In this document: positions 1-64,000 of the stretch, piece by piece
Numbering within the stretch: the first letter of the stretch is position 1
How the letters are laid out: each line of letters opens with the position of its first letter
Origin: Polynucleobacter sp. UK-Mo-2m-Kol15
GTDB lineage: Bacteria; Pseudomonadota; Gammaproteobacteria; Burkholderiales; Burkholderiaceae
NCBI RefSeq assembly: GCF_018881505.1
Contig: NZ_JACVQC010000001.1
Span: forward strand, 1,285,927 to 1,349,926
Direction: 5' to 3'
Length of the DNA stretch: 64,000 bases
Notes under the pieces: model-generated
Seen by the model: only the letters and a program-made list of their open reading frames with translations
The model's database searches: none
Told to the model about the DNA's origin: nothing
Program-made: the position numbers and the translations under genes

Positions 1-638
1 AATTCTAATTCTTCATTGTCACGCGCGTGGCCTAGTTTGCGAACTTGATTGAGTTCAGCATCCAACTTTCCGAGGTCTGTAATGCTGTTTCTCGTGTGCC
101 CAGCCAGGCCGGTACGGGTGACATAAGCTCGGACTTGATTTGGGTCGTCACTAGCCAAAAATAATTTACCTACTGATGTGAGGTGGAGTGGTGCGCGTCC
201 ACCAATGGCGCGTACAACCTGCATCCCAGAGCGTTCACTATAGGCTCGATCAATGTAAACAATTTCGTCACCTTGTCTGACCGAAAGATTAATAGTCTCG
301 CCAGTTAACTTATGCAGGGCACGCATTGGGGCTTGTGCAGCTTCTCGGACAGATAAGCGGGCTTTAACTAGGTTACCAAGCTCAAGTAACTTTAGTCCTA
401 GTCGGTAGGTACCACCATCTCCTCGCTCAACGAGGCGACAGGCTACAAGGTCATTGAGGATTCGGTGAGCTGTAGATGGGTGTAGATCAGTTTCTTCGGC
501 AAGATTTTTAAGGCTGGTTGAGTCTTCGTGGACAGCTAATGCATCGAGTAGGTTCATCATGCGCTCAACTACCTGGATAGCTGTTTTGCCAGCTTCACCA
601 GGAGCTTTAGGCATTTTTTCTGTTTTGCTTGATGTCAT
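1..638 (-). CDS. IclR-family transcriptional regulator, C-terminus cut by window edge
   Basis: Open frame read leftward from an ATG at 638 to the window edge, about 212 codons, so the last part of a usual 250-270 residue protein is missing. The N-terminal third is a winged helix-turn-helix (residues about 20-85, with ETDLHPSTAHRILNDL as the recognition segment). It is followed by the IclR effector domain, with RAIGGRAPLHLTSVGK in the typical place. IclR proteins bind promoter DNA as dimers and respond to small metabolites; the ligand here cannot be told. It lies upstream of pyrD on the same strand, separated by about 85 bases with no evident functional link. The family call is secure; the target genes are unknown. 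Confidence 0.85.
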   Translation of the reverse strand, partial: MTSSKTEKMPKAPGEAGKTAIQVVERMMNLLDALAVHEDSTSLKNLAEETDLHPSTAHRILNDLVACRLVERGDGGTYRLGLKLLELGNLVKARLSVREAAQAPMRALHKLTGETINLSVRQGDEIVYIDRAYSERSGMQVVRAIGGRAPLHLTSVGKLFLASDDPNQVRAYVTRTGLAGHTRNSITDLGKLDAELNQVRKLGHARDNEELE

Positions 639-722
639 GCTATCAATTGTAGCGATTTTTAGTGAAATTGCACAATATGAAATATGGTTTGAATGATTGC
701 CTACTTCCTAGCCCTTAGAAAG

Positions 723-1754
723 CTACTTTTTCAATTTAGCAGCACACTCAGCAATTAGGTTTGGACCTCGATAGATTAGGCCGCTATAGATTTGTACTAG
801 AGATGCTCCAGCAGATATCTTTTCTAATGCATCTGCACCAGAAAGGATGCCTCCAACGCCAATAATCGGAATAGCATTGCCAAGATGCTGTTTTAGGTTC
901 ATAACCACCTCGGTAGAGGCATTACGAACTGGTGCACCAGATAAGCCTCCCAATTCTTCTCCAAACTGAAGGCCTTTAACAGCGTCTCGCGCAATGGTTG
1001 TATTTGTAGCAATAATTGCATCGATCTTAAATTCAAGCAATAGTTCTGCAATAAGTTTTATATCGCTTTGATTAAGATCGGGTGCTATTTTTAAAAACAG
1101 GGGCTTGCGAATACCGTACTTGTCAGAAAGCGCCTCTCGCGCTAAATGCAGAGAGCCAAGTAAAGAGCGCAGCATATCCTCTTCTTGGAGTGCTCGTAAA
1201 TTGTGGGTATTCGGAGATGAGATATTGACAGTAATGTAAGAGGCAACCTCATAGACTGCCTCCATTGCTGAGACGTAATCGCTCGCAGCATCCTCAATTG
1301 GTGTGCTGGCATTCTTGCCAATATTTAAGCCAACAATGCCACCATTTTGCCAATAAGCAGAATTGCGTACACGTTTTACACAAGCATCGACACCATCATT
1401 ATTAAATCCCATCCGATTAATGAGTGCTTGAGCTTGGGGTAGGCGAAACATACGCGGTTTTGGATTGCCGGGTTGCGGCTTTGGGGTGACTGTACCAATT
1501 TCTAAAAAACCAAAACCTAGGGATCCCAAGGCATCAATATGTTTACCGTCTTTATCGAGACCTGCAGCGAGACCAACTGGGTTTGGAAAGGTGATGCCGC
1601 ACAGATGACGGGGATCTGGAACAGGCTGCTTGATTAAGCAGCGCAGCAAACCCCAGCGCTCTGCGCGATCTAGGTTATTCAGAGTGATGTTATGAGCCCG
1701 CTCAGGGTCTAAAGAAAAGAGCCAGGGGCGTAAAAGGGAATAGCTATCGATCAT
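723..1754 (-). CDS. pyrD: Dihydroorotate dehydrogenase (quinone), class 2
   Basis: Fourth step of pyrimidine synthesis: oxidises dihydroorotate to orotate and passes electrons to the quinone pool at the inner membrane. At 343 residues it has the class 2 length, with an N-terminal helical extension ([15 protein letters not shown]) for membrane contact. FMN-barrel motifs seen: [13 protein letters not shown] near residue 58, [17 protein letters not shown] near 82, the catalytic-serine segment NISSPNT near 177, and IIGVGGI near the end. It starts 9 bases after the stop of bpt on the same strand, so it probably ends the nudix-aat-bpt-pyrD run. Confidence 0.97.
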
Positions 1755-1763
1755 GGGTAGATA

Positions 1764-2510
1764 TTATGGCCCAATGATTGGCTGCCAGTGATCGTCAACT
1801 AAACCTTCAATAGGCTGAAATTTCGTTTTATAGGACATTTTTTCACTGTTCTCAATGTAGTAGCCAAGATAGAGATAGGGAAGATCCAATTCCATGGCCT
1901 GTTGAATTTGCCACAAGATGCTAAAGCTTCCATAGCTCGCAGAGGTATTCTTAGCGTCAAAGAAGGTATAAACCGAGGAAATACCTTGGTCCAAGATATC
2001 AATCATGCTAACCATTCGCAGGCGCCCAGGATCAGTATCGTTTGACCCATCCCGAAATTCTATGATTCTAGAATTAACACGGCTTTGCAATAAAAACTGC
2101 ATATATTGATTTTGGTCATCTTGATCCATTTCGCTGCCAGCATGACGCTCATTTTGGTAATGTTGGTAGAGCTGGAAGTGCTCTTCTTGATAACCTAGTT
2201 TCAGTACGCGAATATCTAATCCAATATGCTTTTTCCATGAGCGTTTTTGACTGCGATTTGCTACAAAATGCTTTACTGGAATTCGTGTTGCAATACAGGC
2301 ATTACATTCATCACAATAAGGGCGATAGGTATATAAGCCGCTGCGACGAAATCCTGCATTCACTAGCTCTCCATATAAGTCAGCGTGAATTAAGTGTGAG
2401 GGCGTCGCTACCTGTGAGCGAGCAGTTTTTCCCGGCAAATAGCTACAGGGGTAGGGTGCTGTTGCGTAAAACTGAAGTTCAGTTAAGGGGAGTTCTTTTA
2501 GTTGGGTCAT
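1764..2510 (-). CDS. bpt: Aspartate/glutamate leucyltransferase (Bpt/ATE family)
   Basis: Transfers leucine from leucyl-tRNA to proteins with N-terminal Asp or Glu, marking them for ClpS/ClpAP (bacterial N-degron pathway). At 248 residues it has the usual Bpt length. The N-terminal cysteine-rich segment ([18 protein letters not shown], near residue 63) and the C-terminal [20 protein letters not shown] segment are typical of the arginyl/leucyl-transferase fold. Its ATG overlaps the stop of aat by 4 bases (ATGA), so the two transferases are translationally coupled. An older name for the family is putative arginyltransferase; the leucyl specificity comes from family knowledge. Confidence 0.93.
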
Positions 2511-3244
2511 AGCCAGTGACGCAGAATTGCTTTATCAAATTTCCATGGAATCTCTATATTAGATTGCTTTAAGGCAATTTGCAGGTGAGTTAAAAATTCA
2601 TGTCGAGGTATTGGTGCTCCGCCCAGAGAATCCAGATGCGCCGTCTCCTGTTGGCAATCAATCATTTCTACCTGATGTTGTTGGCACCATGCGGCAAGAG
2701 CGGCCAAGGCAATTTTAGATGCGCCAGTTTGATGGCTAAACATCGACTCTCCAAAAATCATTCCACCAAATGACACACAATAGAGGCCGCCTATTATTCT
2801 TTCATCCTCTTTTATAGCAATGCTATGGGCATGGCCTTGCTCATAAAGATTGGTGTAGGCGTCCATGATTTCATGAGTAATCCACGTACCATCTTGGTTC
2901 TTTCTTCTTGCGGTTGCGCAGGAGCGGACCACTGCTCCAAAGTCTTCATCAACATAGATATTTTTTTGTTCAGCTGTTAAAAAATGACGAATGCTTTTCT
3001 TTAGGGAGTCATGGCATTTAAAGTCCTTGGGCTTTAGTACCATTCTGGGGTTAGGTGACCACCAGAGCACTGGCTGGTTATCTGAGTACCACGGAAAAAT
3101 CCCCATCTGGTATGCACGAGCTAGTTGCCCTGGATAAATACGATCGCTTACTGCAATTAGGCCTGGGACACTTGGATCTGGATCAGGATATTCGATTGGA
3201 TTTGGAAATTCATCCTGAGACCCCAGCCAATTGATATTGCTCAT
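2507..3244 (-). CDS. aat: Leucyl/phenylalanyl-tRNA--protein transferase
   Basis: Adds Leu or Phe to N-terminal Arg/Lys of proteins for ClpS/ClpAP degradation. The frame is open back to 3340, but the start chosen is the ATG at 3244 ([16 protein letters not shown]). This gives 245 residues, the usual length, and removes most of a 83-base overlap with the Nudix gene. Family motifs: [20 protein letters not shown] with [13 protein letters not shown] near residue 50, [19 protein letters not shown] near 155, and [17 protein letters not shown] near 195. It is followed directly by bpt with a 4-base overlap. Confidence 0.95.
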
Positions 3245-3257
3245 GATATAGCCAGAC

Positions 3258-3818
3258 TTAGATTTTTTCTGATGGCAAGATATCTCTGCTGCGAACGCTA
3301 AATTCAAGACCAGAATCAAAGACTCCTGCGGTACGGTCATTAAAAAACCACTCTAGAGTTTGCTTGACTGTTGGAAATGCAATCTCACTCCAAGGGATAT
3401 CTTCCTCATTAAAAAGGCCAACCTCTAAACTCTCCTCACCAGCCTGGAAGTCTGGTGAGCTCATTGAGGCGAGGTAAAAAAGATGAACTTGCTCTGCATG
3501 TGGCACGTTTAGCAGTGAATAGAGTGGGCCAATTTGAACAATTGCACCAGCCTCCTCTTGGGTTTCTCTTGCAGCTCCAATGCTAGTAGTTTCACCAAGC
3601 TCCATAAATCCAGCTGGGAGAGTCCAGTAGCCATAGCGAGGCTCTATGGCGCGACGGCATAGCAAAATTTGTTTACCGAAGATAGGAATGCTGCCAACTA
3701 CATTGCGTGGATTGAAGTAATGGATGATGCCGCAAGATTCACAGACATGACGTTCCCGAGAATCATCCGCAGGAATCTTGATGCTAATAGGCGCTGCACA
3801 GTGCGAGCAAAACTTCAT
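3258..3818 (-). CDS. Nudix hydrolase with N-terminal zinc ribbon
   Basis: Hydrolyses nucleoside-diphosphate-X compounds; the actual substrate is unknown. Of 186 residues, the first 35 form a two-pair zinc ribbon (CSHCAAP and CESCG). The Nudix box follows: GFMELGETTSIGAARETQEE then AG, matching GX5EX7REUXEEXG, near residue 72. This zinc-ribbon Nudix architecture is common in Burkholderiales and resembles NudC-like or ADP-ribose/FAD-type enzymes. It lies 9 bases after the stop of the pabB-pabC fusion and 13 bases before the chosen aat start, so it is probably cotranscribed with them. Confidence 0.9.
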   Translation of the reverse strand: MKFCSHCAAPISIKIPADDSRERHVCESCGIIHYFNPRNVVGSIPIFGKQILLCRRAIEPRYGYWTLPAGFMELGETTSIGAARETQEEAGAIVQIGPLYSLLNVPHAEQVHLFYLASMSSPDFQAGEESLEVGLFNEEDIPWSEIAFPTVKQTLEWFFNDRTAGVFDSGLEFSVRSRDILPSEKI

Positions 3819-3827
3819 ACTTACTTT

Positions 3828-5654
3828 CTAAAAATGGGCGGGTATGAGGCCCCGGAGTGCATTGCTAAGCATAATCTCTTTTGCATTCCGAACATCTTCA
3901 ATGGTCAGGTTGGCTTCATGGGCATTCCATTGTGGATCATTTAATACGATTGATCTCATTACTCCCGGCAGAAGGCCGGCTGAAACAGGTGGCGTAAGCC
4001 AGGCATCTCCGGATTTAATGAAAACACTAGTTCTTCCACCTTCAGTAACAAAGCCGTGCTCATTAATAAAAAGTGCGTCAAAGCCACCGAGCAACTCAGA
4101 TAATTGCCATGCTTGATCATAAATACTTCGGCAATTCAACTTGTGTCTCAATAAAATATTGCCTGAATGAAGTATGGCTTTACTAGGATCAGGAAGAATA
4201 TCGCTCGCCCAAAATAGCTTGGTTGGACCATGCAGTGGGTTAAGCAGGGTAACCTTACAGCTCGGTATGCCTGTATAGTCGAGGTCTAATCGCAAACGAT
4301 ATTCAGAATTAGTATTGCAATCTTTGCAGTTGAGCTCAATAACTCTGATTACCTCAGCAATGGGGCAAGGAATCCCCAGCATCAAAGCTGAATTTACTAA
4401 GCGTTCCATATGAAGTTGCAGATGTTGTACCTTGCCTTGACGAATCAAAATAGTCTCAAATAAAGCTAGTTCACTTGGCATCTTACTTAAGAAGGACGCT
4501 TTAATTTGGCACTCCTCCCATTCTTTATCTGCTTCAGAATCAATCGTAATACCAGCACCGATACCCAATGTAAAAGATGATGCATGCGTCTTTGTATCTT
4601 GATCAATTTCAAGGGTACGGATTGGCACGCTAAATGCAAAGTCGCCGCTAGGATCAATCCAGCCCAAAGCGCCACAATAGTAGCCGCGATTTTGCGGCTC
4701 TAATTCTTGGATGATCTCCATGCTACGCTTCTTTGGTGCCCCAGTGACAGAGCCACAGGGAAAAACTGCATTCAGGATATTAGTCAATCTAGTTTCGGGT
4801 TTTATTTCAGCTTGAATAGTTGAGGTCATTTGTAGAACGTCGCCATACCTAGCAACCTCAAAAAGAGTAGGAACGGTAACCGTACCTGGCAAAGCTATGC
4901 GACTGAGATCATTGCGCAGTAAATCAACAATCATGACATTCTCAGCTCGATTCTTTGCATCTGCTGACAAGTGCTCGGCTGAGTCATTTAGTGCGCTAGC
5001 AGTACCCTTCATAGGCATGGCCTTTAAAGTAACTCCTTGTTTTTGAATAAATAACTCCGGTGATTGTGACAAAATAAAGCTTGAGTCTTGGGAAATAAAT
5101 GCACCAAATCTTCCCGGCTGCCTTTCTCTTAAGCGCGCATACAGGGCAAGTGGATCACCGTAGGTCTCACCAGTAATTCGAAATGTATGGTTAATTTGAT
5201 AAGTATCGCCATTACGGATGTATTCTTGAATACTCTCAATCTCGGAAGAGAATTGTTTTTTATCAATCGAGGAGTGAAGATTGGCAATTCCTGCAATTTG
5301 CTTATCAGGCTCAAGGGTCGCAACTTCATGATTAATAAAGGCATCAACATCTTCCTTGCTCAGGCTTTTAAAAGATTTAAAAGACCAGGCCTGTACAAGT
5401 GGATGGGGATGATTTTTCAATGCTGGGCGCTGATCAATTTTATGAATGTATAGGCCCAATTCATAAGCAAAAGCAGCGACAACATATTCTCCGCGAGCTA
5501 ATGCCTCATCAATACTCTGTAGACATTGATTTACGGCCGCGATTGTTGCAGAGGGCTTAGACTGAGGGTATATCGTCCATGATTGCAATAGCGCTTCATA
5601 AAGGCGACTACTTGGCCTAGCATGACTGCTTTGGGCATCGTCAAGCAATATCAT
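3828..5654 (-). CDS. pabB: Fused aminodeoxychorismate synthase I / aminodeoxychorismate lyase
   Basis: Bifunctional enzyme for p-aminobenzoate, the folate precursor. The N-terminal part (residues about 1-390) is the chorismate-binding PabB domain, with QINHTFRITGETYGDP, AENVMIVDLLRNDLSRIA, GDVLQMTSTI and PCGSVTGAPKKRSMEIIQ. The C-terminal part (about 395-608) is a class IV PLP aminotransferase fold like PabC, with LALFETILIRQGK, a likely catalytic lysine at 505 (RHKLNCRSIYDQ) and NEHGFVTEGGRTSVF. At 608 residues it matches the known PabBC fusions of betaproteobacteria. The glutaminase partner PabA is not next to it. It is possibly cotranscribed with the downstream Nudix gene. Confidence 0.93.
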   Translation of the reverse strand: MILLDDAQSSHARPSSRLYEALLQSWTIYPQSKPSATIAAVNQCLQSIDEALARGEYVVAAFAYELGLYIHKIDQRPALKNHPHPLVQAWSFKSFKSLSKEDVDAFINHEVATLEPDKQIAGIANLHSSIDKKQFSSEIESIQEYIRNGDTYQINHTFRITGETYGDPLALYARLRERQPGRFGAFISQDSSFILSQSPELFIQKQGVTLKAMPMKGTASALNDSAEHLSADAKNRAENVMIVDLLRNDLSRIALPGTVTVPTLFEVARYGDVLQMTSTIQAEIKPETRLTNILNAVFPCGSVTGAPKKRSMEIIQELEPQNRGYYCGALGWIDPSGDFAFSVPIRTLEIDQDTKTHASSFTLGIGAGITIDSEADKEWEECQIKASFLSKMPSELALFETILIRQGKVQHLQLHMERLVNSALMLGIPCPIAEVIRVIELNCKDCNTNSEYRLRLDLDYTGIPSCKVTLLNPLHGPTKLFWASDILPDPSKAILHSGNILLRHKLNCRSIYDQAWQLSELLGGFDALFINEHGFVTEGGRTSVFIKSGDAWLTPPVSAGLLPGVMRSIVLNDPQWNAHEANLTIEDVRNAKEIMLSNALRGLIPAHF

Positions 5655-5690
5655 GCTGATGACTGTTGGGGCTCAAATATTAGCTTGAAA

Positions 5691-6266
5691 TTACTTTAAA
5701 ACAGTGGCCGATTCAATTGTGACGGTCTTGCTTGGCACATCCGACATGCGACCCATTTTTGGTGCTGATGCAACCATGGTAGGAATTTTACGAATGGCAT
5801 CAATTGTTTGCGTACCAGAGATAACTTTACCAAATACGGTATACCCATTGCCCATAGCATTTGGATAATTCAATCCTTCGTTGTCCTTAACGTTAATAAA
5901 GAACTGAGCTGTTGCTGAATCTGGGTCAGAAGTGCGAGCCATTGCTATGGTATAAGTCTGATTCTTGAGACCATTTTGAGCTTCAGATACTACAGGTGCA
6001 TTAGTCGCCTTTTGGCTTAGGTCTGGCGTAAAGCCTCCGCCTTGAATCATGAAACCATCGATAACACGGTGAAAAATTGTTCCATTATAAAACCCGCTCT
6101 TGACGTAGTTCAAGAAGTTAGCACTTGTCTTAGGCGCTTTGACATCATCTAGTTCCACTACAAAATTCCCCATAGTAGTTTTGAATTCCACTTTAGGGCC
6201 GGCATAGCTGGTAGCGCTGGCAAGGAAACTAACAATAATAAAAAGTGAGGCGATAATTTTGCGCAT
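5691..6266 (-). CDS. ppiA: Periplasmic peptidyl-prolyl cis-trans isomerase, cyclophilin type
   Basis: Catalyses proline isomerisation during folding of exported proteins. The start chosen is the ATG at 6266, giving 191 residues with a clean signal peptide (MRKIIASLFIIVSFLASATS, cleavage after YAG or nearby). An earlier in-frame ATG at 6365 would overlap the neighbouring gene and bury the signal peptide. Cyclophilin motifs: TTMGNFVVELDD, FHRVIDGFMIQGGGF near residue 70, MARTSDPDSATAQFFINV near 110, and GYTVFGKVISG near 145. The E. coli-style symbol is used for the periplasmic form; the family is certain, strict orthology is not. Confidence 0.93.
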   Translation of the reverse strand: MRKIIASLFIIVSFLASATSYAGPKVEFKTTMGNFVVELDDVKAPKTSANFLNYVKSGFYNGTIFHRVIDGFMIQGGGFTPDLSQKATNAPVVSEAQNGLKNQTYTIAMARTSDPDSATAQFFINVKDNEGLNYPNAMGNGYTVFGKVISGTQTIDAIRKIPTMVASAPKMGRMSDVPSKTVTIESATVLK

Positions 6267-6318
6267 GGTGATAGTCCTTAAAAATCTACTAAAAAATGAA
6301 TAATTCTGATTGTATTGC

Positions 6319-6960
6319 TCAAAGTCCAGAGGGTACTTGTCCAGCGTGTCGATAGGTTTCCTCATTAAACATGCCCGGCCTATTTAGGTAATCCAAGGTC
6401 CAATCGATAGTATCTACACCCCAAAAGGCATGTCCATTGATGATTAGCGTTGGGACGCCAAATGCACCATCCGATTTTGCGCTTTCTGTATTGCTGATGA
6501 GCTTTGCTTTGATCTCTGGTGAATCTGGTTTAGCTGTGTTTTCTGCTAATCCTAAATATTGGCAAAACTCCGGCCAGGATAAATTGGGATCCTTGCCTTC
6601 TGCCCAGACAAACTCAAATGCGCGCTCTATCATTTCCCATTGAGCCTCTTCTTTTACTAACAAGCGCTGCGCCGCAACTGTAAGGAATGGATGATGTTTT
6701 GGGAAACGAAAAGGGAGCCCCAGTTTTTCTGCAAGCCATACACAGTATTGATAGGTGTGGGGTCGTTTGGCTGCTACTTCTCCAGGGCCCCGATTTTCAG
6801 TTGCGCGAAATAAACCGCCTAATAATATTGGCACTGGCTCAATTTTTACACGCTGGTCAAGCCGATGACGTTGCTTAATATAAAAGTAGGAGAATGGAGA
6901 AATAATGTCGTAATAAAAAGTTCCCCTTACGGTCTTTGAGCTCATCTGGTCTAAGGTCAT
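6319..6960 (-). CDS. 2-hydroxychromene-2-carboxylate isomerase-like, DsbA-fold (GST kappa) protein
   Basis: A 213-residue thioredoxin-fold protein of the DsbA/kappa-GST group. The usual CXXC is replaced by SPFS (YDIISPFSYFYIK, near residue 18), where a serine binds the glutathione thiol. Other family segments are EPVPILLGGLFRATEN and DGAFGVPTLIINGHAFWGVD. Known relatives isomerise 2-hydroxychromene-2-carboxylate in naphthalene catabolism, but no aromatic pathway surrounds it, so the substrate is open. Its ATG overlaps the rarA stop (ATGA), suggesting coupling. A second possible start, MSSKTVRG, lies five codons in. Confidence 0.85.
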   Translation of the reverse strand: MTLDQMSSKTVRGTFYYDIISPFSYFYIKQRHRLDQRVKIEPVPILLGGLFRATENRGPGEVAAKRPHTYQYCVWLAEKLGLPFRFPKHHPFLTVAAQRLLVKEEAQWEMIERAFEFVWAEGKDPNLSWPEFCQYLGLAENTAKPDSPEIKAKLISNTESAKSDGAFGVPTLIINGHAFWGVDTIDWTLDYLNRPGMFNEETYRHAGQVPSGL

Positions 6961-8270
6961 TTCTTTTTAGATTCGGCATCTAATTTTCGTAAAAAGGTCA
7001 TCTTCTCGCTAATTTGGCTTTCAAGCCCACGATCGACAGGCTCATACCAATGAGGCTCCGCCATTCCCTCTGGTAGGTATGACTCTCCAGCTGCATAGGC
7101 ATGTGGCTCATCATGCGCATAACGATATTCTTTACCATGACCTAATTCTTTCATTAGCTTGGTTGGGGCATTACGCAAATGATTGGGTACGGGTTTACTT
7201 TGGTCGCTCGCAACATAGGCTCTTGCAGCGTTATACGCCTTATAGCTTGCATTACTTTTAGCAGCGATTGCTAAATACACCACGGCTTGCCCAAGTGCAA
7301 GTTCACCCTCAGGGGAGCCAAGTCGTTCAAAGGTTTGCGCTGCATCATTCGCAAGCTGCATTGCTCTAGGATCGGCTAGTCCTATATCTTCCCAGGCCAT
7401 GCGAATAATTCTTCGGGCCAGATAGCGAGGATCGGCACCACCATCTAACATTCTGCAGAACCAATATAGCGCTGCATCTGGATTAGAGCCCCGTACTGAT
7501 TTGTGCATGGCGGAGATTTGATCATAAAAGTGGTCGCCTCCTTTATCAAAACGGCGAGCTTGAACACTTAAAGCGTTCTCAATGAAATGCTCATCAACTT
7601 TAAGAATCTGAGAATTTGGGGTAGAGACAGCATTACTTACTTGCTCGACCAAATTGAGTAGTCTTCTAGCGTCGCCATCTGCATGAGCAATTAGGGTATC
7701 AATTGCTGCCGATTCAAACTTTGTATCAGGCATTGAAAATTGTTGCGCCCGATCAAATAATTGCTTAAGCTCTTCAGCGCTTAATGATTTAAGTACATAG
7801 ACTTGTGCACGTGAAAGCAAGGCTGAATTCACTTCAAATGAAGGATTTTCAGTTGTTGCGCCAATAAAAGTAAATAAGCCAGACTCAACGTGTGGCAATA
7901 AGGCATCTTGCTGACTTTTATTAAAACGATGAATTTCATCAACAAACAGAATGGTTTGCCGACCATATTGAGACATGCTTTGTTGTGCTTGCTCAATTGC
8001 CTCGCGAATTTCTTTAACACCAGCAAGAACAGCAGATATCGCTATAAATTCTCGATCAAAAGCCTTTGCTGAGAGTCTTGCTAAGGTGGTTTTACCTACC
8101 CCTGGTGGACCCCAAAGAATCATTGAGTGCGGCTTGCCAGATGCAAATGCAAGATGGAGTGGTTTGCTGTTTGCTAGTAGATGTGTTTGTCCGATGACTT
8201 CTTCGATAGTTTTTGGGCGCAACGACTCCGCTAATGGCGGGGGAGGCGATTGGTTAAAAAGATTACCCAT
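6957..8270 (-). CDS. rarA: Replication-associated recombination protein A (MgsA/RarA AAA+ ATPase)
   Basis: AAA+ clamp-loader-like ATPase acting at stalled replication forks with SSB and RecA. It has 437 residues. Walker A is [11 protein letters not shown] near residue 54, Walker [21 protein letters not shown] near 107, and sensor 1 [14 protein letters not shown] near 135. The C-terminal tetramerisation region includes [20 protein letters not shown] and a late [13 protein letters not shown] segment typical of the family. It sits between a DUF3429-like gene (9 bases upstream) and the DsbA-fold gene (4-base overlap) on the minus strand. Confidence 0.96.
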
Positions 8271-8279
8271 GTACCCTAA

Positions 8280-8759
8280 TTAGTTTTGGACAAATAAAAT
8301 AACGAGAGCGGCCCAAATTAAGCATCCTGCAGAAACTACCGTCAGTCGATTGCGCATAGTCATGAATGCAGTGAATGCTTCTTCGTTAGAAAAATAGCGT
8401 CGATAGGTTTCTTTATCGATATTACGTTGGATGATCAAAGCTGATGCCAAGATCACCATACCAACTGGAATATAAATATGCAGCGCAACCCAGGCAACTA
8501 GGGCAGGTATCACACCCCATATCCATGCGTTACGATCCTCCCAACGATCACCTATCGGCGCTTTGCCTAGCCTATGCAAATTGGCGCCCCAATGTAGAGC
8601 GCCCATAAATGAAGTAATAACAGCCCCATAACCTGCTAGCGACTCAGCGCTTAGATAATTCAGCGGTGTAGGAGCCAATTGAACCATTAAAGCTAGGCCA
8701 ACAAAAGGAATGAGGCCGGCATAACCTAATTTTTGAACTAGAGGAGGTAAGGGGTTCAC
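8280..8759 (-). CDS. DUF3429-like integral membrane protein
   Basis: Small inner-membrane protein of 159 residues. About five hydrophobic segments are visible, including LIPFVGLALMVQLAP, YGAVITSFMGALHWGANL, VIPALVAWVALHIYIPVGMV and a last one near the C-terminus. The segment GAVITSFMGALHWG with a conserved-looking His-Trp is what suggests the DUF3429 family. The function is unknown. It lies 9 bases upstream of rarA in the same direction. Confidence 0.75.
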   Translation of the reverse strand: MNPLPPLVQKLGYAGLIPFVGLALMVQLAPTPLNYLSAESLAGYGAVITSFMGALHWGANLHRLGKAPIGDRWEDRNAWIWGVIPALVAWVALHIYIPVGMVILASALIIQRNIDKETYRRYFSNEEAFTAFMTMRNRLTVVSAGCLIWAALVILFVQN

Positions 8760-8800
8760 AAGAACTCTTTTATAGAAATAATGGGTTGGTATGTTGAGAG

Positions 8801-9655
8801 TTACTGATCATAGGTGTAGACACCGCGCCCAGTTTTGCGACCTAGGTAGCCAGCATCAACCATCTCGCGGAGCAATGGGCAAGGGCGATACTTGGAGTCG
8901 CTGAAGTTCTCAAAATAGACTTCCATAACTGCTAGGCATGTATCAAGACCAATTAAGTCGGCTAAAGCGAGTGGCCCTATCGGTTGATTGCAACCCAATT
9001 TCATGCCAGCATCAATATCTTCGGGGCTAGCAAGGCCTTCGTGAAGAACAAAGAAAGCTTCATTAATCATTGGCAATAGAATGCGGTTCACTACAAAGCC
9101 AGGAGAGTTCTTGACTGTGATCGGCTCTTTGCCGATGCGCTTAGCCATTTCAATGATGGCAGAGTGGGTTGCGTCTGAAGTTTGCAAACCCCGAATGACT
9201 TCAACTAATGCCATCATAGGTGGCGGATTAAAAAAGTGCATACCAATAAAGCGGCTTGGTGTGGAATCTAAAGCGGCAAGCTTCGTAATTGAAAGTGAAG
9301 AAGTATTAGTGGCAATGATAGTTTCTTTGCTGACGATCTCATCAACTTGCTTCAAAATCTTTTCTTTAATAGCTTGATTTTCGGTGGCAGCTTCAATGAC
9401 TAGTTGCAGGTCCTTAAAGTCAGCGTAGGAAGTACTCCCCTTGATACGCTTGAGTGCGGCATCTTTTTCTTCCGCTGTGAGGATCTCTTTCTTAACAAGG
9501 CGATCCAAGCTCTTGCTGATTTGACCTAAGCCCTTATCAACTGCGGCATCATTAACGTCAACCATGACGACATCAAGACCAGCAACAGCGCAGACCTGTG
9601 CTATACCATTGCCCATCGTGCCTGCACCAATAACCCCGACCGACTGAATCTTCAT
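8801..9655 (-). CDS. 3-hydroxybutyryl-CoA / 3-hydroxyacyl-CoA dehydrogenase
   Basis: NAD(P)-dependent oxidoreductase that interconverts 3-hydroxyacyl-CoA and 3-oxoacyl-CoA in fatty-acid or hydroxybutyrate metabolism. The start is set at the ATG at 9655 (MKIQSVGVIGAGTMGNG), giving 284 residues, the usual length; the frame runs further upstream but into the GST gene. The Rossmann motif is GAGTMGNGIAQVCA, and the catalytic stretch includes IGMHFFNPPPMMALVEVIRG and NSPGFVVNRILLPMINEA. The C-terminal domain ends with GRKTGRGVYTYD. It is only one or two bases from the upstream GST stop, so it is probably cotranscribed with it. Confidence 0.94.
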   Translation of the reverse strand: MKIQSVGVIGAGTMGNGIAQVCAVAGLDVVMVDVNDAAVDKGLGQISKSLDRLVKKEILTAEEKDAALKRIKGSTSYADFKDLQLVIEAATENQAIKEKILKQVDEIVSKETIIATNTSSLSITKLAALDSTPSRFIGMHFFNPPPMMALVEVIRGLQTSDATHSAIIEMAKRIGKEPITVKNSPGFVVNRILLPMINEAFFVLHEGLASPEDIDAGMKLGCNQPIGPLALADLIGLDTCLAVMEVYFENFSDSKYRPCPLLREMVDAGYLGRKTGRGVYTYDQ

Positions 9656-9656
9656 G

Positions 9657-10391
9657 CTATTTCCTTTTTTGGTACTGTGATGAGCCAAATAATTGCTCTT
9701 TTGCTTTGTCATCATGCACGGGCTTACGTAATGCGCTTAATACTTCAACGCCACGCTTGACGGCAGGACGTTCAGCCACTATTTCAAACCAGTGTTTGAA
9801 ATGTGGATACTCATTGATATCAATGCCTTGATTCTTCCAATTGCGAGTCCATGGAAAGATGGCGATATCAGCGATTGAGTAAGTTTTTCCAGCAATATAA
9901 GGATTATCTTTCAGTTGATGGTCAATCACACCATATAAACGCTTAGCTTCATTAGTGTAGCGATTGATTGCGTAGTCAATCTTCTCTGGAGCATAGATTC
10001 GAAAGTGGTGGTTTTGTCCTAAAAGAGGTCCCAAGCCACCCATCTGGAACATGAGCCATTGCAAAACTTCGTATTTGCCTCGGGTGGATTTAGGTAAAAA
10101 TTTCCCGGTTTTAGCAGCTATGTAGAGCAAGATAGCACCAGATTCGAAGAGATGAATGGGTTTTCCATCTGGACCATTTGGATCAGTGATGGCTGGAATC
10201 TTATTATTTGGGCTTATCGCTAAAAAATCTGGCTTAAATTGATCGCCAGCACCAATGTCAATTGGGTGAGCAAGCCAGTCTTTGCCTAATTTATAACCGC
10301 ACTCTTCGAGCATGATGTGAACCTTATGCCCATTTGGGGTTGCCCAGCTGTAAACATCAATGATGTCCTTATTGGGCTTGCTTATTGCCAT
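9657..10391 (-). CDS. Nu-class glutathione S-transferase-like disulfide-bond oxidoreductase (YfcG/YghU type)
   Basis: Thioredoxin-fold GST with N-terminal glutathione-binding domain and helical C-terminal domain. The start at the ATG at 10391 (MAISKPNKDIIDVYSWATPN) gives 244 residues; the longer open frame overlaps the aminotransferase. The TPNGHKVHIMLEECG segment at residues about 18-32 and the Glu-Ser-Gly-Ala pair (HLFESGAILLYIA) are typical of the YfcG/YghU class, which reduces disulfides or peroxides with two glutathiones rather than conjugating. Substrate unknown. Confidence 0.88.
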   Translation of the reverse strand: MAISKPNKDIIDVYSWATPNGHKVHIMLEECGYKLGKDWLAHPIDIGAGDQFKPDFLAISPNNKIPAITDPNGPDGKPIHLFESGAILLYIAAKTGKFLPKSTRGKYEVLQWLMFQMGGLGPLLGQNHHFRIYAPEKIDYAINRYTNEAKRLYGVIDHQLKDNPYIAGKTYSIADIAIFPWTRNWKNQGIDINEYPHFKHWFEIVAERPAVKRGVEVLSALRKPVHDDKAKEQLFGSSQYQKRK

Positions 10392-10405
10392 GATCAATTC
10401 CTCTT

Positions 10406-11608
10406 CTACAGGGTTTGTAAACGCTTTAATGCAGTTGATAACGTTTCTTCTTTTTTTGCAAAACAAAAACGGATTACACCAGACTCAACTGGCTGAGCGT
10501 AAAAAGCAGAAACCGGAATAGCGGCTACGCCAATCTCTGCAGTTAGCCAGAAACAAAAATCTGCTTCGCTCATCTTGGCTTGGGGAATATTCAGTTCGGT
10601 GTAATTAACGCACTGAAAATAGCTTGCTGGCGCTGGCAATAATTTGAAGCCAGTTTCTTTTAAGCCTCTGCTAAAGTAATCTCGTTTAGCTTGATAAAAA
10701 GATGCTAGCCCTAAATAGTGATCTGCATTCTTGAGATATTCTGCTAACCCAAACTGCATCGGTGTATTTACTGTGAACACATTGAACTGATGCACCTTAC
10801 GAAACTCTTGCATCATCTTTTCAGGCGCAGCTACATAGCCAACTTTCCATCCAGTGACATGATAGGTTTTACCAAAACTCGATATTAAAAAACTTCGCGC
10901 TGCTAATTCTGGATGACTTGCAATGCTGACGTGATTTATTCCATCAAACACCATATGCTCATAGACCTCGTCACTTAAGAGTAGCGCATTAGTGCCCCTT
11001 ACTAAGTCGGCTAAGCGATCAAGATCAGATGCCTTCCAAACCATACCGGTTGGATTGTGCGGTGTATTGATAATAATCAGGCGCGTTTTTGCATTGATTG
11101 AATTGGCTAGTTCAGTCCAAGGTATTAAATATGAGCAAACACCACCTTGATTATCACGCTTGGCAATTAAAGGTACTGCAACAATTTTTCCGCAAGCCAA
11201 TTCAACCGAAGGGCGATAGCTATCGTAAGCAGGTTCGATGATGACGACTTCATCCCCCGGGCTGACGCAGGACAAGATTGTGGTCATGATTCCTTGAGTA
11301 CCGCCGGCAGTAATGGTTATTTCTGTGTCAGGGTTGTATTGATAACCGTATAGCTCATATATTTTTTGAGCTATACCTTGGCGCAGATCTGCAATGCCCG
11401 TCATTGGGGGGTATTGATTATGATCGGCAAGCATTGCAGCATTTACATGAGATATCAGCTCCCGATCACACGGAAAGTCAGGAAAACCTTGGCCTAAATT
11501 GATTGCCTGGTGCTTTGCAGCAAGGGCGGACATGACTGTAAATACCGTTGTCCCTACTGCAGGTAGGCGGCTAGGGAAAGGTGGCGCTAGTGGGCGGATT
11601 TGGTCCAT
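10406..11608 (-). CDS. PLP-dependent class I aminotransferase (methionine aminotransferase YbdL-like)
   Basis: Fold-type I aminotransferase of 400 residues. Landmarks: NLGQGFPDFPCDRELI near residue 38, TAGGTQGIMTTILSC, INTPHNPTGMVW near 185, LLSDEVYEHMVFDG near 215, and the PLP-lysine segment SSFGKTYHVTGWKVGY near 245. The sequence pattern is closest to the YbdL/methionine aminotransferase and KAT-like branch, which acts on methionine, phenylalanine or kynurenine. Substrate is inferred only. It begins the long minus-strand run and is divergent from yaaA, with about 68 bases between the two starts. Confidence 0.88.
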   Translation of the reverse strand: MDQIRPLAPPFPSRLPAVGTTVFTVMSALAAKHQAINLGQGFPDFPCDRELISHVNAAMLADHNQYPPMTGIADLRQGIAQKIYELYGYQYNPDTEITITAGGTQGIMTTILSCVSPGDEVVIIEPAYDSYRPSVELACGKIVAVPLIAKRDNQGGVCSYLIPWTELANSINAKTRLIIINTPHNPTGMVWKASDLDRLADLVRGTNALLLSDEVYEHMVFDGINHVSIASHPELAARSFLISSFGKTYHVTGWKVGYVAAPEKMMQEFRKVHQFNVFTVNTPMQFGLAEYLKNADHYLGLASFYQAKRDYFSRGLKETGFKLLPAPASYFQCVNYTELNIPQAKMSEADFCFWLTAEIGVAAIPVSAFYAQPVESGVIRFCFAKKEETLSTALKRLQTL

Positions 11609-11676
11609 GCAGGCGGTTTAAGGCAAATAAAGTGGGTAGTCGCTAGAATGGAAGATATTCATATTCAAATTGTGCC

Positions 11677-12453
11677 ATGCTGATCGTCCTTTCGCCCGCT
11701 AAATCCCTGGATTACAAAACCCCCTACAAGGTCAAGACCACCTCCTTGCCAGAGTTTGTTGCTGAATCGGCTAAGTTAATAGCTGAGCTCAAGAAGCTAT
11801 CGCCTCAGGAGATTGCCAATCTGATGGGTTTATCTGACCAATTGGCGGCTCTTAACGTGGGGCGCTATCGAGATTGGTCCAAGAAATTTACTGAAGAAAA
11901 TAGTAAGCCAGCTATTTACGCCTTTAATGGCGATGTCTATGATGGTTTTGATGTACAGACCCTGAATGTTAAATCTCTTGATTTTGCGCAGAATCATCTT
12001 CGTATCTTGTCTGGGCTTTATGGTTCATTGCGACCTTTGGATTTAATGCAGCCTTACCGCCTAGAGATGGGTACAGCCTTTAAAAACATTCGAGGTAAAG
12101 ATCTTTATGCATTCTGGGGCGAACGAGTAACCAATTCACTAAAGAAGATGCTAGAGCAAGAAAAGAATCCTCTACTGCTTAATTTAGCTTCTGAAGAATA
12201 TTTTAAGGTGTTGCAAGCCAAGAGCTTAGGTTGCCCAGTGATCTCTCCAGTTTTTCAGGATGGTAAGGATGGTAAATATAAGATCATTTCATTTTATGCA
12301 AAGCGAGCTAGAGGCCTAATGGCACGGTATGTAGTTGAAAACCGCATCACTGATCCTGAAGATTTAAAGGGTTTCAATTTAGATGGCTATAAGTTTGTTG
12401 CATCTGAATCTAGGCTGGATAAACCGATATTTAGACGTCCAGAAAGAAAGTAG
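11677..12453 (+). CDS. yaaA: Peroxide stress protein YaaA (DUF328/UPF0246)
   Basis: Member of the YaaA family (258 residues), which in E. coli is induced by OxyR and limits free iron and DNA damage under hydrogen peroxide; it binds DNA. The opening [16 protein letters not shown] and the internal [11 protein letters not shown] and [21 protein letters not shown] are family hallmarks. It is divergent from the aminotransferase and followed 11 bases later by the DUF2863-like gene, with an AGGGGAG ribosome-binding site directly after its stop codon. Confidence 0.95.
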
Positions 12454-12464
12454 GGGAGTGCACC

Positions 12465-13676
12465 ATGGCTGTTCATCGCACAAAATCCTCGCAACGCGCC
12501 TCCCCAGATGTTGAGCGCCTAGTCGCAGATGCAATCTCCTTGGCAGCTTCTGGTAGCCACATGGAAGACCAATTTTGGGAGGAACGCTTAAATGTTCGCT
12601 TAATGCGCCTTCTTAAAAGTCAAAATCAAAATGTGATTGATGCTGCTCTGGATCAAACTTTTCGCATTAATACCCTTGCTTTTGAGGTGCTTGCCGACTG
12701 TGCTGAGACGCTCGCTGAATCCTTAGTTATGGAACATGATGGTCAGAGTTGGGATGTACTGTTACTAGCTTTGCCAATAGTTGCGCATACTCGCTATCAA
12801 ATTCCTTCAGGCGCTCTTCCCGTCAATATGATTGAATCTACTGCCGCTGCATTACATGCTTCCATTTCTTCCGCGGAGACCCGCTTAGCGATTGTGCCCT
12901 GGCTTTATAGTATTGATCAAATGCCACACTCGCATTGTCAAACCCGCTTACTGACTGAGGCGCTTGCGACTGCTGCAATCACAGCTAGCGAAATTAAATT
13001 AGAGCTGCGTGAGATGTCGGAGACCATTGCGGTATTAGCTGATCCGCGTTTTATTATTGCTGCCGTTGCAGCGCCTTCTGGGTCGCCGCTTTTCCGATGG
13101 CAGGCTGAGACACCAACACGGCTAGAGCGTGGCGTTAGCTTAATTGGGTGGCAAAACACCATGCAAGAGCCTATTGCCGCTCTCTTGCCAGGTTGTGAGT
13201 TCGAACTCTTATTGCCCGAGGCATATTTTACAAACTGTAGGTTGGCCGATAAACAAGTACGCCCATTAAGCATTCGATCGGGAGTCAATTTTCTCGAGAG
13301 CACTTTGGGTGTTCTGCCTGCGGGATTGTCCTGTGTTGTGGGGGCTTTTGGTGAGGATCAAGCCGATGAATATCGAATCTCTTTTAGCCTGAAAGGTTCG
13401 TCCGATGTTGTATACGGTGTAATCTGGCCTCTGTACGATCGAGAGAGTGTAGCAAATGATGCCTTGAATGATTTATCGGATGATGAAAGTCCGATGAAGC
13501 GGATTGCAGATGCACTTCATGATGCCGGTATCGATGATGTCTTCCGCCATGCAATGTTGTTTGATCCAGAGCTTTGTGATGACTGCGGAGCGCCGCTCTT
13601 TCCAGATCGATCTGGAGACGTGGTTCATGCAGAGCTCCCTGATGATGCACCTACACAGCAACCCTTGTTTCATTAG
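12465..13676 (+). CDS. DUF2863-like protein of unknown function
   Basis: A 403-residue soluble protein, no signal peptide or membrane segment. I recognise it as resembling DUF2863, a family known from Burkholderiales, but nothing in it suggests a reaction. Visible features are an alpha-helical N-terminal third, a middle part rich in Ala/Ile/Pro, and near the C-terminus a short CDDCGAPLFPDRSGD segment that could bind a metal (two cysteines plus the preceding LFDPELC cysteine). A strong ribosome-binding site (AGGGGAGTG) precedes the ATG. It is followed by a bidirectional hairpin. Confidence 0.75.
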   Translation: MAVHRTKSSQRASPDVERLVADAISLAASGSHMEDQFWEERLNVRLMRLLKSQNQNVIDAALDQTFRINTLAFEVLADCAETLAESLVMEHDGQSWDVLLLALPIVAHTRYQIPSGALPVNMIESTAAALHASISSAETRLAIVPWLYSIDQMPHSHCQTRLLTEALATAAITASEIKLELREMSETIAVLADPRFIIAAVAAPSGSPLFRWQAETPTRLERGVSLIGWQNTMQEPIAALLPGCEFELLLPEAYFTNCRLADKQVRPLSIRSGVNFLESTLGVLPAGLSCVVGAFGEDQADEYRISFSLKGSSDVVYGVIWPLYDRESVANDALNDLSDDESPMKRIADALHDAGIDDVFRHAMLFDPELCDDCGAPLFPDRSGDVVHAELPDDAPTQQPLFH

Positions 13677-13708
13677 CAAAATGAAGTCTCGTTCAAGGTT
13701 CAAGATGT

Positions 13709-13738
13709 AAAAAAGCCGAGAATCTCTCGGCTTTTTTG
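13709..13738. terminator. Hairpin terminator, probably bidirectional
   Basis: Perfect 10-base stem AAAAGCCGAG / CTCGGCTTTT around the loop AATCT, with A-runs on the left and T-runs on the right, so it can work on both strands. It lies between the convergent ends of the DUF2863-like gene and the small secreted protein. Confidence 0.9.
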
Positions 13739-13754
13739 TTTGAAGCAGTTGCAA

Positions 13755-14129
13755 TTAATTCTGCGTAAATGGTTCAGCATCAGCAAATAAGTGAGGAAGT
13801 TTGCCTGTTTTCATTTCCGCTGTTTGACAAAAATCAGCGAGGCGAGTTCCAGACTTAATGTTGAATAACATTGCTTTATTTCCCAGCACTACAAGATCGT
13901 GTCCAGTAGTGGTGTTTTTATAACGCAAGCTACCTGGCAAAGAATTTTCACGCTTCAAATCAAAGGTTTTAGATTCCCAAGTAAGACGAACCTTTTCCAT
14001 TGTTCCTGAAGTTTTAAACTGTTTGCTTTCATTGCAAGTCCATGTTGATACTTCCTCGCTAGCAAAAGCTGTTGCAGAGCCCAGAAGACCTGATATTGCC
14101 AAGCTAGCGATGAGAAGGTTTTTCTTCAT
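13755..14129 (-). CDS. Small secreted protein, possibly MliC-like lysozyme inhibitor fold
   Basis: A 124-residue exported protein: signal peptide MKKNLLIASLAISGLLGSAT ending near AFA/SEE, mature part about 100 residues. The mature part holds two cysteines (TWTCNES and LADFCQT) spaced like the disulfide of MliC/PliC, and an ordering of short strands with RYKNTTTGHDLVVLGNKAML resembling the MliC domain. MliC inhibits c-type lysozyme in the periplasm. The match is by impression only, and a hypothetical protein is the safe label. It starts 12 bases after mdh, so it is probably cotranscribed with it and ends at the hairpin at 13709-13738. Confidence 0.6.
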   Translation of the reverse strand: MKKNLLIASLAISGLLGSATAFASEEVSTWTCNESKQFKTSGTMEKVRLTWESKTFDLKRENSLPGSLRYKNTTTGHDLVVLGNKAMLFNIKSGTRLADFCQTAEMKTGKLPHLFADAEPFTQN

Positions 14130-14141
14130 GTGAATTAATCC

Positions 14142-15131
14142 TTATGAGAGGAGATGTTTAACGCCAGCCTGCTCTTCAAGTAATTCATTCAAGGTATGGT
14201 TCATGCGTTCACGTGAGAACTCATCAATTTCCAAACCTTCAACCATCTTGTATTCGCCGTTTTCGCACACTACTGGATAGCCATAAATAACTTCAGCTGG
14301 AATGCCGTATTCGCCTTTAGATGGAATGCCCATCGTGACCCACTTACCGTTTGTGCCAAGAACCCAGTCACGAATATGGTCAATCGCAGCATTAGCAGCA
14401 GATGCAGCAGAAGAAAGTCCACGCGCTTCGATAATGGCTGCGCCACGTTTACCAACTGTGGGGATAAATGTATCTTTATTCCATGCTGCATCATTGATGC
14501 TGTCTTTGACTGACTTTCCATCAACTGTCGCAAAACGATAGTCTGGATACATTGTTGGGCTATGGTTACCCCAAACAACCAACTTTTCAATATCAGCAAC
14601 AGGCTTATTTAACTTGATCGCTAATTGTGAAAGAGCGCGGTTGTGATCAAGGCGCAACATTGCAGTGAAGTTTTTTGCAGGAATATCTGGAGCAGATTTC
14701 ATGGCGATGTAGGCGTTCGTGTTGGCTGGGTTACCAACGACCAATACCTTCACAGTTTTCTTAGCTACAGCATTTAAAGCCTTACCTTGAGCAGTAAAAA
14801 TTTGCGCATTTGCTGAGAGTAAATCTTTGCGCTCCATACCAGGGCCACGGGGACGTGCGCCAACCAACAAAGCAATATCAATATCCTTAAATGCTGTCAT
14901 TGGATCGGAGTGGGCAGTCATGCCAGCCAATAAAGGGAAGGCGCAATCCTCTAACTCCATCATGACGCCGGCAAGTGCCTTTTGTGCTTTTTCGTCTGGA
15001 ATTTCGAGTAACTGGAGAATTACTGGCTGATCCTTGCCTAACAAATCGCCATTGGCGATGCGAAAAAGTAGGGAATATCCGATTTGACCGGCTGCACCGG
15101 TGACTGCGACACGCATTGGGGCTTTTGCCAT
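14142..15131 (-). CDS. mdh: Malate dehydrogenase (NAD)
   Basis: Interconverts malate and oxaloacetate in the TCA cycle. At 329 residues it belongs to the MDH group of Burkholderiales. Motifs: [15 protein letters not shown] near residue 14, [16 protein letters not shown] near 90, [13 protein letters not shown] near 128, [13 protein letters not shown] with catalytic Asp/Arg pair near 158, and [13 protein letters not shown] with the active His near 188. A GGAG ribosome-binding site lies about 10 bases before the ATG. It is divergent from the GntR regulator with a palindrome between them, so it may be a target of that regulator. Confidence 0.97.
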
Positions 15132-15216
15132 TACTAATAACTCCAGTTGAGGTTAATTAATGAAATCTTTTCTATTATCCATTCAAGTGTATGGACTTTC
15201 CATTTACACTGTCAAT

Positions 15217-15236
15217 CATGTCTTATATAAGATATG
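15217..15236. promoter_or_regulatory. Near-perfect 20-base palindrome, candidate GntR operator
   Basis: The core TCTTATATAAGA (15221-15232) is a perfect 12-base palindrome. Flanking bases extend symmetry to 20 bases with a single mismatched pair. It lies in the 150-base divergent region between mdh and the GntR gene, 46-65 bases before the TTG start of gntR. Position and symmetry suit autoregulation by the GntR protein; binding is inference. Confidence 0.5.
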
Positions 15237-15281
15237 AGATAAGCTTAAATTTTATCCAATGGAAGCTGTTCTGGAGTTAAT

Positions 15282-16019
15282 TTGTCACAAATACCTGAAT
15301 CGATTGCCTCATTTAGTCCACTTTATGAGCAAATTAAAGCCATGATTTTGGCGAGCTTGCAGGCCTCAGAATGGTTGCCTGGCGATGCTATTCCTAGTGA
15401 GATGGAGCTCGCAGCACGCTATGCCGTGAGTCAAGGAACTGTGCGTAAGGCGATTGATGAGTTAGCGGCTCAAAATTTACTTGTCAGGCGTCAAGGCAAG
15501 GGTACATTTGTTGCGACACATCAAGAAGAAGACTTCCAATACCGTTTTTTGCGTCTAGAACCAGATTCTGGGCATAAATTACACCTAAAAAGCCATTTTT
15601 TAGCCTGTGAAAACCTGAAGTCCGATGTTCTTATTGCGCGACTGCTTAAATTAAAGGTAGGCGATTGTGTTATTCGCATTGATCGAGTGCAAAGCTCGGA
15701 TGGTCGCCCAATCGTCTTTGAGGAGATTTGGCTGCCAGAAGGGCGCTTCAAAGGACTTACCCTAGAGGCACTCAATGCCTGGCCTGGTCCTATGTATGCT
15801 TTTTATGAGTGTGAATATGCTACTCACATGGTCAGGGCTGAGGAAAAAATTAAGGCTGTTTTGGCTAATTCTGAACTTGCCAAGCATTTACAAGTTTCCG
15901 AAGGTGCCGCCTTGCTTTCAGTTGAGCGTGTGGCTTTCACCTACGGGAATAAACCAGTTGAAATTCGACGGGCAAGATATGACACTTCTGATCAGCACTA
16001 CGACAATAAATTGAACTAG
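15282..16019 (+). CDS. GntR-family regulator with UTRA ligand domain (HutC subfamily)
   Basis: DNA-binding repressor or activator of 245 residues. The N-terminal winged helix covers residues about 10-80 (PLYEQIKAMILASLQ, GDAIPSEMELAARYAVSQGT, LLVRRQGKGTFVA), and the UTRA sensor domain follows (VIRIDRVQSSDGRPIVFEEI, and ALLSVERVAFTYGNKPVEIR near the end). The start is a TTG at 15282, chosen because GGAG lies 7 bases upstream and no in-frame ATG precedes it. It lies just before sdhC, and the context suggests control of TCA genes (mdh and/or sdh). The ligand is unknown. Confidence 0.9.
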   Translation: MSQIPESIASFSPLYEQIKAMILASLQASEWLPGDAIPSEMELAARYAVSQGTVRKAIDELAAQNLLVRRQGKGTFVATHQEEDFQYRFLRLEPDSGHKLHLKSHFLACENLKSDVLIARLLKLKVGDCVIRIDRVQSSDGRPIVFEEIWLPEGRFKGLTLEALNAWPGPMYAFYECEYATHMVRAEEKIKAVLANSELAKHLQVSEGAALLSVERVAFTYGNKPVEIRRARYDTSDQHYDNKLN

Positions 16020-16162
16020 GTAGTACACTCGAAAATCAGTAAAAACCACTATTTAACCCCTTTAAACGCTAAAAAGTCCCCACCATACCCAAGGTTTCTA
16101 ATAGAATATGTTGCAACACAACAAAACCACACTGAACCTCCACCGAAAGATTGAGATTACCC

Positions 16163-16582
16163 ATGGTTGATACAGAGCAAAATGTAAAAAAAGATAGACC
16201 TATTTACAGAAACATTGGTCTTGCCCAGTTAATCAAATATCGCCTTCCTTGGGCTGGAAAAGTATCAATTCTTCATCGCATTAGTGGAGCAGCATTATTT
16301 TTAATGTTGCCTTTCCTGCTTTATCTTTTCGACCAGAGTTTGGCCTCTGAATTGAGCTATCAAAAGTTCCAGGCTCTTACAGGCCATGTGTTGGTGAAAA
16401 TCATTCTTTTAGGCTTGATTTGGTCTTTTTTACACCATTTCTGCGCCGGCATCCGCTACCTCTTGCTGGACCTAGAGATTGGCGTTGAAAAGGCCGATGC
16501 TAACCGTTCTGCGATCGTTGTATTTTTCTTGGGCCTTGCTTTGACTGCAGTCGTTGGTTTAAAACTGTTTGGCCTGTACTAA
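16163..16582 (+). CDS. sdhC: Succinate dehydrogenase cytochrome b556 subunit
   Basis: Membrane anchor that holds haem b and the quinone site with SdhD. It has 139 residues from the ATG at 16163; a TTG 12 bases earlier is less likely. Three transmembrane segments are visible: GAALFLMLPFLLYLF, LVKIILLGLIWSFLHHF and VVFFLGLALTAVVGLKLF. RISGAALF near residue 40 carries the conserved Ser/Arg of the quinone pocket, and LHHFCAGIRYLLLD near 94 the haem-ligand histidine. It is first in sdhCDABE. Confidence 0.95.
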   Translation: MVDTEQNVKKDRPIYRNIGLAQLIKYRLPWAGKVSILHRISGAALFLMLPFLLYLFDQSLASELSYQKFQALTGHVLVKIILLGLIWSFLHHFCAGIRYLLLDLEIGVEKADANRSAIVVFFLGLALTAVVGLKLFGLY

Positions 16583-16606
16583 GCGCTAAATTATTAAGGA
16601 AATCTA

Positions 16607-16972
16607 ATGCCTATTTATCAAATCGGACCGAAACGTTTAGTGGTTGGCGCTCATTACGGCCTTAAAGAGTGGATTATTCAGCGAGCCACTGCCATCGTAA
16701 TGGTCATTTTTACGATTGTTTTGTTGGTGGATTACGCCATTACTGGTAGCGCTACTTATGAGGGCTGGGCTGCCTTATTTAGCAACCAATTAATGAAGCT
16801 CTTAACGCTTCTATTTTTTATCAGCTTGTTCTATCACGCTTGGATTGGTATCCGTGACATTTGGATGGATTACATCAAGCCTGTCAGCATTCGTTTAACA
16901 CTTCAAGTGTTAACTGTTTTGTATCTCGTAGCCTGTGCGGCTTATGCCGTACAAATTTTGTGGAAAGTGTAA
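16607..16972 (+). CDS. sdhD: Succinate dehydrogenase membrane anchor subunit
   Basis: Second membrane anchor of complex II, 121 residues. Three hydrophobic helices are visible: AIVMVIFTIVLLVDYAI, LLTLLFFISLFYHAWIGI and LTLQVLTVLYLVACAAYAV. The HAWIGIRDIWMDYIKP segment near residue 80 carries the family His/Asp pair near the haem and quinone site. It lies 24 bases after sdhC, and its stop is 4 bases before the sdhA ATG. Confidence 0.95.
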   Translation: MPIYQIGPKRLVVGAHYGLKEWIIQRATAIVMVIFTIVLLVDYAITGSATYEGWAALFSNQLMKLLTLLFFISLFYHAWIGIRDIWMDYIKPVSIRLTLQVLTVLYLVACAAYAVQILWKV

Positions 16973-16976
16973 TTCA

Positions 16977-18755
16977 ATGACCGCGATTAAAAAAGTATTG
17001 CCACGCCGTCGTTTCGATGCGGTAATTATTGGTGCAGGTGGTTCAGGTATGCGCGCTTCGTTGCAATTAGCAGAAGCCGGCCTGAATGTTGCGGTATTAA
17101 CAAAAGTTTTCCCGACTCGCTCTCACACTGTTGCTGCGCAGGGCGGTATTGGTGCTTCGCTAGGTAATATGAGCGAAGATAACTGGCACTATCATTTTTA
17201 TGACACGATTAAAGGTTCTGATTGGCTGGGTGATCAGGACGTGATCGAATTTATGTGCCGTGAAGCTCCTAAAGTTGTCTATGAGTTAGAGCATTTCGGT
17301 ATGCCTTTTGACCGCAATCCAGATGGCACTATTTATCAGCGTCCATTTGGTGGTCATACCGCTAACTATGGTGAAAAGCCTGTGCAGCGCGCTTGTGCGG
17401 CTGCCGATAGAACTGGCCACGCGATGCTACACACTTTGTATCAGCGAAATGTTCGCGCTAGAACCAACTTTTTTGTTGAGTGGTTGGCGCTTGATCTGAT
17501 TCGTGACGACGTGGGTGATGTTGTTGGCGTTACAGCGCTTGAAATGGAGACGGGTCAGGTTTATATCCTCGAAACAAAGGTCGTCATGATGGCTACTGGT
17601 GGTGCAGGCCGCATTTGGGATGCATCTACAAACGCCTTTATTAATACCGGCGATGGTATGGGATTGGCAGCGCGTGCAGGCATTCCATTGGAAGATATGG
17701 AGTTCTGGCAATTCCATCCAACTGGTGTTGCTGGTGCAGGCGTGTTGTTGACAGAGGGTTGTCGTGGTGAAGGTGGCATCTTGCGTAACAAGGATGGTGA
17801 GCGCTTTATGGAGCGTTATGCTCCAACCTATAAAGATTTAGCGCCACGTGATTTCGTTTCTCGTTGTATGGACCAAGAAATCAAAGAAGGGCGCGGATGT
17901 GGTCCAAATGGCGACTACGTGGTTCTTGACTTAACCCACATTGGTGCCGAGACCATCATGAAGCGTTTGCCTTCTGTATATGAAATCGGCATTAACTTTG
18001 CCAACGTCGATGTTACTAAAGAGCCAATTCCTGTCGTACCAACCATTCACTATCAAATGGGTGGTATTCCCACAAATATCAACGGTCAAGTAGTTGTCCC
18101 AGCTAATGGCAAGCATAATGAAATCGTTAACGGCTTATATGCAATTGGTGAGTGCTCTTGCGTATCTGTTCACGGTGCTAACCGTTTAGGTACAAACTCA
18201 TTGCTCGACTTATTGGTGTTTGGCCGTGCAGCTGGTAATCACATTGTTGCAATGGATCTCAAGAATCGTGAATTCAAACCATTACCTGCAGATGCTGGCG
18301 AGCAAACATTGGCGCGTATTGCTGCTCTAGATAACTCTACCTCTGGTGAGTATGCTCAAGATGTTGCTAATGATATTCGCAAAACTATGCAGAAATATGC
18401 TGGTGTATTCCGCAATCAGGAGTTGATGGATGAAGGTGTCCGTCAAATGGCTAAGTTAACTGAGCGTGCCAAAAACTTGTGGCTCAAAGATAAATCCGAG
18501 ATTTTCAACACTGCGCGTATTGAGGCCTTGGAAGTAGCCAACCTAGTGGAGACTGCTAATGCAACCATGATTTCTGCTGCTGCCCGCAAAGAAAGTCGTG
18601 GAGCACATTCGCATGATGATCACCAGGAGCGTGATGATGAAAACTGGATGAAGCATACGATGTGGTACAGCGAAGGCAATCGCTTGGAATATAAGCCGGT
18701 TGTATTAAAGCCTTTAACTGTTGAGTCCTTCCCTCCTAAAGAACGTACTTTCTAA
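16977..18755 (+). CDS. sdhA: Succinate dehydrogenase flavoprotein subunit
   Basis: Oxidises succinate to fumarate with covalently bound FAD. The start is the ATG at 16977, giving 592 residues; the open frame reaches back to 16935 inside sdhD and is not needed. Motifs: FAD dinucleotide fold VIIGAGGSGMRASLQLAEAG near residue 17, the flavin-linking histidine in TRSHTVAAQGG near 45, PFGGHTANYGEKPVQRAC, the substrate segment HPTGVAGAGVLLTEGCRGEG near 250, and HGANRLGTNSLLDLLVFGR near 395. SdhE (19475-19744) is the probable flavinylation factor. Confidence 0.98.
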   Translation: MTAIKKVLPRRRFDAVIIGAGGSGMRASLQLAEAGLNVAVLTKVFPTRSHTVAAQGGIGASLGNMSEDNWHYHFYDTIKGSDWLGDQDVIEFMCREAPKVVYELEHFGMPFDRNPDGTIYQRPFGGHTANYGEKPVQRACAAADRTGHAMLHTLYQRNVRARTNFFVEWLALDLIRDDVGDVVGVTALEMETGQVYILETKVVMMATGGAGRIWDASTNAFINTGDGMGLAARAGIPLEDMEFWQFHPTGVAGAGVLLTEGCRGEGGILRNKDGERFMERYAPTYKDLAPRDFVSRCMDQEIKEGRGCGPNGDYVVLDLTHIGAETIMKRLPSVYEIGINFANVDVTKEPIPVVPTIHYQMGGIPTNINGQVVVPANGKHNEIVNGLYAIGECSCVSVHGANRLGTNSLLDLLVFGRAAGNHIVAMDLKNREFKPLPADAGEQTLARIAALDNSTSGEYAQDVANDIRKTMQKYAGVFRNQELMDEGVRQMAKLTERAKNLWLKDKSEIFNTARIEALEVANLVETANATMISAAARKESRGAHSHDDHQERDDENWMKHTMWYSEGNRLEYKPVVLKPLTVESFPPKERTF

Positions 18756-18773
18756 GCGAAGAGAAATAAAAAA

Positions 18774-19478
18774 ATGAGTGATATTCGTATATTTGAAATT
18801 TACCGCTACGATCCAGATGTTGATGCTGCACCTCGCATGGAACGCTATGAACTTGAATTAACGGGTGAGCGTATGTTGTTGGATGCCTTGATTTCCTTAA
18901 AGAAACAGGACGAATCCATTTCCTACCGTCGTTCATGTCGTGAAGGGGTCTGTGGCTCTGATGCGATGAACATTAACGGTAAAAATGGCTTGGCATGTTT
19001 GACCAACATGTTGACCTTGCCTAAAGTCATTACTTTGCGTCCATTGCCTGGATTACCGGTTGTGCGTGACTTAATTGTTGACATGACTTTATTCTTTAAG
19101 CAGTACCTGTCAATCAAGCCTTATTTGGTGAATGAAAATCCACCCCCAGAAAAAGAGCGTCTCCAGAGTCCTGAAGAGCGTGAAGAGTTGAATGGTTTAT
19201 ATGAGTGCATCTTGTGTGCATCATGCTCTACTTCATGCCCATCTTTCTGGTGGAATCCAGATAAGTTTGTTGGACCAGCTGGTTTGCTTCAGGCTTATCG
19301 CTTTATTGCAGATAGTCGTGATGAAGAAACCTCGCAGCGTTTGGATAACTTGGAAGACCCCTACCGTTTATTCCGCTGCCACACCATTATGAATTGTGTG
19401 GATGTATGTCCGAAGCATTTGAATCCGACTAAGGCAATTGGAAAGATCAAGGAATTAATGGTTCGAAGGGCGGTATGA
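18774..19478 (+). CDS. sdhB: Succinate dehydrogenase iron-sulfur subunit
   Basis: Carries the [2Fe-2S], [4Fe-4S] and [3Fe-4S] clusters that pass electrons from FAD to quinone. It has 234 residues. The 2Fe-2S cysteines are in SCREGVCGSDAMNINGKNGL with a later C (LACL). The C-terminal ferredoxin domain has ECILCASCSTSCPSFWW near residue 145 and CHTIMNCVDVCPKHLNP near 205. Its last codons overlap the sdhE ATG (ATGA), indicating coupled translation. Confidence 0.97.
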   Translation: MSDIRIFEIYRYDPDVDAAPRMERYELELTGERMLLDALISLKKQDESISYRRSCREGVCGSDAMNINGKNGLACLTNMLTLPKVITLRPLPGLPVVRDLIVDMTLFFKQYLSIKPYLVNENPPPEKERLQSPEEREELNGLYECILCASCSTSCPSFWWNPDKFVGPAGLLQAYRFIADSRDEETSQRLDNLEDPYRLFRCHTIMNCVDVCPKHLNPTKAIGKIKELMVRRAV

Positions 19479-19744
19479 CCCTTAGTAATGCAGAGTTATA
19501 TCGTCTCAAGAGTGATGCTCGTAGGGGTTTGCTTGAGAATGATTTGATTTTGCAGCGTTTTTTTGAGCGTTATGGCGCCCAACTGAATGCAGATGATGGA
19601 AAAGTATTAAGCCAGTTGCTAGCTCTGGAAGACAATGATCTGATGGATTTATTGATCGGTCGCAAGGATTCTGTTGCGACCTTAGAAAAAGTATCGCAAG
19701 AGGCCTCTTTTAAGTTGGTTTTACAAAGACTGAGGCAGAAGTAA
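19475..19744 (+). CDS. sdhE: FAD assembly factor SdhE
   Basis: An 89-residue member of the SdhE/SDH5 (DUF339) family that helps attach FAD to SdhA. The family segment RRGLLENDLILQRFFERYG near residue 15 (RGxxExD) and LLALEDNDLMDLLIGR near 46 are clear. The ATG overlaps the sdhB stop, as usual for betaproteobacteria. Confidence 0.95.
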   Translation: MTLSNAELYRLKSDARRGLLENDLILQRFFERYGAQLNADDGKVLSQLLALEDNDLMDLLIGRKDSVATLEKVSQEASFKLVLQRLRQK

Positions 19745-19826
19745 ATCGGATTTATGGTGCAATAGTAGCGCAGACGCATGATCAAATAGTGTATTAATCA
19801 TCAATTTGAATGACTAAGGATTAGAA

Positions 19827-21140
19827 ATGATTGAATCGGACATCAAGGCAAAATTATCGTTTTCGGACGGCACACCAGATATCGACCTGTCAATTTATAA
19901 AGGCACGATTGGGCCTGAGGTAATTGATATTCGTAAGCTGTATGGTCAAACTGGTAAGTTCACTTATGATTCAGGCTTTCTTTCCACCGCCTCTTGTAAT
20001 AGCAAAATTACTTACATCGATGGCGATAAAGGTGAACTGCTTTATCGCGGCTATCCAATCGAGGAGTTGGCTCATCATTGCGACTTCTTGGAAGTTTGTT
20101 ATCTGTTGATTAATGGCGAACTGCCAAATGAGAAGCAGAAGAATGATTTTGATCAAATGGTCATTCATCACACTATGGTGCATGAGCAGATGCAATTTTT
20201 CTTGCGCGGCTTCCGTCGTGATGCCCATCCAATGTCAGTTTTGACAGGCCTTGTTGGGGCAATGGCTGCTTTCTATCATGATGAGATTGACTATAGTGAT
20301 CCGTATGCGCGCGAAGTTGCACAGATTCGATTAATCGCAAAGATGCCTACTTTGGTAGCAATGTCTTACAAGTATTCAGTGGGCCAACCATTTATTTATC
20401 CAGATAATTCACTTTCTTACACTGCAAACTTTATGCGAATGATGTTTGCAACACCATGTGAAGAGTACAAAGTAAATCCAGTTTTAGTTCGCGCTTTAGA
20501 TCGTATCTTTATATTACATGCAGACCACGAGCAAAATGCTTCCACTTCAACTGTACGTCTGTGTGGATCTTCTGGTACAAACCCATTTGCTGCTATCTCT
20601 GCCGGTATTGCTTGTCTTTGGGGTCCAGCCCATGGTGGTGCAAACGAAGCTTGCCTACAAATGCTTAATGATATTCAAGCTCAAGGTGGTGTAGATAAAA
20701 TTCATGAATTCATTGCTCAAGTAAAGGACAAAAACTCTAGCGTACGCTTGATGGGCTTTGGTCACCGTGTTTATAAAAACTTTGATCCACGTGCAAAACT
20801 CATGCGTGAAACTTGTTATGAGGTATTGAAAGAGTTGGGCTTAGAGAATGACCCATTATTCAAGTTGGCCATGACTCTTGAAAAGATTGCCTTAGAAGAT
20901 GAGTACTTTGTTAGCCGCAAGCTGTACCCTAATGTAGATTTCTACTCTGGTATTGTTCAACGAGCTCTTGGTATCCCTACTGATATGTTCACCTGTGTTT
21001 TTGCCTTGGCAAGAACTGTTGGTTGGATTGCACAGTGGGAGGAGATGATTACTGATCCTGAGTACAAGATTGGCCGTCCTCGCCAGCTGTATGTTGGGGA
21101 AACTCTTCGTAAAGTTCCTAACATCTCCGATCGTAAATAA
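19827..21140 (+). CDS. gltA: Citrate synthase (type II)
   Basis: Condenses acetyl-CoA and oxaloacetate. At 437 residues it matches the hexameric Gram-negative type. Catalytic residues lie in [20 protein letters not shown] (His near residue 233), [15 protein letters not shown] (His near 271) and the [15 protein letters not shown] segment near 310; a second conserved Asp/Arg region includes [15 protein letters not shown]. It begins 82 bases after sdhE and probably belongs to the same TCA transcription unit or has its own weak promoter. Confidence 0.98.
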
Positions 21141-21158
21141 CAGCCTTTAAGGGATTTC

Positions 21159-22568
21159 ATGTCACGTACGCTATATGACAAACTGTGGGATGACCATGTT
21201 GTTTATTCTGAGCAAGATGGCACAGCCACGATTTATATAGATCGTCAGTTATTGCATGAGGTGACAAGTCCTCAGGCTTTTGAGGGTTTGAATTTAGCTG
21301 GTCGACCAGTTTGGCGTATTTCTGCTAATTTGGCTGTTTCAGATCACAATGTGCCAACAACCGATCGCTCTGAGGGTATTGTTGACCCGATTTCTAAGTT
21401 GCAAGTCGATACGCTGGATCAAAACTGTGATGCATTTGGTATTACCCAATACAAAATGAACGATGCCCGCCAAGGGATTGTTCATGTCATTGGGCCTGAG
21501 CAGGGTGCAACTTTGCCAGGCATGACAGTGGTCTGCGGAGATTCACATACAAGCACACACGGTGCCTTTGGTGCACTCGCATTTGGTATTGGTACATCAG
21601 AAGTTGAGCATGTCTTAGCAACTCAAACCCTGCTGATGAAAAAGAGTAAGAATATGCTGGTGAAGGTGGATGGCCGTCTACAACCAGGCTCTACTGCAAA
21701 AGATATCGTGCTCGCTATTATTGGCAAGATTGGTACTGCAGGTGGAACTGGTTACACCATTGAGTTTGCAGGTGAGGCCATTCGTAACTTGTCTATGGAG
21801 GGTCGCATGACACTCTGCAATATGGCAATTGAGGCAGGTGCTCGTGCTGGGCTAGTGGCCGTTGACGAAACTACCATTGACTATATTCAAGGCAGGCCTT
21901 ATGCCCCTAAGGGTGAGTCTTTGCGTCATGCTTTGCAATATTGGCGCAGCTTACATTCTGATGCAGATGCGCAGTTTGACGCTGTAGTTGAATTGCGTGC
22001 GGAGGAAATTGCTCCTCAAGTGACCTGGGGCACATCACCAGAAATGGTTTTGGCAATCAGCGATCGTGTTCCTGATCCTGAAAAGGAGCGTGACTCAAAT
22101 AAACGTTCTGCAATGGAGCGAGCGCTTGAATACATGGGCCTTGTTCCTAATACACCATTGAGTAATATCTCTATTGATAAGGTATTTATTGGATCTTGTA
22201 CCAACAGCCGTATTGAAGATATTCGTGCCGCTGCCAAGGTTGTTGATCGCCTTGGTAAAAAAGTTGCCTCCAATGTCAAATTAGCTCTCGTAGTTCCTGG
22301 TTCCGGCTTAGTAAAGGCTCAAGCTGAGCGTGAAGGTTTAGACCGTGTGTTTAAAGCCGCGGGCTTTGAGTGGCGTGAACCAGGTTGTTCGATGTGCTTA
22401 GCAATGAATGCCGATCGTTTAGAGCCGGGTGAGCGCTGCGCCTCAACTTCAAACCGTAATTTTGAAGGTCGTCAAGGAAATGGCGGAAGAACGCACTTGG
22501 TTAGTCCAGCAATGGCAGCTGCTGCAGCAATTGAAGGCCATTTCGTTGATATTCGTAAGATTTCTTAA
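21159..22568 (+). CDS. leuC: 3-isopropylmalate dehydratase large subunit
   Basis: Isomerises 2-isopropylmalate to 3-isopropylmalate with LeuD in leucine synthesis. It has 469 residues. The [4Fe-4S] ligands are in [14 protein letters not shown] near residue 347 and [13 protein letters not shown] near 409. Other landmarks are [12 protein letters not shown] and [20 protein letters not shown] near 130. It lies 18 bases after gltA. Between it and leuD sits a small lipoprotein gene. Confidence 0.97.
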
Positions 22569-22577
22569 GGAATGATA

Positions 22578-22805
22578 ATGCGTAAAATATCCTCTCTCAC
22601 ATTGATTAAAAAACTGCTGATTGTTGCTGGTATCGGCATCATCCTTTCCGCATGTGCAAATACAATGGAGGGTGTTGGTAAAGACCTTCAAACCATGGGT
22701 AATTCTATGGGCACTAGTAAAACCTCCAACACCTCTAATTCGCCCAACACTACCAATCAGTCCCAAACTCAAGGGAAAGATGTTGTTGTGACGCCAGTGA
22801 AATAA
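22578..22805 (+). CDS. Entericidin-like small lipoprotein
   Basis: Small protein of 75 residues from the ATG at 22578, or 77 from the ATG at 22572. A signal peptide ends in a lipobox (IILSAC, cysteine as first mature residue). The mature part starts [18 protein letters not shown], the Asn/Met/Gly pattern of the entericidin A/B family, and ends with a Ser/Thr/Asn/Gln-rich tail. Entericidins are small cell-envelope lipoproteins whose role outside E. coli is unclear. The gene lies between leuC and leuD, an arrangement I recall from other Burkholderiales. Confidence 0.8.
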
Positions 22806-22834
22806 GCGCACAGCAAAAATTTTTAAAGATCATT

Positions 22835-23482
22835 ATGGAAAAATTTACTGTATATAAGGGTTTAGTAGCTCCGCTCAACCGCGAGAATGTGGACACCGAT
22901 GCCATTATTCCAAAGCAGTTTTTGAAATCCATTAAAAAAACGGGTTTTGGGCAAAATTTGTTTGATGAGTGGCGTTATTTAGACCATGGAGAGCCAGGTC
23001 AAGACTGTAGTAGTCGCCCCCTTAACCCAGATTTTGTTTTAAATCAGCCGCGCTATAAAGATGCCGGGATTTTGCTTGCCCGTAAAAATTTTGGATGCGG
23101 CAGTTCCCGTGAGCATGCACCTTGGGCTTTGGACCAATATGGCTTTAGAGCGGTGATTGCCCCAAGTTTCGCAGATATTTTCTACAATAATTGCTTTAAA
23201 AATGGACTTTTACCGATTGTTCTGACAGAACTTCAGGTGGACCATTTATTCAACGAAACCCTCGCTTTTAGCGCCTATCAGCTCACTATTGATCTGGAAG
23301 CTCAACAGGTAATTACCCCTGATGGAACCGCATATAGCTTTGATGTGGCGCCATTTAGAAAGCATTGCCTATTGAACGGCTTGGACGATATTGGCTTAAC
23401 TCTGCAACATGCAGATAAAATCAAGGCTTACGAAGCTGAGCGCATCCTCAAGATGCCTTGGCTTGCAACACAACTGCCATAG
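22835..23482 (+). CDS. leuD: 3-isopropylmalate dehydratase small subunit
   Basis: Partner of LeuC, 215 residues, giving the swivelling domain of the aconitase-like enzyme. Landmarks: [20 protein letters not shown] near residue 11, [20 protein letters not shown] near 85 and [17 protein letters not shown] near 112. It starts 30 bases after the entericidin-like gene and 24 bases before leuB. Confidence 0.97.
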
Positions 23483-23506
23483 TTTTACTCAGTTAAAGGC
23501 CATTTC

Positions 23507-24580
23507 ATGAAAATTGCAGTCCTACCGGGCGATGGTATCGGCCCGGAAATCGTTGCTGAAGCCGTAAAGGTATTAAACGCGCTCGGTCCTAAATTTGACC
23601 TTGAGACAGCCCCTGTTGGTGGCGCTGCTTATGATGTCGCTGGACATCCGTTGCCGCCTGCAACATTAGAGCTTGCTAAAAAGGCGGATGCCATCTTATT
23701 TGGTGCTGTAGGCGACTGGAAATATGACGCATTGGCTCGCGAACTCCGTCCTGAGCAAGCTATTTTAGGTTTACGTAAGCATTTGGAATTGTTCGCCAAT
23801 TTCAGGCCTGCAATTTGTTATGAAGAATTAACGGCAGCCTCAAGTCTCAAGCCCGAGATTGTTAGTGGGCTGGATATTTTGATTATTCGCGAGCTCAATG
23901 GCGACATTTATTTTGGTCAGCCACGCGGTATTCGTAGTTCTGAGCTCCCCTTATTCAAAGGTGCGCGTGAAGGCTATGACATGATGCACTACAGCGAGCC
24001 AGAGGTAGAGCGAATTGGTCGTGTTGCTTTTGAGGCTGCTCGTAAACGTAGCAAAAAAGTATGTAGCGTAGATAAGGCTAATGTTTTGGAGACCTCACAG
24101 CTATGGCGCGAGGTAATGATTCGGGTTGGCAAGGATTATCCTGATGTTGAGTTATCACACATGTATGTTGATAATGCCGCAATGCAATTAGTGAAGGCTC
24201 CAAAAGCATTTGATGTGGTGGTGACCGGTAACTTATTTGGCGATATTCTGTCTGATGAAGCCTCGATGTTGACAGGCTCAATTGGTATGTTGCCATCAGC
24301 TTCATTAGATAAAAACAATAAAGGTTTGTATGAGCCAAGTCATGGATCAGCTCCGGATATCGCAGGCAAGGGTATTGCCAATCCATTGGCAACCATTCTT
24401 TCTGCTGCGATGATGTTGCGCTACTCATTGGGTATGCCAACTGAAGCCGATCGTATCGAGGTAGCAGTACAAAATGTCTTGTCACAAGGTTTGCGTACCG
24501 CGGACATCTATACCGAAGGCACTAAAAAAGTTTCCACCATTGAGATGGGTGATGCTGTTGTAGCGGCCCTTGCAAAATAA
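23507..24580 (+). CDS. leuB: 3-isopropylmalate dehydrogenase
   Basis: NAD-dependent oxidative decarboxylation of 3-isopropylmalate, 357 residues. Landmarks: [18 protein letters not shown] at the N-terminus, [34 protein letters not shown] near residue 125, the metal/substrate site [16 protein letters not shown] near 190, [20 protein letters not shown], and [18 protein letters not shown] near 280. It completes leuCDB. Confidence 0.98.
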
Positions 24581-24620
24581 TGCATCACTCTGCATAGATA
24601 TACTTATTAGATTATTCATC

Positions 24621-25778
24621 ATGGCAAATACAAAAACACCTTTAGTTGGCTTAGTTGGCTGGCGCGGTATGGTTGGCAGCGTTCTTATGGAGAGAATGCT
24701 CGCTGAAAAAGATTTCGACTTAATTGAGCCTGTATTTTTTAGTACTAGCCAGTCTGGTGGAGAAGTTCCGCTCTTAAATGGTCAGAAGGTAACTAAGAGC
24801 GAAAATACTTTACTTGATGCCAATGACATCAAAGCGCTTTCTCGCTGCGATATTATTTTGACTTGCCAAGGCGGCGATTACACCAATGAGATTTTCCCTA
24901 AGCTGCGTGCAGCTGGTTGGGAAGGCCATTGGATTGATGCCGCTAGTGCATTACGCATGAAGGATGATGCGGTTCTAGTTTTAGATCCAGTTAATCGTCC
25001 GGTTATTGATAAAGCATTGGCTGCTGGTGGAAAAAACTGGATAGGAAGCAACTGTACAGTTAGCCTAATGATGATGGCTATGGGTGGTTTAGTGAAGGCC
25101 GATTTGGTTGAGTGGATCAGCGCTATGACATATCAGGCTGCTTCTGGTGCCGGCGCTCAAAATATGCGTGAGTTATTGTTGCAAATGGGCGCATTGCGTG
25201 ACAGCGTAGCTATTGAGTTAGCGGATCCTTCTTCATGGATCTTAGATATTGATCGCAAAATTACCGAGACTTTACGTTCATCGGATTTTCCTAAGAAAAA
25301 CTTCCGCAATACTCCTTTAGCTGGTAGTTTGATACCTTGGATTGATGTCCCTGTTGAGAATGGACAAACTAAAGAAGAGTGGAAGGGCGGGGCTGAGTTT
25401 AATAAGATCCTGGGGCGACCTGCATTTAGAACCTCAGGAAGCATTCCAATTGATGGCTTGTGTGTTCGTGTTGGTGCTATGCGTTGCCACTCACAAGGCC
25501 TAACTGTAAAGCTAAAGAAAGATATTCCATTAAATGAGATTGAGGCAATCTTGGCTAACGATAATCAATGGGTTAAGGTCATACCAAATGATCGTGAGAC
25601 TACTGAACGTGAATTATCTCCAGCAGCCATTAGCGGTACATTGACAGTGCCTATCGGTCGCCTTCACAAAATGGCGATGGGCCCTGAATATCTTGGTGCC
25701 TTTACAGTAGGTGATCAACTTTTATGGGGTGCTGCTGAGCCATTGCGTCGCATGCTCCGTATTTTGCTAGAGCACTAA
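24621..25778 (+). CDS. asd: Aspartate-semialdehyde dehydrogenase
   Basis: Makes aspartate semialdehyde for Lys, Met, Thr and diaminopimelate. The ATG at 24621 ([19 protein letters not shown]) gives 385 residues, the usual length for this class; an open frame from 24570 overlaps leuB and is not used. Active cysteine in [16 protein letters not shown] near residue 142, substrate residues in [15 protein letters not shown] near 170, and His-containing [13 protein letters not shown] near 280. Its stop overlaps the fimV-like ATG by one base. Confidence 0.97.
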
Positions 25779-27169
25779 TGTTTAGATTTAGCCAAGTTCA
25801 GTTTTCTAGAGCGCTTTGCTTAATTTGTTTAAGTTGGTCCTTCACTGCCGGAGCCATTTCTCTTGGCTCTCCAAAACTGCTTTCTAAACCCGGCGAGCCT
25901 CTCAGGGTAGAGTTTCCAATTCGGGTTGCTGCGGATGAGCAATCCACACTTTCCACTCTAAATGTCGCTATTGCCAATAAGGCATCCTTCGATCGCATAG
26001 GAATATCTCAAAAGATTCTGACCTTTAACCCTCAGGCAATGATTTATCGAAATCAGCAAGAGCAATTAATGGTTTTGGTAGAGACTGTGGAGCCCGTAAG
26101 CATCTCGGATGATCCATTTTTAGATCTTTTAATCATTTTGAATTGGTCGGCAGGAAGTATCACCAAAACCTATACCTTGTTGATTGGCGATGACCAGAAA
26201 TTGTTCGTTAGATCTGGTCAAACCTTATCTGAAATCGCAGCCCAGCTGGCACCACGATTTCAGGGTGCAACTCTAGATCAAACCATGATGGCTTTATTTA
26301 AAGCCAATCCAGATGCTTTTGCTAGTGGCAGCATTAATCGTCTCCAGGCTGGTGCCGAACTGAATCAACCCAATCAAGCTTTATTGCGCTCTATTAGCCC
26401 AGCAGAAGCTCAGCAGTTTGTAGCTGAGTCACATGCTCAGTGGCTATCTGAGCGCGAACTAAAGGGCGGCGCGGTTGGCTCAAGTGTTTCTCAGAACGGT
26501 GTAATCGAGCCAGCCAAGGATCGACTCAAGATTGGCTCTAGCACTGAAGGCATTTCTGAAGAGCGGCGTTACACAGAAGACTTGGTAGCTCAAGAAAAAG
26601 CACTTGAACAGTCGAGGATTCGCGTTGCTGAACTTGAAAAAAATATTGCTGATTTGCAGCGCTTGCTTAATCAGGCTAAAGCTAGGTCTTTAGACTCAGA
26701 AAAAAATGATGGGTATTTTGGCTTGGGTGGTTTTGCCCCAGCTTTATTAGCTTTGGTTTTGATAGTGCTTACTGGTTTGTTGCTGTGGTTATTGGCAAAA
26801 AATGCCCGTCGCTCTGAAGCCTTGTATTTTTCAAATAGCATTCCTAAAGATAATCATGTTGCCAAAGAATTTCAACCATCCTCTGGTGGAATGCCAGAGC
26901 GTGCTAAGTCATTATTTGCTGGAATTGACCTAGAGTTAAAGCCTGTTAATAAATCGATCTTAACTCCCACTTCAACTGCAGAAATAAGCCCACTGGCCGA
27001 TGCTCTTCGCGTTAAGTTGAATCTTGCGCGTGCTTACATTACGATTGAGGATTTTTCTGCTGCTAAAAAATCTCTTCAAGAGATTGTGCAGATTGGTGGA
27101 TCTATAGATCCTGTAATTACGGTAGAAGCTCAGGGCTTGTTGACTGAGTTATCACAACGCAATAACTAA
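25778..27169 (+). CDS. Short FimV-like peptidoglycan-associated membrane protein
   Basis: A 463-residue protein, much shorter than the roughly 900-residue Pseudomonas FimV. A signal-like hydrophobic N-terminus ([17 protein letters not shown]) is followed by the FimV N-terminal domain ([20 protein letters not shown]) and a LysM-like part around [15 protein letters not shown] near residue 145. A coiled coil follows ([19 protein letters not shown] region near 270-310), then one transmembrane helix near 325-345 ([18 protein letters not shown]) and a cytoplasmic tail ending in a TPR-like FimV C-terminal motif ([21 protein letters not shown]). FimV organises polar structures and pili; the exact role here is inferred. 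Confidence 0.8.
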
Positions 27170-27177
27170 ATTTTGCT

Positions 27178-28005
27178 ATGCGTATCGCTTTAGGCCTTCA
27201 ATATGATGGCAGCCCCTATTCAGGGTGGCAATCGCAACTAAATCAAAATACTATTCAAGATGAGTTGGAAAAAGCAATTACTTCATTTATAGGGGTTGAT
27301 GCCGCTAAATTAAATCCCATTCGTGTCATTACGGCCGGCAGAACAGATACAGCCGTTCATGCTTTAGGTCAAGTTGTGCACTTTGATGTTGGGGTTGAGC
27401 GTGAGACCTGGTCGTGGGTTAGGGGGTTAAATACTTTCTTGCCAGAGTCTATTGTAGTCAATTGGGCAAAGGCCGTTCCAGAAGAATTTAGCGCGCGGTA
27501 TTCTGCTTATGAACGTACTTATATTTATGCATTGCATGCCGGCCCATGCCGCTCTCCTATGGCATCCAATCGTGCTGGTTATGTCATGCTTCCAGCGGAT
27601 CGTTGGTTTGATGTTGATGCGATGAGACTTGCTGCTAAATGTTTAATTGGTGAGCATGATTTCACTTCATTCCGCTCTTCAGAGTGTCAAAGTAAGACCC
27701 CTATTAAGACGATCTATTCGATTGAGATTTTTTCTAGTGAGCCATGGTTATATTTCAGAATCAAAGGGAACGCTTTTCTACATCATATGGTGCGTAATTT
27801 AGTAGGTAGTTTTATTCAGATTGGCATTGGCAAGCAGAAGGCTGAATGGATGGCTGAAGTTCTTGCTGCAAAGGACCGAAGTATTGCAGCGCCAACGTTT
27901 TCTCCTACAGGACTCTATTTGACTCAAATTGCCTATCCTGATGAGTTCCAGATTCCAAGGCCCTGGCTTGCTAATTCATGGCTCCCCACCAATGTTTTCT
28001 CCTAA
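27178..28005 (+). CDS. truA: tRNA pseudouridine(38-40) synthase
   Basis: Isomerises uridines 38-40 in the anticodon stem of tRNAs, 275 residues. Landmarks: [17 protein letters not shown] at the N-terminus, the catalytic Asp in [18 protein letters not shown] near residue 57, [10 protein letters not shown] near 110, and [17 protein letters not shown] near 195. It follows the FimV-like gene by 8 bases and precedes trpF by about 38 bases. Confidence 0.97.
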
Positions 28006-28043
28006 GCTAACCTTTATTTACCATAGGCCTTATCATTTCGTAT

Positions 28044-28718
28044 ATGGGCTTACTTACATTTTCTCCAAGTCGAACCAGGGTCAAAATCTGCGGTCTTAAG
28101 GCGCCTGCTGATGTTGATGCTGCTGTTGCCGCAGGGGTTGATGCCGTCGGCTTTGTTTTCTATCCCCCAAGCCCAAGGGCTGTTACCCCCAATATTGCCG
28201 CCACATTGATTTCCCGGCTCCCGGCCGGAGTTGATGCTGTCGGTCTCGTTGTAAATGCTACAGATGCTGAATTTGAGGCTATCAGGGCAGCAAGTTCCAT
28301 TACCCTATGGCAGTTTCATGGGGATGAGTCCCCTGAGGAATGCCAGCGTCTGGCTGCAGGCCAGCCTTGGATGAAGGCGGCTCGTGTTGGGAATAGCTTC
28401 GCGTTCGATGATTTTTCCCTACAATATAGCCATGCAAGCGCCTTTTTGCTCGATGCCCTAGTCGAGGGCTATGGAGGAGGGGGCGTTCCTTTTGATTGGT
28501 CAGGAATTCCACAAGCATGGATAAGCGCAAACGCGCCTCGGGTCGTTTTGAGTGGTGGGTTGAACGTTCACAACGTGGGCGAAGCTATTGCTCGCCTGCA
28601 TCCTTGCGCGGTTGACGTCTCTAGCGGCGTAGAAATCAGCAAAGGTGTAAAAGATCACGCCTTGATGAAGCAGTTTATTGAGGCGGTGCGTGCTGCAGAC
28701 GCAAGCACATCACTCTAA
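28044..28718 (+). CDS. trpF: Phosphoribosylanthranilate isomerase
   Basis: Third step of tryptophan synthesis after anthranilate, a TIM barrel of 224 residues. The catalytic cysteine is in VKICGLKAPADV near residue 16, followed by GVDAVGFVFYPPSPRAV. The C-terminal phosphate-binding loops include VVLSGGLNVHNVGEAI near 169 and AVDVSSGVEISKGVKD near 190, with the catalytic Asp in AFLLDALVEGYGGGG near 133. It is first of trpFBA; trpEGDC are not in this window. Confidence 0.97.
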   Translation: MGLLTFSPSRTRVKICGLKAPADVDAAVAAGVDAVGFVFYPPSPRAVTPNIAATLISRLPAGVDAVGLVVNATDAEFEAIRAASSITLWQFHGDESPEECQRLAAGQPWMKAARVGNSFAFDDFSLQYSHASAFLLDALVEGYGGGGVPFDWSGIPQAWISANAPRVVLSGGLNVHNVGEAIARLHPCAVDVSSGVEISKGVKDHALMKQFIEAVRAADASTSL

Positions 28719-28750
28719 TTATTTGCTGTAACTAATTAAAAGAGGTATTT

Positions 28751-29944
28751 ATGTACGATAAGCCAGATGCAAGAGGGCACTTCGGTCCTTACGGTGGCGT
28801 ATTTGTTTCTGAGACGCTCATGTTCGCCTTGGATGAGCTCAAGGCGGCATATGCAAAGTATCAATATGATCCTGAGTTTCTCGAAGAGTTCCATTATGAG
28901 CTCAAGCATTTTGTAGGCCGTCCCTCACCGGTATATCACGCTAAGCGTTGGAGTCAGATGCTAGGCGGTGCGCAGATCTATCTCAAGCGCGAAGATTTAA
29001 ATCACACTGGCGCTCACAAAATTAATAACGTGATTGGCCAAGCTATGCTGGCAAAACGCATGGGTAAGCCACGCATTATTGCAGAGACTGGAGCGGGGCA
29101 ACATGGTGTTGCAACTGCAACTATTTGTGCCCGCTTTGGTTTAGATTGCACCGTATACCAGGGATCCGTTGACGTAGCGCGTCAGGCTCAAAACGTGTTT
29201 CGTATGAAATTACTTGGGGCAAAAGTTGTTCCTGTTGAATCCGGAACGAAGACCCTTAAAGATGCATTAAATGAAGCGATGCGTGATTGGGTGACGAATG
29301 TGGAAGATACCTTTTATATTATTGGTACAGTTGCAGGTCCTCATCCATATCCGATGATGGTCCGAGATTTTCAGAGTGTCATTGGCGAAGAATGTAAAGT
29401 ACAGATGCCTGAAATGACTGGCCGTCAGCCTGACTATGTCATGGCTTGTGTTGGCGGCGGCTCTAATGCCATGGGTATCTTCTATCCATACATTGATTTC
29501 CCAGAGGTTAAATTAGTTGGTGTTGAGGCTGCAGGCCACGGCTTAAATAGCGGCCTACACTCTGCCGCCCTTTGCGTTGGTAAGCCGGGTGTATTGCATG
29601 GTAACCGCACATATTTATTACAAGATGAGAATGGTCAAATCTCTGAAACGCACTCTGTTTCTGCTGGGATGGATTACCCCGGTGTTGGCCCAGAGCATGC
29701 TTGGTTAAAAGATTCTGGTCGTGCCGACTATGTGGCGATAACTGATGAAGAGGCTTTGAAAGCATTTCATGATTGCTGCCGTATCGAGGGCATCATTCCT
29801 GCTTTGGAGTCTTCACACGCCATTGCATATGCATGCAAATTAGCGCCTACACTTTCTAAAGATAAAACGATCTTAGTGAATTTGTCAGGCCGTGGCGATA
29901 AAGATATGCATACTGTTGCACAAGCTACAGGCTCTGAAGGTTAA
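28751..29944 (+). CDS. trpB: Tryptophan synthase beta subunit
   Basis: PLP enzyme joining indole and serine, 397 residues. PLP lysine in [16 protein letters not shown] near residue 90, with [13 protein letters not shown] after it, the phosphate-binding loop [17 protein letters not shown] near 235 and [15 protein letters not shown] at the end. It forms the alpha2beta2 channelled complex with TrpA, encoded 49 bases downstream. Confidence 0.98.
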
Positions 29945-29993
29945 TTCGTGGCCCATCATAAAGATTTTGAAGAATAATTAATACGAATTGCCC

Positions 29994-30791
29994 ATGTCAA
30001 AAATTACATCACTATTTAACGAACTCAAAGCCACAGGCAAAAAAGGTTTGATTCCTTTTATTACTGCAGGTGATCCTGATCCCAAACTCACCGTTGAGTT
30101 AATGCATGCATTGGTTCGTGGTGGTGCAAATATCATCGAGCTTGGTGTTCCCTTTTCTGATCCGATGGCGGATGGTCCAGTGATTCAGCGTTCATCAGAA
30201 AGAGCGCTTACCCAGGGCGTTACTTTGCATGGTTGCTTGGATATGGTTAAAGAGTTTCGCAAGCTTGATGCTAATACGCCAGTGGTTTTGATGGGTTACG
30301 CTAATCCGGTTGAGCAGATGGGTGCTGAACGATTTTCAACTGAGGCTAAAGCCGCTGGTGTTGATGGTGTTTTGATCGTGGACTACCCACCAGAAGAGTG
30401 CGTCGACTTTGCTGCCCGCATGAAAGTGGCAGGAGTGGATCCTATTTTCTTGCTAGCACCCACTTCATCATTAGATCGCATAAGGGATGCAGCAAAGATA
30501 GCTTCTGGTTATATCTATTACGTATCCATGCGTGGGGTAACAGGAGCATCTCACCTGAATACTCAGGATGTTGCTAGTATTATTCCCAAAATTCGTGAAG
30601 CTACCCCAATCCCGATTGCGGTAGGTTTTGGTATCAATGATGCTGAAAGTGCCCGTGTAGTATCCAAAACAGCGGATGCGGTGGTGATTGGCAGTCGAAT
30701 TATTCGACTTTTGGAGGATTCCGCCCCAGGCCAAGCAGTACAATCACTTGAAACCTTCATACGTGAAATTCGCGTCGCTTTAGATAGTTAA
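29994..30791 (+). CDS. trpA: Tryptophan synthase alpha subunit
   Basis: Cleaves indole-3-glycerol phosphate to indole, 265 residues from the ATG at 29994; a TTG two codons earlier is a weaker option. TIM-barrel landmarks: [18 protein letters not shown] near residue 20, the catalytic Glu/Asp pair in [20 protein letters not shown] near 50, [10 protein letters not shown] near 127, [11 protein letters not shown] near 175 and [11 protein letters not shown] near 212. Confidence 0.97.
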
Positions 30792-30813
30792 TGCACTGGA
30801 TAGTTAAATACTG

Positions 30814-31701
30814 ATGAGCTGGATCGATAAACTACTACCCCCACAAATCCAACATACGGATCCTGCGAACCGCAAATCTGTGCCTGAGGGACTGTGGGTC
30901 AAGTGCCCCAGCTGTGAAACAGTCCTTTACAGCACAGATATTGAAGCTAATTTATCGGTTTGCCCAAAATGTAGTCACCATATGCGGATTGGCGCTCGTC
31001 AGCGTCTAGATAGCCTCCTGGATCCAAAAGGGCGCTATGAGATTGGTGCTGATATCTACCCAATCGATCCACTCAAGTTTAAAGACTCTAAAAAATACCC
31101 TGATCGACTAAAAGAGGCAAACGATGCTTCCGGTGAATCCGAGGCTTTAATCGTTCTTGGCGGGAAAATAGAGGCTATTCCAGTAGTTGCTGCCTGTTTC
31201 GAGTTTCAGTATATGGGTGGCTCAATGGGCTCTGTTGTTGGCGAGCGTTTTGCGCGCGGCGTTCAGGAGGCGATAGCTAAAAAATGTGCCTTTATCTGTA
31301 TTACCGCTACTGGTGGTGCGCGTATGCAAGAAAGCTTGCTTTCCTTGTTTCAAATGGCAAAGACCAACTCCATGCTGACATTGCTTTCTAAAAAAGGTTT
31401 ACCGTATATTAGCGTCTTAACAGATCCAACTATGGGTGGAATTTCTGCAAGCTTTGCTTTTATGGGTGATGTGGTGATGGCTGAGCCTAAAGCTTTAATT
31501 GGCTTTGCGGGCCCTCGCGTTATTGAGCAAACTGTCCGTGAAAAATTACCTGAAGGCTTTCAGCGTTCCGAGTTCCTGTTGCAAAAAGGTGGTATTGACA
31601 TGATTGTGGATCGACGCCAAATGCGAGGTGAAATTGCTCGTCTGTTGGCATTACTCCAGCAGTTGCCCGAGCCTGCGATTGCGGGTAGCGCAGCTTTATA
31701 A
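30814..31701 (+). CDS. accD: Acetyl-CoA carboxylase carboxyltransferase subunit beta
   Basis: Beta half of the carboxyltransferase that makes malonyl-CoA for fatty-acid synthesis, 295 residues. The four-cysteine zinc ribbon is CPSCETV...CPKCSHH at about residues 30-52. The CoA-binding crotonase-like part includes [20 protein letters not shown] near 170, [20 protein letters not shown] near 200 and [12 protein letters not shown] near 235. The stop lies 5 bases before the proposed TTG start of folC. Confidence 0.97.
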
Positions 31702-31706
31702 AGCGC

Positions 31707-33032
31707 TTGAGCTCCGCCCACCAACCCCCCATTCTGTTTTCTAGCCTAACGGCTTGGCTTAGTCACCTCGAAACTGCTCACCCCGTCGGTATTGATATGG
31801 GTCTTGAGCGTATTAATCGCGTTAAAGAGTCTCTAGGCCTTCATTTTGATTGTCCAGTGATTACTGTTGCCGGCACCAATGGCAAGGGTTCAACATGCGC
31901 CTATCTTGAAAGTATTTTGTTGGCATCTGGGTACAAAGTTGGCTGCCATATGTCTCCTCATTTGCTTGCATTTAATGAGCGTGCTCGAGTTAATGGTGAA
32001 GAGGTAAAAGATGCTCTCTTGTTGGAGCACTTTGCCGCAGTTGAAAATGCACGTGTCACTCTGGTTGATGCACCAACCCTAACCTATTTTGAATTTACTA
32101 CCTTAGCAATCATGCATTTATTTTCCAGGGCGCATTTAGATGCGGTAGTTCTAGAGGTGGGTATGGGTGGTCGCCTGGATGCTGTAAATATTGTGGATGC
32201 AGATTGCGCAATCGTTACAAGCATTGATATTGATCACGCTGATTTTCTAGGTAGCACGCGTGAAGCAATCGGACTTGAGAAGGCAGGTATTTTTCGAGCT
32301 GGCGCTATTGCAGTTTGTGGTGACCCTTTACCCCCTCAAACTTTAGTTGATTACGCCGATAAGCTAGGTTGTGATTTATGGCTTCATGGACGTGACTATA
32401 ACTTCCAAGGTGATAAGCAGCAGTGGGGTTGGGCAGGGCGTCAAAAACGCTTCAGTGGACTTGGCTATCCTGCATTGCGAGGTGCAAATCAAATCCTGAA
32501 TGCTTCCGCCGTGATTGCCGCCTTAATGGCTTTGCATCAACGCCTGCCAGTAAGTGCCCAAGATATTCGAAACGGATTTGCTCTAGTAGAGCTGCCGGGT
32601 AGATTTCAGGTACTTCCAGGTCAACCAACTGTAGTACTCGATGTTGCCCACAACCCCCATGCCGCGGCCACTTTGGGACAGGGTCTTGATAAGATGGGCT
32701 ATCACCCCTATACCTACGCCATTTTTGGCGCGATGGCGGATAAGGACATCGCTGGGGTGATTAAACCTTTATTGAGCAGCGTAGACTTCTGGTATTGCAC
32801 CGACTTACCAACCTCTCGTGCCGCAAGTGCAGTCACTCTCTCTGAGAAACTGGTAGAGCAGGGGGTAATGGTTACAAATGTGGAGGATGGCGGTATTGAG
32901 TGCTTCCCAGATCCTGCTGCAGCGTATCAAAAAGCGCTTTCCAAGGCTGCTGAGGGTGATAGAATTGTGATCTTCGGATCCTTCTATACCGTTGCCGGTG
33001 TAATGGCATATCGAAACAACCAGGCGCATTGA
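31707..33032 (+). CDS. folC: Bifunctional dihydrofolate synthase/folylpolyglutamate synthase
   Basis: Mur-ligase family enzyme that adds glutamate to dihydropteroate and folates, 441 residues. P-loop VAGTNGKGSTCAYLESIL near residue 55, then VGCHMSPHLLAFNERARVNG and LEVGMGGRLDAVNIVDAD near 148, and a C-terminal VVLDVAHNPHAAATL near 308. The start is a TTG at 31707 without a clear ribosome-binding site, five bases after accD. It is preferred because the next in-frame ATG would remove the conserved N-terminal segment before GIDMGLERI. Translational coupling to accD is likely. Confidence 0.92.
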   Translation: MSSAHQPPILFSSLTAWLSHLETAHPVGIDMGLERINRVKESLGLHFDCPVITVAGTNGKGSTCAYLESILLASGYKVGCHMSPHLLAFNERARVNGEEVKDALLLEHFAAVENARVTLVDAPTLTYFEFTTLAIMHLFSRAHLDAVVLEVGMGGRLDAVNIVDADCAIVTSIDIDHADFLGSTREAIGLEKAGIFRAGAIAVCGDPLPPQTLVDYADKLGCDLWLHGRDYNFQGDKQQWGWAGRQKRFSGLGYPALRGANQILNASAVIAALMALHQRLPVSAQDIRNGFALVELPGRFQVLPGQPTVVLDVAHNPHAAATLGQGLDKMGYHPYTYAIFGAMADKDIAGVIKPLLSSVDFWYCTDLPTSRAASAVTLSEKLVEQGVMVTNVEDGGIECFPDPAAAYQKALSKAAEGDRIVIFGSFYTVAGVMAYRNNQAH

Positions 33033-33035
33033 TCC

Positions 33036-33827
33036 ATGATTCGTTTACCGAAGCTTTTTAAGCGAAACTCTGAGACTGAAGACCTTGATCAAGGTTCAGC
33101 CAGGAGTCGTCGTACCGTTAATAAATTAGCTCCTCGTAGTTTTCAGCGTGCTCAAGAGACTGAGGAGCTTACTCTGACCGAAGACCCAGAGAAACAGCGT
33201 GCCCGCCATCGTTTAATTGGTGCCTCTGTTCTAGTCTTGATTGCGGTAGTAGGTTTACCTCGCATCTTAGATAACAAGCCTAAGTCTGTGAATAATGATA
33301 TTGCCGTAAATATTGTTACTAGCCTGCCTACACCCAATCTGGCAATGCCTGGAGTAGAAGAAAAGGTAAAACCATCCTTAATCACACAAGCCCCTGAAAA
33401 AGATAAAGAAACCCCTCAAGTTAAAGATGTTGAAGTTACGCCATCTCCTCAAGTAAAGGCAGATGCCAAATCAATAACTACAAACAAGGCCAATCCAATT
33501 GGTTTAGCTGCTGGCGAGGAAGTTGTGGCAATACCTGGCACAAACAACAAATCAAAGTCTGAAGAGCTGCCAAAAAAAGTAGGGGCTGGTAAATTCGTTA
33601 TTCAGATTGGTGCTTTCGCTTCTGAAGAACGTGCAAATGGTTGGATAGCCAAGATGAAGGATCAAAAGATTCCGAATTACGTACTCAATAAAACTGGTGC
33701 TGATGGCGCGAAGCTCTATGTGTTGAGGGCAGGGCCATTTACCGATAAGGATGCAGCTGAAGCAGCCGAGAAAAAAGTCAAAGCCATGGGCCTATCCCCA
33801 AGACTTGTTGAGGTTGGGTCTCCTTAA
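33036..33827 (+). CDS. SPOR-domain inner-membrane protein (DedD-like)
   Basis: Bitopic cell-division-type protein, 263 residues. A charged cytoplasmic N-terminus precedes a single transmembrane segment near 61-77 (LIGASVLVLIAVVGLPRIL). A Pro/Lys/Thr-rich periplasmic linker leads to a C-terminal SPOR domain (residues about 185-263, GKFVIQIGAFASEERANGWI onward, ending KAMGLSPRLVEVG). SPOR domains bind denuded septal peptidoglycan. Position between folC and cvpA matches dedD in many proteobacteria, but sequence identity to DedD was not tested. Confidence 0.88.
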   Translation: MIRLPKLFKRNSETEDLDQGSARSRRTVNKLAPRSFQRAQETEELTLTEDPEKQRARHRLIGASVLVLIAVVGLPRILDNKPKSVNNDIAVNIVTSLPTPNLAMPGVEEKVKPSLITQAPEKDKETPQVKDVEVTPSPQVKADAKSITTNKANPIGLAAGEEVVAIPGTNNKSKSEELPKKVGAGKFVIQIGAFASEERANGWIAKMKDQKIPNYVLNKTGADGAKLYVLRAGPFTDKDAAEAAEKKVKAMGLSPRLVEVGSP

Positions 33828-34393
33828 TGGAATATCTATCCACCTTGAATTTAACTACGGTGGATTATTTCACCCTGGTAGTGCTTCTGGTGTCCGCTTT
33901 AGTGGGAATATCTCGAGGGTTTTTTAAAGAAGTACTTGCTCTAGCTTCTTGGTTTGTTGCTGCTTGGGTTGCCTATCACTATACCTATTACCTATCAGTT
34001 GAATGGTTATCCACTTTTCACATGGATGAGTTGCTTACCTTGGGTGTGAGCTTTCTTATTCTATTTATTCTGACTTTGATTGTTTGCGGCCTCATTGGTA
34101 ATGTCATCCAAAAGATTATTTTGTCCGTCGGTTTGAGTTTGACAGATCGTTTTCTTGGCCTTGTTTTTGGCTTAGTGCGTGGTGGCCTTGTGGTGGTTGT
34201 ATTGGCAACATTGGCAGCTCTTACTCCAATTCCACAAAGCGTGGCTTGGCAAAAAGCTATTACTCGTCCAGCAATCGATATGGCAACTAGCTTAATCAAG
34301 GGGTGGTTACCTGCTGATTGGGCAAAAAAATTAGGTGATTCATTGCCTAAAATTACACCCACCGTTACACCTTCATTAACAATAGGGATCTAG
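33827..34393 (+). CDS. cvpA: CvpA family inner-membrane protein
   Basis: Membrane protein of 188 residues with four hydrophobic segments: YFTLVVLLVSALVGISRGF, VLALASWFVAAWVAYHYTYY, GVSFLILFILTLIVCGLIGN and GLVRGGLVVVVLATLAALTP. The SRGFFKEVLALASW segment near residue 28 and SLTDRFLGLVFGLVRG near 100 are typical of CvpA. In E. coli it is needed for colicin V export and stress tolerance. It shares one base with the SPOR gene stop and precedes purF by 4 bases, as in the classical cvpA-purF unit. Confidence 0.94.
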   Translation: MEYLSTLNLTTVDYFTLVVLLVSALVGISRGFFKEVLALASWFVAAWVAYHYTYYLSVEWLSTFHMDELLTLGVSFLILFILTLIVCGLIGNVIQKIILSVGLSLTDRFLGLVFGLVRGGLVVVVLATLAALTPIPQSVAWQKAITRPAIDMATSLIKGWLPADWAKKLGDSLPKITPTVTPSLTIGI

Positions 34394-34397
34394 ACTT

Positions 34398-35936
34398 ATG
34401 TGCGGCGTCGTTGGAACAGTTTCACACTCCCCAGTTAATCAGCTCATTTATGACGCCTTGTTGCTCTTACAACATCGCGGCCAAGATGCTGCCGGCATGG
34501 CAACCATGAACGGTAACTCATTTACGATGCATAAGGCTAATGGACTAGTTCGAGATGTATTTAGAACTCGTAATATGCGTAGTTTATTGGGTAGTGCTGG
34601 TATCGGCCAAGTTCGCTACCCCACAGCAGGCTCTGCCAGTAGCGAAGAAGAAGCGCAGCCATTCTATGTGAGTGCACCTTATGGAATTATCCTAGCGCAT
34701 AACGGCAATCTTACTAATGCCGCTAGCCTTCGGGTCGAGATGGCTTACCGTGATCGTCGGCATATCAATACTAGTTCCGATACAGAAGTCTTATTAAATG
34801 TTCTCGCTGATGAGCTTCAAAAAGAAACTAATAGTGTTGCATTAGATGAAGGCGCCATGTTTAACGCAGTCACTCAGGTGACTAAGCGTGTCAAAGGCTC
34901 TTATGCTGTTGTTTCCTTAATAGCCGGTTATGGCTTATTGGCATTCCGCGATCCATTTGGTATTCGTCCTTTATGTATTGGACGAATTGATACGCCTAAG
35001 GGGCCTGAATGGATGATCGCCTCTGAGTCTGTTGCACTCGATGGCCTCGGTTTTACCTTCGTGCGTGATGTAAATCCTGGTGAAGCAATTTATATTGATT
35101 TGGATGGTAATTTTTACTCGCGCCAATGTGTACCCGATGCAGTTCTGACTCCGTGTATTTTTGAATATGTATATATGGCTCGTCCAGACTCTACGATTGA
35201 TGGGGTGACTGTTTACAACGTACGCATGCGTATGGGTGACTATCTAGCCGAGAAGATCCGTAAAGAAACCATTCCTGGTGAGATTGATGTGGTGATGCCT
35301 ATTCCTGACTCTAGCCGTCCAGCGGCAATGCAGGTGGCTAAACGCCTTGGTGTAGATTACCGCGAAGGTTTTTTCAAGAACCGCTACATTGGTAGAACTT
35401 TTATCATGCCGGGACAGGCTGTGCGTAAAAAATCAGTACGCCAAAAACTCAATGCCATGCGTATTGAGTTCAAAGATAAGACTGTATTAATTGTCGATGA
35501 TTCTATAGTCCGCGGCACAACATCATTTGAGATCGTGCAGATGGCGCGAGAGTCTGGCGCTAAGAAGGTCATTTTTGCATCTGCTGCACCTCCTGTTCGT
35601 TTCCCAAATGTCTACGGTATTGATATGCCAACCCGCAGTGAGTTAGTGGCTTATGGCCGTACCGACGAAGAGATTAATAAGATGATTGGTGCAGATCAGT
35701 TGATCTACCAAAGTGTTGAAGACATGAAGCAGGCTGTGAAAGATATCAACCCTAATATCCAGCACTTTGAAGCATCCTGTTTTGATGGTCATTATATTAC
35801 TGGTGATATCAATGAATCTTACTTGGACGCCTTAGAGGCCGCTCGCAATACCTCAGAGGCTAAGGCAGATCGTCAGCGTGATTCCAGCGACTTCGCCCGC
35901 TCACAACTACATCTGCATCTAGCTACGGAAGACTAA
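34398..35936 (+). CDS. purF: Amidophosphoribosyltransferase
   Basis: First committed step of purine synthesis, 512 residues. The N-terminal nucleophile glutaminase begins with Cys2 (MCGVVGTVSHSPV) and has LLLQHRGQDAAGMATMNGN and GQVRYPTAGSASSEEEAQPF. The phosphoribosyltransferase part has VMPIPDSSRPAAMQVAKRLG near residue 298 and the PRPP loop TVLIVDDSIVRGTTSFEIVQ near 365. It ends a run that starts at trpF; metZ follows 69 bases on. Confidence 0.98.
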   Translation: MCGVVGTVSHSPVNQLIYDALLLLQHRGQDAAGMATMNGNSFTMHKANGLVRDVFRTRNMRSLLGSAGIGQVRYPTAGSASSEEEAQPFYVSAPYGIILAHNGNLTNAASLRVEMAYRDRRHINTSSDTEVLLNVLADELQKETNSVALDEGAMFNAVTQVTKRVKGSYAVVSLIAGYGLLAFRDPFGIRPLCIGRIDTPKGPEWMIASESVALDGLGFTFVRDVNPGEAIYIDLDGNFYSRQCVPDAVLTPCIFEYVYMARPDSTIDGVTVYNVRMRMGDYLAEKIRKETIPGEIDVVMPIPDSSRPAAMQVAKRLGVDYREGFFKNRYIGRTFIMPGQAVRKKSVRQKLNAMRIEFKDKTVLIVDDSIVRGTTSFEIVQMARESGAKKVIFASAAPPVRFPNVYGIDMPTRSELVAYGRTDEEINKMIGADQLIYQSVEDMKQAVKDINPNIQHFEASCFDGHYITGDINESYLDALEAARNTSEAKADRQRDSSDFARSQLHLHLATED

Positions 35937-36005
35937 AAACAACGATTGGGTTCCTCGGGCATGCCTGTCTGAGGCAATTCTGCAATTCGGTGTCAAAATA
36001 GAAGT

Positions 36006-37214
36006 ATGAAGAGTAAAACCACCCGCAAAAAACCCGATTTTTCTAGGCTTGCACTTGAGACCTTAGCGGTTCGTGCAGGCACACGTCGTACCGCTGAATT
36101 TCAAGAACATTCAGAGGCGATGTTCCTCACCTCAAGCTTTTGCTTTGATAGCGCTGAGCTTGCGGCTGATGGCTTTGCACATGCAGATCAGGGCTTTATT
36201 TATTCGCGCTTCACTAATCCAACCGTCAGCATGTTCCAAGACCGTTTGGCTGCGCTAGAGGGTGGTGAAGCTTGCATTGCAACCTCCTCCGGCATGGCGG
36301 CCATTTTGACAATGGCAATGTCTCATCTCCAAGCTGGCGATCATGTGGTTTGCTCTCGCTCTGTGTTTGGTGCAACCATCCAATTATTTAGCAATATCTT
36401 AGGGCGATTTGGCATCACAACTACTTATGTGGATTTATCCGATACCAAGGCTTGGCAGAATGCTGTCCAAGAAAATACGAAGCTATTTTATTTAGAAACA
36501 CCCTCAAACCCGTTGACTGAGATTGCGGATATTAAAGCAATCTCCAAGATTGCAAAAAAATCGAAGGTATTATTTGCTGTAGATAATTGCTTCTGCACAC
36601 CAGCACTACAAAAACCACTTGCATTAGGTGCTGATGTAGTTATCCATTCGGCAACTAAATACCTTGACGGCCAAGGTCGTGTAGTAGGTGGCGCCATTGT
36701 CGGTAGTAATGATTTCATTATGGGCAAGGTATTTCCATATGTTCGAACTGCTGGACCAACGCTCTCAGCATTCAATGCCTGGGTATTTTTAAAAGGTTTA
36801 GAGACTCTAGAGTTGCGTATGAAGCAGCAGAGTCAGAATGCTTTAGAGATTGCCCAGTGGTTAGAAAAGCAGCCTGGAGTAGAGCGTGTTTATCACCCTG
36901 GTTTAAAGTCTCACCCTCAGCATGCTTTAGCAAAACGTCAGCAAAAGGCAGCTGGTGCAATCTTGTCGTTTACTCTCAAGGGTGGCAAAAAAGCGGCCTT
37001 CAAGCTTATTAATCAAACTCAGCTTTGTTCAATCACGGCAAATTTGGGCGACACTCGCACTACGATTACACATCCAGCAACAACAACGCACTGTCGTGTT
37101 AGCCCTGAAGCTCGCCAAGCGGCTGGCATTACTGATGGCCTAGTTCGGATTGCAGTTGGCTTAGAAAATGCAATAGACCTAAAGAATGACCTCATCGGTG
37201 GATTAAAGAAGTAA
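36006..37214 (+). CDS. metZ: O-succinylhomoserine sulfhydrylase
   Basis: PLP enzyme of the Cys/Met metabolism family that forms homocysteine from O-succinylhomoserine and sulfide. It has 402 residues. Landmarks: FIYSRFTNPTVSMFQDRLA near residue 63, GEACIATSSGMAAILTMAMS near 87, and the PLP lysine in DVVIHSATKYLDGQGRVVGG near 212. The segment RTTITHPATTTHCRVSPEAR near the C-terminus suits MetZ rather than MetB. The gene may benefit from sulfide available in a sulfur-oxidising cell, but it is ordinary for the genus. Confidence 0.93.
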   Translation: MKSKTTRKKPDFSRLALETLAVRAGTRRTAEFQEHSEAMFLTSSFCFDSAELAADGFAHADQGFIYSRFTNPTVSMFQDRLAALEGGEACIATSSGMAAILTMAMSHLQAGDHVVCSRSVFGATIQLFSNILGRFGITTTYVDLSDTKAWQNAVQENTKLFYLETPSNPLTEIADIKAISKIAKKSKVLFAVDNCFCTPALQKPLALGADVVIHSATKYLDGQGRVVGGAIVGSNDFIMGKVFPYVRTAGPTLSAFNAWVFLKGLETLELRMKQQSQNALEIAQWLEKQPGVERVYHPGLKSHPQHALAKRQQKAAGAILSFTLKGGKKAAFKLINQTQLCSITANLGDTRTTITHPATTTHCRVSPEARQAAGITDGLVRIAVGLENAIDLKNDLIGGLKK

Positions 37215-37244
37215 AGCTTGAATTTATTGAATATCTACTAATCA

Positions 37245-37868
37245 ATGCGCTTTATTGATGCAAAACAGTTTTGGAACGAGCGTTTCAACAAACCAGAGTT
37301 TATATTTGGCAAAGATCCCAATGAATATCTGGTTGAGCAAGCATCTAAATATCTAAAGCCAAACTCCTCCGTTCTCTGTATTGCTGATGGGGAAGGGCGC
37401 AATGGTGTCTGGCTAGCTAAGCAGGGTATGAACGTCACAGGTTTTGATATTTCTGAGATTGCGCTTGCGAAAGCTCATCAGTTTGCTGCTGATAATGCAG
37501 TTCATATTCAATATAACCTTTGTGATACTGATGGCTTTAATTGGCAGGCCAATTCATATGATGCTGTTATTGCTATCTTTATTCAGTTTGCTGACCCTGA
37601 AATGCGTGCCAGAATTTTCAGACAAGTACATCAAACTCTTAAACCAGGTGGTGTATTTATTCTTCAGGGCTACACACCTAAGCAATTGGAATATAAAACA
37701 GGTGGTCCATCACTGATAGAGCATCTGTACACCGAAGAAATGATTCGTGGGCTCAGTCAGGAATTTAATATTCTTGATCTACGGTGTTATGAAAAAGAAT
37801 TATCTGAGGGTACCAAACATAGTGGTATCTCAGCCCTGCTTGGTATGGTTGCTCAAAAGACTATTTAA
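37245..37868 (+). CDS. Class I SAM-dependent methyltransferase
   Basis: Soluble 207-residue Rossmann-fold methyltransferase. The opening FWNERFNKPEFIFGKDPNEY is shared with TehB/thiopurine-type small-molecule methyltransferases. Motif I is SSVLCIADGEGRNGVWLA near residue 46, the acidic SAM-ribose residue is in VTGFDISEIALAKA, and motif IV YDAVIAIFIQFADPE lies near 107. The substrate is unknown; detoxification of metalloid or thiol compounds would fit relatives. It ends tail to tail with modC, sharing 8 bases. Confidence 0.85.
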   Translation: MRFIDAKQFWNERFNKPEFIFGKDPNEYLVEQASKYLKPNSSVLCIADGEGRNGVWLAKQGMNVTGFDISEIALAKAHQFAADNAVHIQYNLCDTDGFNWQANSYDAVIAIFIQFADPEMRARIFRQVHQTLKPGGVFILQGYTPKQLEYKTGGPSLIEHLYTEEMIRGLSQEFNILDLRCYEKELSEGTKHSGISALLGMVAQKTI

Positions 37869-38982
37869 AAATAGATGACTCTTGAAACCTTCTTGGGTCA
37901 TTAATGGGCCTTAAGGGCATGATATGAATTTGATTACCATCGAACTCGAGATGCATTTGACCTCCAAGCTCCATGCATAAGCGCTTTACCTCCGCAGAGG
38001 AAGCCTCCCATTCAATCGTGTTTTCACTATCCTGAATTCTTAATTGAATCACTGCAATTTGACCCAGACTACTCATCCTTTCAACTACTACTGGTACGCT
38101 GGCGTTAGTCGGAATGTTATGAACGCTTAAACCGCTTTGGGGGATAACCCAAGCTACACGAGCTTTAGGTGGGATTTTGCCTTTATCGATAACGCTGAAG
38201 ACTTCTCTGCAGCCATCCCAGCTTAACTTTCCCGAGTCAAAAACGCCATGAAACTTATTGCTGATGCCAACCAATTCAGCAACCCTTGAATTTCTTGGCT
38301 TCTGAAATAGGGTCTGTGGAGTTGCAGTCTGCAAGCTAATGCCTTGATCTATTACCGTGATGCGGTCAGCCAATAAATCAGCCTCTCGTAAATCATGTGT
38401 TACCAATAGGATAGGAATATTCAAATCAGCGCGAAGCTCAGCCAATGTCTTGTAAAGACTTTGACGGGTTGGCGCGTCAATTGCTGAAAATGGCTCATCT
38501 AGAAGCAATGCTTTAGGTTGCCTTGCTAGCGCTCTTGCTAAAGCAACGCGTTGCTGTTGTCCGCCAGAAAGTTGGTGTGGCATGCGTTCATAAAGACTTG
38601 CAATGCCCATGCGATCCAGTAACTCCATGCTAATTGTCTTACGTTCAATTGCATTTAGTCCGGAGTTTTCCAAAGGAATCAATACATTGCCTAATGCGCT
38701 GAGATGAGGAAAGAGTGCGTACTGCTGAAATAAGAACCCACACGATCTTTCTGCAGGAGTAAGCTCAAGGGCTTTGCTAGCAGTACTATCAGCGTCAAGC
38801 CAGACTTCGCCATTACATTCAATTTTTCCGCTTGCTGTTTTATTTAGGCCGGCAATAGATCTGAGGACTGTAGTTTTGCCGCTTCCAGAGGGGCCAACTA
38901 AAGCATGAAGTTCACCAGGCGCACATTCCAGGCTAATGTGTAACGGGCTAGGGGTGACCTGATTAATTTTTACCATCAACAT
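37861..38982 (-). CDS. modC: Molybdate ABC transporter ATP-binding protein
   Basis: ATPase of a molybdate importer, 373 residues. Walker [18 protein letters not shown] near residue 33, Q-loop in [15 protein letters not shown], signature [17 protein letters not shown] near 139, Walker [16 protein letters not shown] region near 160, H-loop in [15 protein letters not shown]. The C-terminal 130 residues form a TOBE/MOP-like regulatory domain ([37 protein letters not shown]). It is coupled to modB (1-base overlap). No modA is next to it. The cargo is assigned by homology and by the molybdenum enzyme SoxC encoded across the divergent region. Confidence 0.85.
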
Positions 38983-39632
38983 TAATTCAACCCTCTGCGT
39001 CGAGTTGGATTACCGCCAAATATCCCATATGAAAGCGCAATACAAAGAAGCGACGTTCCAAGGAGTACAAGCGCTATAGTGCCGGCGCCAGCCGTGTCAA
39101 AGCTTTGGACCTTGTCATAAATTGCAATGGATGCTGTTTTCGTCTCCCCAGGTATGGCACCACCAACCATGAGGATCACCCCGAATTCCCCAAGAGTATG
39201 TGCGAAAGTGAGGGCGGCTGCACCAGTAATACCTCGCCAAGAAAGAGGCAGTTCTATTAAGCGAAATATTTGCCAGTTGCTGAGGCCACTCGCTTGAGCA
39301 GCTTCCCTAATTTCAGGGTTTATAGCCTCAAATGCCCTTTGGATGGGTTGAATGGCAAATGGGATATTTACTATCAATGACGCTATCAGAATGCCCGCGA
39401 ATGAAAACACGAGAGGGATGCCGAAAATGCTGGTGTTGCCAAAACAAACCAAGAGGTAGTAGCCCAAAACAGTAGGAGGAAGTACCAAGGGAAGTGCGAG
39501 GGCAGCCTCGAGCCATGGGCGACTTCTATTCAGCGTCACTAGCTTATGGGCTACCCATATCCCAAATGGGAGTATCAGTGCCATAGTCCAAAAAGCGAGC
39601 TTTAGGGATAGCATAATTGCATCAATATCCAT
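38982..39632 (-). CDS. modB: Molybdate ABC transporter permease
   Basis: Inner-membrane permease, 216 residues, about five transmembrane helices (LAFWTMALILPFGIWVAH, ALALPLVLPPTVLGYYLLV, GIPLVFSFAGILIASLIV, TFAHTLGEFGVILMVGG, TIALVLLGTSLLCIALSYGI). The EAA coupling loop is EAAQASGLSNWQIFRLIELP near residue 115. The LPLVLPPTVLGYYLL and TLGEFGVILMVGGAIPGETK segments are characteristic of ModB. Divergently arranged with the ArsR regulator of the sox cluster, leaving only about 70 bases for promoters. Confidence 0.87.
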   Translation of the reverse strand: MDIDAIMLSLKLAFWTMALILPFGIWVAHKLVTLNRSRPWLEAALALPLVLPPTVLGYYLLVCFGNTSIFGIPLVFSFAGILIASLIVNIPFAIQPIQRAFEAINPEIREAAQASGLSNWQIFRLIELPLSWRGITGAAALTFAHTLGEFGVILMVGGAIPGETKTASIAIYDKVQSFDTAGAGTIALVLLGTSLLCIALSYGIFGGNPTRRRGLN

Positions 39633-39649
39633 TCCTTGATTGTATTGCT

Positions 39650-39678
39650 TTGTGGCTTAGGGTATTTCACTATATAAG
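39650..39678 (+). promoter_or_regulatory. Candidate promoter for arsR-sox genes
   Basis: A TATAAG -10-like hexamer (39673-39678) follows a weak TTGTGG -35-like hexamer (39650-39655) with a 17-base spacer, placing the expected start near 39685, inside the first inverted repeat. The -35 match is poor (3 of 6), so this is a suggestion only. Confidence 0.3.
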
Positions 39679-39681
39679 TCT

Positions 39682-39700
39682 TTGGACTTTAGGAGTCCAA
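39682..39700. promoter_or_regulatory. Inverted repeat upstream of the ArsR gene, candidate operator
   Basis: TTGGACT-TTAGG-AGTCCAA: perfect 7-base arms with a 5-base spacer in the modB/arsR divergent region. It overlaps the expected transcription start and the AGGAG ribosome-binding site of the ArsR gene. It could be an operator or an RNA hairpin that hides that site. Confidence 0.5.
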
Positions 39701-39724
39701 TATATGCGTATATATGCATATATT
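39699..39724. promoter_or_regulatory. AT-rich 26-base inverted repeat, candidate ArsR operator
   Basis: AATATATGC-N8-GCATATATT: perfect 9-base arms around 8 bases, and the right half also contains the palindrome TATATGCATATA (39711-39722 region). Size, AT-richness and half-site spacing suit an ArsR/SmtB-type dimer. It spans the first possible ATG (39704) of the regulator, which argues either for autorepression at translation-start level or for use of the ATG at 39734. Confidence 0.5.
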
Positions 39725-40075
39725 ATTAAGGCAATGAATATTAAAGCCAAAGTCAAGAAAGCAACAAAAGATCTTTCTCCTAAAGAGATGGAGAAGGTAT
39801 TCACACGGGTTGCTCAATATTTCACTGTACTTTCAGAGCCTTCTCGTCTGCGCATTATGTATGCGGTGTGCAGTGGTGAAAAATCTGTTTCTGAAGTTGT
39901 TGAGTTGTGCGGCTCTAGTCAGGCTAATGTTTCACGTCACCTTGCAGAACTCCACAAAGCAGGCATTTTACTAAGGCGCAAAGAAGGCATTACTGTTTTT
40001 TACTCAATCGCAGACAACGCAACTGTAGAAATGTGTCAAACAGTGTGCGCCAAGATCGCGGAGAGTTTGCATTAA
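39704..40075 (+). CDS. ArsR/SmtB-family regulator of the sox cluster
   Basis: Winged-helix repressor, 123 residues from the ATG at 39704 (AGGAG 8 bases upstream) or 113 from the ATG at 39734. Residues about 35-100 form the DNA-binding domain: LSEPSRLRIMYAVCSGEKSV, then SSQANVSRHLAELHKAGILL as recognition helix and wing. Cysteines stand at 56, 69, 111 and 115; the metal-site ELCVCD of arsenic sensors is reduced to ELCGSS, so a metalloid site of that type is unlikely. ArsR-type repressors control sox genes in other bacteria and can sense persulfide through cysteine pairs. First gene before soxC, 34 bases apart. Confidence 0.88.
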   Translation: MRIYAYIIKAMNIKAKVKKATKDLSPKEMEKVFTRVAQYFTVLSEPSRLRIMYAVCSGEKSVSEVVELCGSSQANVSRHLAELHKAGILLRRKEGITVFYSIADNATVEMCQTVCAKIAESLH

Positions 40076-40109
40076 TTTTGAAGTATCTATTTATTAAAGC
40101 AGAGATTAC

Positions 40110-41510
40110 ATGAGCAAAAAACAATTGGAGATTAAAGCGCAGGATATTAGCGCTATCGAAAAGCCAGCTAATCAGGCTCGCTTGGTTAAAGCTCCTGAAC
40201 ATTTTATTTCCCAAGAGCTGATTGCTGATATCAATGCAAACGGCCTAGATGAAAATCGTCGCGGATTCTTGCGCAAAGGATTCATGTCTGCTTTGGGTGG
40301 CGCGACAGCTGGTTTGGCTGCCCCACTGGCAATTGCTGCCGGTGAGGGGGATCCAGCCATTTTAGAAAAGCAAGAATGGCAAACAACACTTGGTAAGAAT
40401 GTGGCAACTATGCCTTACGGCATCCCTTCTATTTATGAATCTAATCTTATTCGACGCGAGTCTCCAGGTTTAACACGTGTATCTGCTGCCTCGGTTGCGT
40501 TTACTCCGCTTCAAGGTTTGTTTGGAACGATTACTCCCAATGGATTACATTTTGAGCGTCATCATCAAGGTTGGTATAACGTCAACCCAGAAACCCATCG
40601 CTTGATGGTGAATGGCTTGGTGAAAAACCCACGCGTTTTCACAATGAACGACCTCATGCGCTTACCGTCTATCTCTCGCACACACTTCATTGAGTGTGGT
40701 GCAAACACTGGATTGGAGTGGGGCAATGTTGCTGTTCCTACCGTTCAGTACACCCACGGCATGCTTTCTTGCTGCGAATTTACCGGAGTACCTTTGAAGG
40801 TCTTGCTTGAGGAGTGCGGCGCCGACTTAAAAAAAGGAAAGTTCATGCTGGCTGAAGGTGGCGATGGTTCAGGGATGACTCGTACCATTAATCTCGAGAG
40901 CTGTCTTAACGACACGATCGTTGCTTGGGCTATGAATGGTGAGATGCTGCGTCCCGAAAATGGCTTTCCATTGCGTTTAGTAGTACCTGGTGTTCAAGGC
41001 GTCAGTTGGGTTAAATGGTTGCGCCGTTTAGAGGTGGGCGATATGCCTTGGAATTCAAAAGACGAGGCAGTGCACTACATTGAACTAATGCCAAATGGTG
41101 ATCACCGCCAATACGCCTCTATTCAAGAGTGCAAGTCTGTAATCACAACGCCATCTGGTGGACAACAGCTTTTAGATAAAGGCTTCTATAACGTGAGTGG
41201 CATGGCTTGGTCTGGCCGCGGAAAAATTACCCGTGTAGATGTCTCTTTTGATGGCGGCAATAACTGGCGGACCGCCCGCCTAGAAACCCCAGTTCTTACC
41301 AAATCCATTACTCGTTTCAATATTGATTGGGTATGGGATGGATCTCCTTCAATCATGCAATCTAGAGCGATAGACGATACCGGCTATATTCAACCTTCCA
41401 TTAAGGCACTCAGAAACGTACGTGGTACTCGATCCATCTACCACAACAATGCAATTCAATCTTGGAAATTAGATTCCAACGGCGAGGTGAGTAATGTTCA
41501 AGTTGGATAA
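40110..41510 (+). CDS. soxC: Sulfane dehydrogenase molybdenum subunit SoxC
   Basis: Molybdenum-cofactor subunit of SoxCD, which oxidises the sulfane sulfur bound to SoxY. It has 466 residues. A twin-arginine signal is present but starts late: NRRGFLRKGF at residues 49-58, followed by a hydrophobic Ala/Gly stretch. Sulfite-oxidase fold: molybdenum-ligand cysteine in THFIECGANTGLEWG near residue 197, RLVVPGVQGVSWVKWLRRLE near 293, and a C-terminal immunoglobulin-like dimerisation domain (SGRGKITRVDVSFDGGNNWR). It overlaps soxD by 17 bases. SoxCD presence predicts complete oxidation to sulfate without sulfur globules. Confidence 0.95.
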   Translation: MSKKQLEIKAQDISAIEKPANQARLVKAPEHFISQELIADINANGLDENRRGFLRKGFMSALGGATAGLAAPLAIAAGEGDPAILEKQEWQTTLGKNVATMPYGIPSIYESNLIRRESPGLTRVSAASVAFTPLQGLFGTITPNGLHFERHHQGWYNVNPETHRLMVNGLVKNPRVFTMNDLMRLPSISRTHFIECGANTGLEWGNVAVPTVQYTHGMLSCCEFTGVPLKVLLEECGADLKKGKFMLAEGGDGSGMTRTINLESCLNDTIVAWAMNGEMLRPENGFPLRLVVPGVQGVSWVKWLRRLEVGDMPWNSKDEAVHYIELMPNGDHRQYASIQECKSVITTPSGGQQLLDKGFYNVSGMAWSGRGKITRVDVSFDGGNNWRTARLETPVLTKSITRFNIDWVWDGSPSIMQSRAIDDTGYIQPSIKALRNVRGTRSIYHNNAIQSWKLDSNGEVSNVQVG

Positions 41511-42573
41511 ATTTAGAGCCCGTCTAGGATTTGCAACGCTTATCTTGCTTGCTACCCAATTAACATTTGCCCAAACAGGCTCGGCTAAATATCCCGGTAT
41601 TGGTAGGGCGGCTACACCTGCTGAAGTTGCTGCTTGGGACATTGATGTGCGCCCCGACTTTAAAGGGTTACCAAATGGATCTGGTTCAGTTGAAAAAGGT
41701 CAAGTCATTTGGGAGGCCAAGTGTGCAAGTTGTCACGGCACCTTTGGTGAGTCAAATGAAATCTTTACCCCGATCGCTGGTGGCACTACTAAAGATGACG
41801 TTAAGACTGGTCGCGTTGCCTCATTAAAAGATATGAAGCAGCCCCAAAGAACGACCTTAATGAAAGTGCCGACAGTGTCTACATTATGGGATTACATCTA
41901 TCGCGCGATGCCATGGAATGCTCCTAGGTCATTGTCGCCTGACGATACTTATGCTCTGGTTGCATTTATTCTGAATCTTGGTGATATCGTTCCAGATGAT
42001 TTTGTACTTAGTGATAAGAATATTGCCAAAATCCAGATGCCAAATCGAAATGGAATGACCACCAAGCATGGCTTTTGGAGTGTTAGCGGCAAACCTGATG
42101 TCAATGGAAAGGCTTGCATGCAGAACTGCGTTCAATTCGTTCAAATTGGCTCGACATTACCTGATTTTGCACGTAATGCGCATGAAAATATTGCAGAGCA
42201 AAATCGGATGTATGGTCCCTATCGCGGGGCGGATACCACTAAGCCGCCAATTAAAGAGCTGCCTGGCTCATCAGGAGTTGGTTTAGCTCACGCTTCAGAT
42301 ACCCATTCTTCATCAGCAAAAGGACCGGCTGCGTTGTTTAAGAATGAGAACTGTTCCGCCTGTCATGCCCAGAATGCTAAGTTGGTTGGCCCTTCGATCG
42401 CTGATATTGCTAAGAAGTATGAAGGTCAGAGTAGCGCAGTCGAAAAGTTGATGGCTAAAGTAAAAGTAGGTGGCGCAGGCGTTTGGGGCTCTATTCCAAT
42501 GCCAGCTCAAGCCCAGCTTTCTGACGAAGATCGTAAGACATTAGTGGTCTGGATGCTTTCTGGCGGCAAATAA
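41494..42573 (+). CDS. soxD: Sulfane dehydrogenase dihaem cytochrome c subunit SoxD
   Basis: Periplasmic cytochrome c partner of SoxC, 359 residues. Signal peptide LGFATLILLATQLTFAQ. Two haem-binding motifs: CASCH at residues 77-81 and CSACH at 287-291. A linker region (about 200-270) carries Pro/Lys-rich sequence and an extra pair CMQNC without the haem histidine. The 17-base overlap with soxC suggests coupled translation and a fixed 1:1 complex. Electrons are expected to pass on to small c-type cytochromes. Confidence 0.94.
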   Translation: MFKLDKFRARLGFATLILLATQLTFAQTGSAKYPGIGRAATPAEVAAWDIDVRPDFKGLPNGSGSVEKGQVIWEAKCASCHGTFGESNEIFTPIAGGTTKDDVKTGRVASLKDMKQPQRTTLMKVPTVSTLWDYIYRAMPWNAPRSLSPDDTYALVAFILNLGDIVPDDFVLSDKNIAKIQMPNRNGMTTKHGFWSVSGKPDVNGKACMQNCVQFVQIGSTLPDFARNAHENIAEQNRMYGPYRGADTTKPPIKELPGSSGVGLAHASDTHSSSAKGPAALFKNENCSACHAQNAKLVGPSIADIAKKYEGQSSAVEKLMAKVKVGGAGVWGSIPMPAQAQLSDEDRKTLVVWMLSGGK

Positions 42574-42658
42574 AATGGTGAATTGGCATTAAGTAGCGTG
42601 TTTTCATGCAAAAATAAGCAATAAATTGAGGATAGTACAGATTAATAAAGGAGTTTTT

Positions 42659-43111
42659 ATGAATCAGCAGCGTCGTAGTGTATTGAAGTATTCAGCAGTT
42701 TTTGGCTTGATGGCCTCTACAGGCCTTATCAGCACTGCTCAAGCTCAAGAGTGGAATAAGGCTGCCTTTGAGGGCAAAGGTATTGATGATGTGTTCAAGA
42801 TCATGGGCGCTGGTAGCCCAGATAAATCATCTTCAGTAACTTTAAACGCCCCCGATATTGCCGAAAACGGTGCAGTTGTTCCTGTTGGTATTACCACTAC
42901 GCTGAAGGCTGAGCAGATGGCAATTTTGGTTGAAAAGAACCCAAGCGCACTGGCTGCACAATTTTTTATTCCAGCAGGGACTGATTCTTTTGTTACTACC
43001 CGCATCAAGATGGGCCAAACATCCAATGTATACGGTCTGGTAAAGGCTGATGGTAAGTGGCTAATGACTGTTAAAGAAGTCAAAGTGACGCTTGGTGGTT
43101 GCGGCGGTTAA
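42659..43111 (+). CDS. soxY: Thiosulfate-oxidation carrier protein SoxY
   Basis: Sulfur carrier subunit on which thiosulfate is bound through a C-terminal cysteine. Start at the ATG at 42659 (AAGGAG 6 bases upstream), giving 150 residues; an upstream in-frame start at 42626 is not needed. N-terminal export signal with RRSVLKYSAVFGLMA, Tat-like, cleaved after AQAQ. The protein ends with the diagnostic carrier-arm motif GGCGG. Body has PEIAENG-like segment (PDIAENGAVVPVGI) typical of SoxY. SoxZ, 46 bases downstream, lacks a signal and is expected to ride out with SoxY. Confidence 0.97.
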   Translation: MNQQRRSVLKYSAVFGLMASTGLISTAQAQEWNKAAFEGKGIDDVFKIMGAGSPDKSSSVTLNAPDIAENGAVVPVGITTTLKAEQMAILVEKNPSALAAQFFIPAGTDSFVTTRIKMGQTSNVYGLVKADGKWLMTVKEVKVTLGGCGG

Positions 43112-43157
43112 TGCTGAACTAGATTAATAAATACAACATACAAAAAGAGGAAGCAAA

Positions 43158-43466
43158 ATGGGTGATCCAATGCGCGTAAGAGCTGCTGAAAGCGGCGGTA
43201 CTGTAGATGTAAAAATTTTGATGAAACATGATATGGAATCAGGACAGCGTAAGGATGCTGCTGGTAAAACAATTCCGGCTTGGTTCATCAGCACAATCAA
43301 TGTAAAAGCCAATGGCAAAGATGTGTTTAATGGCCAATTTGGTCCGGCAGTTTCTAAGGATCCATTCTTGAACTTTAAGTACAAAGGCGCAAAGGGTGAC
43401 AAGATCGTCGTGACTTGGAACGATAGTAAGGGCGACAAGCGCACTGACGAAGCAACCGCTTCCTAA
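43158..43466 (+). CDS. soxZ: Thiosulfate-oxidation carrier partner SoxZ
   Basis: Immunoglobulin-like partner of SoxY, 102 residues, no signal peptide. Family segments: MRVRAAESGGTVDVKILMKH at residues 4-23, MESGQRKDAAGKTIPAWFI near 25, NGKDVFNGQFGPAVSKDPFL near 53 and GDKIVVTWNDSKGDKRTDEA at the end. Good ribosome-binding site AAAGAGGAAGC. Forms the SoxYZ heterodimer. Confidence 0.97.
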   Translation: MGDPMRVRAAESGGTVDVKILMKHDMESGQRKDAAGKTIPAWFISTINVKANGKDVFNGQFGPAVSKDPFLNFKYKGAKGDKIVVTWNDSKGDKRTDEATAS

Positions 43467-43514
43467 TTTGCTTTAATAATGATCACCGCCTCCGTGGTTC
43501 TGAAAGGGTAGGAA

Positions 43515-44330
43515 ATGCAGCGTAAATTGACCTTAGGGTTAGCTACTGGTTTAGTAGCAACTTTATTAACTTTTGCATCTTCAGTGTCAGCACAAAAAAG
43601 TGCAGCAGATGATATTGCCAAATATCGAGAGATGATTGCAGATGGTAATCCTTCAGAGCTTTACGAGGCAGCGGGTGAGGAATTATGGAAAAAACCTGCT
43701 GGCCCCAAAAATGCCACCCTTGAACAATGTAATTTAGGTTTAGGTCCTGGTGTTGTAAAGGGCGCTGCTGCGCAATTACCTCGATACTTTAAAGATACAA
43801 ATAAGGTTCAAGATCTGGAATCGCGTTTAATGACCTGTATGCAAGTGCTGCAGGGTCGAGATCCTCAGGAGATGATTGATTCACCATTCCAAAGAGGTCC
43901 GAAGAAGGATATGGAGGCTATTGTTGCCTACGTTGTTACGCTATCTAAAGGCGAGAAGATCAAAGTAAGTACTGCGCATCCAAAAGAAAAAGAAATGTAT
44001 GACCTTGGTAAGCGTGCCTTCTTTTTCCAGGGCGGTCCAATGGATTTCTCCTGTGCCTCTTGCCATGCTGAGAATGACAAGCGTATTCGTTTACAAGACC
44101 TTCCGAATATCACAGAGCAAAAGGGTGCAGCCCTTGGTTGGGGTTACTGGCCTGCATATCGCGTATCTAGTGGGCAATTTTGGACTATGCAGCAACGTCT
44201 AAATGATTGCTTCCGTCAGCAACGCTTCCCATACCCTATTTACGGCTCTGATGTCACTATTGCTTTATCTATGTATATGGCCAAGACCGCTAATGGCGGC
44301 ACTGTTGAAACACCTGGCTTAAAGCGTTAA
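43515..44330 (+). CDS. soxA: L-cysteine S-thiosulfotransferase subunit SoxA (monohaem)
   Basis: Catalytic cytochrome of SoxAX, which links thiosulfate to the SoxY cysteine. It has 271 residues with signal peptide cleaved after VSAQ. Only one CXXCH is present (CASCH, residues 180-184). The N-terminal haem seen in dihaem SoxA is replaced by two lone cysteines (C72 and C108) that probably form a disulfide. The catalytic cysteine (haem ligand, persulfide in crystal structures of relatives) is C232 in QQRLNDCFRQQRFPYP. Confidence 0.95.
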   Translation: MQRKLTLGLATGLVATLLTFASSVSAQKSAADDIAKYREMIADGNPSELYEAAGEELWKKPAGPKNATLEQCNLGLGPGVVKGAAAQLPRYFKDTNKVQDLESRLMTCMQVLQGRDPQEMIDSPFQRGPKKDMEAIVAYVVTLSKGEKIKVSTAHPKEKEMYDLGKRAFFFQGGPMDFSCASCHAENDKRIRLQDLPNITEQKGAALGWGYWPAYRVSSGQFWTMQQRLNDCFRQQRFPYPIYGSDVTIALSMYMAKTANGGTVETPGLKR

Positions 44331-44348
44331 TAGATAAGAGAGAAGAAT

Positions 44349-44987
44349 ATGAAAATTAAATACTTAAAACAACTCTTAGCTATCTCTAGTTTTCTTGTTG
44401 TAGCGGGTTTTATAGTTACTCCTGCGTCTGCTCAGCAAAAGAATGATCCCAAATTTAACAAGATGATCCAAGATAGTTTCAGAGCCGAGGGAATCGCCGG
44501 GTTAGATCGTATCGATCAAGATGCTACACAGAAGTTCTGCTCAGACCCCCAATTCGCTAATAGCAAAAAAGGCGAAGCGATGAGAGAGAAGATCCAAAAA
44601 ATGAATATGGACTCGATTAAACAGCCATCTGATGGTAAGTACATTGGTGATTGGAAGAATGGTGAAAGGATTGCCCAAAGTGGTCGTGGCGCAACATGGT
44701 CTGACAAAGCTGATACCCCAATCGGGGGCGGTTGTTATAACTGCCACCAAATTGATTCCAAAGAAATTTCTTATGGAAACATTGGTCCTTCATTGACTGG
44801 TTATGGAAAATTACGTGGCTATTCCAAGGAAGTCATAACCTACACCTGGAATCGTATTAATAATTCTAAGGCGTACAACGCTTGCAGCAATATGCCGCGT
44901 TTTGCGCATTTCAAATTATTAAATGAACAGCAAATCCAAGATGTGATGGCTTTATTGCTTGATCCAGAATCTCCTGTGAATAAATAA
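44349..44987 (+). CDS. soxX: L-cysteine S-thiosulfotransferase subunit SoxX
   Basis: Cytochrome c partner of SoxA, 212 residues with signal peptide (LLAISSFLVVAGFIVTPASAQ). One haem motif CYNCH at residues 129-133. GNIGPSLTGYGKLRGYS follows it and NMPRFAHFKLLNEQQIQDVM near the end carries the methionine ligand. A roughly 95-residue N-terminal extension before the cytochrome fold makes it longer than small SoxX proteins. Followed by a hairpin terminator, so soxB may be transcribed partly separately. Confidence 0.94.
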   Translation: MKIKYLKQLLAISSFLVVAGFIVTPASAQQKNDPKFNKMIQDSFRAEGIAGLDRIDQDATQKFCSDPQFANSKKGEAMREKIQKMNMDSIKQPSDGKYIGDWKNGERIAQSGRGATWSDKADTPIGGGCYNCHQIDSKEISYGNIGPSLTGYGKLRGYSKEVITYTWNRINNSKAYNACSNMPRFAHFKLLNEQQIQDVMALLLDPESPVNK

Positions 44988-44993
44988 CGCGCT

Positions 44994-45020
44994 AAAACAG
45001 GCCGAAAGGCCTGTTTTTTT
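44994..45020 (+). terminator. Hairpin terminator after soxX
   Basis: Stem AAAACAGGCC / GGCCTGTTTT with a GAAA tetraloop and a following T-run. It lies in the 44-base gap between soxX and soxB, so it may lower rather than stop read-through into soxB. Confidence 0.85.
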
Positions 45021-45031
45021 AAGGGAATACC

Positions 45032-46762
45032 ATGTCTTTAAATCGTCGTGAATTCTTGCAGGCATTAGCTATTGCCTCCGCTGGTGGCATGAGCTTGCAA
45101 TCTAATTTTGCTAACGCACAAACTACTGCACAAAAATTTTATGATTTGCCCAAGTTTGGCAATGTCCATTTCTTACACTTTACCGACTGCCATGCGCAAC
45201 TACTGCCGATCTATTTTCGCGAACCGAATGTCAACATAGGTATTAGTGGTCAAGAAGGAAAAACACCTCATTTGGTGGGCGAATATTTTCTAAAGGCCAA
45301 TGGCATCAAGCCTGGGACGCGTGATGCCCATGCTTTTACTTATCTTGATTACGTGGCTGCAGCTCAAAATTATGGAAAGATGGGTGGCTTCGCTCATATG
45401 GCAACTTTGATTAAACAAATCAAAGCTAGTCGTCCGAGTGCGCTGCTGTTAGACGGTGGTGATACATGGCAGGGCTCAGGTACATCCCTCTGGACTAATG
45501 GCCAGGATATGGTTGATGCAGCGCTGCTCTTAGGTGTTGATGTCATGACGCCGCACTGGGAGATGACGCTCGGCGAGAGTCGGGTTATGGAGATTGTCAA
45601 TGGAGACTTCAAGGGTAGGGTTTCTTTTGTAGCGCAAAATATTAAAACTGCAGACTTCGGTGATTCCGTATTTAATCCTTATGTGATGAAGGTGCAGAAT
45701 GGCGTTCAGGTTGCCATTATTGGTCAAGCATTCCCGTATACGCCAATTGCTAATCCACGTTACTTCACCCCTGACTGGACATTTGGCATTCAAGAAGACA
45801 ATCTCCAGAAGACTATTGATGAAGTGAAAGCTAAGGGTGCAAAAGTAGTTGTGTTGCTATCCCATAATGGCATGGACGTCGACTTAAAAATGGCTTCCCG
45901 TATTACTGGTTTAGATGCCATTATGGGCGGTCATACGCATGATGGCGTACCAATTCCAGTCAAGGTCAAAAATTCAGGTGGAGTCACCTTGGTTACTAAT
46001 GCAGGTTCAAATAGTAAATTTTTAGGTGTACTGGATTTTGACGTTAAGGGTGGTAAGCCGGTCGATTTTCGTTATAAGCTATTCCCAATTTTCTCCAACA
46101 TGATTCCTGCAGATCCGGCGATGAATAAGCTGATCGCAAAAGTGCGGGCGCCATATGAAACGAAGTTGAATGAAAAATTAGCCACTACAGATGGTCTCTT
46201 ATATCGTCGCGGTAACTTCAATGGTAGCTTTGATCAATTAATTTTGGACGGATTAATGGCTCAGAAAAATGCGGAGATCGCATTCTCGCCAGGATTCCGC
46301 TGGGGTACAAGTTTGCTACCAGGTCAAGCAATTACTCGCGAAAATCTACTAGATCAAACTGCTATTACCTATCCCTACACCACAGTTACCAATATGTCTG
46401 GTGAAACTATCAAGACTATTCTTGAAGATGTAGCAGATAACCTTTTTAATCCTGATCCTTATTATCAACAGGGTGGAGACATGGTTCGTGTAGGGGGTAT
46501 GCAATACACCATTGATCCAACTGCATCTGCCGGAAAACGCATTAGTGATATGCGCTTAAATGGTAAAGATATTGACCCAAGCAAAACTTATAAAGTCGCC
46601 GGCTGGGCTCCAGTTAGTGAAGATGCGAAGAATGCTGGTGGCGAACCAATCTGGGATGTTATTGAGCGTCATTTACGCGATGTCAAAGTTGTTAAAGCAG
46701 TTAAGCTTAATGAGCCAATTATTAAGGGAATAAAAAATAACCCTGGAATGGTTTCACTCTAA
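45032..46762 (+). CDS. soxB: Thiosulfohydrolase SoxB
   Basis: Dimanganese enzyme that hydrolyses the sulfonate from SoxYZ-bound thiosulfate, releasing sulfate. It has 576 residues. Tat-type signal (NRREFLQALAIASAGGMSL) then the metallophosphoesterase domain: FLHFTDCHAQLLPIYFREPN near residue 48, LLLDGGDTWQGSGTSLW near 138, LLSHNGMDVDL and MGGHTHDGVPIPVK near 305. The C-terminal 5-nucleotidase-like domain has GFRWGTSLLPGQAITRENL. The TDCHAQLLPIYFREP sequence distinguishes SoxB from UshA. The ribosome-binding site AAGGGA directly follows the hairpin. Confidence 0.97.
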   Translation: MSLNRREFLQALAIASAGGMSLQSNFANAQTTAQKFYDLPKFGNVHFLHFTDCHAQLLPIYFREPNVNIGISGQEGKTPHLVGEYFLKANGIKPGTRDAHAFTYLDYVAAAQNYGKMGGFAHMATLIKQIKASRPSALLLDGGDTWQGSGTSLWTNGQDMVDAALLLGVDVMTPHWEMTLGESRVMEIVNGDFKGRVSFVAQNIKTADFGDSVFNPYVMKVQNGVQVAIIGQAFPYTPIANPRYFTPDWTFGIQEDNLQKTIDEVKAKGAKVVVLLSHNGMDVDLKMASRITGLDAIMGGHTHDGVPIPVKVKNSGGVTLVTNAGSNSKFLGVLDFDVKGGKPVDFRYKLFPIFSNMIPADPAMNKLIAKVRAPYETKLNEKLATTDGLLYRRGNFNGSFDQLILDGLMAQKNAEIAFSPGFRWGTSLLPGQAITRENLLDQTAITYPYTTVTNMSGETIKTILEDVADNLFNPDPYYQQGGDMVRVGGMQYTIDPTASAGKRISDMRLNGKDIDPSKTYKVAGWAPVSEDAKNAGGEPIWDVIERHLRDVKVVKAVKLNEPIIKGIKNNPGMVSL

Positions 46763-46784
46763 TTCTTTTTACTCGAAACAAATC

Positions 46785-47210
46785 ATGAAAAAAATACTTC
46801 AGTGCCTTGCCACTTCTTTCATTCTCTTTTTCCCAGGCGCTTATGCTGCAGGGCCAACAGAAGTGGTTTATCACATAGATGATGCAGAGTCTCAAGGAAT
46901 TAAAGGGTTGCGTAATATTCGGAATCATTTAGACGTATCCCCCCAAACCAAGATCATTGTTGTTACCCATGCCAATGGCGTAGATATTATGATGGAAGGC
47001 GCGAAAGATAAGAGGAATGGAATTGAATATGCGCCTCTAGTCGGCGCATTAAAATCACGCGGCGTTCGTTTTGAAGTCTGCGAAATCACTTTAAAGAATC
47101 GCAATCTCACAAAAGATCAGTTCACTCTTGATACTGACTTCACTCCATCTGGCGTTGTGCGAGTGGCAGACCTTCAGTATCAAAATCATTTCGCCTATAT
47201 CAAACCTTAA
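46785..47210 (+). CDS. Secreted DsrE-family protein
   Basis: A 141-residue protein with a signal peptide (SFILFFPGAYAAG), so it should work in the periplasm. The mature part has the DsrE/TusD-like alpha/beta order: VVYHIDDAESQGIKGLRNI, KIIVVTHANGVDIMM, and GVRFEVCEITLKNRNL. The last contains the single mature cysteine (C99) at the family's usual sulfur-carrying position. In this place, between soxB and the MBL gene, a role as persulfide carrier or sulfur trafficker is reasonable inference. Confidence 0.85.
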   Translation: MKKILQCLATSFILFFPGAYAAGPTEVVYHIDDAESQGIKGLRNIRNHLDVSPQTKIIVVTHANGVDIMMEGAKDKRNGIEYAPLVGALKSRGVRFEVCEITLKNRNLTKDQFTLDTDFTPSGVVRVADLQYQNHFAYIKP

Positions 47211-47249
47211 GTTTTGACTGCCATGGGGTCCAACTTAGGATTTGGCGCA

Positions 47250-48182
47250 ATGCGATCATTATTATTTGGTATTCTCTCTCTTTTGGCATTTAGCGCTACA
47301 GCTAATAAGATTGATCAACTTGTTTTAAAGCCTATTCAGGTAGCTCCTCACACTTATTTTGTGAGAGGCTTACCGGAAATGGGTAGCAGTAAGAACCAAA
47401 ACTTTATTTCGAATGCGGGCTTTGTCATTACACCCAAAGGTGTAGTGGTAGTTGATGCCCTAGGCTCGCCGGTTCTCGCAAAGAAACTCATAGCTGAAAT
47501 TAAAAAGCTTACTTCCCAGAGAGTAGTCGCCGTCATTGTGACTCACTACCATGCAGATCATGTTTATGGTCTACAAGAGTTTAGGAGCATTGGAGCAAAG
47601 ATTTATGCGCAAGGTGAGGGTAGAAGCTATATCACCTCAGAAACCGCTAAACAGCGGCTGATTGCTTCTAGAATAGATTTTGCTCCCTGGGTGAATGCTT
47701 CTACTAAGCTGATAGGGGCTGATGTCTGGATAGACCGGAGCTACACCCTAACAGTTGGTAGTGTTGTGTTTAAGATAAGCAGAGTAGGTCCTGCCCACGC
47801 TCCAGAGGACTTAATTATTTATGTCCCATCCGAGAAAGTACTTTTTGCCGGTGATTTAGTATTTCGTGGTCGCATTCCTTTTGTCGGTAATGCGGATAGC
47901 AAGGGTTGGTTGCAGGCTTTGGATGAAATTGGGTCACTGAATCCTAATGTTGTGATTCCGGGCCATGGTGCGCACTCCATTAATCCCGTCGACGATATAC
48001 GCTTCACTAGAGAGTATTTAAGGTATTTACGTGAATCAATGACAAAATCAGCTGTCAATATGGACCCCTTTGAGGAGGCCTATCAACAGACTGATTGGTC
48101 AGAATACGAAGGAATGCCCTTGTTTAGGGCCGCAAACCGGATGAATGCCTATAACGTTTATTTATCAATTCAGGCGGAATAG
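47250..48182 (+). CDS. Periplasmic metallo-beta-lactamase-fold hydrolase (SoxH-like)
   Basis: Zinc hydrolase fold, 310 residues from the ATG at 47250, chosen because AGGA lies about 9 bases upstream and the product begins with a signal peptide (MRSLLFGILSLLAFSATANK). Earlier starts at 47214 (TTG) or 47223 (ATG) would add residues before it. Metal motif THYHADHVYG near residue 103, then RVGPAHAPEDLIIYVPSEKV near 180, GDLVFRGRIPFVG, and VVIPGHGAHS near 235. Related proteins in sox clusters are called SoxH; the substrate is unknown. Confidence 0.87.
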   Translation: MRSLLFGILSLLAFSATANKIDQLVLKPIQVAPHTYFVRGLPEMGSSKNQNFISNAGFVITPKGVVVVDALGSPVLAKKLIAEIKKLTSQRVVAVIVTHYHADHVYGLQEFRSIGAKIYAQGEGRSYITSETAKQRLIASRIDFAPWVNASTKLIGADVWIDRSYTLTVGSVVFKISRVGPAHAPEDLIIYVPSEKVLFAGDLVFRGRIPFVGNADSKGWLQALDEIGSLNPNVVIPGHGAHSINPVDDIRFTREYLRYLRESMTKSAVNMDPFEEAYQQTDWSEYEGMPLFRAANRMNAYNVYLSIQAE

Positions 48183-48242
48183 GGCAGATTTGTCATCTGG
48201 GCTTTAAAATAGCCAATTACTTAGCTAAACGACTGATTTCAA

Positions 48243-48557
48243 ATGAAATTACCACTGATTAAGCTTTTCTTTATTCTGCTTAGCCTATTTGGGCTGAATC
48301 TGTCCGTCTATGCTGCACCAGATATAGCCAATGGCAAAAAAATTGATCAGCAGCAATGCTACGCCTGCCACGCAAAAAAATCTGGCTTTGGTAATGGCGA
48401 TATGATCTACACGCGCAGCGATAGTAGGGTAAAAACCCTGCAGAATTTAAAGACGATGGTAGCAAGGTGCAACACTGAACTGCGCCTTGATCTTTTCCCT
48501 GAGGACGAGGCTGATGTCACAGCCTTTCTCAATCAACAGTTTTATAAATTTAAATAA
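48243..48557 (+). CDS. Small monohaem cytochrome c
   Basis: Secreted protein of 104 residues: signal peptide LIKLFFILLSLFGLNLSVYA, mature part about 80 residues with one haem motif CYACH (residues 39-43). The C-terminal helix contains ARCNTELRLDLFPEDEADVT, where Cys76-Asn77 resembles the Cys-Asn near the haem of SHP/DUF1924-type cytochromes. Methionine 54 is the other conceivable ligand. The likely job is electron transfer from SoxAX/SoxCD or sensing/ligand binding. Upstream of the YeeE/YedE gene by about 20 bases. Confidence 0.85.
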   Translation: MKLPLIKLFFILLSLFGLNLSVYAAPDIANGKKIDQQQCYACHAKKSGFGNGDMIYTRSDSRVKTLQNLKTMVARCNTELRLDLFPEDEADVTAFLNQQFYKFK

Positions 48558-48578
48558 TTTCAGTAAAGAATTTTGATT

Positions 48579-49700
48579 ATGGATGTGGTATATATTTCTT
48601 CACTTAGCAAATCAGTTTTACTTGCTACCTTTGCGATCACTTTTTTGCTTGGTGCGGTAATGCAAAAAACAGGTTTTTGTAGCATGGGTGCAGTATCAGA
48701 TATTTTTATTATGTCTAGCTGGAGTCGCTTGAAGCAATGGTTCCTCGCTATCGGCGTTGCTATTGTTGGTTTTGCTTTAATGTCGTATTTGGGGTTGATA
48801 GATCCACTGAAGAGCATGTATACCGGTAGTAAGTTTTTATGGCTTTCCAGTATTGTCGGCAGCATATTGTTTGGCTTTGGAATGGTGCTTGCGTCGGGAT
48901 GTGGAAGCAAAACCCTTGTTCGAATCGGCGGCGGTAACCTCAAGTCCATCATTGTGTTTATTGTTCTTGGGCTGACTGCTTACATGACCATGAAAGGCTT
49001 TCTGGGTGTAATTCGCATTAATACCTTAGATTCTGTATTTATTGCGCTCAATACCCCTCAAGACTTGCCAAGTATTCTGAGCCCCATTATTGGGATTGCT
49101 AGAAATAATCTCCATCTTGCCCTTGGCTTGATTATTGGATTTGCCTTTATTGCCTATGCGCTTGCGAGCAAAGCTTTTTGGACGGCGGAGAATGTATTTG
49201 CTGGAATTGCTGTTGGACTAGCTATCTGCGCCGTATGGTTTGTATCTGGAAACGTAGGTTTTGTTGCCGAAGATCCTAATACCCTGGAAGAAGTATTCTT
49301 GGTCACCAACTCTGGGCGCATGGAGAGCCTTTCTTTTGTGGCGCCTTATGCATTCTCACTGGATTGGTTGATGTTATATAGCGATACTTCTAAGGTTATT
49401 ACACTTGGTATTGCGGCTGTTGGTGGAATGATTTCTGGATCAGCCTGTGTTGCTCTACTGACTAAGTCTTTCCGCTGGGAGAGTTTTCGAGATACCGAAG
49501 ACACAGCCAATCATTTAGTTGGTGCTGCTTTGATGGGATTCGGTGGGGTCACTGCACTTGGCTGTACTGTTGGCCAAGGCTTGAGCGGGATTTCTACGTT
49601 AGCGATTGGTTCGTTTCTTGCCTTACCGGGATTTATCGTTGGAGCATACTTAGCTCTTCGTTATTTGGAAACACGTGATGCTCCCAATCCCTGTAGTTAA
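48579..49700 (+). CDS. YeeE/YedE-family sulfur transporter, full length
   Basis: Integral membrane protein of 373 residues with about nine or ten hydrophobic helices, from the ATG at 48579 (a TTG two codons earlier is less likely). The YeeE/YedE (TsuA-like) cysteine motifs are visible: MQKTGFCSMGAVSD near residue 28, VLASGCGSKTLVRIGGGNLK near 102, GSACVALLTKSF near 287 and TALGCTVGQGLSGIS near 330. TsuA from this family imports thiosulfate by passing it along cysteines. The name SoxT is used for relatives in sox clusters. Transported species is inferred. Confidence 0.88.
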   Translation: MDVVYISSLSKSVLLATFAITFLLGAVMQKTGFCSMGAVSDIFIMSSWSRLKQWFLAIGVAIVGFALMSYLGLIDPLKSMYTGSKFLWLSSIVGSILFGFGMVLASGCGSKTLVRIGGGNLKSIIVFIVLGLTAYMTMKGFLGVIRINTLDSVFIALNTPQDLPSILSPIIGIARNNLHLALGLIIGFAFIAYALASKAFWTAENVFAGIAVGLAICAVWFVSGNVGFVAEDPNTLEEVFLVTNSGRMESLSFVAPYAFSLDWLMLYSDTSKVITLGIAAVGGMISGSACVALLTKSFRWESFRDTEDTANHLVGAALMGFGGVTALGCTVGQGLSGISTLAIGSFLALPGFIVGAYLALRYLETRDAPNPCS

Positions 49701-49721
49701 CTTTTAAGTAGATTCAACAAT

Positions 49722-50159
49722 ATGCAAATTGATTGGTTAGCATTTTCTCCCGGCCCTGCATTTTTAGGTGGCATCTTATTGGGGGTTTCAGCTGCCTTAT
49801 ATGTCATTCTTCATGGCCGTATTCTTGGTATTAGTGGAATTATTTCTGGATTACTTTCACCTAAAGAGGGTGATGTTCATTGGCGCTTAAGCCTTGTATT
49901 GGGCTTATTGAGCGCCCCATTTTTAGGAAGTTTGATATTTGATCTTCACACAAGGTCTGTAATTGATGCTGATTGGTTGGCTATCATTATTGCCGGTTTT
50001 CTAGTGGGTTTTGGTGCGAACTATGGATCCGGCTGTACAAGCGGCCATGGTGTCTGTGGCCTATCTCGCTTATCTCCAAGATCTTTGGTTGCCACCATAT
50101 CTTTTATGAGTGCCGGTTTTTTGATGGTGTTTGTAATTCGCCATATGCTGGGCCTATAA
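49722..50159 (+). CDS. YeeE/YedE half-size transporter, N-terminal half type
   Basis: Membrane protein of 145 residues with about four helices. The motif GANYGSGCTSGHGVCGLSRL near residue 105 is the YeeE/YedE signature, and LGISGIISGLL near 30 its partner segment. It is half the length of TsuA and pairs with the next gene, which starts at the base after its stop. Together the two make one full transporter unit (PmpA/PmpB-like arrangement). Confidence 0.87.
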   Translation: MQIDWLAFSPGPAFLGGILLGVSAALYVILHGRILGISGIISGLLSPKEGDVHWRLSLVLGLLSAPFLGSLIFDLHTRSVIDADWLAIIIAGFLVGFGANYGSGCTSGHGVCGLSRLSPRSLVATISFMSAGFLMVFVIRHMLGL

Positions 50160-50594
50160 ATGATGAGAAGACATCTTACTTTCTATAGCCAGTATTTAAT
50201 CGGCGTTTTATTTGGACTTGGCCTTATAATTTCCGGCATGAGCAACCCGCAGAAGATTCTGAACTTTCTTGATCTTGCTGGCAATTGGGACCCATCTTTG
50301 ATATTTGTAATGGGTGGAGCAATTCTTGTAGGGCTAGGTGGCTTTTACATAGTCTCAAAACGAACTGAGGCCTTTTTTGGTGGCGCCCTCCATATTCCTA
50401 CGAGAAGGGATATTTCCAGGCCCCTTGTGATTGGCAGTCTTATTTTTGGAGCCGGCTGGGGTATTGCTGGCTTCTGCCCAGGCCCTGCAATAGTTGCTCT
50501 CGGAGCTGGCCACCTTAAGGCGCTGGTCTTTGTATTGGCAATGTTGGCTGGTATGGCTATCTGCAACCGCTTCTTTACGGGCCACAAAAGGTAA
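50160..50594 (+). CDS. YeeE/YedE half-size transporter, C-terminal half type (DUF6691-like)
   Basis: Membrane protein of 144 residues, about four helices (YLIGVLFGLGLIISGMSNPQ, LIFVMGGAILVGLGGFYI, LVIGSLIFGAGWGIAGFCPG, LVFVLAMLAGMAICNRFF). GAGWGIAGFCPGPAIVALGA near residue 100 carries the cysteine of the half-site, and GMSNPQKILNFLDLAGNWDP is the typical sequence of this half. Starts immediately after the previous gene's stop; the partner relation is strong from position. Confidence 0.87.
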   Translation: MMRRHLTFYSQYLIGVLFGLGLIISGMSNPQKILNFLDLAGNWDPSLIFVMGGAILVGLGGFYIVSKRTEAFFGGALHIPTRRDISRPLVIGSLIFGAGWGIAGFCPGPAIVALGAGHLKALVFVLAMLAGMAICNRFFTGHKR

Positions 50595-50655
50595 GTCTGA
50601 TTTAAAATCTAAATTTGTTAGTTTTTAAACCCTTTTTTCATTTTTTGATGTTTAT

Positions 50656-51000
50656 ATGAGCCTTCCTATTTCTTGCCACACTGATCAGTTCGGTACTCTC
50701 GGTCAAATTGATCCCAGCCACTTATCTGAAATTGTTGAACAAGGTTACAAAAGTATCATTAATAATCGTCCTGATTTTGAGGGCGGCCCTGATCAGCCCA
50801 CTAATGCCCAAATCCAGGCACAAGCTCAAGCATTGGGTTTGAACTACGCTTTTTTACCGGTGATTCCAGGTGCATTTACGCCAGAGCAAGTAGTTGAGAT
50901 GGCGCACTTGCTAAAAACTATGCCCGGTCCCATTTTGGCCTTTTGTCGCTCAGGCGCCCGCTCAACCAATTTGTATCATATGGCTCTGCAAGTTCGCTGA
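50656..51000 (+). CDS. DUF442/TIGR01244-type phosphatase-like sulfur transferase
   Basis: A 114-residue cytoplasmic protein with a CX5R loop near residue 95 (LAFCRSGARSTNLY), the active-site geometry of tyrosine phosphatases and rhodanese-like enzymes. Family segments are GQIDPSHLSEIVEQGYKSII and NNRPDFEGGPDQPTNAQI. Members of this family are fused to MBL persulfide dioxygenases (Blh) or stand in sulfide-detoxification operons, which suits the sulfur context. The reaction is not established. Confidence 0.85.
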   Translation: MSLPISCHTDQFGTLGQIDPSHLSEIVEQGYKSIINNRPDFEGGPDQPTNAQIQAQAQALGLNYAFLPVIPGAFTPEQVVEMAHLLKTMPGPILAFCRSGARSTNLYHMALQVR

Positions 51001-51025
51001 TCTTGCGGCTACGCTAGGATATTGT

Positions 51026-52099
51026 TTGCAGCTCAGTAATCCGCACATTTTTGGAATAGATAAACTTGCCTCCTCTTTAGGTGAGTTCGATGCAATCATT
51101 GATGTGAGATCGCCAGCAGAATTTGCTCTTGATCACATCCCAGGCGCTATAAACCTGCCTGTTTTAAATAATGAAGAGCGGATTGAGATCGGTACTTTGT
51201 ATAAGCAAGTATCGCCTTTTGCTGCCAAGAAATTAGGGGCCTCCTATGTTTCGCGCAATATTGCGAATCACTTAGAAAATACTTTGATTGATTTCCCAAG
51301 GGAATGGCGTCCTTTGATTTACTGTTGGCGTGGTGGTGAACGTAGCGGCGCATTTACCCATATCCTGAATCGCATTGGCTGGAAGGCCATGCAGCTGCAG
51401 AGCGGTTATCAAGGTTTTCGGCGTGTTGTGATTGATGACTTGGATAAAGCTGCGAATGATTTTTCCTTTCAAGTCATTGCCGGAATGACTGGCAGTGGCA
51501 AAACGCGTATCCTCCAGGAAATAGGTTCTTTGGGTGCACAGATTCTTGATTTAGAGAGCTTGGCTATTCACCGCGGCTCTGTTCTTGGTAATGAGCCCAA
51601 TATTGAACAGCCATCACAAAAAAGTTTTGAGACTAATTTATGGAATGTATTTAATTCTTTAGATCCATCCAAGATAGTTTTTGTCGAGTCCGAAAGCAAA
51701 AAGGTGGGTGGAGTGCATATTCCCGATTCTCTGATGGAGCGTATCCGAGAGGGTGAATGTATTGAGCTTCGCTCAAGTACCAATACGCGCGTCTCTTGGT
51801 TGCTGCGTGAATATAAGCACTTCTTATCCAATCCCGAAAGTTTTAAGGATAAGTTGAGTCTGCTGACATCGCGTTATGGCAAGGAACAAATTGCAAAATG
51901 GCATACGGCGATTGACGCAGGAGATTTTGAGAATTTGGTTGAGGAATTATTGGTAATGCATTACGACCCATCGTACCAATCCTCAATCATTCGCAATTTT
52001 CCGAATTATCGTGAGGATCATTTTGTGCAGCTTGAGGATGATAGTGATGAAGCCTTCGCAAGAACAGCAAAAGACCTCATCACCAAACTCAGGCTTTAA
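51026..52099 (+). CDS. mnmH: tRNA 2-selenouridine synthase
   Basis: Replaces sulfur by selenium (or geranylates) in the wobble 2-thiouridine of tRNAs for Lys, Glu and Gln using selenophosphate. It has 357 residues. An N-terminal rhodanese domain with [20 protein letters not shown] and the active cysteine in [14 protein letters not shown] near residue 98, then a P-loop ([19 protein letters not shown] near 153) and an ATPase-like rest. The start is a TTG at 51026 with AGGA six bases before it. selD is not in the window but would be required elsewhere. Alternative symbols are selU and ybbB. Confidence 0.93.
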
Positions 52100-53274
52100 C
52101 TAAAGGCCTGGATTCCGGTTTGCGCACGACCCAAAATTAGAGCATGAATATCATGGGTACCTTCATAGGTATTAACGACTTCAAGATTGAGCATGTGGCG
52201 GATCACGCCATACTCATCGGAGATTCCATTTCCACCGTGCATATCTCGAGCTAGTCGCGCAACATCTAAGGATTTGCCACAGGAGTTGCGCTTCATAATG
52301 GAGGTGATCTCAGGAGCTGCGGTACCTTCATCCTTCATACGGCCTAAACGTAAGACTCCTTGAAGCGCAAGAGTGATTTCCGTTTGCATATCTGCCAGCT
52401 TTTTCTGGATAAGTTGGTTAGCAGCGAGTGGGCGGTCAAATTGCTTGCGATCCATGGTGTATTGACGAGCGGCATACCAGCACCACTCAGCAGCACCAAG
52501 CGTTCCCCAAGCAATGCCGTAACGCGCAGAATTTAAGCAAGTAAAAGGACCCTTGAGACCAGTAACTTCGGGGAACTCATTCTCGGCAGGTACAAAAACT
52601 TCATCCATCACGATTTCACCGGTAATCGACGCGCGCAGACCCATTTTGCCGCTGATCTTAGGGGCCGAAAGTCCCTTCATACCTTTTTCAAGAATAAAGC
52701 CTCTGATCAAGCCCTCATCGTTTTTAGCCCACACGACAAATACGTCAGCGATTGGGGAGTTAGAGATCCACATTTTTGAACCAGTTAAAGAGAAGCCACC
52801 TGGAACTTTTTTCGCTCTAGTGATCATACCCCCAGCATCTGAACCAAAGTTAGGCTCTGTTAATCCAAAGCAACCAATCCACTCACCAGTTGCTAGCTTG
52901 GGTAAATATTTTTGTTTTTGAGCTTCACTACCAAACTCATTGATGGGTACCATTACTAGAGATGATTGAACGCTCATCATGGAGCGATATCCAGAATCAA
53001 CACGCTCAATTTCTCGAGCAATTAATCCGTAAGATACGTAATTTAAATTTGCGCCGCCATATTCCTCGGGTATTGTGATTCCTAAAAGACCTAACTCACC
53101 CATCTCACGGAAGATAGCGGGATCTGTGGTTTCATTGCGAAATGCATCATGAATGCGTGGCATTAAACGACCCTGAGCATAATCTGCAGCAGCATCGCGA
53201 ATCATGCGTTCATCTTCTGTTAATTGGGTGTCAAGAAGTAGGGGGTCTGCCCAATTAAAACTAGCTTTACTCAT
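52096..53274 (-). CDS. gcdH: Glutaryl-CoA dehydrogenase (acyl-CoA dehydrogenase family)
   Basis: FAD enzyme for lysine/tryptophan-type glutaryl-CoA degradation to crotonyl-CoA, 392 residues. The segment [19 protein letters not shown] near residue 135 and the C-terminal [20 protein letters not shown] (catalytic Glu near 368) are typical of GcdH rather than other acyl-CoA dehydrogenases. [18 protein letters not shown] near 170 is also family-like. It overlaps mnmH tail to tail by 4 bases. The pathway partners are not adjacent. Confidence 0.92.
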
Positions 53275-53368
53275 GGCTCTTAGTCATCCTATCTAGGTTT
53301 TCATGCACATCCTGTGAATTTTCAGGAATGCGGATATTCTTTCTCCTATTATCCATTTTTCTTGACTT

Positions 53369-54079
53369 ATGGACTCCCCTAGACGCCATCACCGCTACTA
53401 CGATCTAATATTGGCAGCATTTGTCGTTGTTTTGCTTTGCTCAAACTTTATTGGTGCCGGCAAGGCTGCAACTTTAGACTTACCTTACTTCGGTAATGTG
53501 ACCTTTGGGGCAGGAATCCTCTTTTTTCCGATAGCCTATTTCTTTGGCGATATTCTTACTGAGGTCTATGGCTATGCTTATGACCGTCGAGCAGTTTGGG
53601 CAGGTTTTGCGGCGCTCGCCTTTGCGGCTTTAATGGCGCAGCTCGTCATTGCATTACCAGTTGCACCTGGTTCATATATGGCTAATTACCAGCAAGGCCT
53701 AGAAACAGTATTTGGCAACTCTTGGCGCATAGCCCTAGCGTCTATGGCAGCCTTTTGGTGCGGAAGCTTTGTAAATAGCTATACCTTGGCCAAAATGAAG
53801 GTTTTGACCCAAGGTCGCCATCTTTGGATGCGTACTATCGGCTCCACAGCCTGCGGAGAATTGGTGGACTCTTCTCTGTTCTATATGCTGGCTTTTTATG
53901 GTATTTGGCCCTTAAATGAGGTCTTGGCTGTTGCAGCCTCTCAATACATCCTTAAAACTGCCTGGGAGGTTCTAGCGACCCCCTTAACGTACTGGGTGGT
54001 TAATTTTCTAAAGCGCAAGGAAAATCAGGATCACTATGACTTACACACGGATTTCACGCCCTTTAAGCTGAAAGTCTAA
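53369..54079 (+). CDS. Queuosine precursor transporter (YhhQ/VUT family)
   Basis: Integral membrane transporter, 236 residues, about six helices. Family segments: DLILAAFVVVLLCSNFIGAG near residue 12, FFPIAYFFGDILTEVYGYAY near 50 (the acidic Asp-Glu pair), FWCGSFVNSYTLAKMKVLTQ near 130 and LWMRTIGSTACGELVDSSLF near 150. YhhQ takes up preQ0/preQ1 for queuosine in tRNA. No queuosine-biosynthesis gene is near, and no preQ1 riboswitch was recognised upstream. Confidence 0.92.
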   Translation: MDSPRRHHRYYDLILAAFVVVLLCSNFIGAGKAATLDLPYFGNVTFGAGILFFPIAYFFGDILTEVYGYAYDRRAVWAGFAALAFAALMAQLVIALPVAPGSYMANYQQGLETVFGNSWRIALASMAAFWCGSFVNSYTLAKMKVLTQGRHLWMRTIGSTACGELVDSSLFYMLAFYGIWPLNEVLAVAASQYILKTAWEVLATPLTYWVVNFLKRKENQDHYDLHTDFTPFKLKV

Positions 54080-54180
54080 TTTACGGGTTTTTTTAAGCGC
54101 TAGCCGTTAAAATAACGATCTTTGGTGCAAAGCTGCATCCATGACCTCGTATTGACCTATCAGAAAGTAAGAACACATCC

Positions 54181-55788
54181 GTGCTGTCAGCATCTAATAT
54201 CACTATGCAGTTTGGGGCGAAGCCCCTGTTCGAAAATATCTCCGTTAAGTTTGGTGGCGGCAATCGCTATGGCCTCATTGGCGCGAATGGTTGCGGTAAA
54301 TCTACCTTCATGAAGATTTTAGGTGGAGAACTTGAGCCAACTAGTGGAAACGTGAGTTTGGATCCCGGTATTCGCTTAGGTAAATTGCGCCAAGATCAGT
54401 TTGCCTACGAAGATGTGCGCGTACTTGATGTGGTCATGATGGGTCACGAAGAGATGTGGAAAGCCGCAGCGGAACGCGATGCTATTTATGCCAATCCAGA
54501 AGCCACCGATGAAGATTACATGAAGGCTGCTGAGTTAGAGGGTAAATATGCTGAGTACGGCGGCTATACCGCAGAGGCTAAAGCAGGGGAGTTGTTATTA
54601 GGTATCGGCATTCCAATTGAACAACACAATGGCCCCATGAGTGCTGTTGCTCCAGGCTGGAAGTTGCGCGTATTATTGGCGCAAGCCTTGTTCTCCGATC
54701 CGGATGTGCTGCTGCTTGATGAGCCAACCAATAACTTGGATATTCACTCCATTCATTGGCTTGAAGATATTCTCAACCAAATTAAGAGCACGATCGTCAT
54801 CATTTCTCATGATCGCCATTTTCTTAATGAAGTTTGCACACATATGGCGGATATGGACTTTGGAACACTGAAGGTCTATCCAGGAAATTACGACTCCTAT
54901 ATGTTGGCATCCGTTCAGGCAAGAACACAACAGCTAAGCAACAACGTTAAAGCCAAAGAAAAAATTGCCGAACTGGCAGCTTTTGTAGCTCGATTCTCTG
55001 CAAATGCATCAAAAGCACGTCAGGCTACATCACGTCAAAAGCAGTTAGAGAAAATTGAGATTGTTGAAGTAAAACCTTCTTCACGCCAGAATCCATTTAT
55101 TCGATTTGATGCTGAGAAAAAACTTCATAATATGGCCGTCGAATGCAATGCGTTGACTAAGGCCTATGACCGCACCATCTTCAAAAACTTTAAGCTAGGT
55201 GTCCGTGCCGGTGAAAAAATAGCGATCATTGGACAAAACGGCGCTGGTAAGACAACGCTGTTGAAAACCATCTTGAGCAAACGCTTTGATGGAATTGCTG
55301 CAGATAGCGGTGATGTCAAGTGGGCAGAAAATGCCTCAGTAGGCGTGATGCCTCAAGACAATACTGAGATGTTCGCAAAAGATGAATTGCTCATGGATTG
55401 GATGAATAACTGGCGCAATACAGGGGACGATGATCAAGTGATTCGTGGCACATTAGGTCGCTTGCTATTTTCCGGTGATGATATTGGCAAGTCTGTCAAA
55501 GTGCTATCCGGGGGCGAGAAGGGCAGAATGATTTGGGGCAAATTGATGCTTCAAAAATATAACGTTCTTGCAATGGACGAGCCAACAAACCATATGGATA
55601 TGGAATCCATTGAAAGTTTGCAGATTGCGCTCGAGAAATATGAGGGCACTCTAATTTTCGTGTCCCATGACCGAGAGTTTGTGTCGGCTTTAGCTAACCG
55701 CATTCTCGAAGTAAAGATGGATGGAACAATTGCTGACTACTCTGGTACCTATGAAGAGTATTTACGCAGCCAGGCATTAGCTGGCTAA
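54181..55788 (+). CDS. ABC-F family ATPase (YbiT-like)
   Basis: Cytoplasmic protein of 535 residues with two ABC domains and no membrane part, expected to act at the ribosomal E/P site. First Walker [18 protein letters not shown] near residue 35, second [15 protein letters not shown] near 350. The first signature is degenerate ([16 protein letters not shown]), as known in YbiT, while the second is normal ([16 protein letters not shown] near 440). The linker between domains (about 245-310) is helical and charged. The start is a GTG at 54181. Confidence 0.9.
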
Positions 55789-56039
55789 GTATTTTCTTTT
55801 GCTTGACGTTGAAATCGCATTGCAGTGCCGTCAGCACGAATGCGTTTCCACACCACTTCTTTTTCTTCCTGACTGAAAAATACCCAATTACTTACCTCGC
55901 CTAGAGTGCGACCACAACCCTGACAGATTTCGTCATACAAAGTTGTGCAAACGCCAATACAGGGTGAGTCAGAGGCATCGTCACCAACCGCAAGGGAATT
56001 GGCCCCAGATTGCTCTGGTGAGTTGCTGGATGAAGTCAT
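55785..56039 (-). CDS. DUF1289 domain protein
   Basis: Small 84-residue protein with the DUF1289 cysteine pattern [20 protein letters not shown] at about residues 27-46, likely metal-binding, followed by [20 protein letters not shown]. Function unknown. Its ATG overlaps the stop of the FemAB/GNAT-like gene by 4 bases. It ends tail to tail with the ABC-F gene. Confidence 0.88.
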
Positions 56040-57208
56040 GGCAGTACTTTAGACGATTTCAGAGGAATGTGTTGTTCAAGCTCATCAATATATGCTGCCA
56101 TGCCCGCATGTTCACGCTCCAAGAAGCGCTTAACCGCATTGGAAAAGCCTGGATCTTCTATCCAATGGGCAGACTGCAAGGTGGTTGGTAAAAAACCTCT
56201 AGCCATCTTATGCTCACCCTGAGCGCCACCTTCAAATATCTGAATTCCTGACTTGATGCAATATTCAATGGCTTGGTAGTAAGCCAACTCAAAATGCAAA
56301 CAAGGAATATGTTCGATTGCACCCCAGTAACGGCCGTAGGCTGTTTTTGTCATTTGATCAACGACTAGTAGTGATGAGGCAATTGGTCTTTCATCCTGCA
56401 TGGCAATAATCAGATGCAGATTCTCGGGCACGCTGCTACCAAGCAATTGAATGCATTCTTCTGTTAAGTATGGTGAAGAGTGGTGCTCAACATAGGTATT
56501 TTTATAGCAGCGATAAAAGAATGTCCAATCTTCCTTTGAAGCGATTGATCCAGGAATATGTCGATAGCGGATTTGGTGGCTAGCAACTGCTGCACGCTCT
56601 CGCCGGATATTCTTGCGACGCTTCATTGTGAGCGCAGCCAAAAAGCCCTCAAAATCTTGATATCCAGTGTTATGCCAATGAAACTGTACAGAGTCACGCA
56701 ACATGAATCCTTGCTTCTGAAGCTCCTCCAATTCGCCATCCTCTGGAAAAAGTACATGGGCAGAAGAAAGTGCATTTTGAGTTACTAGCTTTTTCAGGCC
56801 AGAGATCAAGATTCCTTGGATAAGATTTTTATTGGCGGTTGCTGATACAAGTAGCCTCGGACCACGAACTGGGGTGAAGGGGATGGCTGAGAGTGCCTTT
56901 GGGTAGTAGCGCATATTGTTTTGCTCGTAAGCTTGCGCCCAGGCCCAGTCAAAAACGAACTCACCATAGGAGTGTTGCTTAAGGTAAAGCGGCATTGCTC
57001 CGAGAATTCTTGATTTGGAATCCTCTGCAATAAGGTGTGCAATTTGCCATCCAGTATTGCCACCTACGCAGCCTGTTTCTTCTAGAGCACTTAGAAATGC
57101 ATGCTTTAGAAATGGTCCTGCATCGGGTCTTAGGAGGGCATTCCAACTCTCTTCAGTAATATCTGAAAGGCTCTGTATTACTCGAAGTTGGATGGCATCC
57201 TGTTTCAA
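56036..57208 (-). CDS. FemAB/GNAT-like acyltransferase family protein (DUF482)
   Basis: Protein of 390 residues of the family often called peptidogalycan biosynthesis protein or DUF482. Landmarks: LRPDAGPFLKHAFLSALEET near residue 26, AMPLYLKQHSYGEFVFDWAW near 75, KRRKNIRRERAAV near 195, FEGGAQGEHKMARGFLPT near 340, with the LRRERAR-type basic motif. The fold is GNAT/FemX-like; the donor and acceptor are unknown. It heads a two-gene unit with the DUF1289 gene. Confidence 0.85.
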   Translation of the reverse strand: MKQDAIQLRVIQSLSDITEESWNALLRPDAGPFLKHAFLSALEETGCVGGNTGWQIAHLIAEDSKSRILGAMPLYLKQHSYGEFVFDWAWAQAYEQNNMRYYPKALSAIPFTPVRGPRLLVSATANKNLIQGILISGLKKLVTQNALSSAHVLFPEDGELEELQKQGFMLRDSVQFHWHNTGYQDFEGFLAALTMKRRKNIRRERAAVASHQIRYRHIPGSIASKEDWTFFYRCYKNTYVEHHSSPYLTEECIQLLGSSVPENLHLIIAMQDERPIASSLLVVDQMTKTAYGRYWGAIEHIPCLHFELAYYQAIEYCIKSGIQIFEGGAQGEHKMARGFLPTTLQSAHWIEDPGFSNAVKRFLEREHAGMAAYIDELEQHIPLKSSKVLP

Positions 57209-57222
57209 CTGTGGCGGGAGAT

Positions 57223-57609
57223 TTAGCGCTGAATTAACTCAATCTTATAGCCATCAGGATCAGTAACAAAGGCGATGACAGTATCCCCACCCATAACTGG
57301 TCCAGCTTCACGCGTGACATTACCACCTGCATCCTTGATTTTTTTGCAAGCGGCATAAGCATCGGGTACGCTGATAGCAATATGTCCATAAGCGTTACCT
57401 AGATCATACTTGTCAATACCATGGTTATAAGTGAGCTCTATCTCAGAATGCCCATCTGCATTGCCTTTGCCGAAACCCACAAATGCAAGGGAATATTTTT
57501 GCTCAGGGCGTTCAGTGGTGCGCAGCAAGTTCATGCCAAGAACCTGAGTATAAAAATTAATCGCGCGAGTCATATTGCCGACTCTGAGCATAGTGTGAAG
57601 AATCATCAT
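57223..57609 (-). CDS. gloA: Lactoylglutathione lyase (glyoxalase I)
   Basis: Metal enzyme converting the methylglyoxal-glutathione hemithioacetal to lactoylglutathione, 128 residues. Opening [20 protein letters not shown] contains the first metal-ligand histidine, LELTYNHG-like segment [20 protein letters not shown] the glutamate, [18 protein letters not shown] the second histidine, and [12 protein letters not shown] the last glutamate. Length and motifs match the Ni-dependent bacterial type. Confidence 0.96.
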
Positions 57610-57647
57610 GATGTAAATATATAGCTAAAAATACTTTCTCGTTGAAT

Positions 57648-57678
57648 AAGAAAAACCCAGGGTCTTGGCCTGGGTTTA
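57648..57678 (-). terminator. Hairpin terminator after the parvulin gene
   Basis: Nine-base stem AAACCCAGG / CCTGGGTTT with a 7-base loop. Read on the minus strand it ends in a run of T (complement of the A-run at 57651-57655), about 20 bases after the parvulin stop at 57698. Confidence 0.8.
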
Positions 57679-57697
57679 TAGGGTAAAAAGTCAAGGC

Positions 57698-58492
57698 TTA
57701 TTGAATCTTTGCCTTAGCGCGAAGTTTTTGCATTAATTCAGAAAATTTGGCTTTTTGCCAGTTTTGGTCAGCCGTGATCATTTGCTTAAGCTGATCCTGA
57801 ATCTCCTCTATGCTCGGCGCCTTTACATCTCTTACATCGTCTAATTTGATAATGTGCCAGCCGTATTGAGTTTTGACTGGTTTGTCAGTTACTTGACCTT
57901 TTTTCAGTTGAACCATTGCTTTAGAAAATTCAGGGACAAGCGCTTTATCACTAACCCAACCAAGATCTCCGCCATTAGGTGCAGAACCAGGGTCTTTTGA
58001 TTTGTCCTTGGCAATTTGTTCAAAGTTTCCACCAGCTTTAATTTGCGCTGTTATTGCTTTTGCATCAGCCTCTTTCTCTACGAGAATATGTTCAACGTGA
58101 TATTCCTTGCCGGTGTACTGACCTTTAACTTGTTCATAAGCAGCTTTCAGATCTGACTCTGCAACACCTTCTCTTTCTACAAAGTCTTCAAAAACTGCAG
58201 CAATCAAAACTCCCATCCTAGATTGCTCTAATTGCTCTCGTACCGACTCTTTTTGCGTGAGACCACGATTATTGGCTTCCTGCAAAATCAGTTCGCGAGT
58301 TACTAGCATCTCTCTCGCCTGGTCTCGTACTTGTGGGTTATCTGGTTGATTCGATTTTTGAACCAATTTATCCAGTTGCGCCTTAGGAATAGCCTTGCCA
58401 TTCACAATGGCAGCATTTTGCGCGTAAACAGATGAAGAGAGGATTGCAGCACTTAAAGCGCTAATGGTCAAAATTTGGCGTGTATTCAACAT
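57698..58492 (-). CDS. Periplasmic parvulin-type peptidyl-prolyl isomerase
   Basis: Exported foldase, 264 residues with signal peptide ending SSSVYAQ. An N-terminal SurA/PrsA-like chaperone part (residues 25-130) is followed by a PpiC rotamase domain (about 130-230): YHVEHILVEKEADAKAI, FEQIAKDKSKDPGSAPNGGD, LGWVSDKALVPEFSKAMVQL and KTQYGWHIIKLDDVR. A C-terminal helix closes it. Probably helps outer-membrane or periplasmic proteins fold. Followed by its own terminator. Confidence 0.93.
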   Translation of the reverse strand: MLNTRQILTISALSAAILSSSVYAQNAAIVNGKAIPKAQLDKLVQKSNQPDNPQVRDQAREMLVTRELILQEANNRGLTQKESVREQLEQSRMGVLIAAVFEDFVEREGVAESDLKAAYEQVKGQYTGKEYHVEHILVEKEADAKAITAQIKAGGNFEQIAKDKSKDPGSAPNGGDLGWVSDKALVPEFSKAMVQLKKGQVTDKPVKTQYGWHIIKLDDVRDVKAPSIEEIQDQLKQMITADQNWQKAKFSELMQKLRAKAKIQ

Positions 58493-58544
58493 GGGCTGAT
58501 AATGTAAAAAAGAGGGTAAAAAGCAATATTAAAGCAATCTGATC

Positions 58545-58829
58545 TTAACTAGTGCTTTCACTAGGGGTGGACGCCAAAATGGTTAAGGCGTGGATTGCCA
58601 CGGGAAAGTGTTTATTTAAGGCTGCGTAGATAGCTCTATGACGAGCCACCTTAGACATTCCCTCAAATTCTGGAGCAACAATCGTGAGCTTAAAGTGCCC
58701 TCCGCCAGAAGCTGCCCCAACATGACCTGCATGTAGATGGCTCTCATCCTCTATATCCAATTGCATGACTTGGAAGGCTGACCTTAAATCGGCTTCGAAA
58801 AGCGTAATGCGATCTTGATTTGTGCTCAT
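58545..58829 (-). CDS. bolA: BolA family protein
   Basis: BolA-fold regulator or iron-sulfur trafficking partner of monothiol glutaredoxins, 94 residues from the ATG at 58829. The longer frame back to 58862 overlaps yciB more than needed. Key segments: IEDESHLHAGHVGAASGGGH near residue 27 and MSKVARHRAIYAALNKHF near 58. Its ATG overlaps the yciB stop (ATGA). Confidence 0.92.
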   Translation of the reverse strand: MSTNQDRITLFEADLRSAFQVMQLDIEDESHLHAGHVGAASGGGHFKLTIVAPEFEGMSKVARHRAIYAALNKHFPVAIHALTILASTPSESTS

Positions 58830-59374
58830 TCTGCAGGATGTTCCATGTGTCGACTGAGCCAAACCCCTTGAAGAATTACAAAAGCAACCAGTAATCCAGT
58901 GCTACCAAATAGCTTAAAGTTGACCCAAGTTTCTTCGGAGTACTCAAAGGCAATATAAAGATTTAGGACGCCCATAAAAAAGAAAAAGATTGCCCATGCC
59001 ATATTCACTTGATGCCAAATGGATTTTGCGGCTTGCTCTTTAAGAGTAATCTGCTTACCCATTAGCACTTGGATCCAATTTTTTTGGAAAAATTGCGCAC
59101 TAATAAATAGGGCGCTTGCAAACAGCCAGTAGAGGGCAGTTGGCTTTAGTTGAATAAAGGTTTTATCGTGCAAGAAAATGGTGAGGCTGCCGAACACTAA
59201 AATCATGACTAGGCTAACCCACTGCATGGCATCGATCTTACGATGGCGGTAATACACCCAAAGTATCTGCCCAATAGTGGCAACCATGGCAACGATAGTT
59301 GCAGTGTAGATATCACCAAATTTAAAAGCAATAAAAAAGAGGATGATAGGAAAGAGGTCGAAAAGGAATTTCAT
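58826..59374 (-). CDS. yciB: Septation/inner-membrane protein YciB (IspZ)
   Basis: Integral membrane protein of 182 residues with five helices, involved in cell envelope integrity and septation. Family segments: MKFLFDLFPIILFFIAFKFG at the start, FGSLTIFLHDKTFIQLKPTA near residue 60, and WHQVNMAWAIFFFFMGVLNL near 122. The neighbourhood yciB-bolA-parvulin on one strand is a common betaproteobacterial order. Confidence 0.95.
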   Translation of the reverse strand: MKFLFDLFPIILFFIAFKFGDIYTATIVAMVATIGQILWVYYRHRKIDAMQWVSLVMILVFGSLTIFLHDKTFIQLKPTALYWLFASALFISAQFFQKNWIQVLMGKQITLKEQAAKSIWHQVNMAWAIFFFFMGVLNLYIAFEYSEETWVNFKLFGSTGLLVAFVILQGVWLSRHMEHPAE

Positions 59375-59400
59375 AGGATGATTATCTAACTATTTGAGAA

Positions 59401-59814
59401 TTATTTTGCTTTAATAGGATCAGCATTATCTGAGGGTTCAAATTTCAAGGATGCCGAGTTGATGCAGTAGCGAAGCCCTGTAGGATGAGGGCCATCATTA
59501 AATACGTGCCCCAAGTGGGCATCGCACTCAGTACACCGCACTTCGGTTCGAATCATTCCATGTGAGACATCTCGAATTTCAGTAATTACATCCTCATTTT
59601 CAGGTGCGTTATAGCTCGGCCAGCCACAACCCGCATCGAACTTCGTAGAGGATTGAAACAACGGCGTGTCACAGCAGATGCAGCGATATTGACCATTTGC
59701 CCAGTGGTCCCAGAATTCCCCAGAAAAAGGTCTCTCTGTTGCAGCCTCACGGGTCACGCGATATTGAATATCGTTAAGTGAAGTTTTATATTCCTGATCT
59801 GTTTTTTTGGTCAT
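59401..59814 (-). CDS. msrB: Peptide-methionine (R)-S-oxide reductase
   Basis: Repairs the R form of methionine sulfoxide in proteins, 137 residues from the ATG at 59814. The longer frame to 59844 runs into the selO end. Zinc cysteines are in CICCDTP and the [10 protein letters not shown] segment, catalytic-region [20 protein letters not shown] near residue 103 with the catalytic Cys in RYCIN. It follows selO by 17 bases, so the two redox-repair proteins may be cotranscribed. Confidence 0.96.
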
Positions 59815-59831
59815 ATTATAAAAAATGTTGA

Positions 59832-61298
59832 CTATGAGGAGCAACTGACTGCAACTCGGTACATGTCAGAGGGCGGTGGTTTTGAGTAGTCTTCAAATGC
59901 TTCCTGCTCATCGAAGGGCTTGCTTAGTATTTTCAGCAAGGTATCTACCTCAGAAAAATCATTTTGCTGAGCCTTTTCAATCGCTACTTGGGCTAAATGA
60001 TTGCGCAGAATGTATTTTGGGTTCATTCGATTCATCAGTACTTTTCTAGACTGATCATCTAACAACTCTAATTGAAGTCTACCAATGTAATCAGAAAACC
60101 ATTCATCGATATTAACGCGATCAATAAATTCATTTCTTTGTAAAATTTCTATTGGCTTTGAGTCTTTTTTTAGATTACCCAGCTTGCGGAAGAAACTAGT
60201 GAAATCTACTTTTGAATCATGCATGGCTTGTAGGAGCCGCTCAATAAGCTGAATATCACCATCTTGTTCAGATTGCAATCCTAACTTTAGGCGAAATGCT
60301 TGTTGCCATTCTTTTGCGTATTCAAGTGGAAACTCCTCAAGGGCAGAGCGTAAAAGGTCTTGAGATTCCTCTAGGGAATGATCTAACTCTAGCAAGGGGA
60401 GCATCGCGCTAGCTAGGCAAGCCATATTCCAGTGCATGATCTGGGGTTGTCGGTGGTAAGCGTAGCGGCCGCCATGGTCGCTATGATTACATATATGGTC
60501 TATTTCAAATTGATCTAAAAATCCAAATGGCCCATAGTCAATAGTTAGGCCCAGCGCGCTGATGTTATCGCTATTTAAAACGCCATGACAAAAACCTACC
60601 GATTGCCATTGAGCAACTAATTTTGCATTTCGAGAGCTGATCTCTTTAAATAAGCTCAAATAGGGGTCTTTATCAGAAAGGCATTCTGGATAAAATTTGT
60701 TCATCAAGAGATCTGCAAGTTCTTTTAAGCGAGTCAAATTTTGTTGCGACGCAAAGTGTTCAAAGTGACCAACGCGAATAAAGCTTGGAGCGGTTCGAGA
60801 GCATACTGCCGCGGTTTCAATAGTTTCTCTTATGACGGTTTGTTTGGAGCCAACTACAGCAAGAGCACGACTGGTAGGAATGCCCAAAGCATGCATTGCC
60901 TCACTACAGAGAAACTCACGAATTGAAGATCTTAATACTGCTCTTCCGTCACCCATCCTAGAGTAGCGTGTTTTACCGGCGCCTTTTAACTGGAGTTCTA
61001 GCCCATTAATATCACCCAGCAGAATAGCGCGACCATCGCCCAGCTGACCAGCCCACACCCCAAATTGATGTCCACTATAGACCGTGGAAACTGGGTAAGA
61101 AAACGCAAGCCCGCCAACATCAAGTCGATTTCCTGCTAAGACATCCAGCCATTCAGGATTCCTGGGTTTTCCTTGATCTCCGAGTTCCACGCCAATGAGC
61201 TCGGCGACAGATGGTGAAAGGGCAACCCAATAGGGATCAGATATCGGGGTAGGCGGGGTCGGCTGGCAAACATCATCGCCGCGGAGGGTAAAAGGCAT
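59832..61298 (-). CDS. selO: Protein adenylyltransferase SelO (YdiU)
   Basis: Pseudokinase that transfers AMP to Ser/Thr/Tyr of proteins in redox homeostasis, 488 residues. Landmarks: [20 protein letters not shown] near residue 73, [20 protein letters not shown] near 104, [20 protein letters not shown] near 238 (with the metal-binding Asn and DYG), and [18 protein letters not shown] near 268. Cys270 and the third-last residue Cys486 (ending SCSS) match the disulfide pair reported for E. coli SelO. Confidence 0.96.
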
Positions 61299-61352
61299 CT
61301 TCGTATTCTATGGGTAATTCACAAGCGTCGCAGAAGCCTTTAAAATCCCCCT

Positions 61353-61838
61353 ATGACAAATAAAGTACAACTGAATGCGGCAACCCAGCTTGCCAATCTA
61401 GGTGAGGAGCTCAATGTTCCTTTCTTAAAGCTACTTGGGGTGCGTCTTATCAGCGCTGAAATGGGTAAAGGTGAAATACTTCTAGCGCTTAAGCCCGAGC
61501 ATACCAATACCTGGGATGTTGCTCATGGTGGTGTATTGCTGACGCTAATGGATGTTGCTATGGCAGTTGCTGCCCGCTCAAGCGATCCCGATGATCGAAG
61601 TGTCGTCACTGTAGAGATGAAAAATAATTTTATGCAAGCTGCTAACGGCATATTACGTGTAAAAGCAGATACCGTGAGACGCACTGCAACAATGGCGTTT
61701 TGTGAGGCTAAGCTCTACAACGATCAAGGCCAAATTTGCTGCATGTCAACAGGAACGTTTCAGTTTTTAAAGCGTCTAGCCACTAAGGATGTGGATGGTG
61801 GGCGTGTGGTGAATGAAGATCTGCGACAGAAACGTTAA
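61353..61838 (+). CDS. PaaI-type hotdog thioesterase
   Basis: Acyl-CoA thioesterase of 161 residues in the hotdog fold. The family segment is NTWDVAHGGVLLTLMDVAMA near residue 52, with the His-Gly-Gly and Asp of the active site, then VTVEMKNNFMQAANG near 88. Similar to PaaI/YdiI; the acyl-CoA substrate is unknown. It is divergent from selO with about 54 bases between starts. Confidence 0.9.
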   Translation: MTNKVQLNAATQLANLGEELNVPFLKLLGVRLISAEMGKGEILLALKPEHTNTWDVAHGGVLLTLMDVAMAVAARSSDPDDRSVVTVEMKNNFMQAANGILRVKADTVRRTATMAFCEAKLYNDQGQICCMSTGTFQFLKRLATKDVDGGRVVNEDLRQKR

Positions 61839-61860
61839 TTTACCTGCATTAACTTTTTTA
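61834..61860 (+). terminator. Weak hairpin plus T-run after the thioesterase
   Basis: Six-base AT-rich arms GTTAAT / ATTAAC (61834-61839, 61848-61853) followed by a run of T. The stem is short, so this is a weak candidate. It overlaps the stop of the thioesterase gene and nearly meets the convergent NRDE gene. Confidence 0.35.
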
Positions 61861-62715
61861 AATAGAGAGGTTTGATCCTGAGGCAGCGCTTAGCTCCCCA
61901 GTAACCACATCGTGACCTACGGTGCCGCTAGCATCAAATCGCCTTTCAACCATCTCAAACTGACCATCTTTTCGTACACGCAAAATAGTGCTAGAGCGAG
62001 TGCCATAAGAGGGTGTCTTAATGAACGCAGCAGATAGAGCCTTCTCCCAATCTGCATTTACACCGGTGCTAGGTAACTCTTGAGTATTTGCTTCGTGCGT
62101 ATCTGCTAATACTTTTAAATAGTGATCCGCATTCTTCAGTTGACCGCTATCCATCGCTAATGCTTGAGCAAAAGCAGCAACCCTGTGGTTGACTTTAGGC
62201 CAGGGTGTATCGAGCATGGCATTCGATAGACCATAGACTCCCGGACTGAGGGCTTGCTCGGGAAATACTTTTCTTGGACGAATATTTTGACCCATCAACA
62301 GGCGATTACTTACCCAGTGCATTTCAGCATTCTCTGGATCGCTGAGATCCGCCATTAAGAGATTGAATCCGTTGTATTGATCAAATCGTTTGGCATTTTC
62401 TTGAATATAAGCATGGGGTTTGTGATGCCCCGTTAGATAGTGCAGACTTAACTCTCCGCGAGTTCTTGCATCCGGATTTTTCTCGCTGGGTGCTCTGACA
62501 TTTGTCAGGGCGGCAAATCGACCTGTCTTGGTAAATCCTAGCCAGGTTCCAGGACTACCCAATACGTCTGCACGATCTTTGCCTGCTAATACATGAGGGT
62601 GTTCTGACCACCAGCCCATGGGATCGGTGTTACGCTCATAAAATTCATCTCGATTTGCTGCCACAACCAGAGGGTAGTCTGGATGTGATTTCCAGGCGAA
62701 GAGAATAAGGCACAT
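61858..62715 (-). CDS. NRDE (TANGO2-like) family protein
   Basis: A 285-residue protein of the NRDE family, named for the motif seen here as VVAANRDEFYERNTDPM near residue 17, starting with Met-Cys (MCLILFAWKSHPDYP) as in Ntn-type folds. Other landmarks are VLAGKDRADVLGSPGTWLGF and FAALTNVRAPSEKNPDARTR. TANGO2 relatives have been linked to haem and lipid metabolism, but the bacterial role is not known. Confidence 0.9.
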   Translation of the reverse strand: MCLILFAWKSHPDYPLVVAANRDEFYERNTDPMGWWSEHPHVLAGKDRADVLGSPGTWLGFTKTGRFAALTNVRAPSEKNPDARTRGELSLHYLTGHHKPHAYIQENAKRFDQYNGFNLLMADLSDPENAEMHWVSNRLLMGQNIRPRKVFPEQALSPGVYGLSNAMLDTPWPKVNHRVAAFAQALAMDSGQLKNADHYLKVLADTHEANTQELPSTGVNADWEKALSAAFIKTPSYGTRSSTILRVRKDGQFEMVERRFDASGTVGHDVVTGELSAASGSNLSI

Positions 62716-62740
62716 AAGAAAATAAATCGATCTAGAGAAG

Positions 62741-63748
62741 TTAAATTTCTAATAGATGGTAGGGTAGGTGATCTATTTGCAATAAGGGCCCATCACTTAC
62801 ACCTAGGTGAATATTGGCAAGCTCAAGCGCATCTAACTTACATTCAACCTGGAGATTAATACGATCTATATTTTCTGGACTGGTGGCCGCAAGCACCAAC
62901 ATGCCACATGGCTGATCAACATCACCCTCTAGAAATAACTCGACGCCAGGTTTGGCAAGTTCTAATGCTGCTGGACTTAAGCTGACATGCGCAAGCTGGA
63001 GTCTACGTTTCACTGCCCCACGATATTGACTGCGGGCAACAATTTCCTGGCCTGGATAGCAACCTTTTTTAAAATCTATGCCAGCAACAGATTCAAAATT
63101 AATCATTTGCGGAACAAACTGCTCTTGTGTGGCCAAGACAATGCGTGGAATTGCACTCAATACCTCCAAGTTGTTCCATTGCATTAGCGAGATCTGATCC
63201 ACTACTGAGTTACTCGACTCTGTTTTCCTTTTCGCAAAAAGAGTTCTCTGGAAGGTCTGATTGTGAATTAGTACATCCGGCATCCGTAATGCGAGAGAGT
63301 CCTTCAATGGAGCGGTGAATTGCTCGCTTTGTAGTTTTTGATAGGAAGCAAAAACCTCCCAGTCGTTTGAAGCATCCAGCACTTTTACCTTTGAACGTAA
63401 AACGTACATGGATAATCGCTTTGCAGTACTGGCCGCTATGTCTCTGGAAATAAAAAGGGCGAAACGGTCGTCCGCATCATTAGATTCTGGAAATAAGCCA
63501 AGCCAAGCGCTTGCCAAAAGGCGACCTTTTGGATTGCAGTACCCAACTAAACGAACAGAGCCCAATCCTTGAGCAATATCACCTAATATGGTCCGCTTGA
63601 GTCCAACTACGGAGTTGCTGAATTGGCTTTGAAGCAGGGTTGCGGCATCGGGGCCCTCAACAAGGATCAAGCCCCAATCGGTCAGGGAGGTAAATCCGTG
63701 GTTCAGGTTGGTGGCGGACATTATGGTATTTTCTGTGCTTTGGCTCAT
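62741..63748 (-). CDS. ygfZ: Folate-binding iron-sulfur repair protein YgfZ
   Basis: Tetrahydrofolate-dependent protein of the GcvT fold needed for activity of some Fe-S enzymes, 335 residues. The signature KGCYPGQEIVARSQYRG near residue 228 (KGCYxGQE) is diagnostic. The opening TDWGLILVEGPDAATLLQSQ is family-like. Start at 63748 or the ATG at 63721 (MSATNLNHG); neither has a clear ribosome-binding site. Divergent from mltG with about 20 bases between the annotated starts. Confidence 0.94.
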   Translation of the reverse strand: MSQSTENTIMSATNLNHGFTSLTDWGLILVEGPDAATLLQSQFSNSVVGLKRTILGDIAQGLGSVRLVGYCNPKGRLLASAWLGLFPESNDADDRFALFISRDIAASTAKRLSMYVLRSKVKVLDASNDWEVFASYQKLQSEQFTAPLKDSLALRMPDVLIHNQTFQRTLFAKRKTESSNSVVDQISLMQWNNLEVLSAIPRIVLATQEQFVPQMINFESVAGIDFKKGCYPGQEIVARSQYRGAVKRRLQLAHVSLSPAALELAKPGVELFLEGDVDQPCGMLVLAATSPENIDRINLQVECKLDALELANIHLGVSDGPLLQIDHLPYHLLEI

Positions 63749-63767
63749 GAGCTTTTATCATAGCTTG

Positions 63768-64000
63768 ATGAGCAGAAAATTTCAGGGAAGAACTCTTTAT
63801 ATTCGCTATTCCAATACTAGGCTATGGAAAACATCAGCACTCTACCTTGCAGCCTTTCTGATCATTTTATATGGGGCCATTTTTTTATGGCCTGTTGTGC
63901 CAGCTAAGCCCAATATTCCAGAGAGCTCATCCTTTAAGGTCAAGATTAACCCCAAATCAGGTCTATCCGCAATTGCAGTACAGTTATCCGAGCAGGGGCT
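63768..64000 (+). CDS. mltG: Endolytic transglycosylase MltG, N-terminus only
   Basis: Open frame from the ATG at 63768 to the window edge, 77 codons. A short basic N-terminus (MSRKFQGRTLYIRYSNTR) is followed by one transmembrane segment (LYLAAFLIILYGAIFLW) and then SSFKVKINPKSGLSAIAVQL, the LysM-like start of the YceG/MltG extracellular part. MltG cuts nascent peptidoglycan strands. The position next to ygfZ supports the call, since ygfZ-mltG-tmk is a usual order; the catalytic domain is outside the window. Confidence 0.8.
   Translation, partial: MSRKFQGRTLYIRYSNTRLWKTSALYLAAFLIILYGAIFLWPVVPAKPNIPESSSFKVKINPKSGLSAIAVQLSEQG

Follow-up and report, generated by a model that had tools for sequence, protein, structure and literature searches.

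The longer of two inverted repeats lying between the divergent modB and sox genes of a Polynucleobacter genome (IR2, AATATATGC-N8-GCATATATT) is very probably a DNA operator of the SoxR-like ArsR regulator encoded downstream, which is predicted to repress its own gene together with the sox genes behind it. This option, one of those raised in the initial annotation of the region, is well supported for IR2 by conservation, by the geometry of the site and by its co-occurrence with the regulator, and the comparison of sequences also points to loss of the site where the regulator is absent or replaced. The second repeat (IR1, TTGGACT-N5-AGTCCAA), which had been put forward beside it, is ordinary and best read as chance.

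The window, that is, the whole stretch of 64,000 nucleotides analysed, belongs to a host genome of 2.18 Mb, and its relevant features are collected in Table 1. The gene names given earlier hold, with ModB, SoxC, SoxY and SoxZ passing their NCBIfam cut-offs and the regulator being an ArsR protein. Both repeats are likewise present as described, sharing the two bases 39699-39700, but they are not nested, as had been said; they overlap end to end. The gene order recurs in 67 orthologue loci, modB being divergent from soxR in 66 (the exception is L134) and soxC following in 66 (the exception is L112, a short contig). No ModE above its cut-off was found in the window's genome, where the best match to the profile (34.1 bits against a cut-off of 98.5) is a protein outside the window with a PBP_like domain and a sub-threshold HTH_1 match, and ModE control of modBC was rejected for this reason; among the genomes searched, 1/61 has a ModE above the cut-off. 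The only ModA above its cut-off (180 bits; G000:C10:1766227-1766877) also lies outside the window, far from modBC. In L075, a PBP_like protein with a weak HTH_1 match (593-1618) might be a molybdate regulator.

Table 1. Repeats, conserved boxes and genes around the modB-soxR intergenic region (window positions)
Feature	Position	Strand	Remarks
modC-like ABC ATPase	37861..38982	-	ABC_tran; among the matches listed, no NCBIfam equivalog above its own cut-off
modB, molybdate permease	38982..39632	-	TIGR02141 above cut-off
ATTGTA (TACAAT on the - strand)	39639..39644	-	adjoins the modB start; also at 4/19 readable modB loci without a close soxR orthologue
AGGGT-N4-CNCTATA	39659..39674		missed by the initial annotation; stronger neighbour of the inverted repeats; candidate activator site or promoter part
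IR1, TTGGACT-N5-AGTCCAA	39682..39700		arms TTGGACT 39682-39688 and AGTCCAA 39694-39700; best read as chance; left arm unconserved
GT(C/T)NAA(T) box in the right arm of IR1	39695..39701		T 39696 and A 39699 invariant in 57/57 rows
IR2, AATATATGC-N8-GCATATATT	39699..39724		arms 39699-39707 and 39716-39724; proposed operator of the SoxR-like ArsR
IR2 core, ATATGC-N8-GCATAT	39702-39721		conserved
SoxR-like ArsR/SmtB regulator, 113 aa	39734..40075	+	likely start ATG 39734; alternative upstream ATG 39704
soxC, sulfite/sulfane dehydrogenase, molybdopterin domain	40110..41510	+	TIGR04555 above cut-off
soxD-like c-type cytochrome	41494..42573	+	named from position and cytochrome c domains
soxY	42659..43111	+	TIGR04488 above cut-off
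soxZ	43158..43466	+	TIGR04490 above cut-off

The two repeats differ in how readily chance produces them, as judged from 20 first-order Markov simulations of the window with its dinucleotide composition. Perfect 7-bp arms with a spacer of at most 5 occur 39 times in the window versus 30.5 times in simulated sequence, and IR1 is thus unremarkable. Perfect 9-bp arms with a spacer of at most 8 number 10 versus 2.6 simulated, so that such arms by themselves are not unique either. IR2 is longer than earlier described, forming a 26-bp near-palindrome with 12/13 symmetric pairs, and 26-mers with at least 12/13 symmetric pairs are encountered once in 64 kb, namely, at IR2, against 0.05 times in simulations. 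When the local AT-rich piece of 121 nt is simulated, the probabilities are 0.11 for the 7-bp kind, 0.016 for the 9-bp kind and 0.0008 for the 26-mer kind.

Conservation was assessed in the 67 orthologue loci (L076-L142, from Polynucleobacter and betaproteobacterial assemblies) plus the window, 68 in total, all of which were kept for site-score and exact-string counts. Across these loci, which are related and hence not independent, and from which the 12-base motif ATATGC-N8-GCATAT was itself derived before being scored on them, the best score near the gene is 12/12 in 38, 11 in 20, 10 in 7 and 9 in 3 (L099, L128 and L137), such that 65/68 carry a site of 10-12 (at most two changes) before the ArsR gene. 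Simulations, modB loci without a close orthologue and homologues away from soxC served as motif controls; 3400 simulated regions gave no score of 12, with scores of at least 11 in 0.24% and of at least 10 in 2.3%. The exact string TATGC-N8-GCATA is found in 39/67 loci, and sites are weak or stretched in L099, L113 and L128. Upstream of soxR in L113 and L099, the operator region looks like a short run of ATATAC/ACATAC repeats in which the core is not clear. The sister clade L137-L141 displays, at the same place, AAATATGCAT- and ATGCATATTT-type arms about 12 bases apart and no plain N8 site, a region that is, by its sequence, a putative rearranged or multiple operator.

Column by column, in an alignment of 59 rows including the window (L099, L113 and L136-L142 left out), the left arm of IR1 holds 0.08 bits per column and its right arm 1.24, compared with 1.81 and 1.64 for the arms of IR2 and 1.27 for its spacer; the flanks at 39676-39681 and 39725-39733 hold 0.39 and 0.51. 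The alignment check suggested in the initial annotation, in which the arms are set against the surrounding bases, therefore divides the two repeats, going against IR1, whose left arm is unconserved, and in favour of IR2, whose arms are conserved. Arm pairing in a second alignment (A4, 57 rows, with L099, L113, L128, L130 and L136-L142 left out) reaches 92.7% of cells for IR2 versus 7-70% in slid controls. Shuffled rows pair IR2 at 92.4%, as well as the real ones, and are uninformative here given how little the columns differ between rows. In A4, 30/57 rows have gaps at the outer bases of the left IR2 arm, and therefore only the ATATGC core is general.

The ATG at 39704, regarded in the initial annotation as the first of the regulator, is probably not its start codon. 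In-frame stops separate the site from the gene at 37/68 loci, the frame is open with an ATG within or upstream of the site at 12/68, and an ATG or GTG stands below the site at 63/68, the counterpart of which in the window is ATG 39734. Given these counts, ATG 39734 is the likelier start; the site most likely falls in the promoter-leader region rather than in coding sequence. Conservation is also lacking at AGGAG (39691-39695), where the commonest letter accounts for 34-80% across the five columns, and at the upstream ATG, which leaves the proposed combination of an operator with an RNA hairpin over AGGAG unsupported.

The presence of the site follows that of the regulator. All eight soxC-linked homologues in L030-L037 (43-68% identity) have sites scoring 10-12, two of them (L036 and L037) coming from two other families, with the proviso that this group overlaps the set of 67 loci (L031 is L141, L032 is L139, and L030 resembles L134). 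The site of L036 pairs ATGC with GAAT and is thus half in SqrR form. Homologues without soxC in the available sequence (L039, L040, L041 and L143) score 7-8. As a further control, modB loci without a close soxR orthologue were drawn from 25 genus members in which the best regulator match was 5e-10 or weaker, or none; 20 were taken as loci, of which 19 have readable upstream DNA (L179 has no readable upstream part, and L173 offers about 100 bases only). Among these 19, 18 score 9 or less, and the one scoring 10, L183, has no soxR or soxC match. Most telling are two of these loci, L172 and L174, which carry a different ArsR between modB and soxC, described as SqrR-type on the basis of alignment and of a cysteine spacing of 66 that matches the published sensors; the site is missing there (best score 8), and AGGGT is retained. 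L174 itself carries a 27%-identical ArsR. These two loci are, on sequence grounds, an apparent natural exchange of regulator plus operator. With zero or one mismatch allowed, the fuller pattern matches the window's genome at IR2 alone. In five genomes lacking a close soxR (L164, L167, L169, L170 and L171), the immediate divergent neighbours of modB are frames that resemble soxY and soxZ by eye, and site scores are 7-9.

The regulator belongs to the ArsR/SmtB family, its winged-helix domain exceeding the cut-offs (HTH_5, 48.3 bits against 22; NF033788, 75 bits against 55) and its fold matching as well. By sequence, it is closest in the PDB to a chain of entries 6o8k-6o8o, titled SqrR, and its structure model (pLDDT 92.9) also finds SqrR entries as the best structural matches; the nearest relative among named genomes is from Polynucleobacter sp. 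78F-HAINBA (93% identity). The protein has four cysteines, C46, C59, C101 and C105, conserved among 33 aligned homologues in 29, 27, 33 and 33, respectively. C46, in alpha2, aligns three residues after the SqrR cysteine, and the last SqrR cysteine lies beyond the aligned stretch. From C46 to C101 and C105 is 55 and 59 residues, which differs from the pair 66-67 apart of the SqrR/BigR/SoxR class: YgaV of Escherichia coli has C31/C98 (67 apart) in the accessible part of PMC9774250, and SoxR of Hyphomicrobium denitrificans has Cys50/Cys116 (66 apart) in that of PMC10451225. The BigR equivalog NF040642 gives a profile relationship (E 8.7e-12), but the window protein scores 45 bits against a cut-off of 155 and is not a member. 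If context guides, the regulator may work like SqrR or SoxR, even though it falls outside this sensor class by cysteine spacing and by profile; the sulfur signal rests on gene context because the cysteines are not spaced as in SqrR or SoxR.

The geometry of IR2 resembles that of known ArsR-type operators, albeit with half-sites of its own. The SqrR consensus is ATTC-N8-GAAT in the available text of PMC9774250, and the system of SqrR (Rhodobacter capsulatus) and YgaV is the nearest in several respects, sharing the ArsR fold, providing the best PDB sequence and fold match and using two half-sites with an N8 gap. Inverted half-sites with this gap occur exactly in 38/68 loci and with at most two changes in 65/68; in contrast, the half-sites are ATGC/GCAT in the window and ATGC/GAAT in homologue L036 rather than ATTC/GAAT. 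It should be noted that the same portion of PMC9774250 reports binding of YgaV close to its own start site and at sigma-factor sites, and also to a katG site that lacks the ATTC-N8-GAAT motif. SoxR of H. denitrificans and its relatives, as far as the accessible part of PMC10451225 goes, are ArsR repressors tied to sox genes, as is predicted for the window protein, and the H. denitrificans protein binds intergenic regions that were picked for inverted and direct repeats; no operator consensus is stated in that part. The metal sensors AzuR, SmtB and ZiaR use 12-2-12 inverted repeats, a 26-bp near-palindrome type located, like IR2, in the promoter-start region, according to PMC8790569, but the repeats shown there have halves of the TGA...TCA type, and the neighbours here are sox and mod genes. 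IR2 is very probably an operator of a known kind, an ArsR switch, with its own half-site code.

Two further boxes accompany the operator. In soxR loci, AGGGT-N4-CNCTATA is conserved as strictly as the operator core, AGGGT being found in 68/68 and AGGGT-N4-CNCTAT in 66/68, and among the 56 loci with a complete element and an operator score of 11 or 12, 52 have the element beginning 41 or 43 bp ahead of the operator. The genome has one exact copy of AGGGT-N4-CNCTATA, and matches with one mismatch are rarer than in the reversed control. AGGGT is present in L030, L034 and L035, where no modBC is seen, and absent in L036 and L037. The GT(C/T)NAA box (39695-39700) stands at a constant distance from CTAT in all aligned rows but L092 and L133, and the start of the operator varies by two bases, earlier or later, relative to these boxes. 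Extended to GT(C/T)NAA(T), it is a candidate for either the -10 of soxR (T-N2-AAT, + strand) or the -35 of modB (TTGGAC, - strand). T-N2-AAT as a -10 on the + strand could put the operator over the start site and AGGGT-N4-CNCTATA near -42, as the element would be centred roughly 42 bp upstream of the start site guessed from this box; on the - strand, TTGGAC/TTGAC with TATAGT could form a modB promoter with a long spacer. The soxR reading of the boxes is favoured because L030 and L134, which are without modBC, keep AGGGT and the spacing, with CTATA reading CTATT in both. ATTGTA, TACAAT on the - strand, is a candidate -10 of modB. A sigma-70 consensus scan gave 1 match versus 1.2 in shuffles, so that conservation is what these promoter assignments rest on.

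Similar palindromes are not confined to soxR. Exact TATGC-N8-GCATA occurs in 72/101 genomes, the short pattern alone being unspecific, and a spacing control, the gap-6 variant, is absent from all 101. The window's genome has the exact string twice, at IR2 and at C10:1851151, which sits between frames labelled by eye as pdxA-like and LysR-regulator-like. A loose pattern with two mismatches gives 849 matches per strand in this genome versus 493 in the reversed control and is uninformative for a regulon, and the fuller pattern with three mismatches finds 4 places versus 4 in the control, IR2 alone being without mismatch. One of these, C10:155793 (G000:C10:155793-155812), the second place for the fuller pattern, is conserved: G000, G013 and G060 (L194, 3493; L192, near 3666) each have a similar palindrome some 10 nt past the stop of one and the same gene, labelled TonB-like by eye. 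In G013 and G060, it is followed by TGTCGTTTTAAACGACA, and no obvious target gene was seen; it is perhaps a different recurrent element. In L203 (G007), a close copy of TGTCGTTTTAAACGACA is found no more than about 60 bp from the site. Sister Polynucleobacter hold further sites scoring 11/12 (L187, 8899 and 8923; L193, 3624; L190, 3797 and 8675; L188, 3484; L189, 4076), next to what appear by eye to be cydAB, a Crp/FNR gene, YeeE-type transporters and an operon ending in a SqrR-like ArsR gene; G007 (L190) has two such sites and no close SoxR.

These look-alikes bear on whether IR2 is bound by some other regulator, for instance the Crp/FNR protein encoded in the cydAB cluster, an ArsR paralogue of SqrR type or the protein that uses the look-alikes. 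Their matching places behind the TonB-like gene in three genomes suggest that another protein may use a similar palindrome, which lowers the odds that IR2 is the ArsR operator, and those beside the Crp/FNR gene or upstream of the operon ending in a SqrR-like ArsR, together with the two sites in G007, point in the same direction. However, the window's genome has no cydAB-cluster Crp/FNR (best match 23% identity), and among the 14 Crp/FNR orthologues examined, with a second copy in G011 left out, 10 have no site of at least 10 within 250 bp upstream, an inconsistency for which this gene was rejected as the partner of the site. Moreover, the two sox loci with a SqrR-type ArsR have no such site, and the site accompanies soxC-linked SoxR into two other families. 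Binding of IR2 by another regulator is thus unlikely. Even less probable is an RNA-level role for IR2, as a hairpin in the leader of soxR that would hide the ribosome-binding site. The region does fold better than shuffles (z -3.1, with 1/200 shuffles as good), and two IR2 pairs have changed on both sides, in one sequence each. Against this, any DNA palindrome yields a hairpin, similar palindromes also lie behind or between other genes, AGGAG and ATG 39704 are not conserved, of 16 changed cells at the two G-C core pairs, 15 are altered on one side only or do not pair, and no Rfam match up to E 1 appears in 39400-40150.

A role of IR1 as a genuine second operator, for a regulator of modBC, is the least credible of these readings and can hardly be entertained. 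It is a perfect 7-bp inverted repeat with a right arm that overlaps a conserved box, but its arm cells pair at 39.9% in the 57 rows, like slid (33-46%) and shuffled (38.7%) controls, repeats of its kind are near chance in number in the window, and the genome has no ModE above the cut-off. Two separate operators were rejected on the chance-level count and on arm pairing like that of controls. The initial annotation's picture of two different symmetric sites likewise gives way at IR1, where the box in the right arm is kept independently of the almost information-free left arm, and hence a second regulator there is without evidence. Somewhat better placed, though still doubtful, is the idea that the same operator also represses divergent modBC, by which molybdate uptake would be co-induced with the molybdenum enzyme SoxC. 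The position of modB opposite soxR in 66/67 loci and the molybdopterin domain of SoxC are in keeping with it, as is the GT(C/T)NAA box, which reads TTN(A/G)AC on the - strand, -35-like, at a nearly fixed gap to TATAG. Yet the gap between the TTGAC-like sequence and TATAG is 19-20 bp, longer than usual; AGGGT, CTAT and their spacing are kept in L030 and L134, where no modBC is seen, and so need not serve modB; ATTGTA, the possible -10 of modB, is 55-85 bp from the operator; and the consensus promoter scan gives nothing above shuffles.

With IR2 as the predicted operator of the SoxR-like ArsR, a dimer would sit on the two ATATGC half-sites, the GC pairs of which are one helical turn (10 bp) apart. 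The operator would then lie between the conserved promoter-like boxes and the likely start codon, such that transcription of soxR and of soxC-soxD-soxY-soxZ would be blocked. The reduced dimer would hold IR2 until released by a sulfur signal: a sulfane-sulfur product would probably modify C46 together with C101 and/or C105, and the DNA would be freed. Conservation, geometry, co-occurrence and loss come directly from the sequence comparison, whereas binding, repression, an operon, the sulfur signal and the cysteine chemistry are inferred; the mechanism beyond IR2 as the regulator's site is drawn by analogy with H. denitrificans SoxR (accessible parts of PMC10451225 and PMC12423496) and SqrR/YgaV (that of PMC9774250).

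Polynucleobacter is an abundant freshwater genus. Among the matches listed in open-licence PubMed Central, no paper on Polynucleobacter sox regulation or on this promoter was found by title or abstract start, and searches of the same scope on modBC together with sox clusters, and on the SqrR consensus sequence, gave, among the matches listed, no paper on this promoter. What is of note is the co-change of regulator and site, along with the AGGGT element. A more speculative proposal, which we consider rather improbable, is that Polynucleobacter sox genes are governed by a separate sulfur-sensing ArsR branch with an ATGC-N8-GCAT code and relocated cysteines (C46 with C101/C105), and that the locus-specific AGGGT-N4-CNCTATA recruits an activator, amounting to a repressor-plus-activator switch. 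If this were true, a wider sulfur regulon would emerge that takes in the sister-species sites close to cydAB and to genes of sulfide detoxification. With a predicted operator defined to the exact base, an apparent exchange of the regulator in two genomes and conserved cysteines spaced unlike those of the known sensors, the locus would provide a compact, testable case of co-change between the sensor and the DNA code in the ArsR family.
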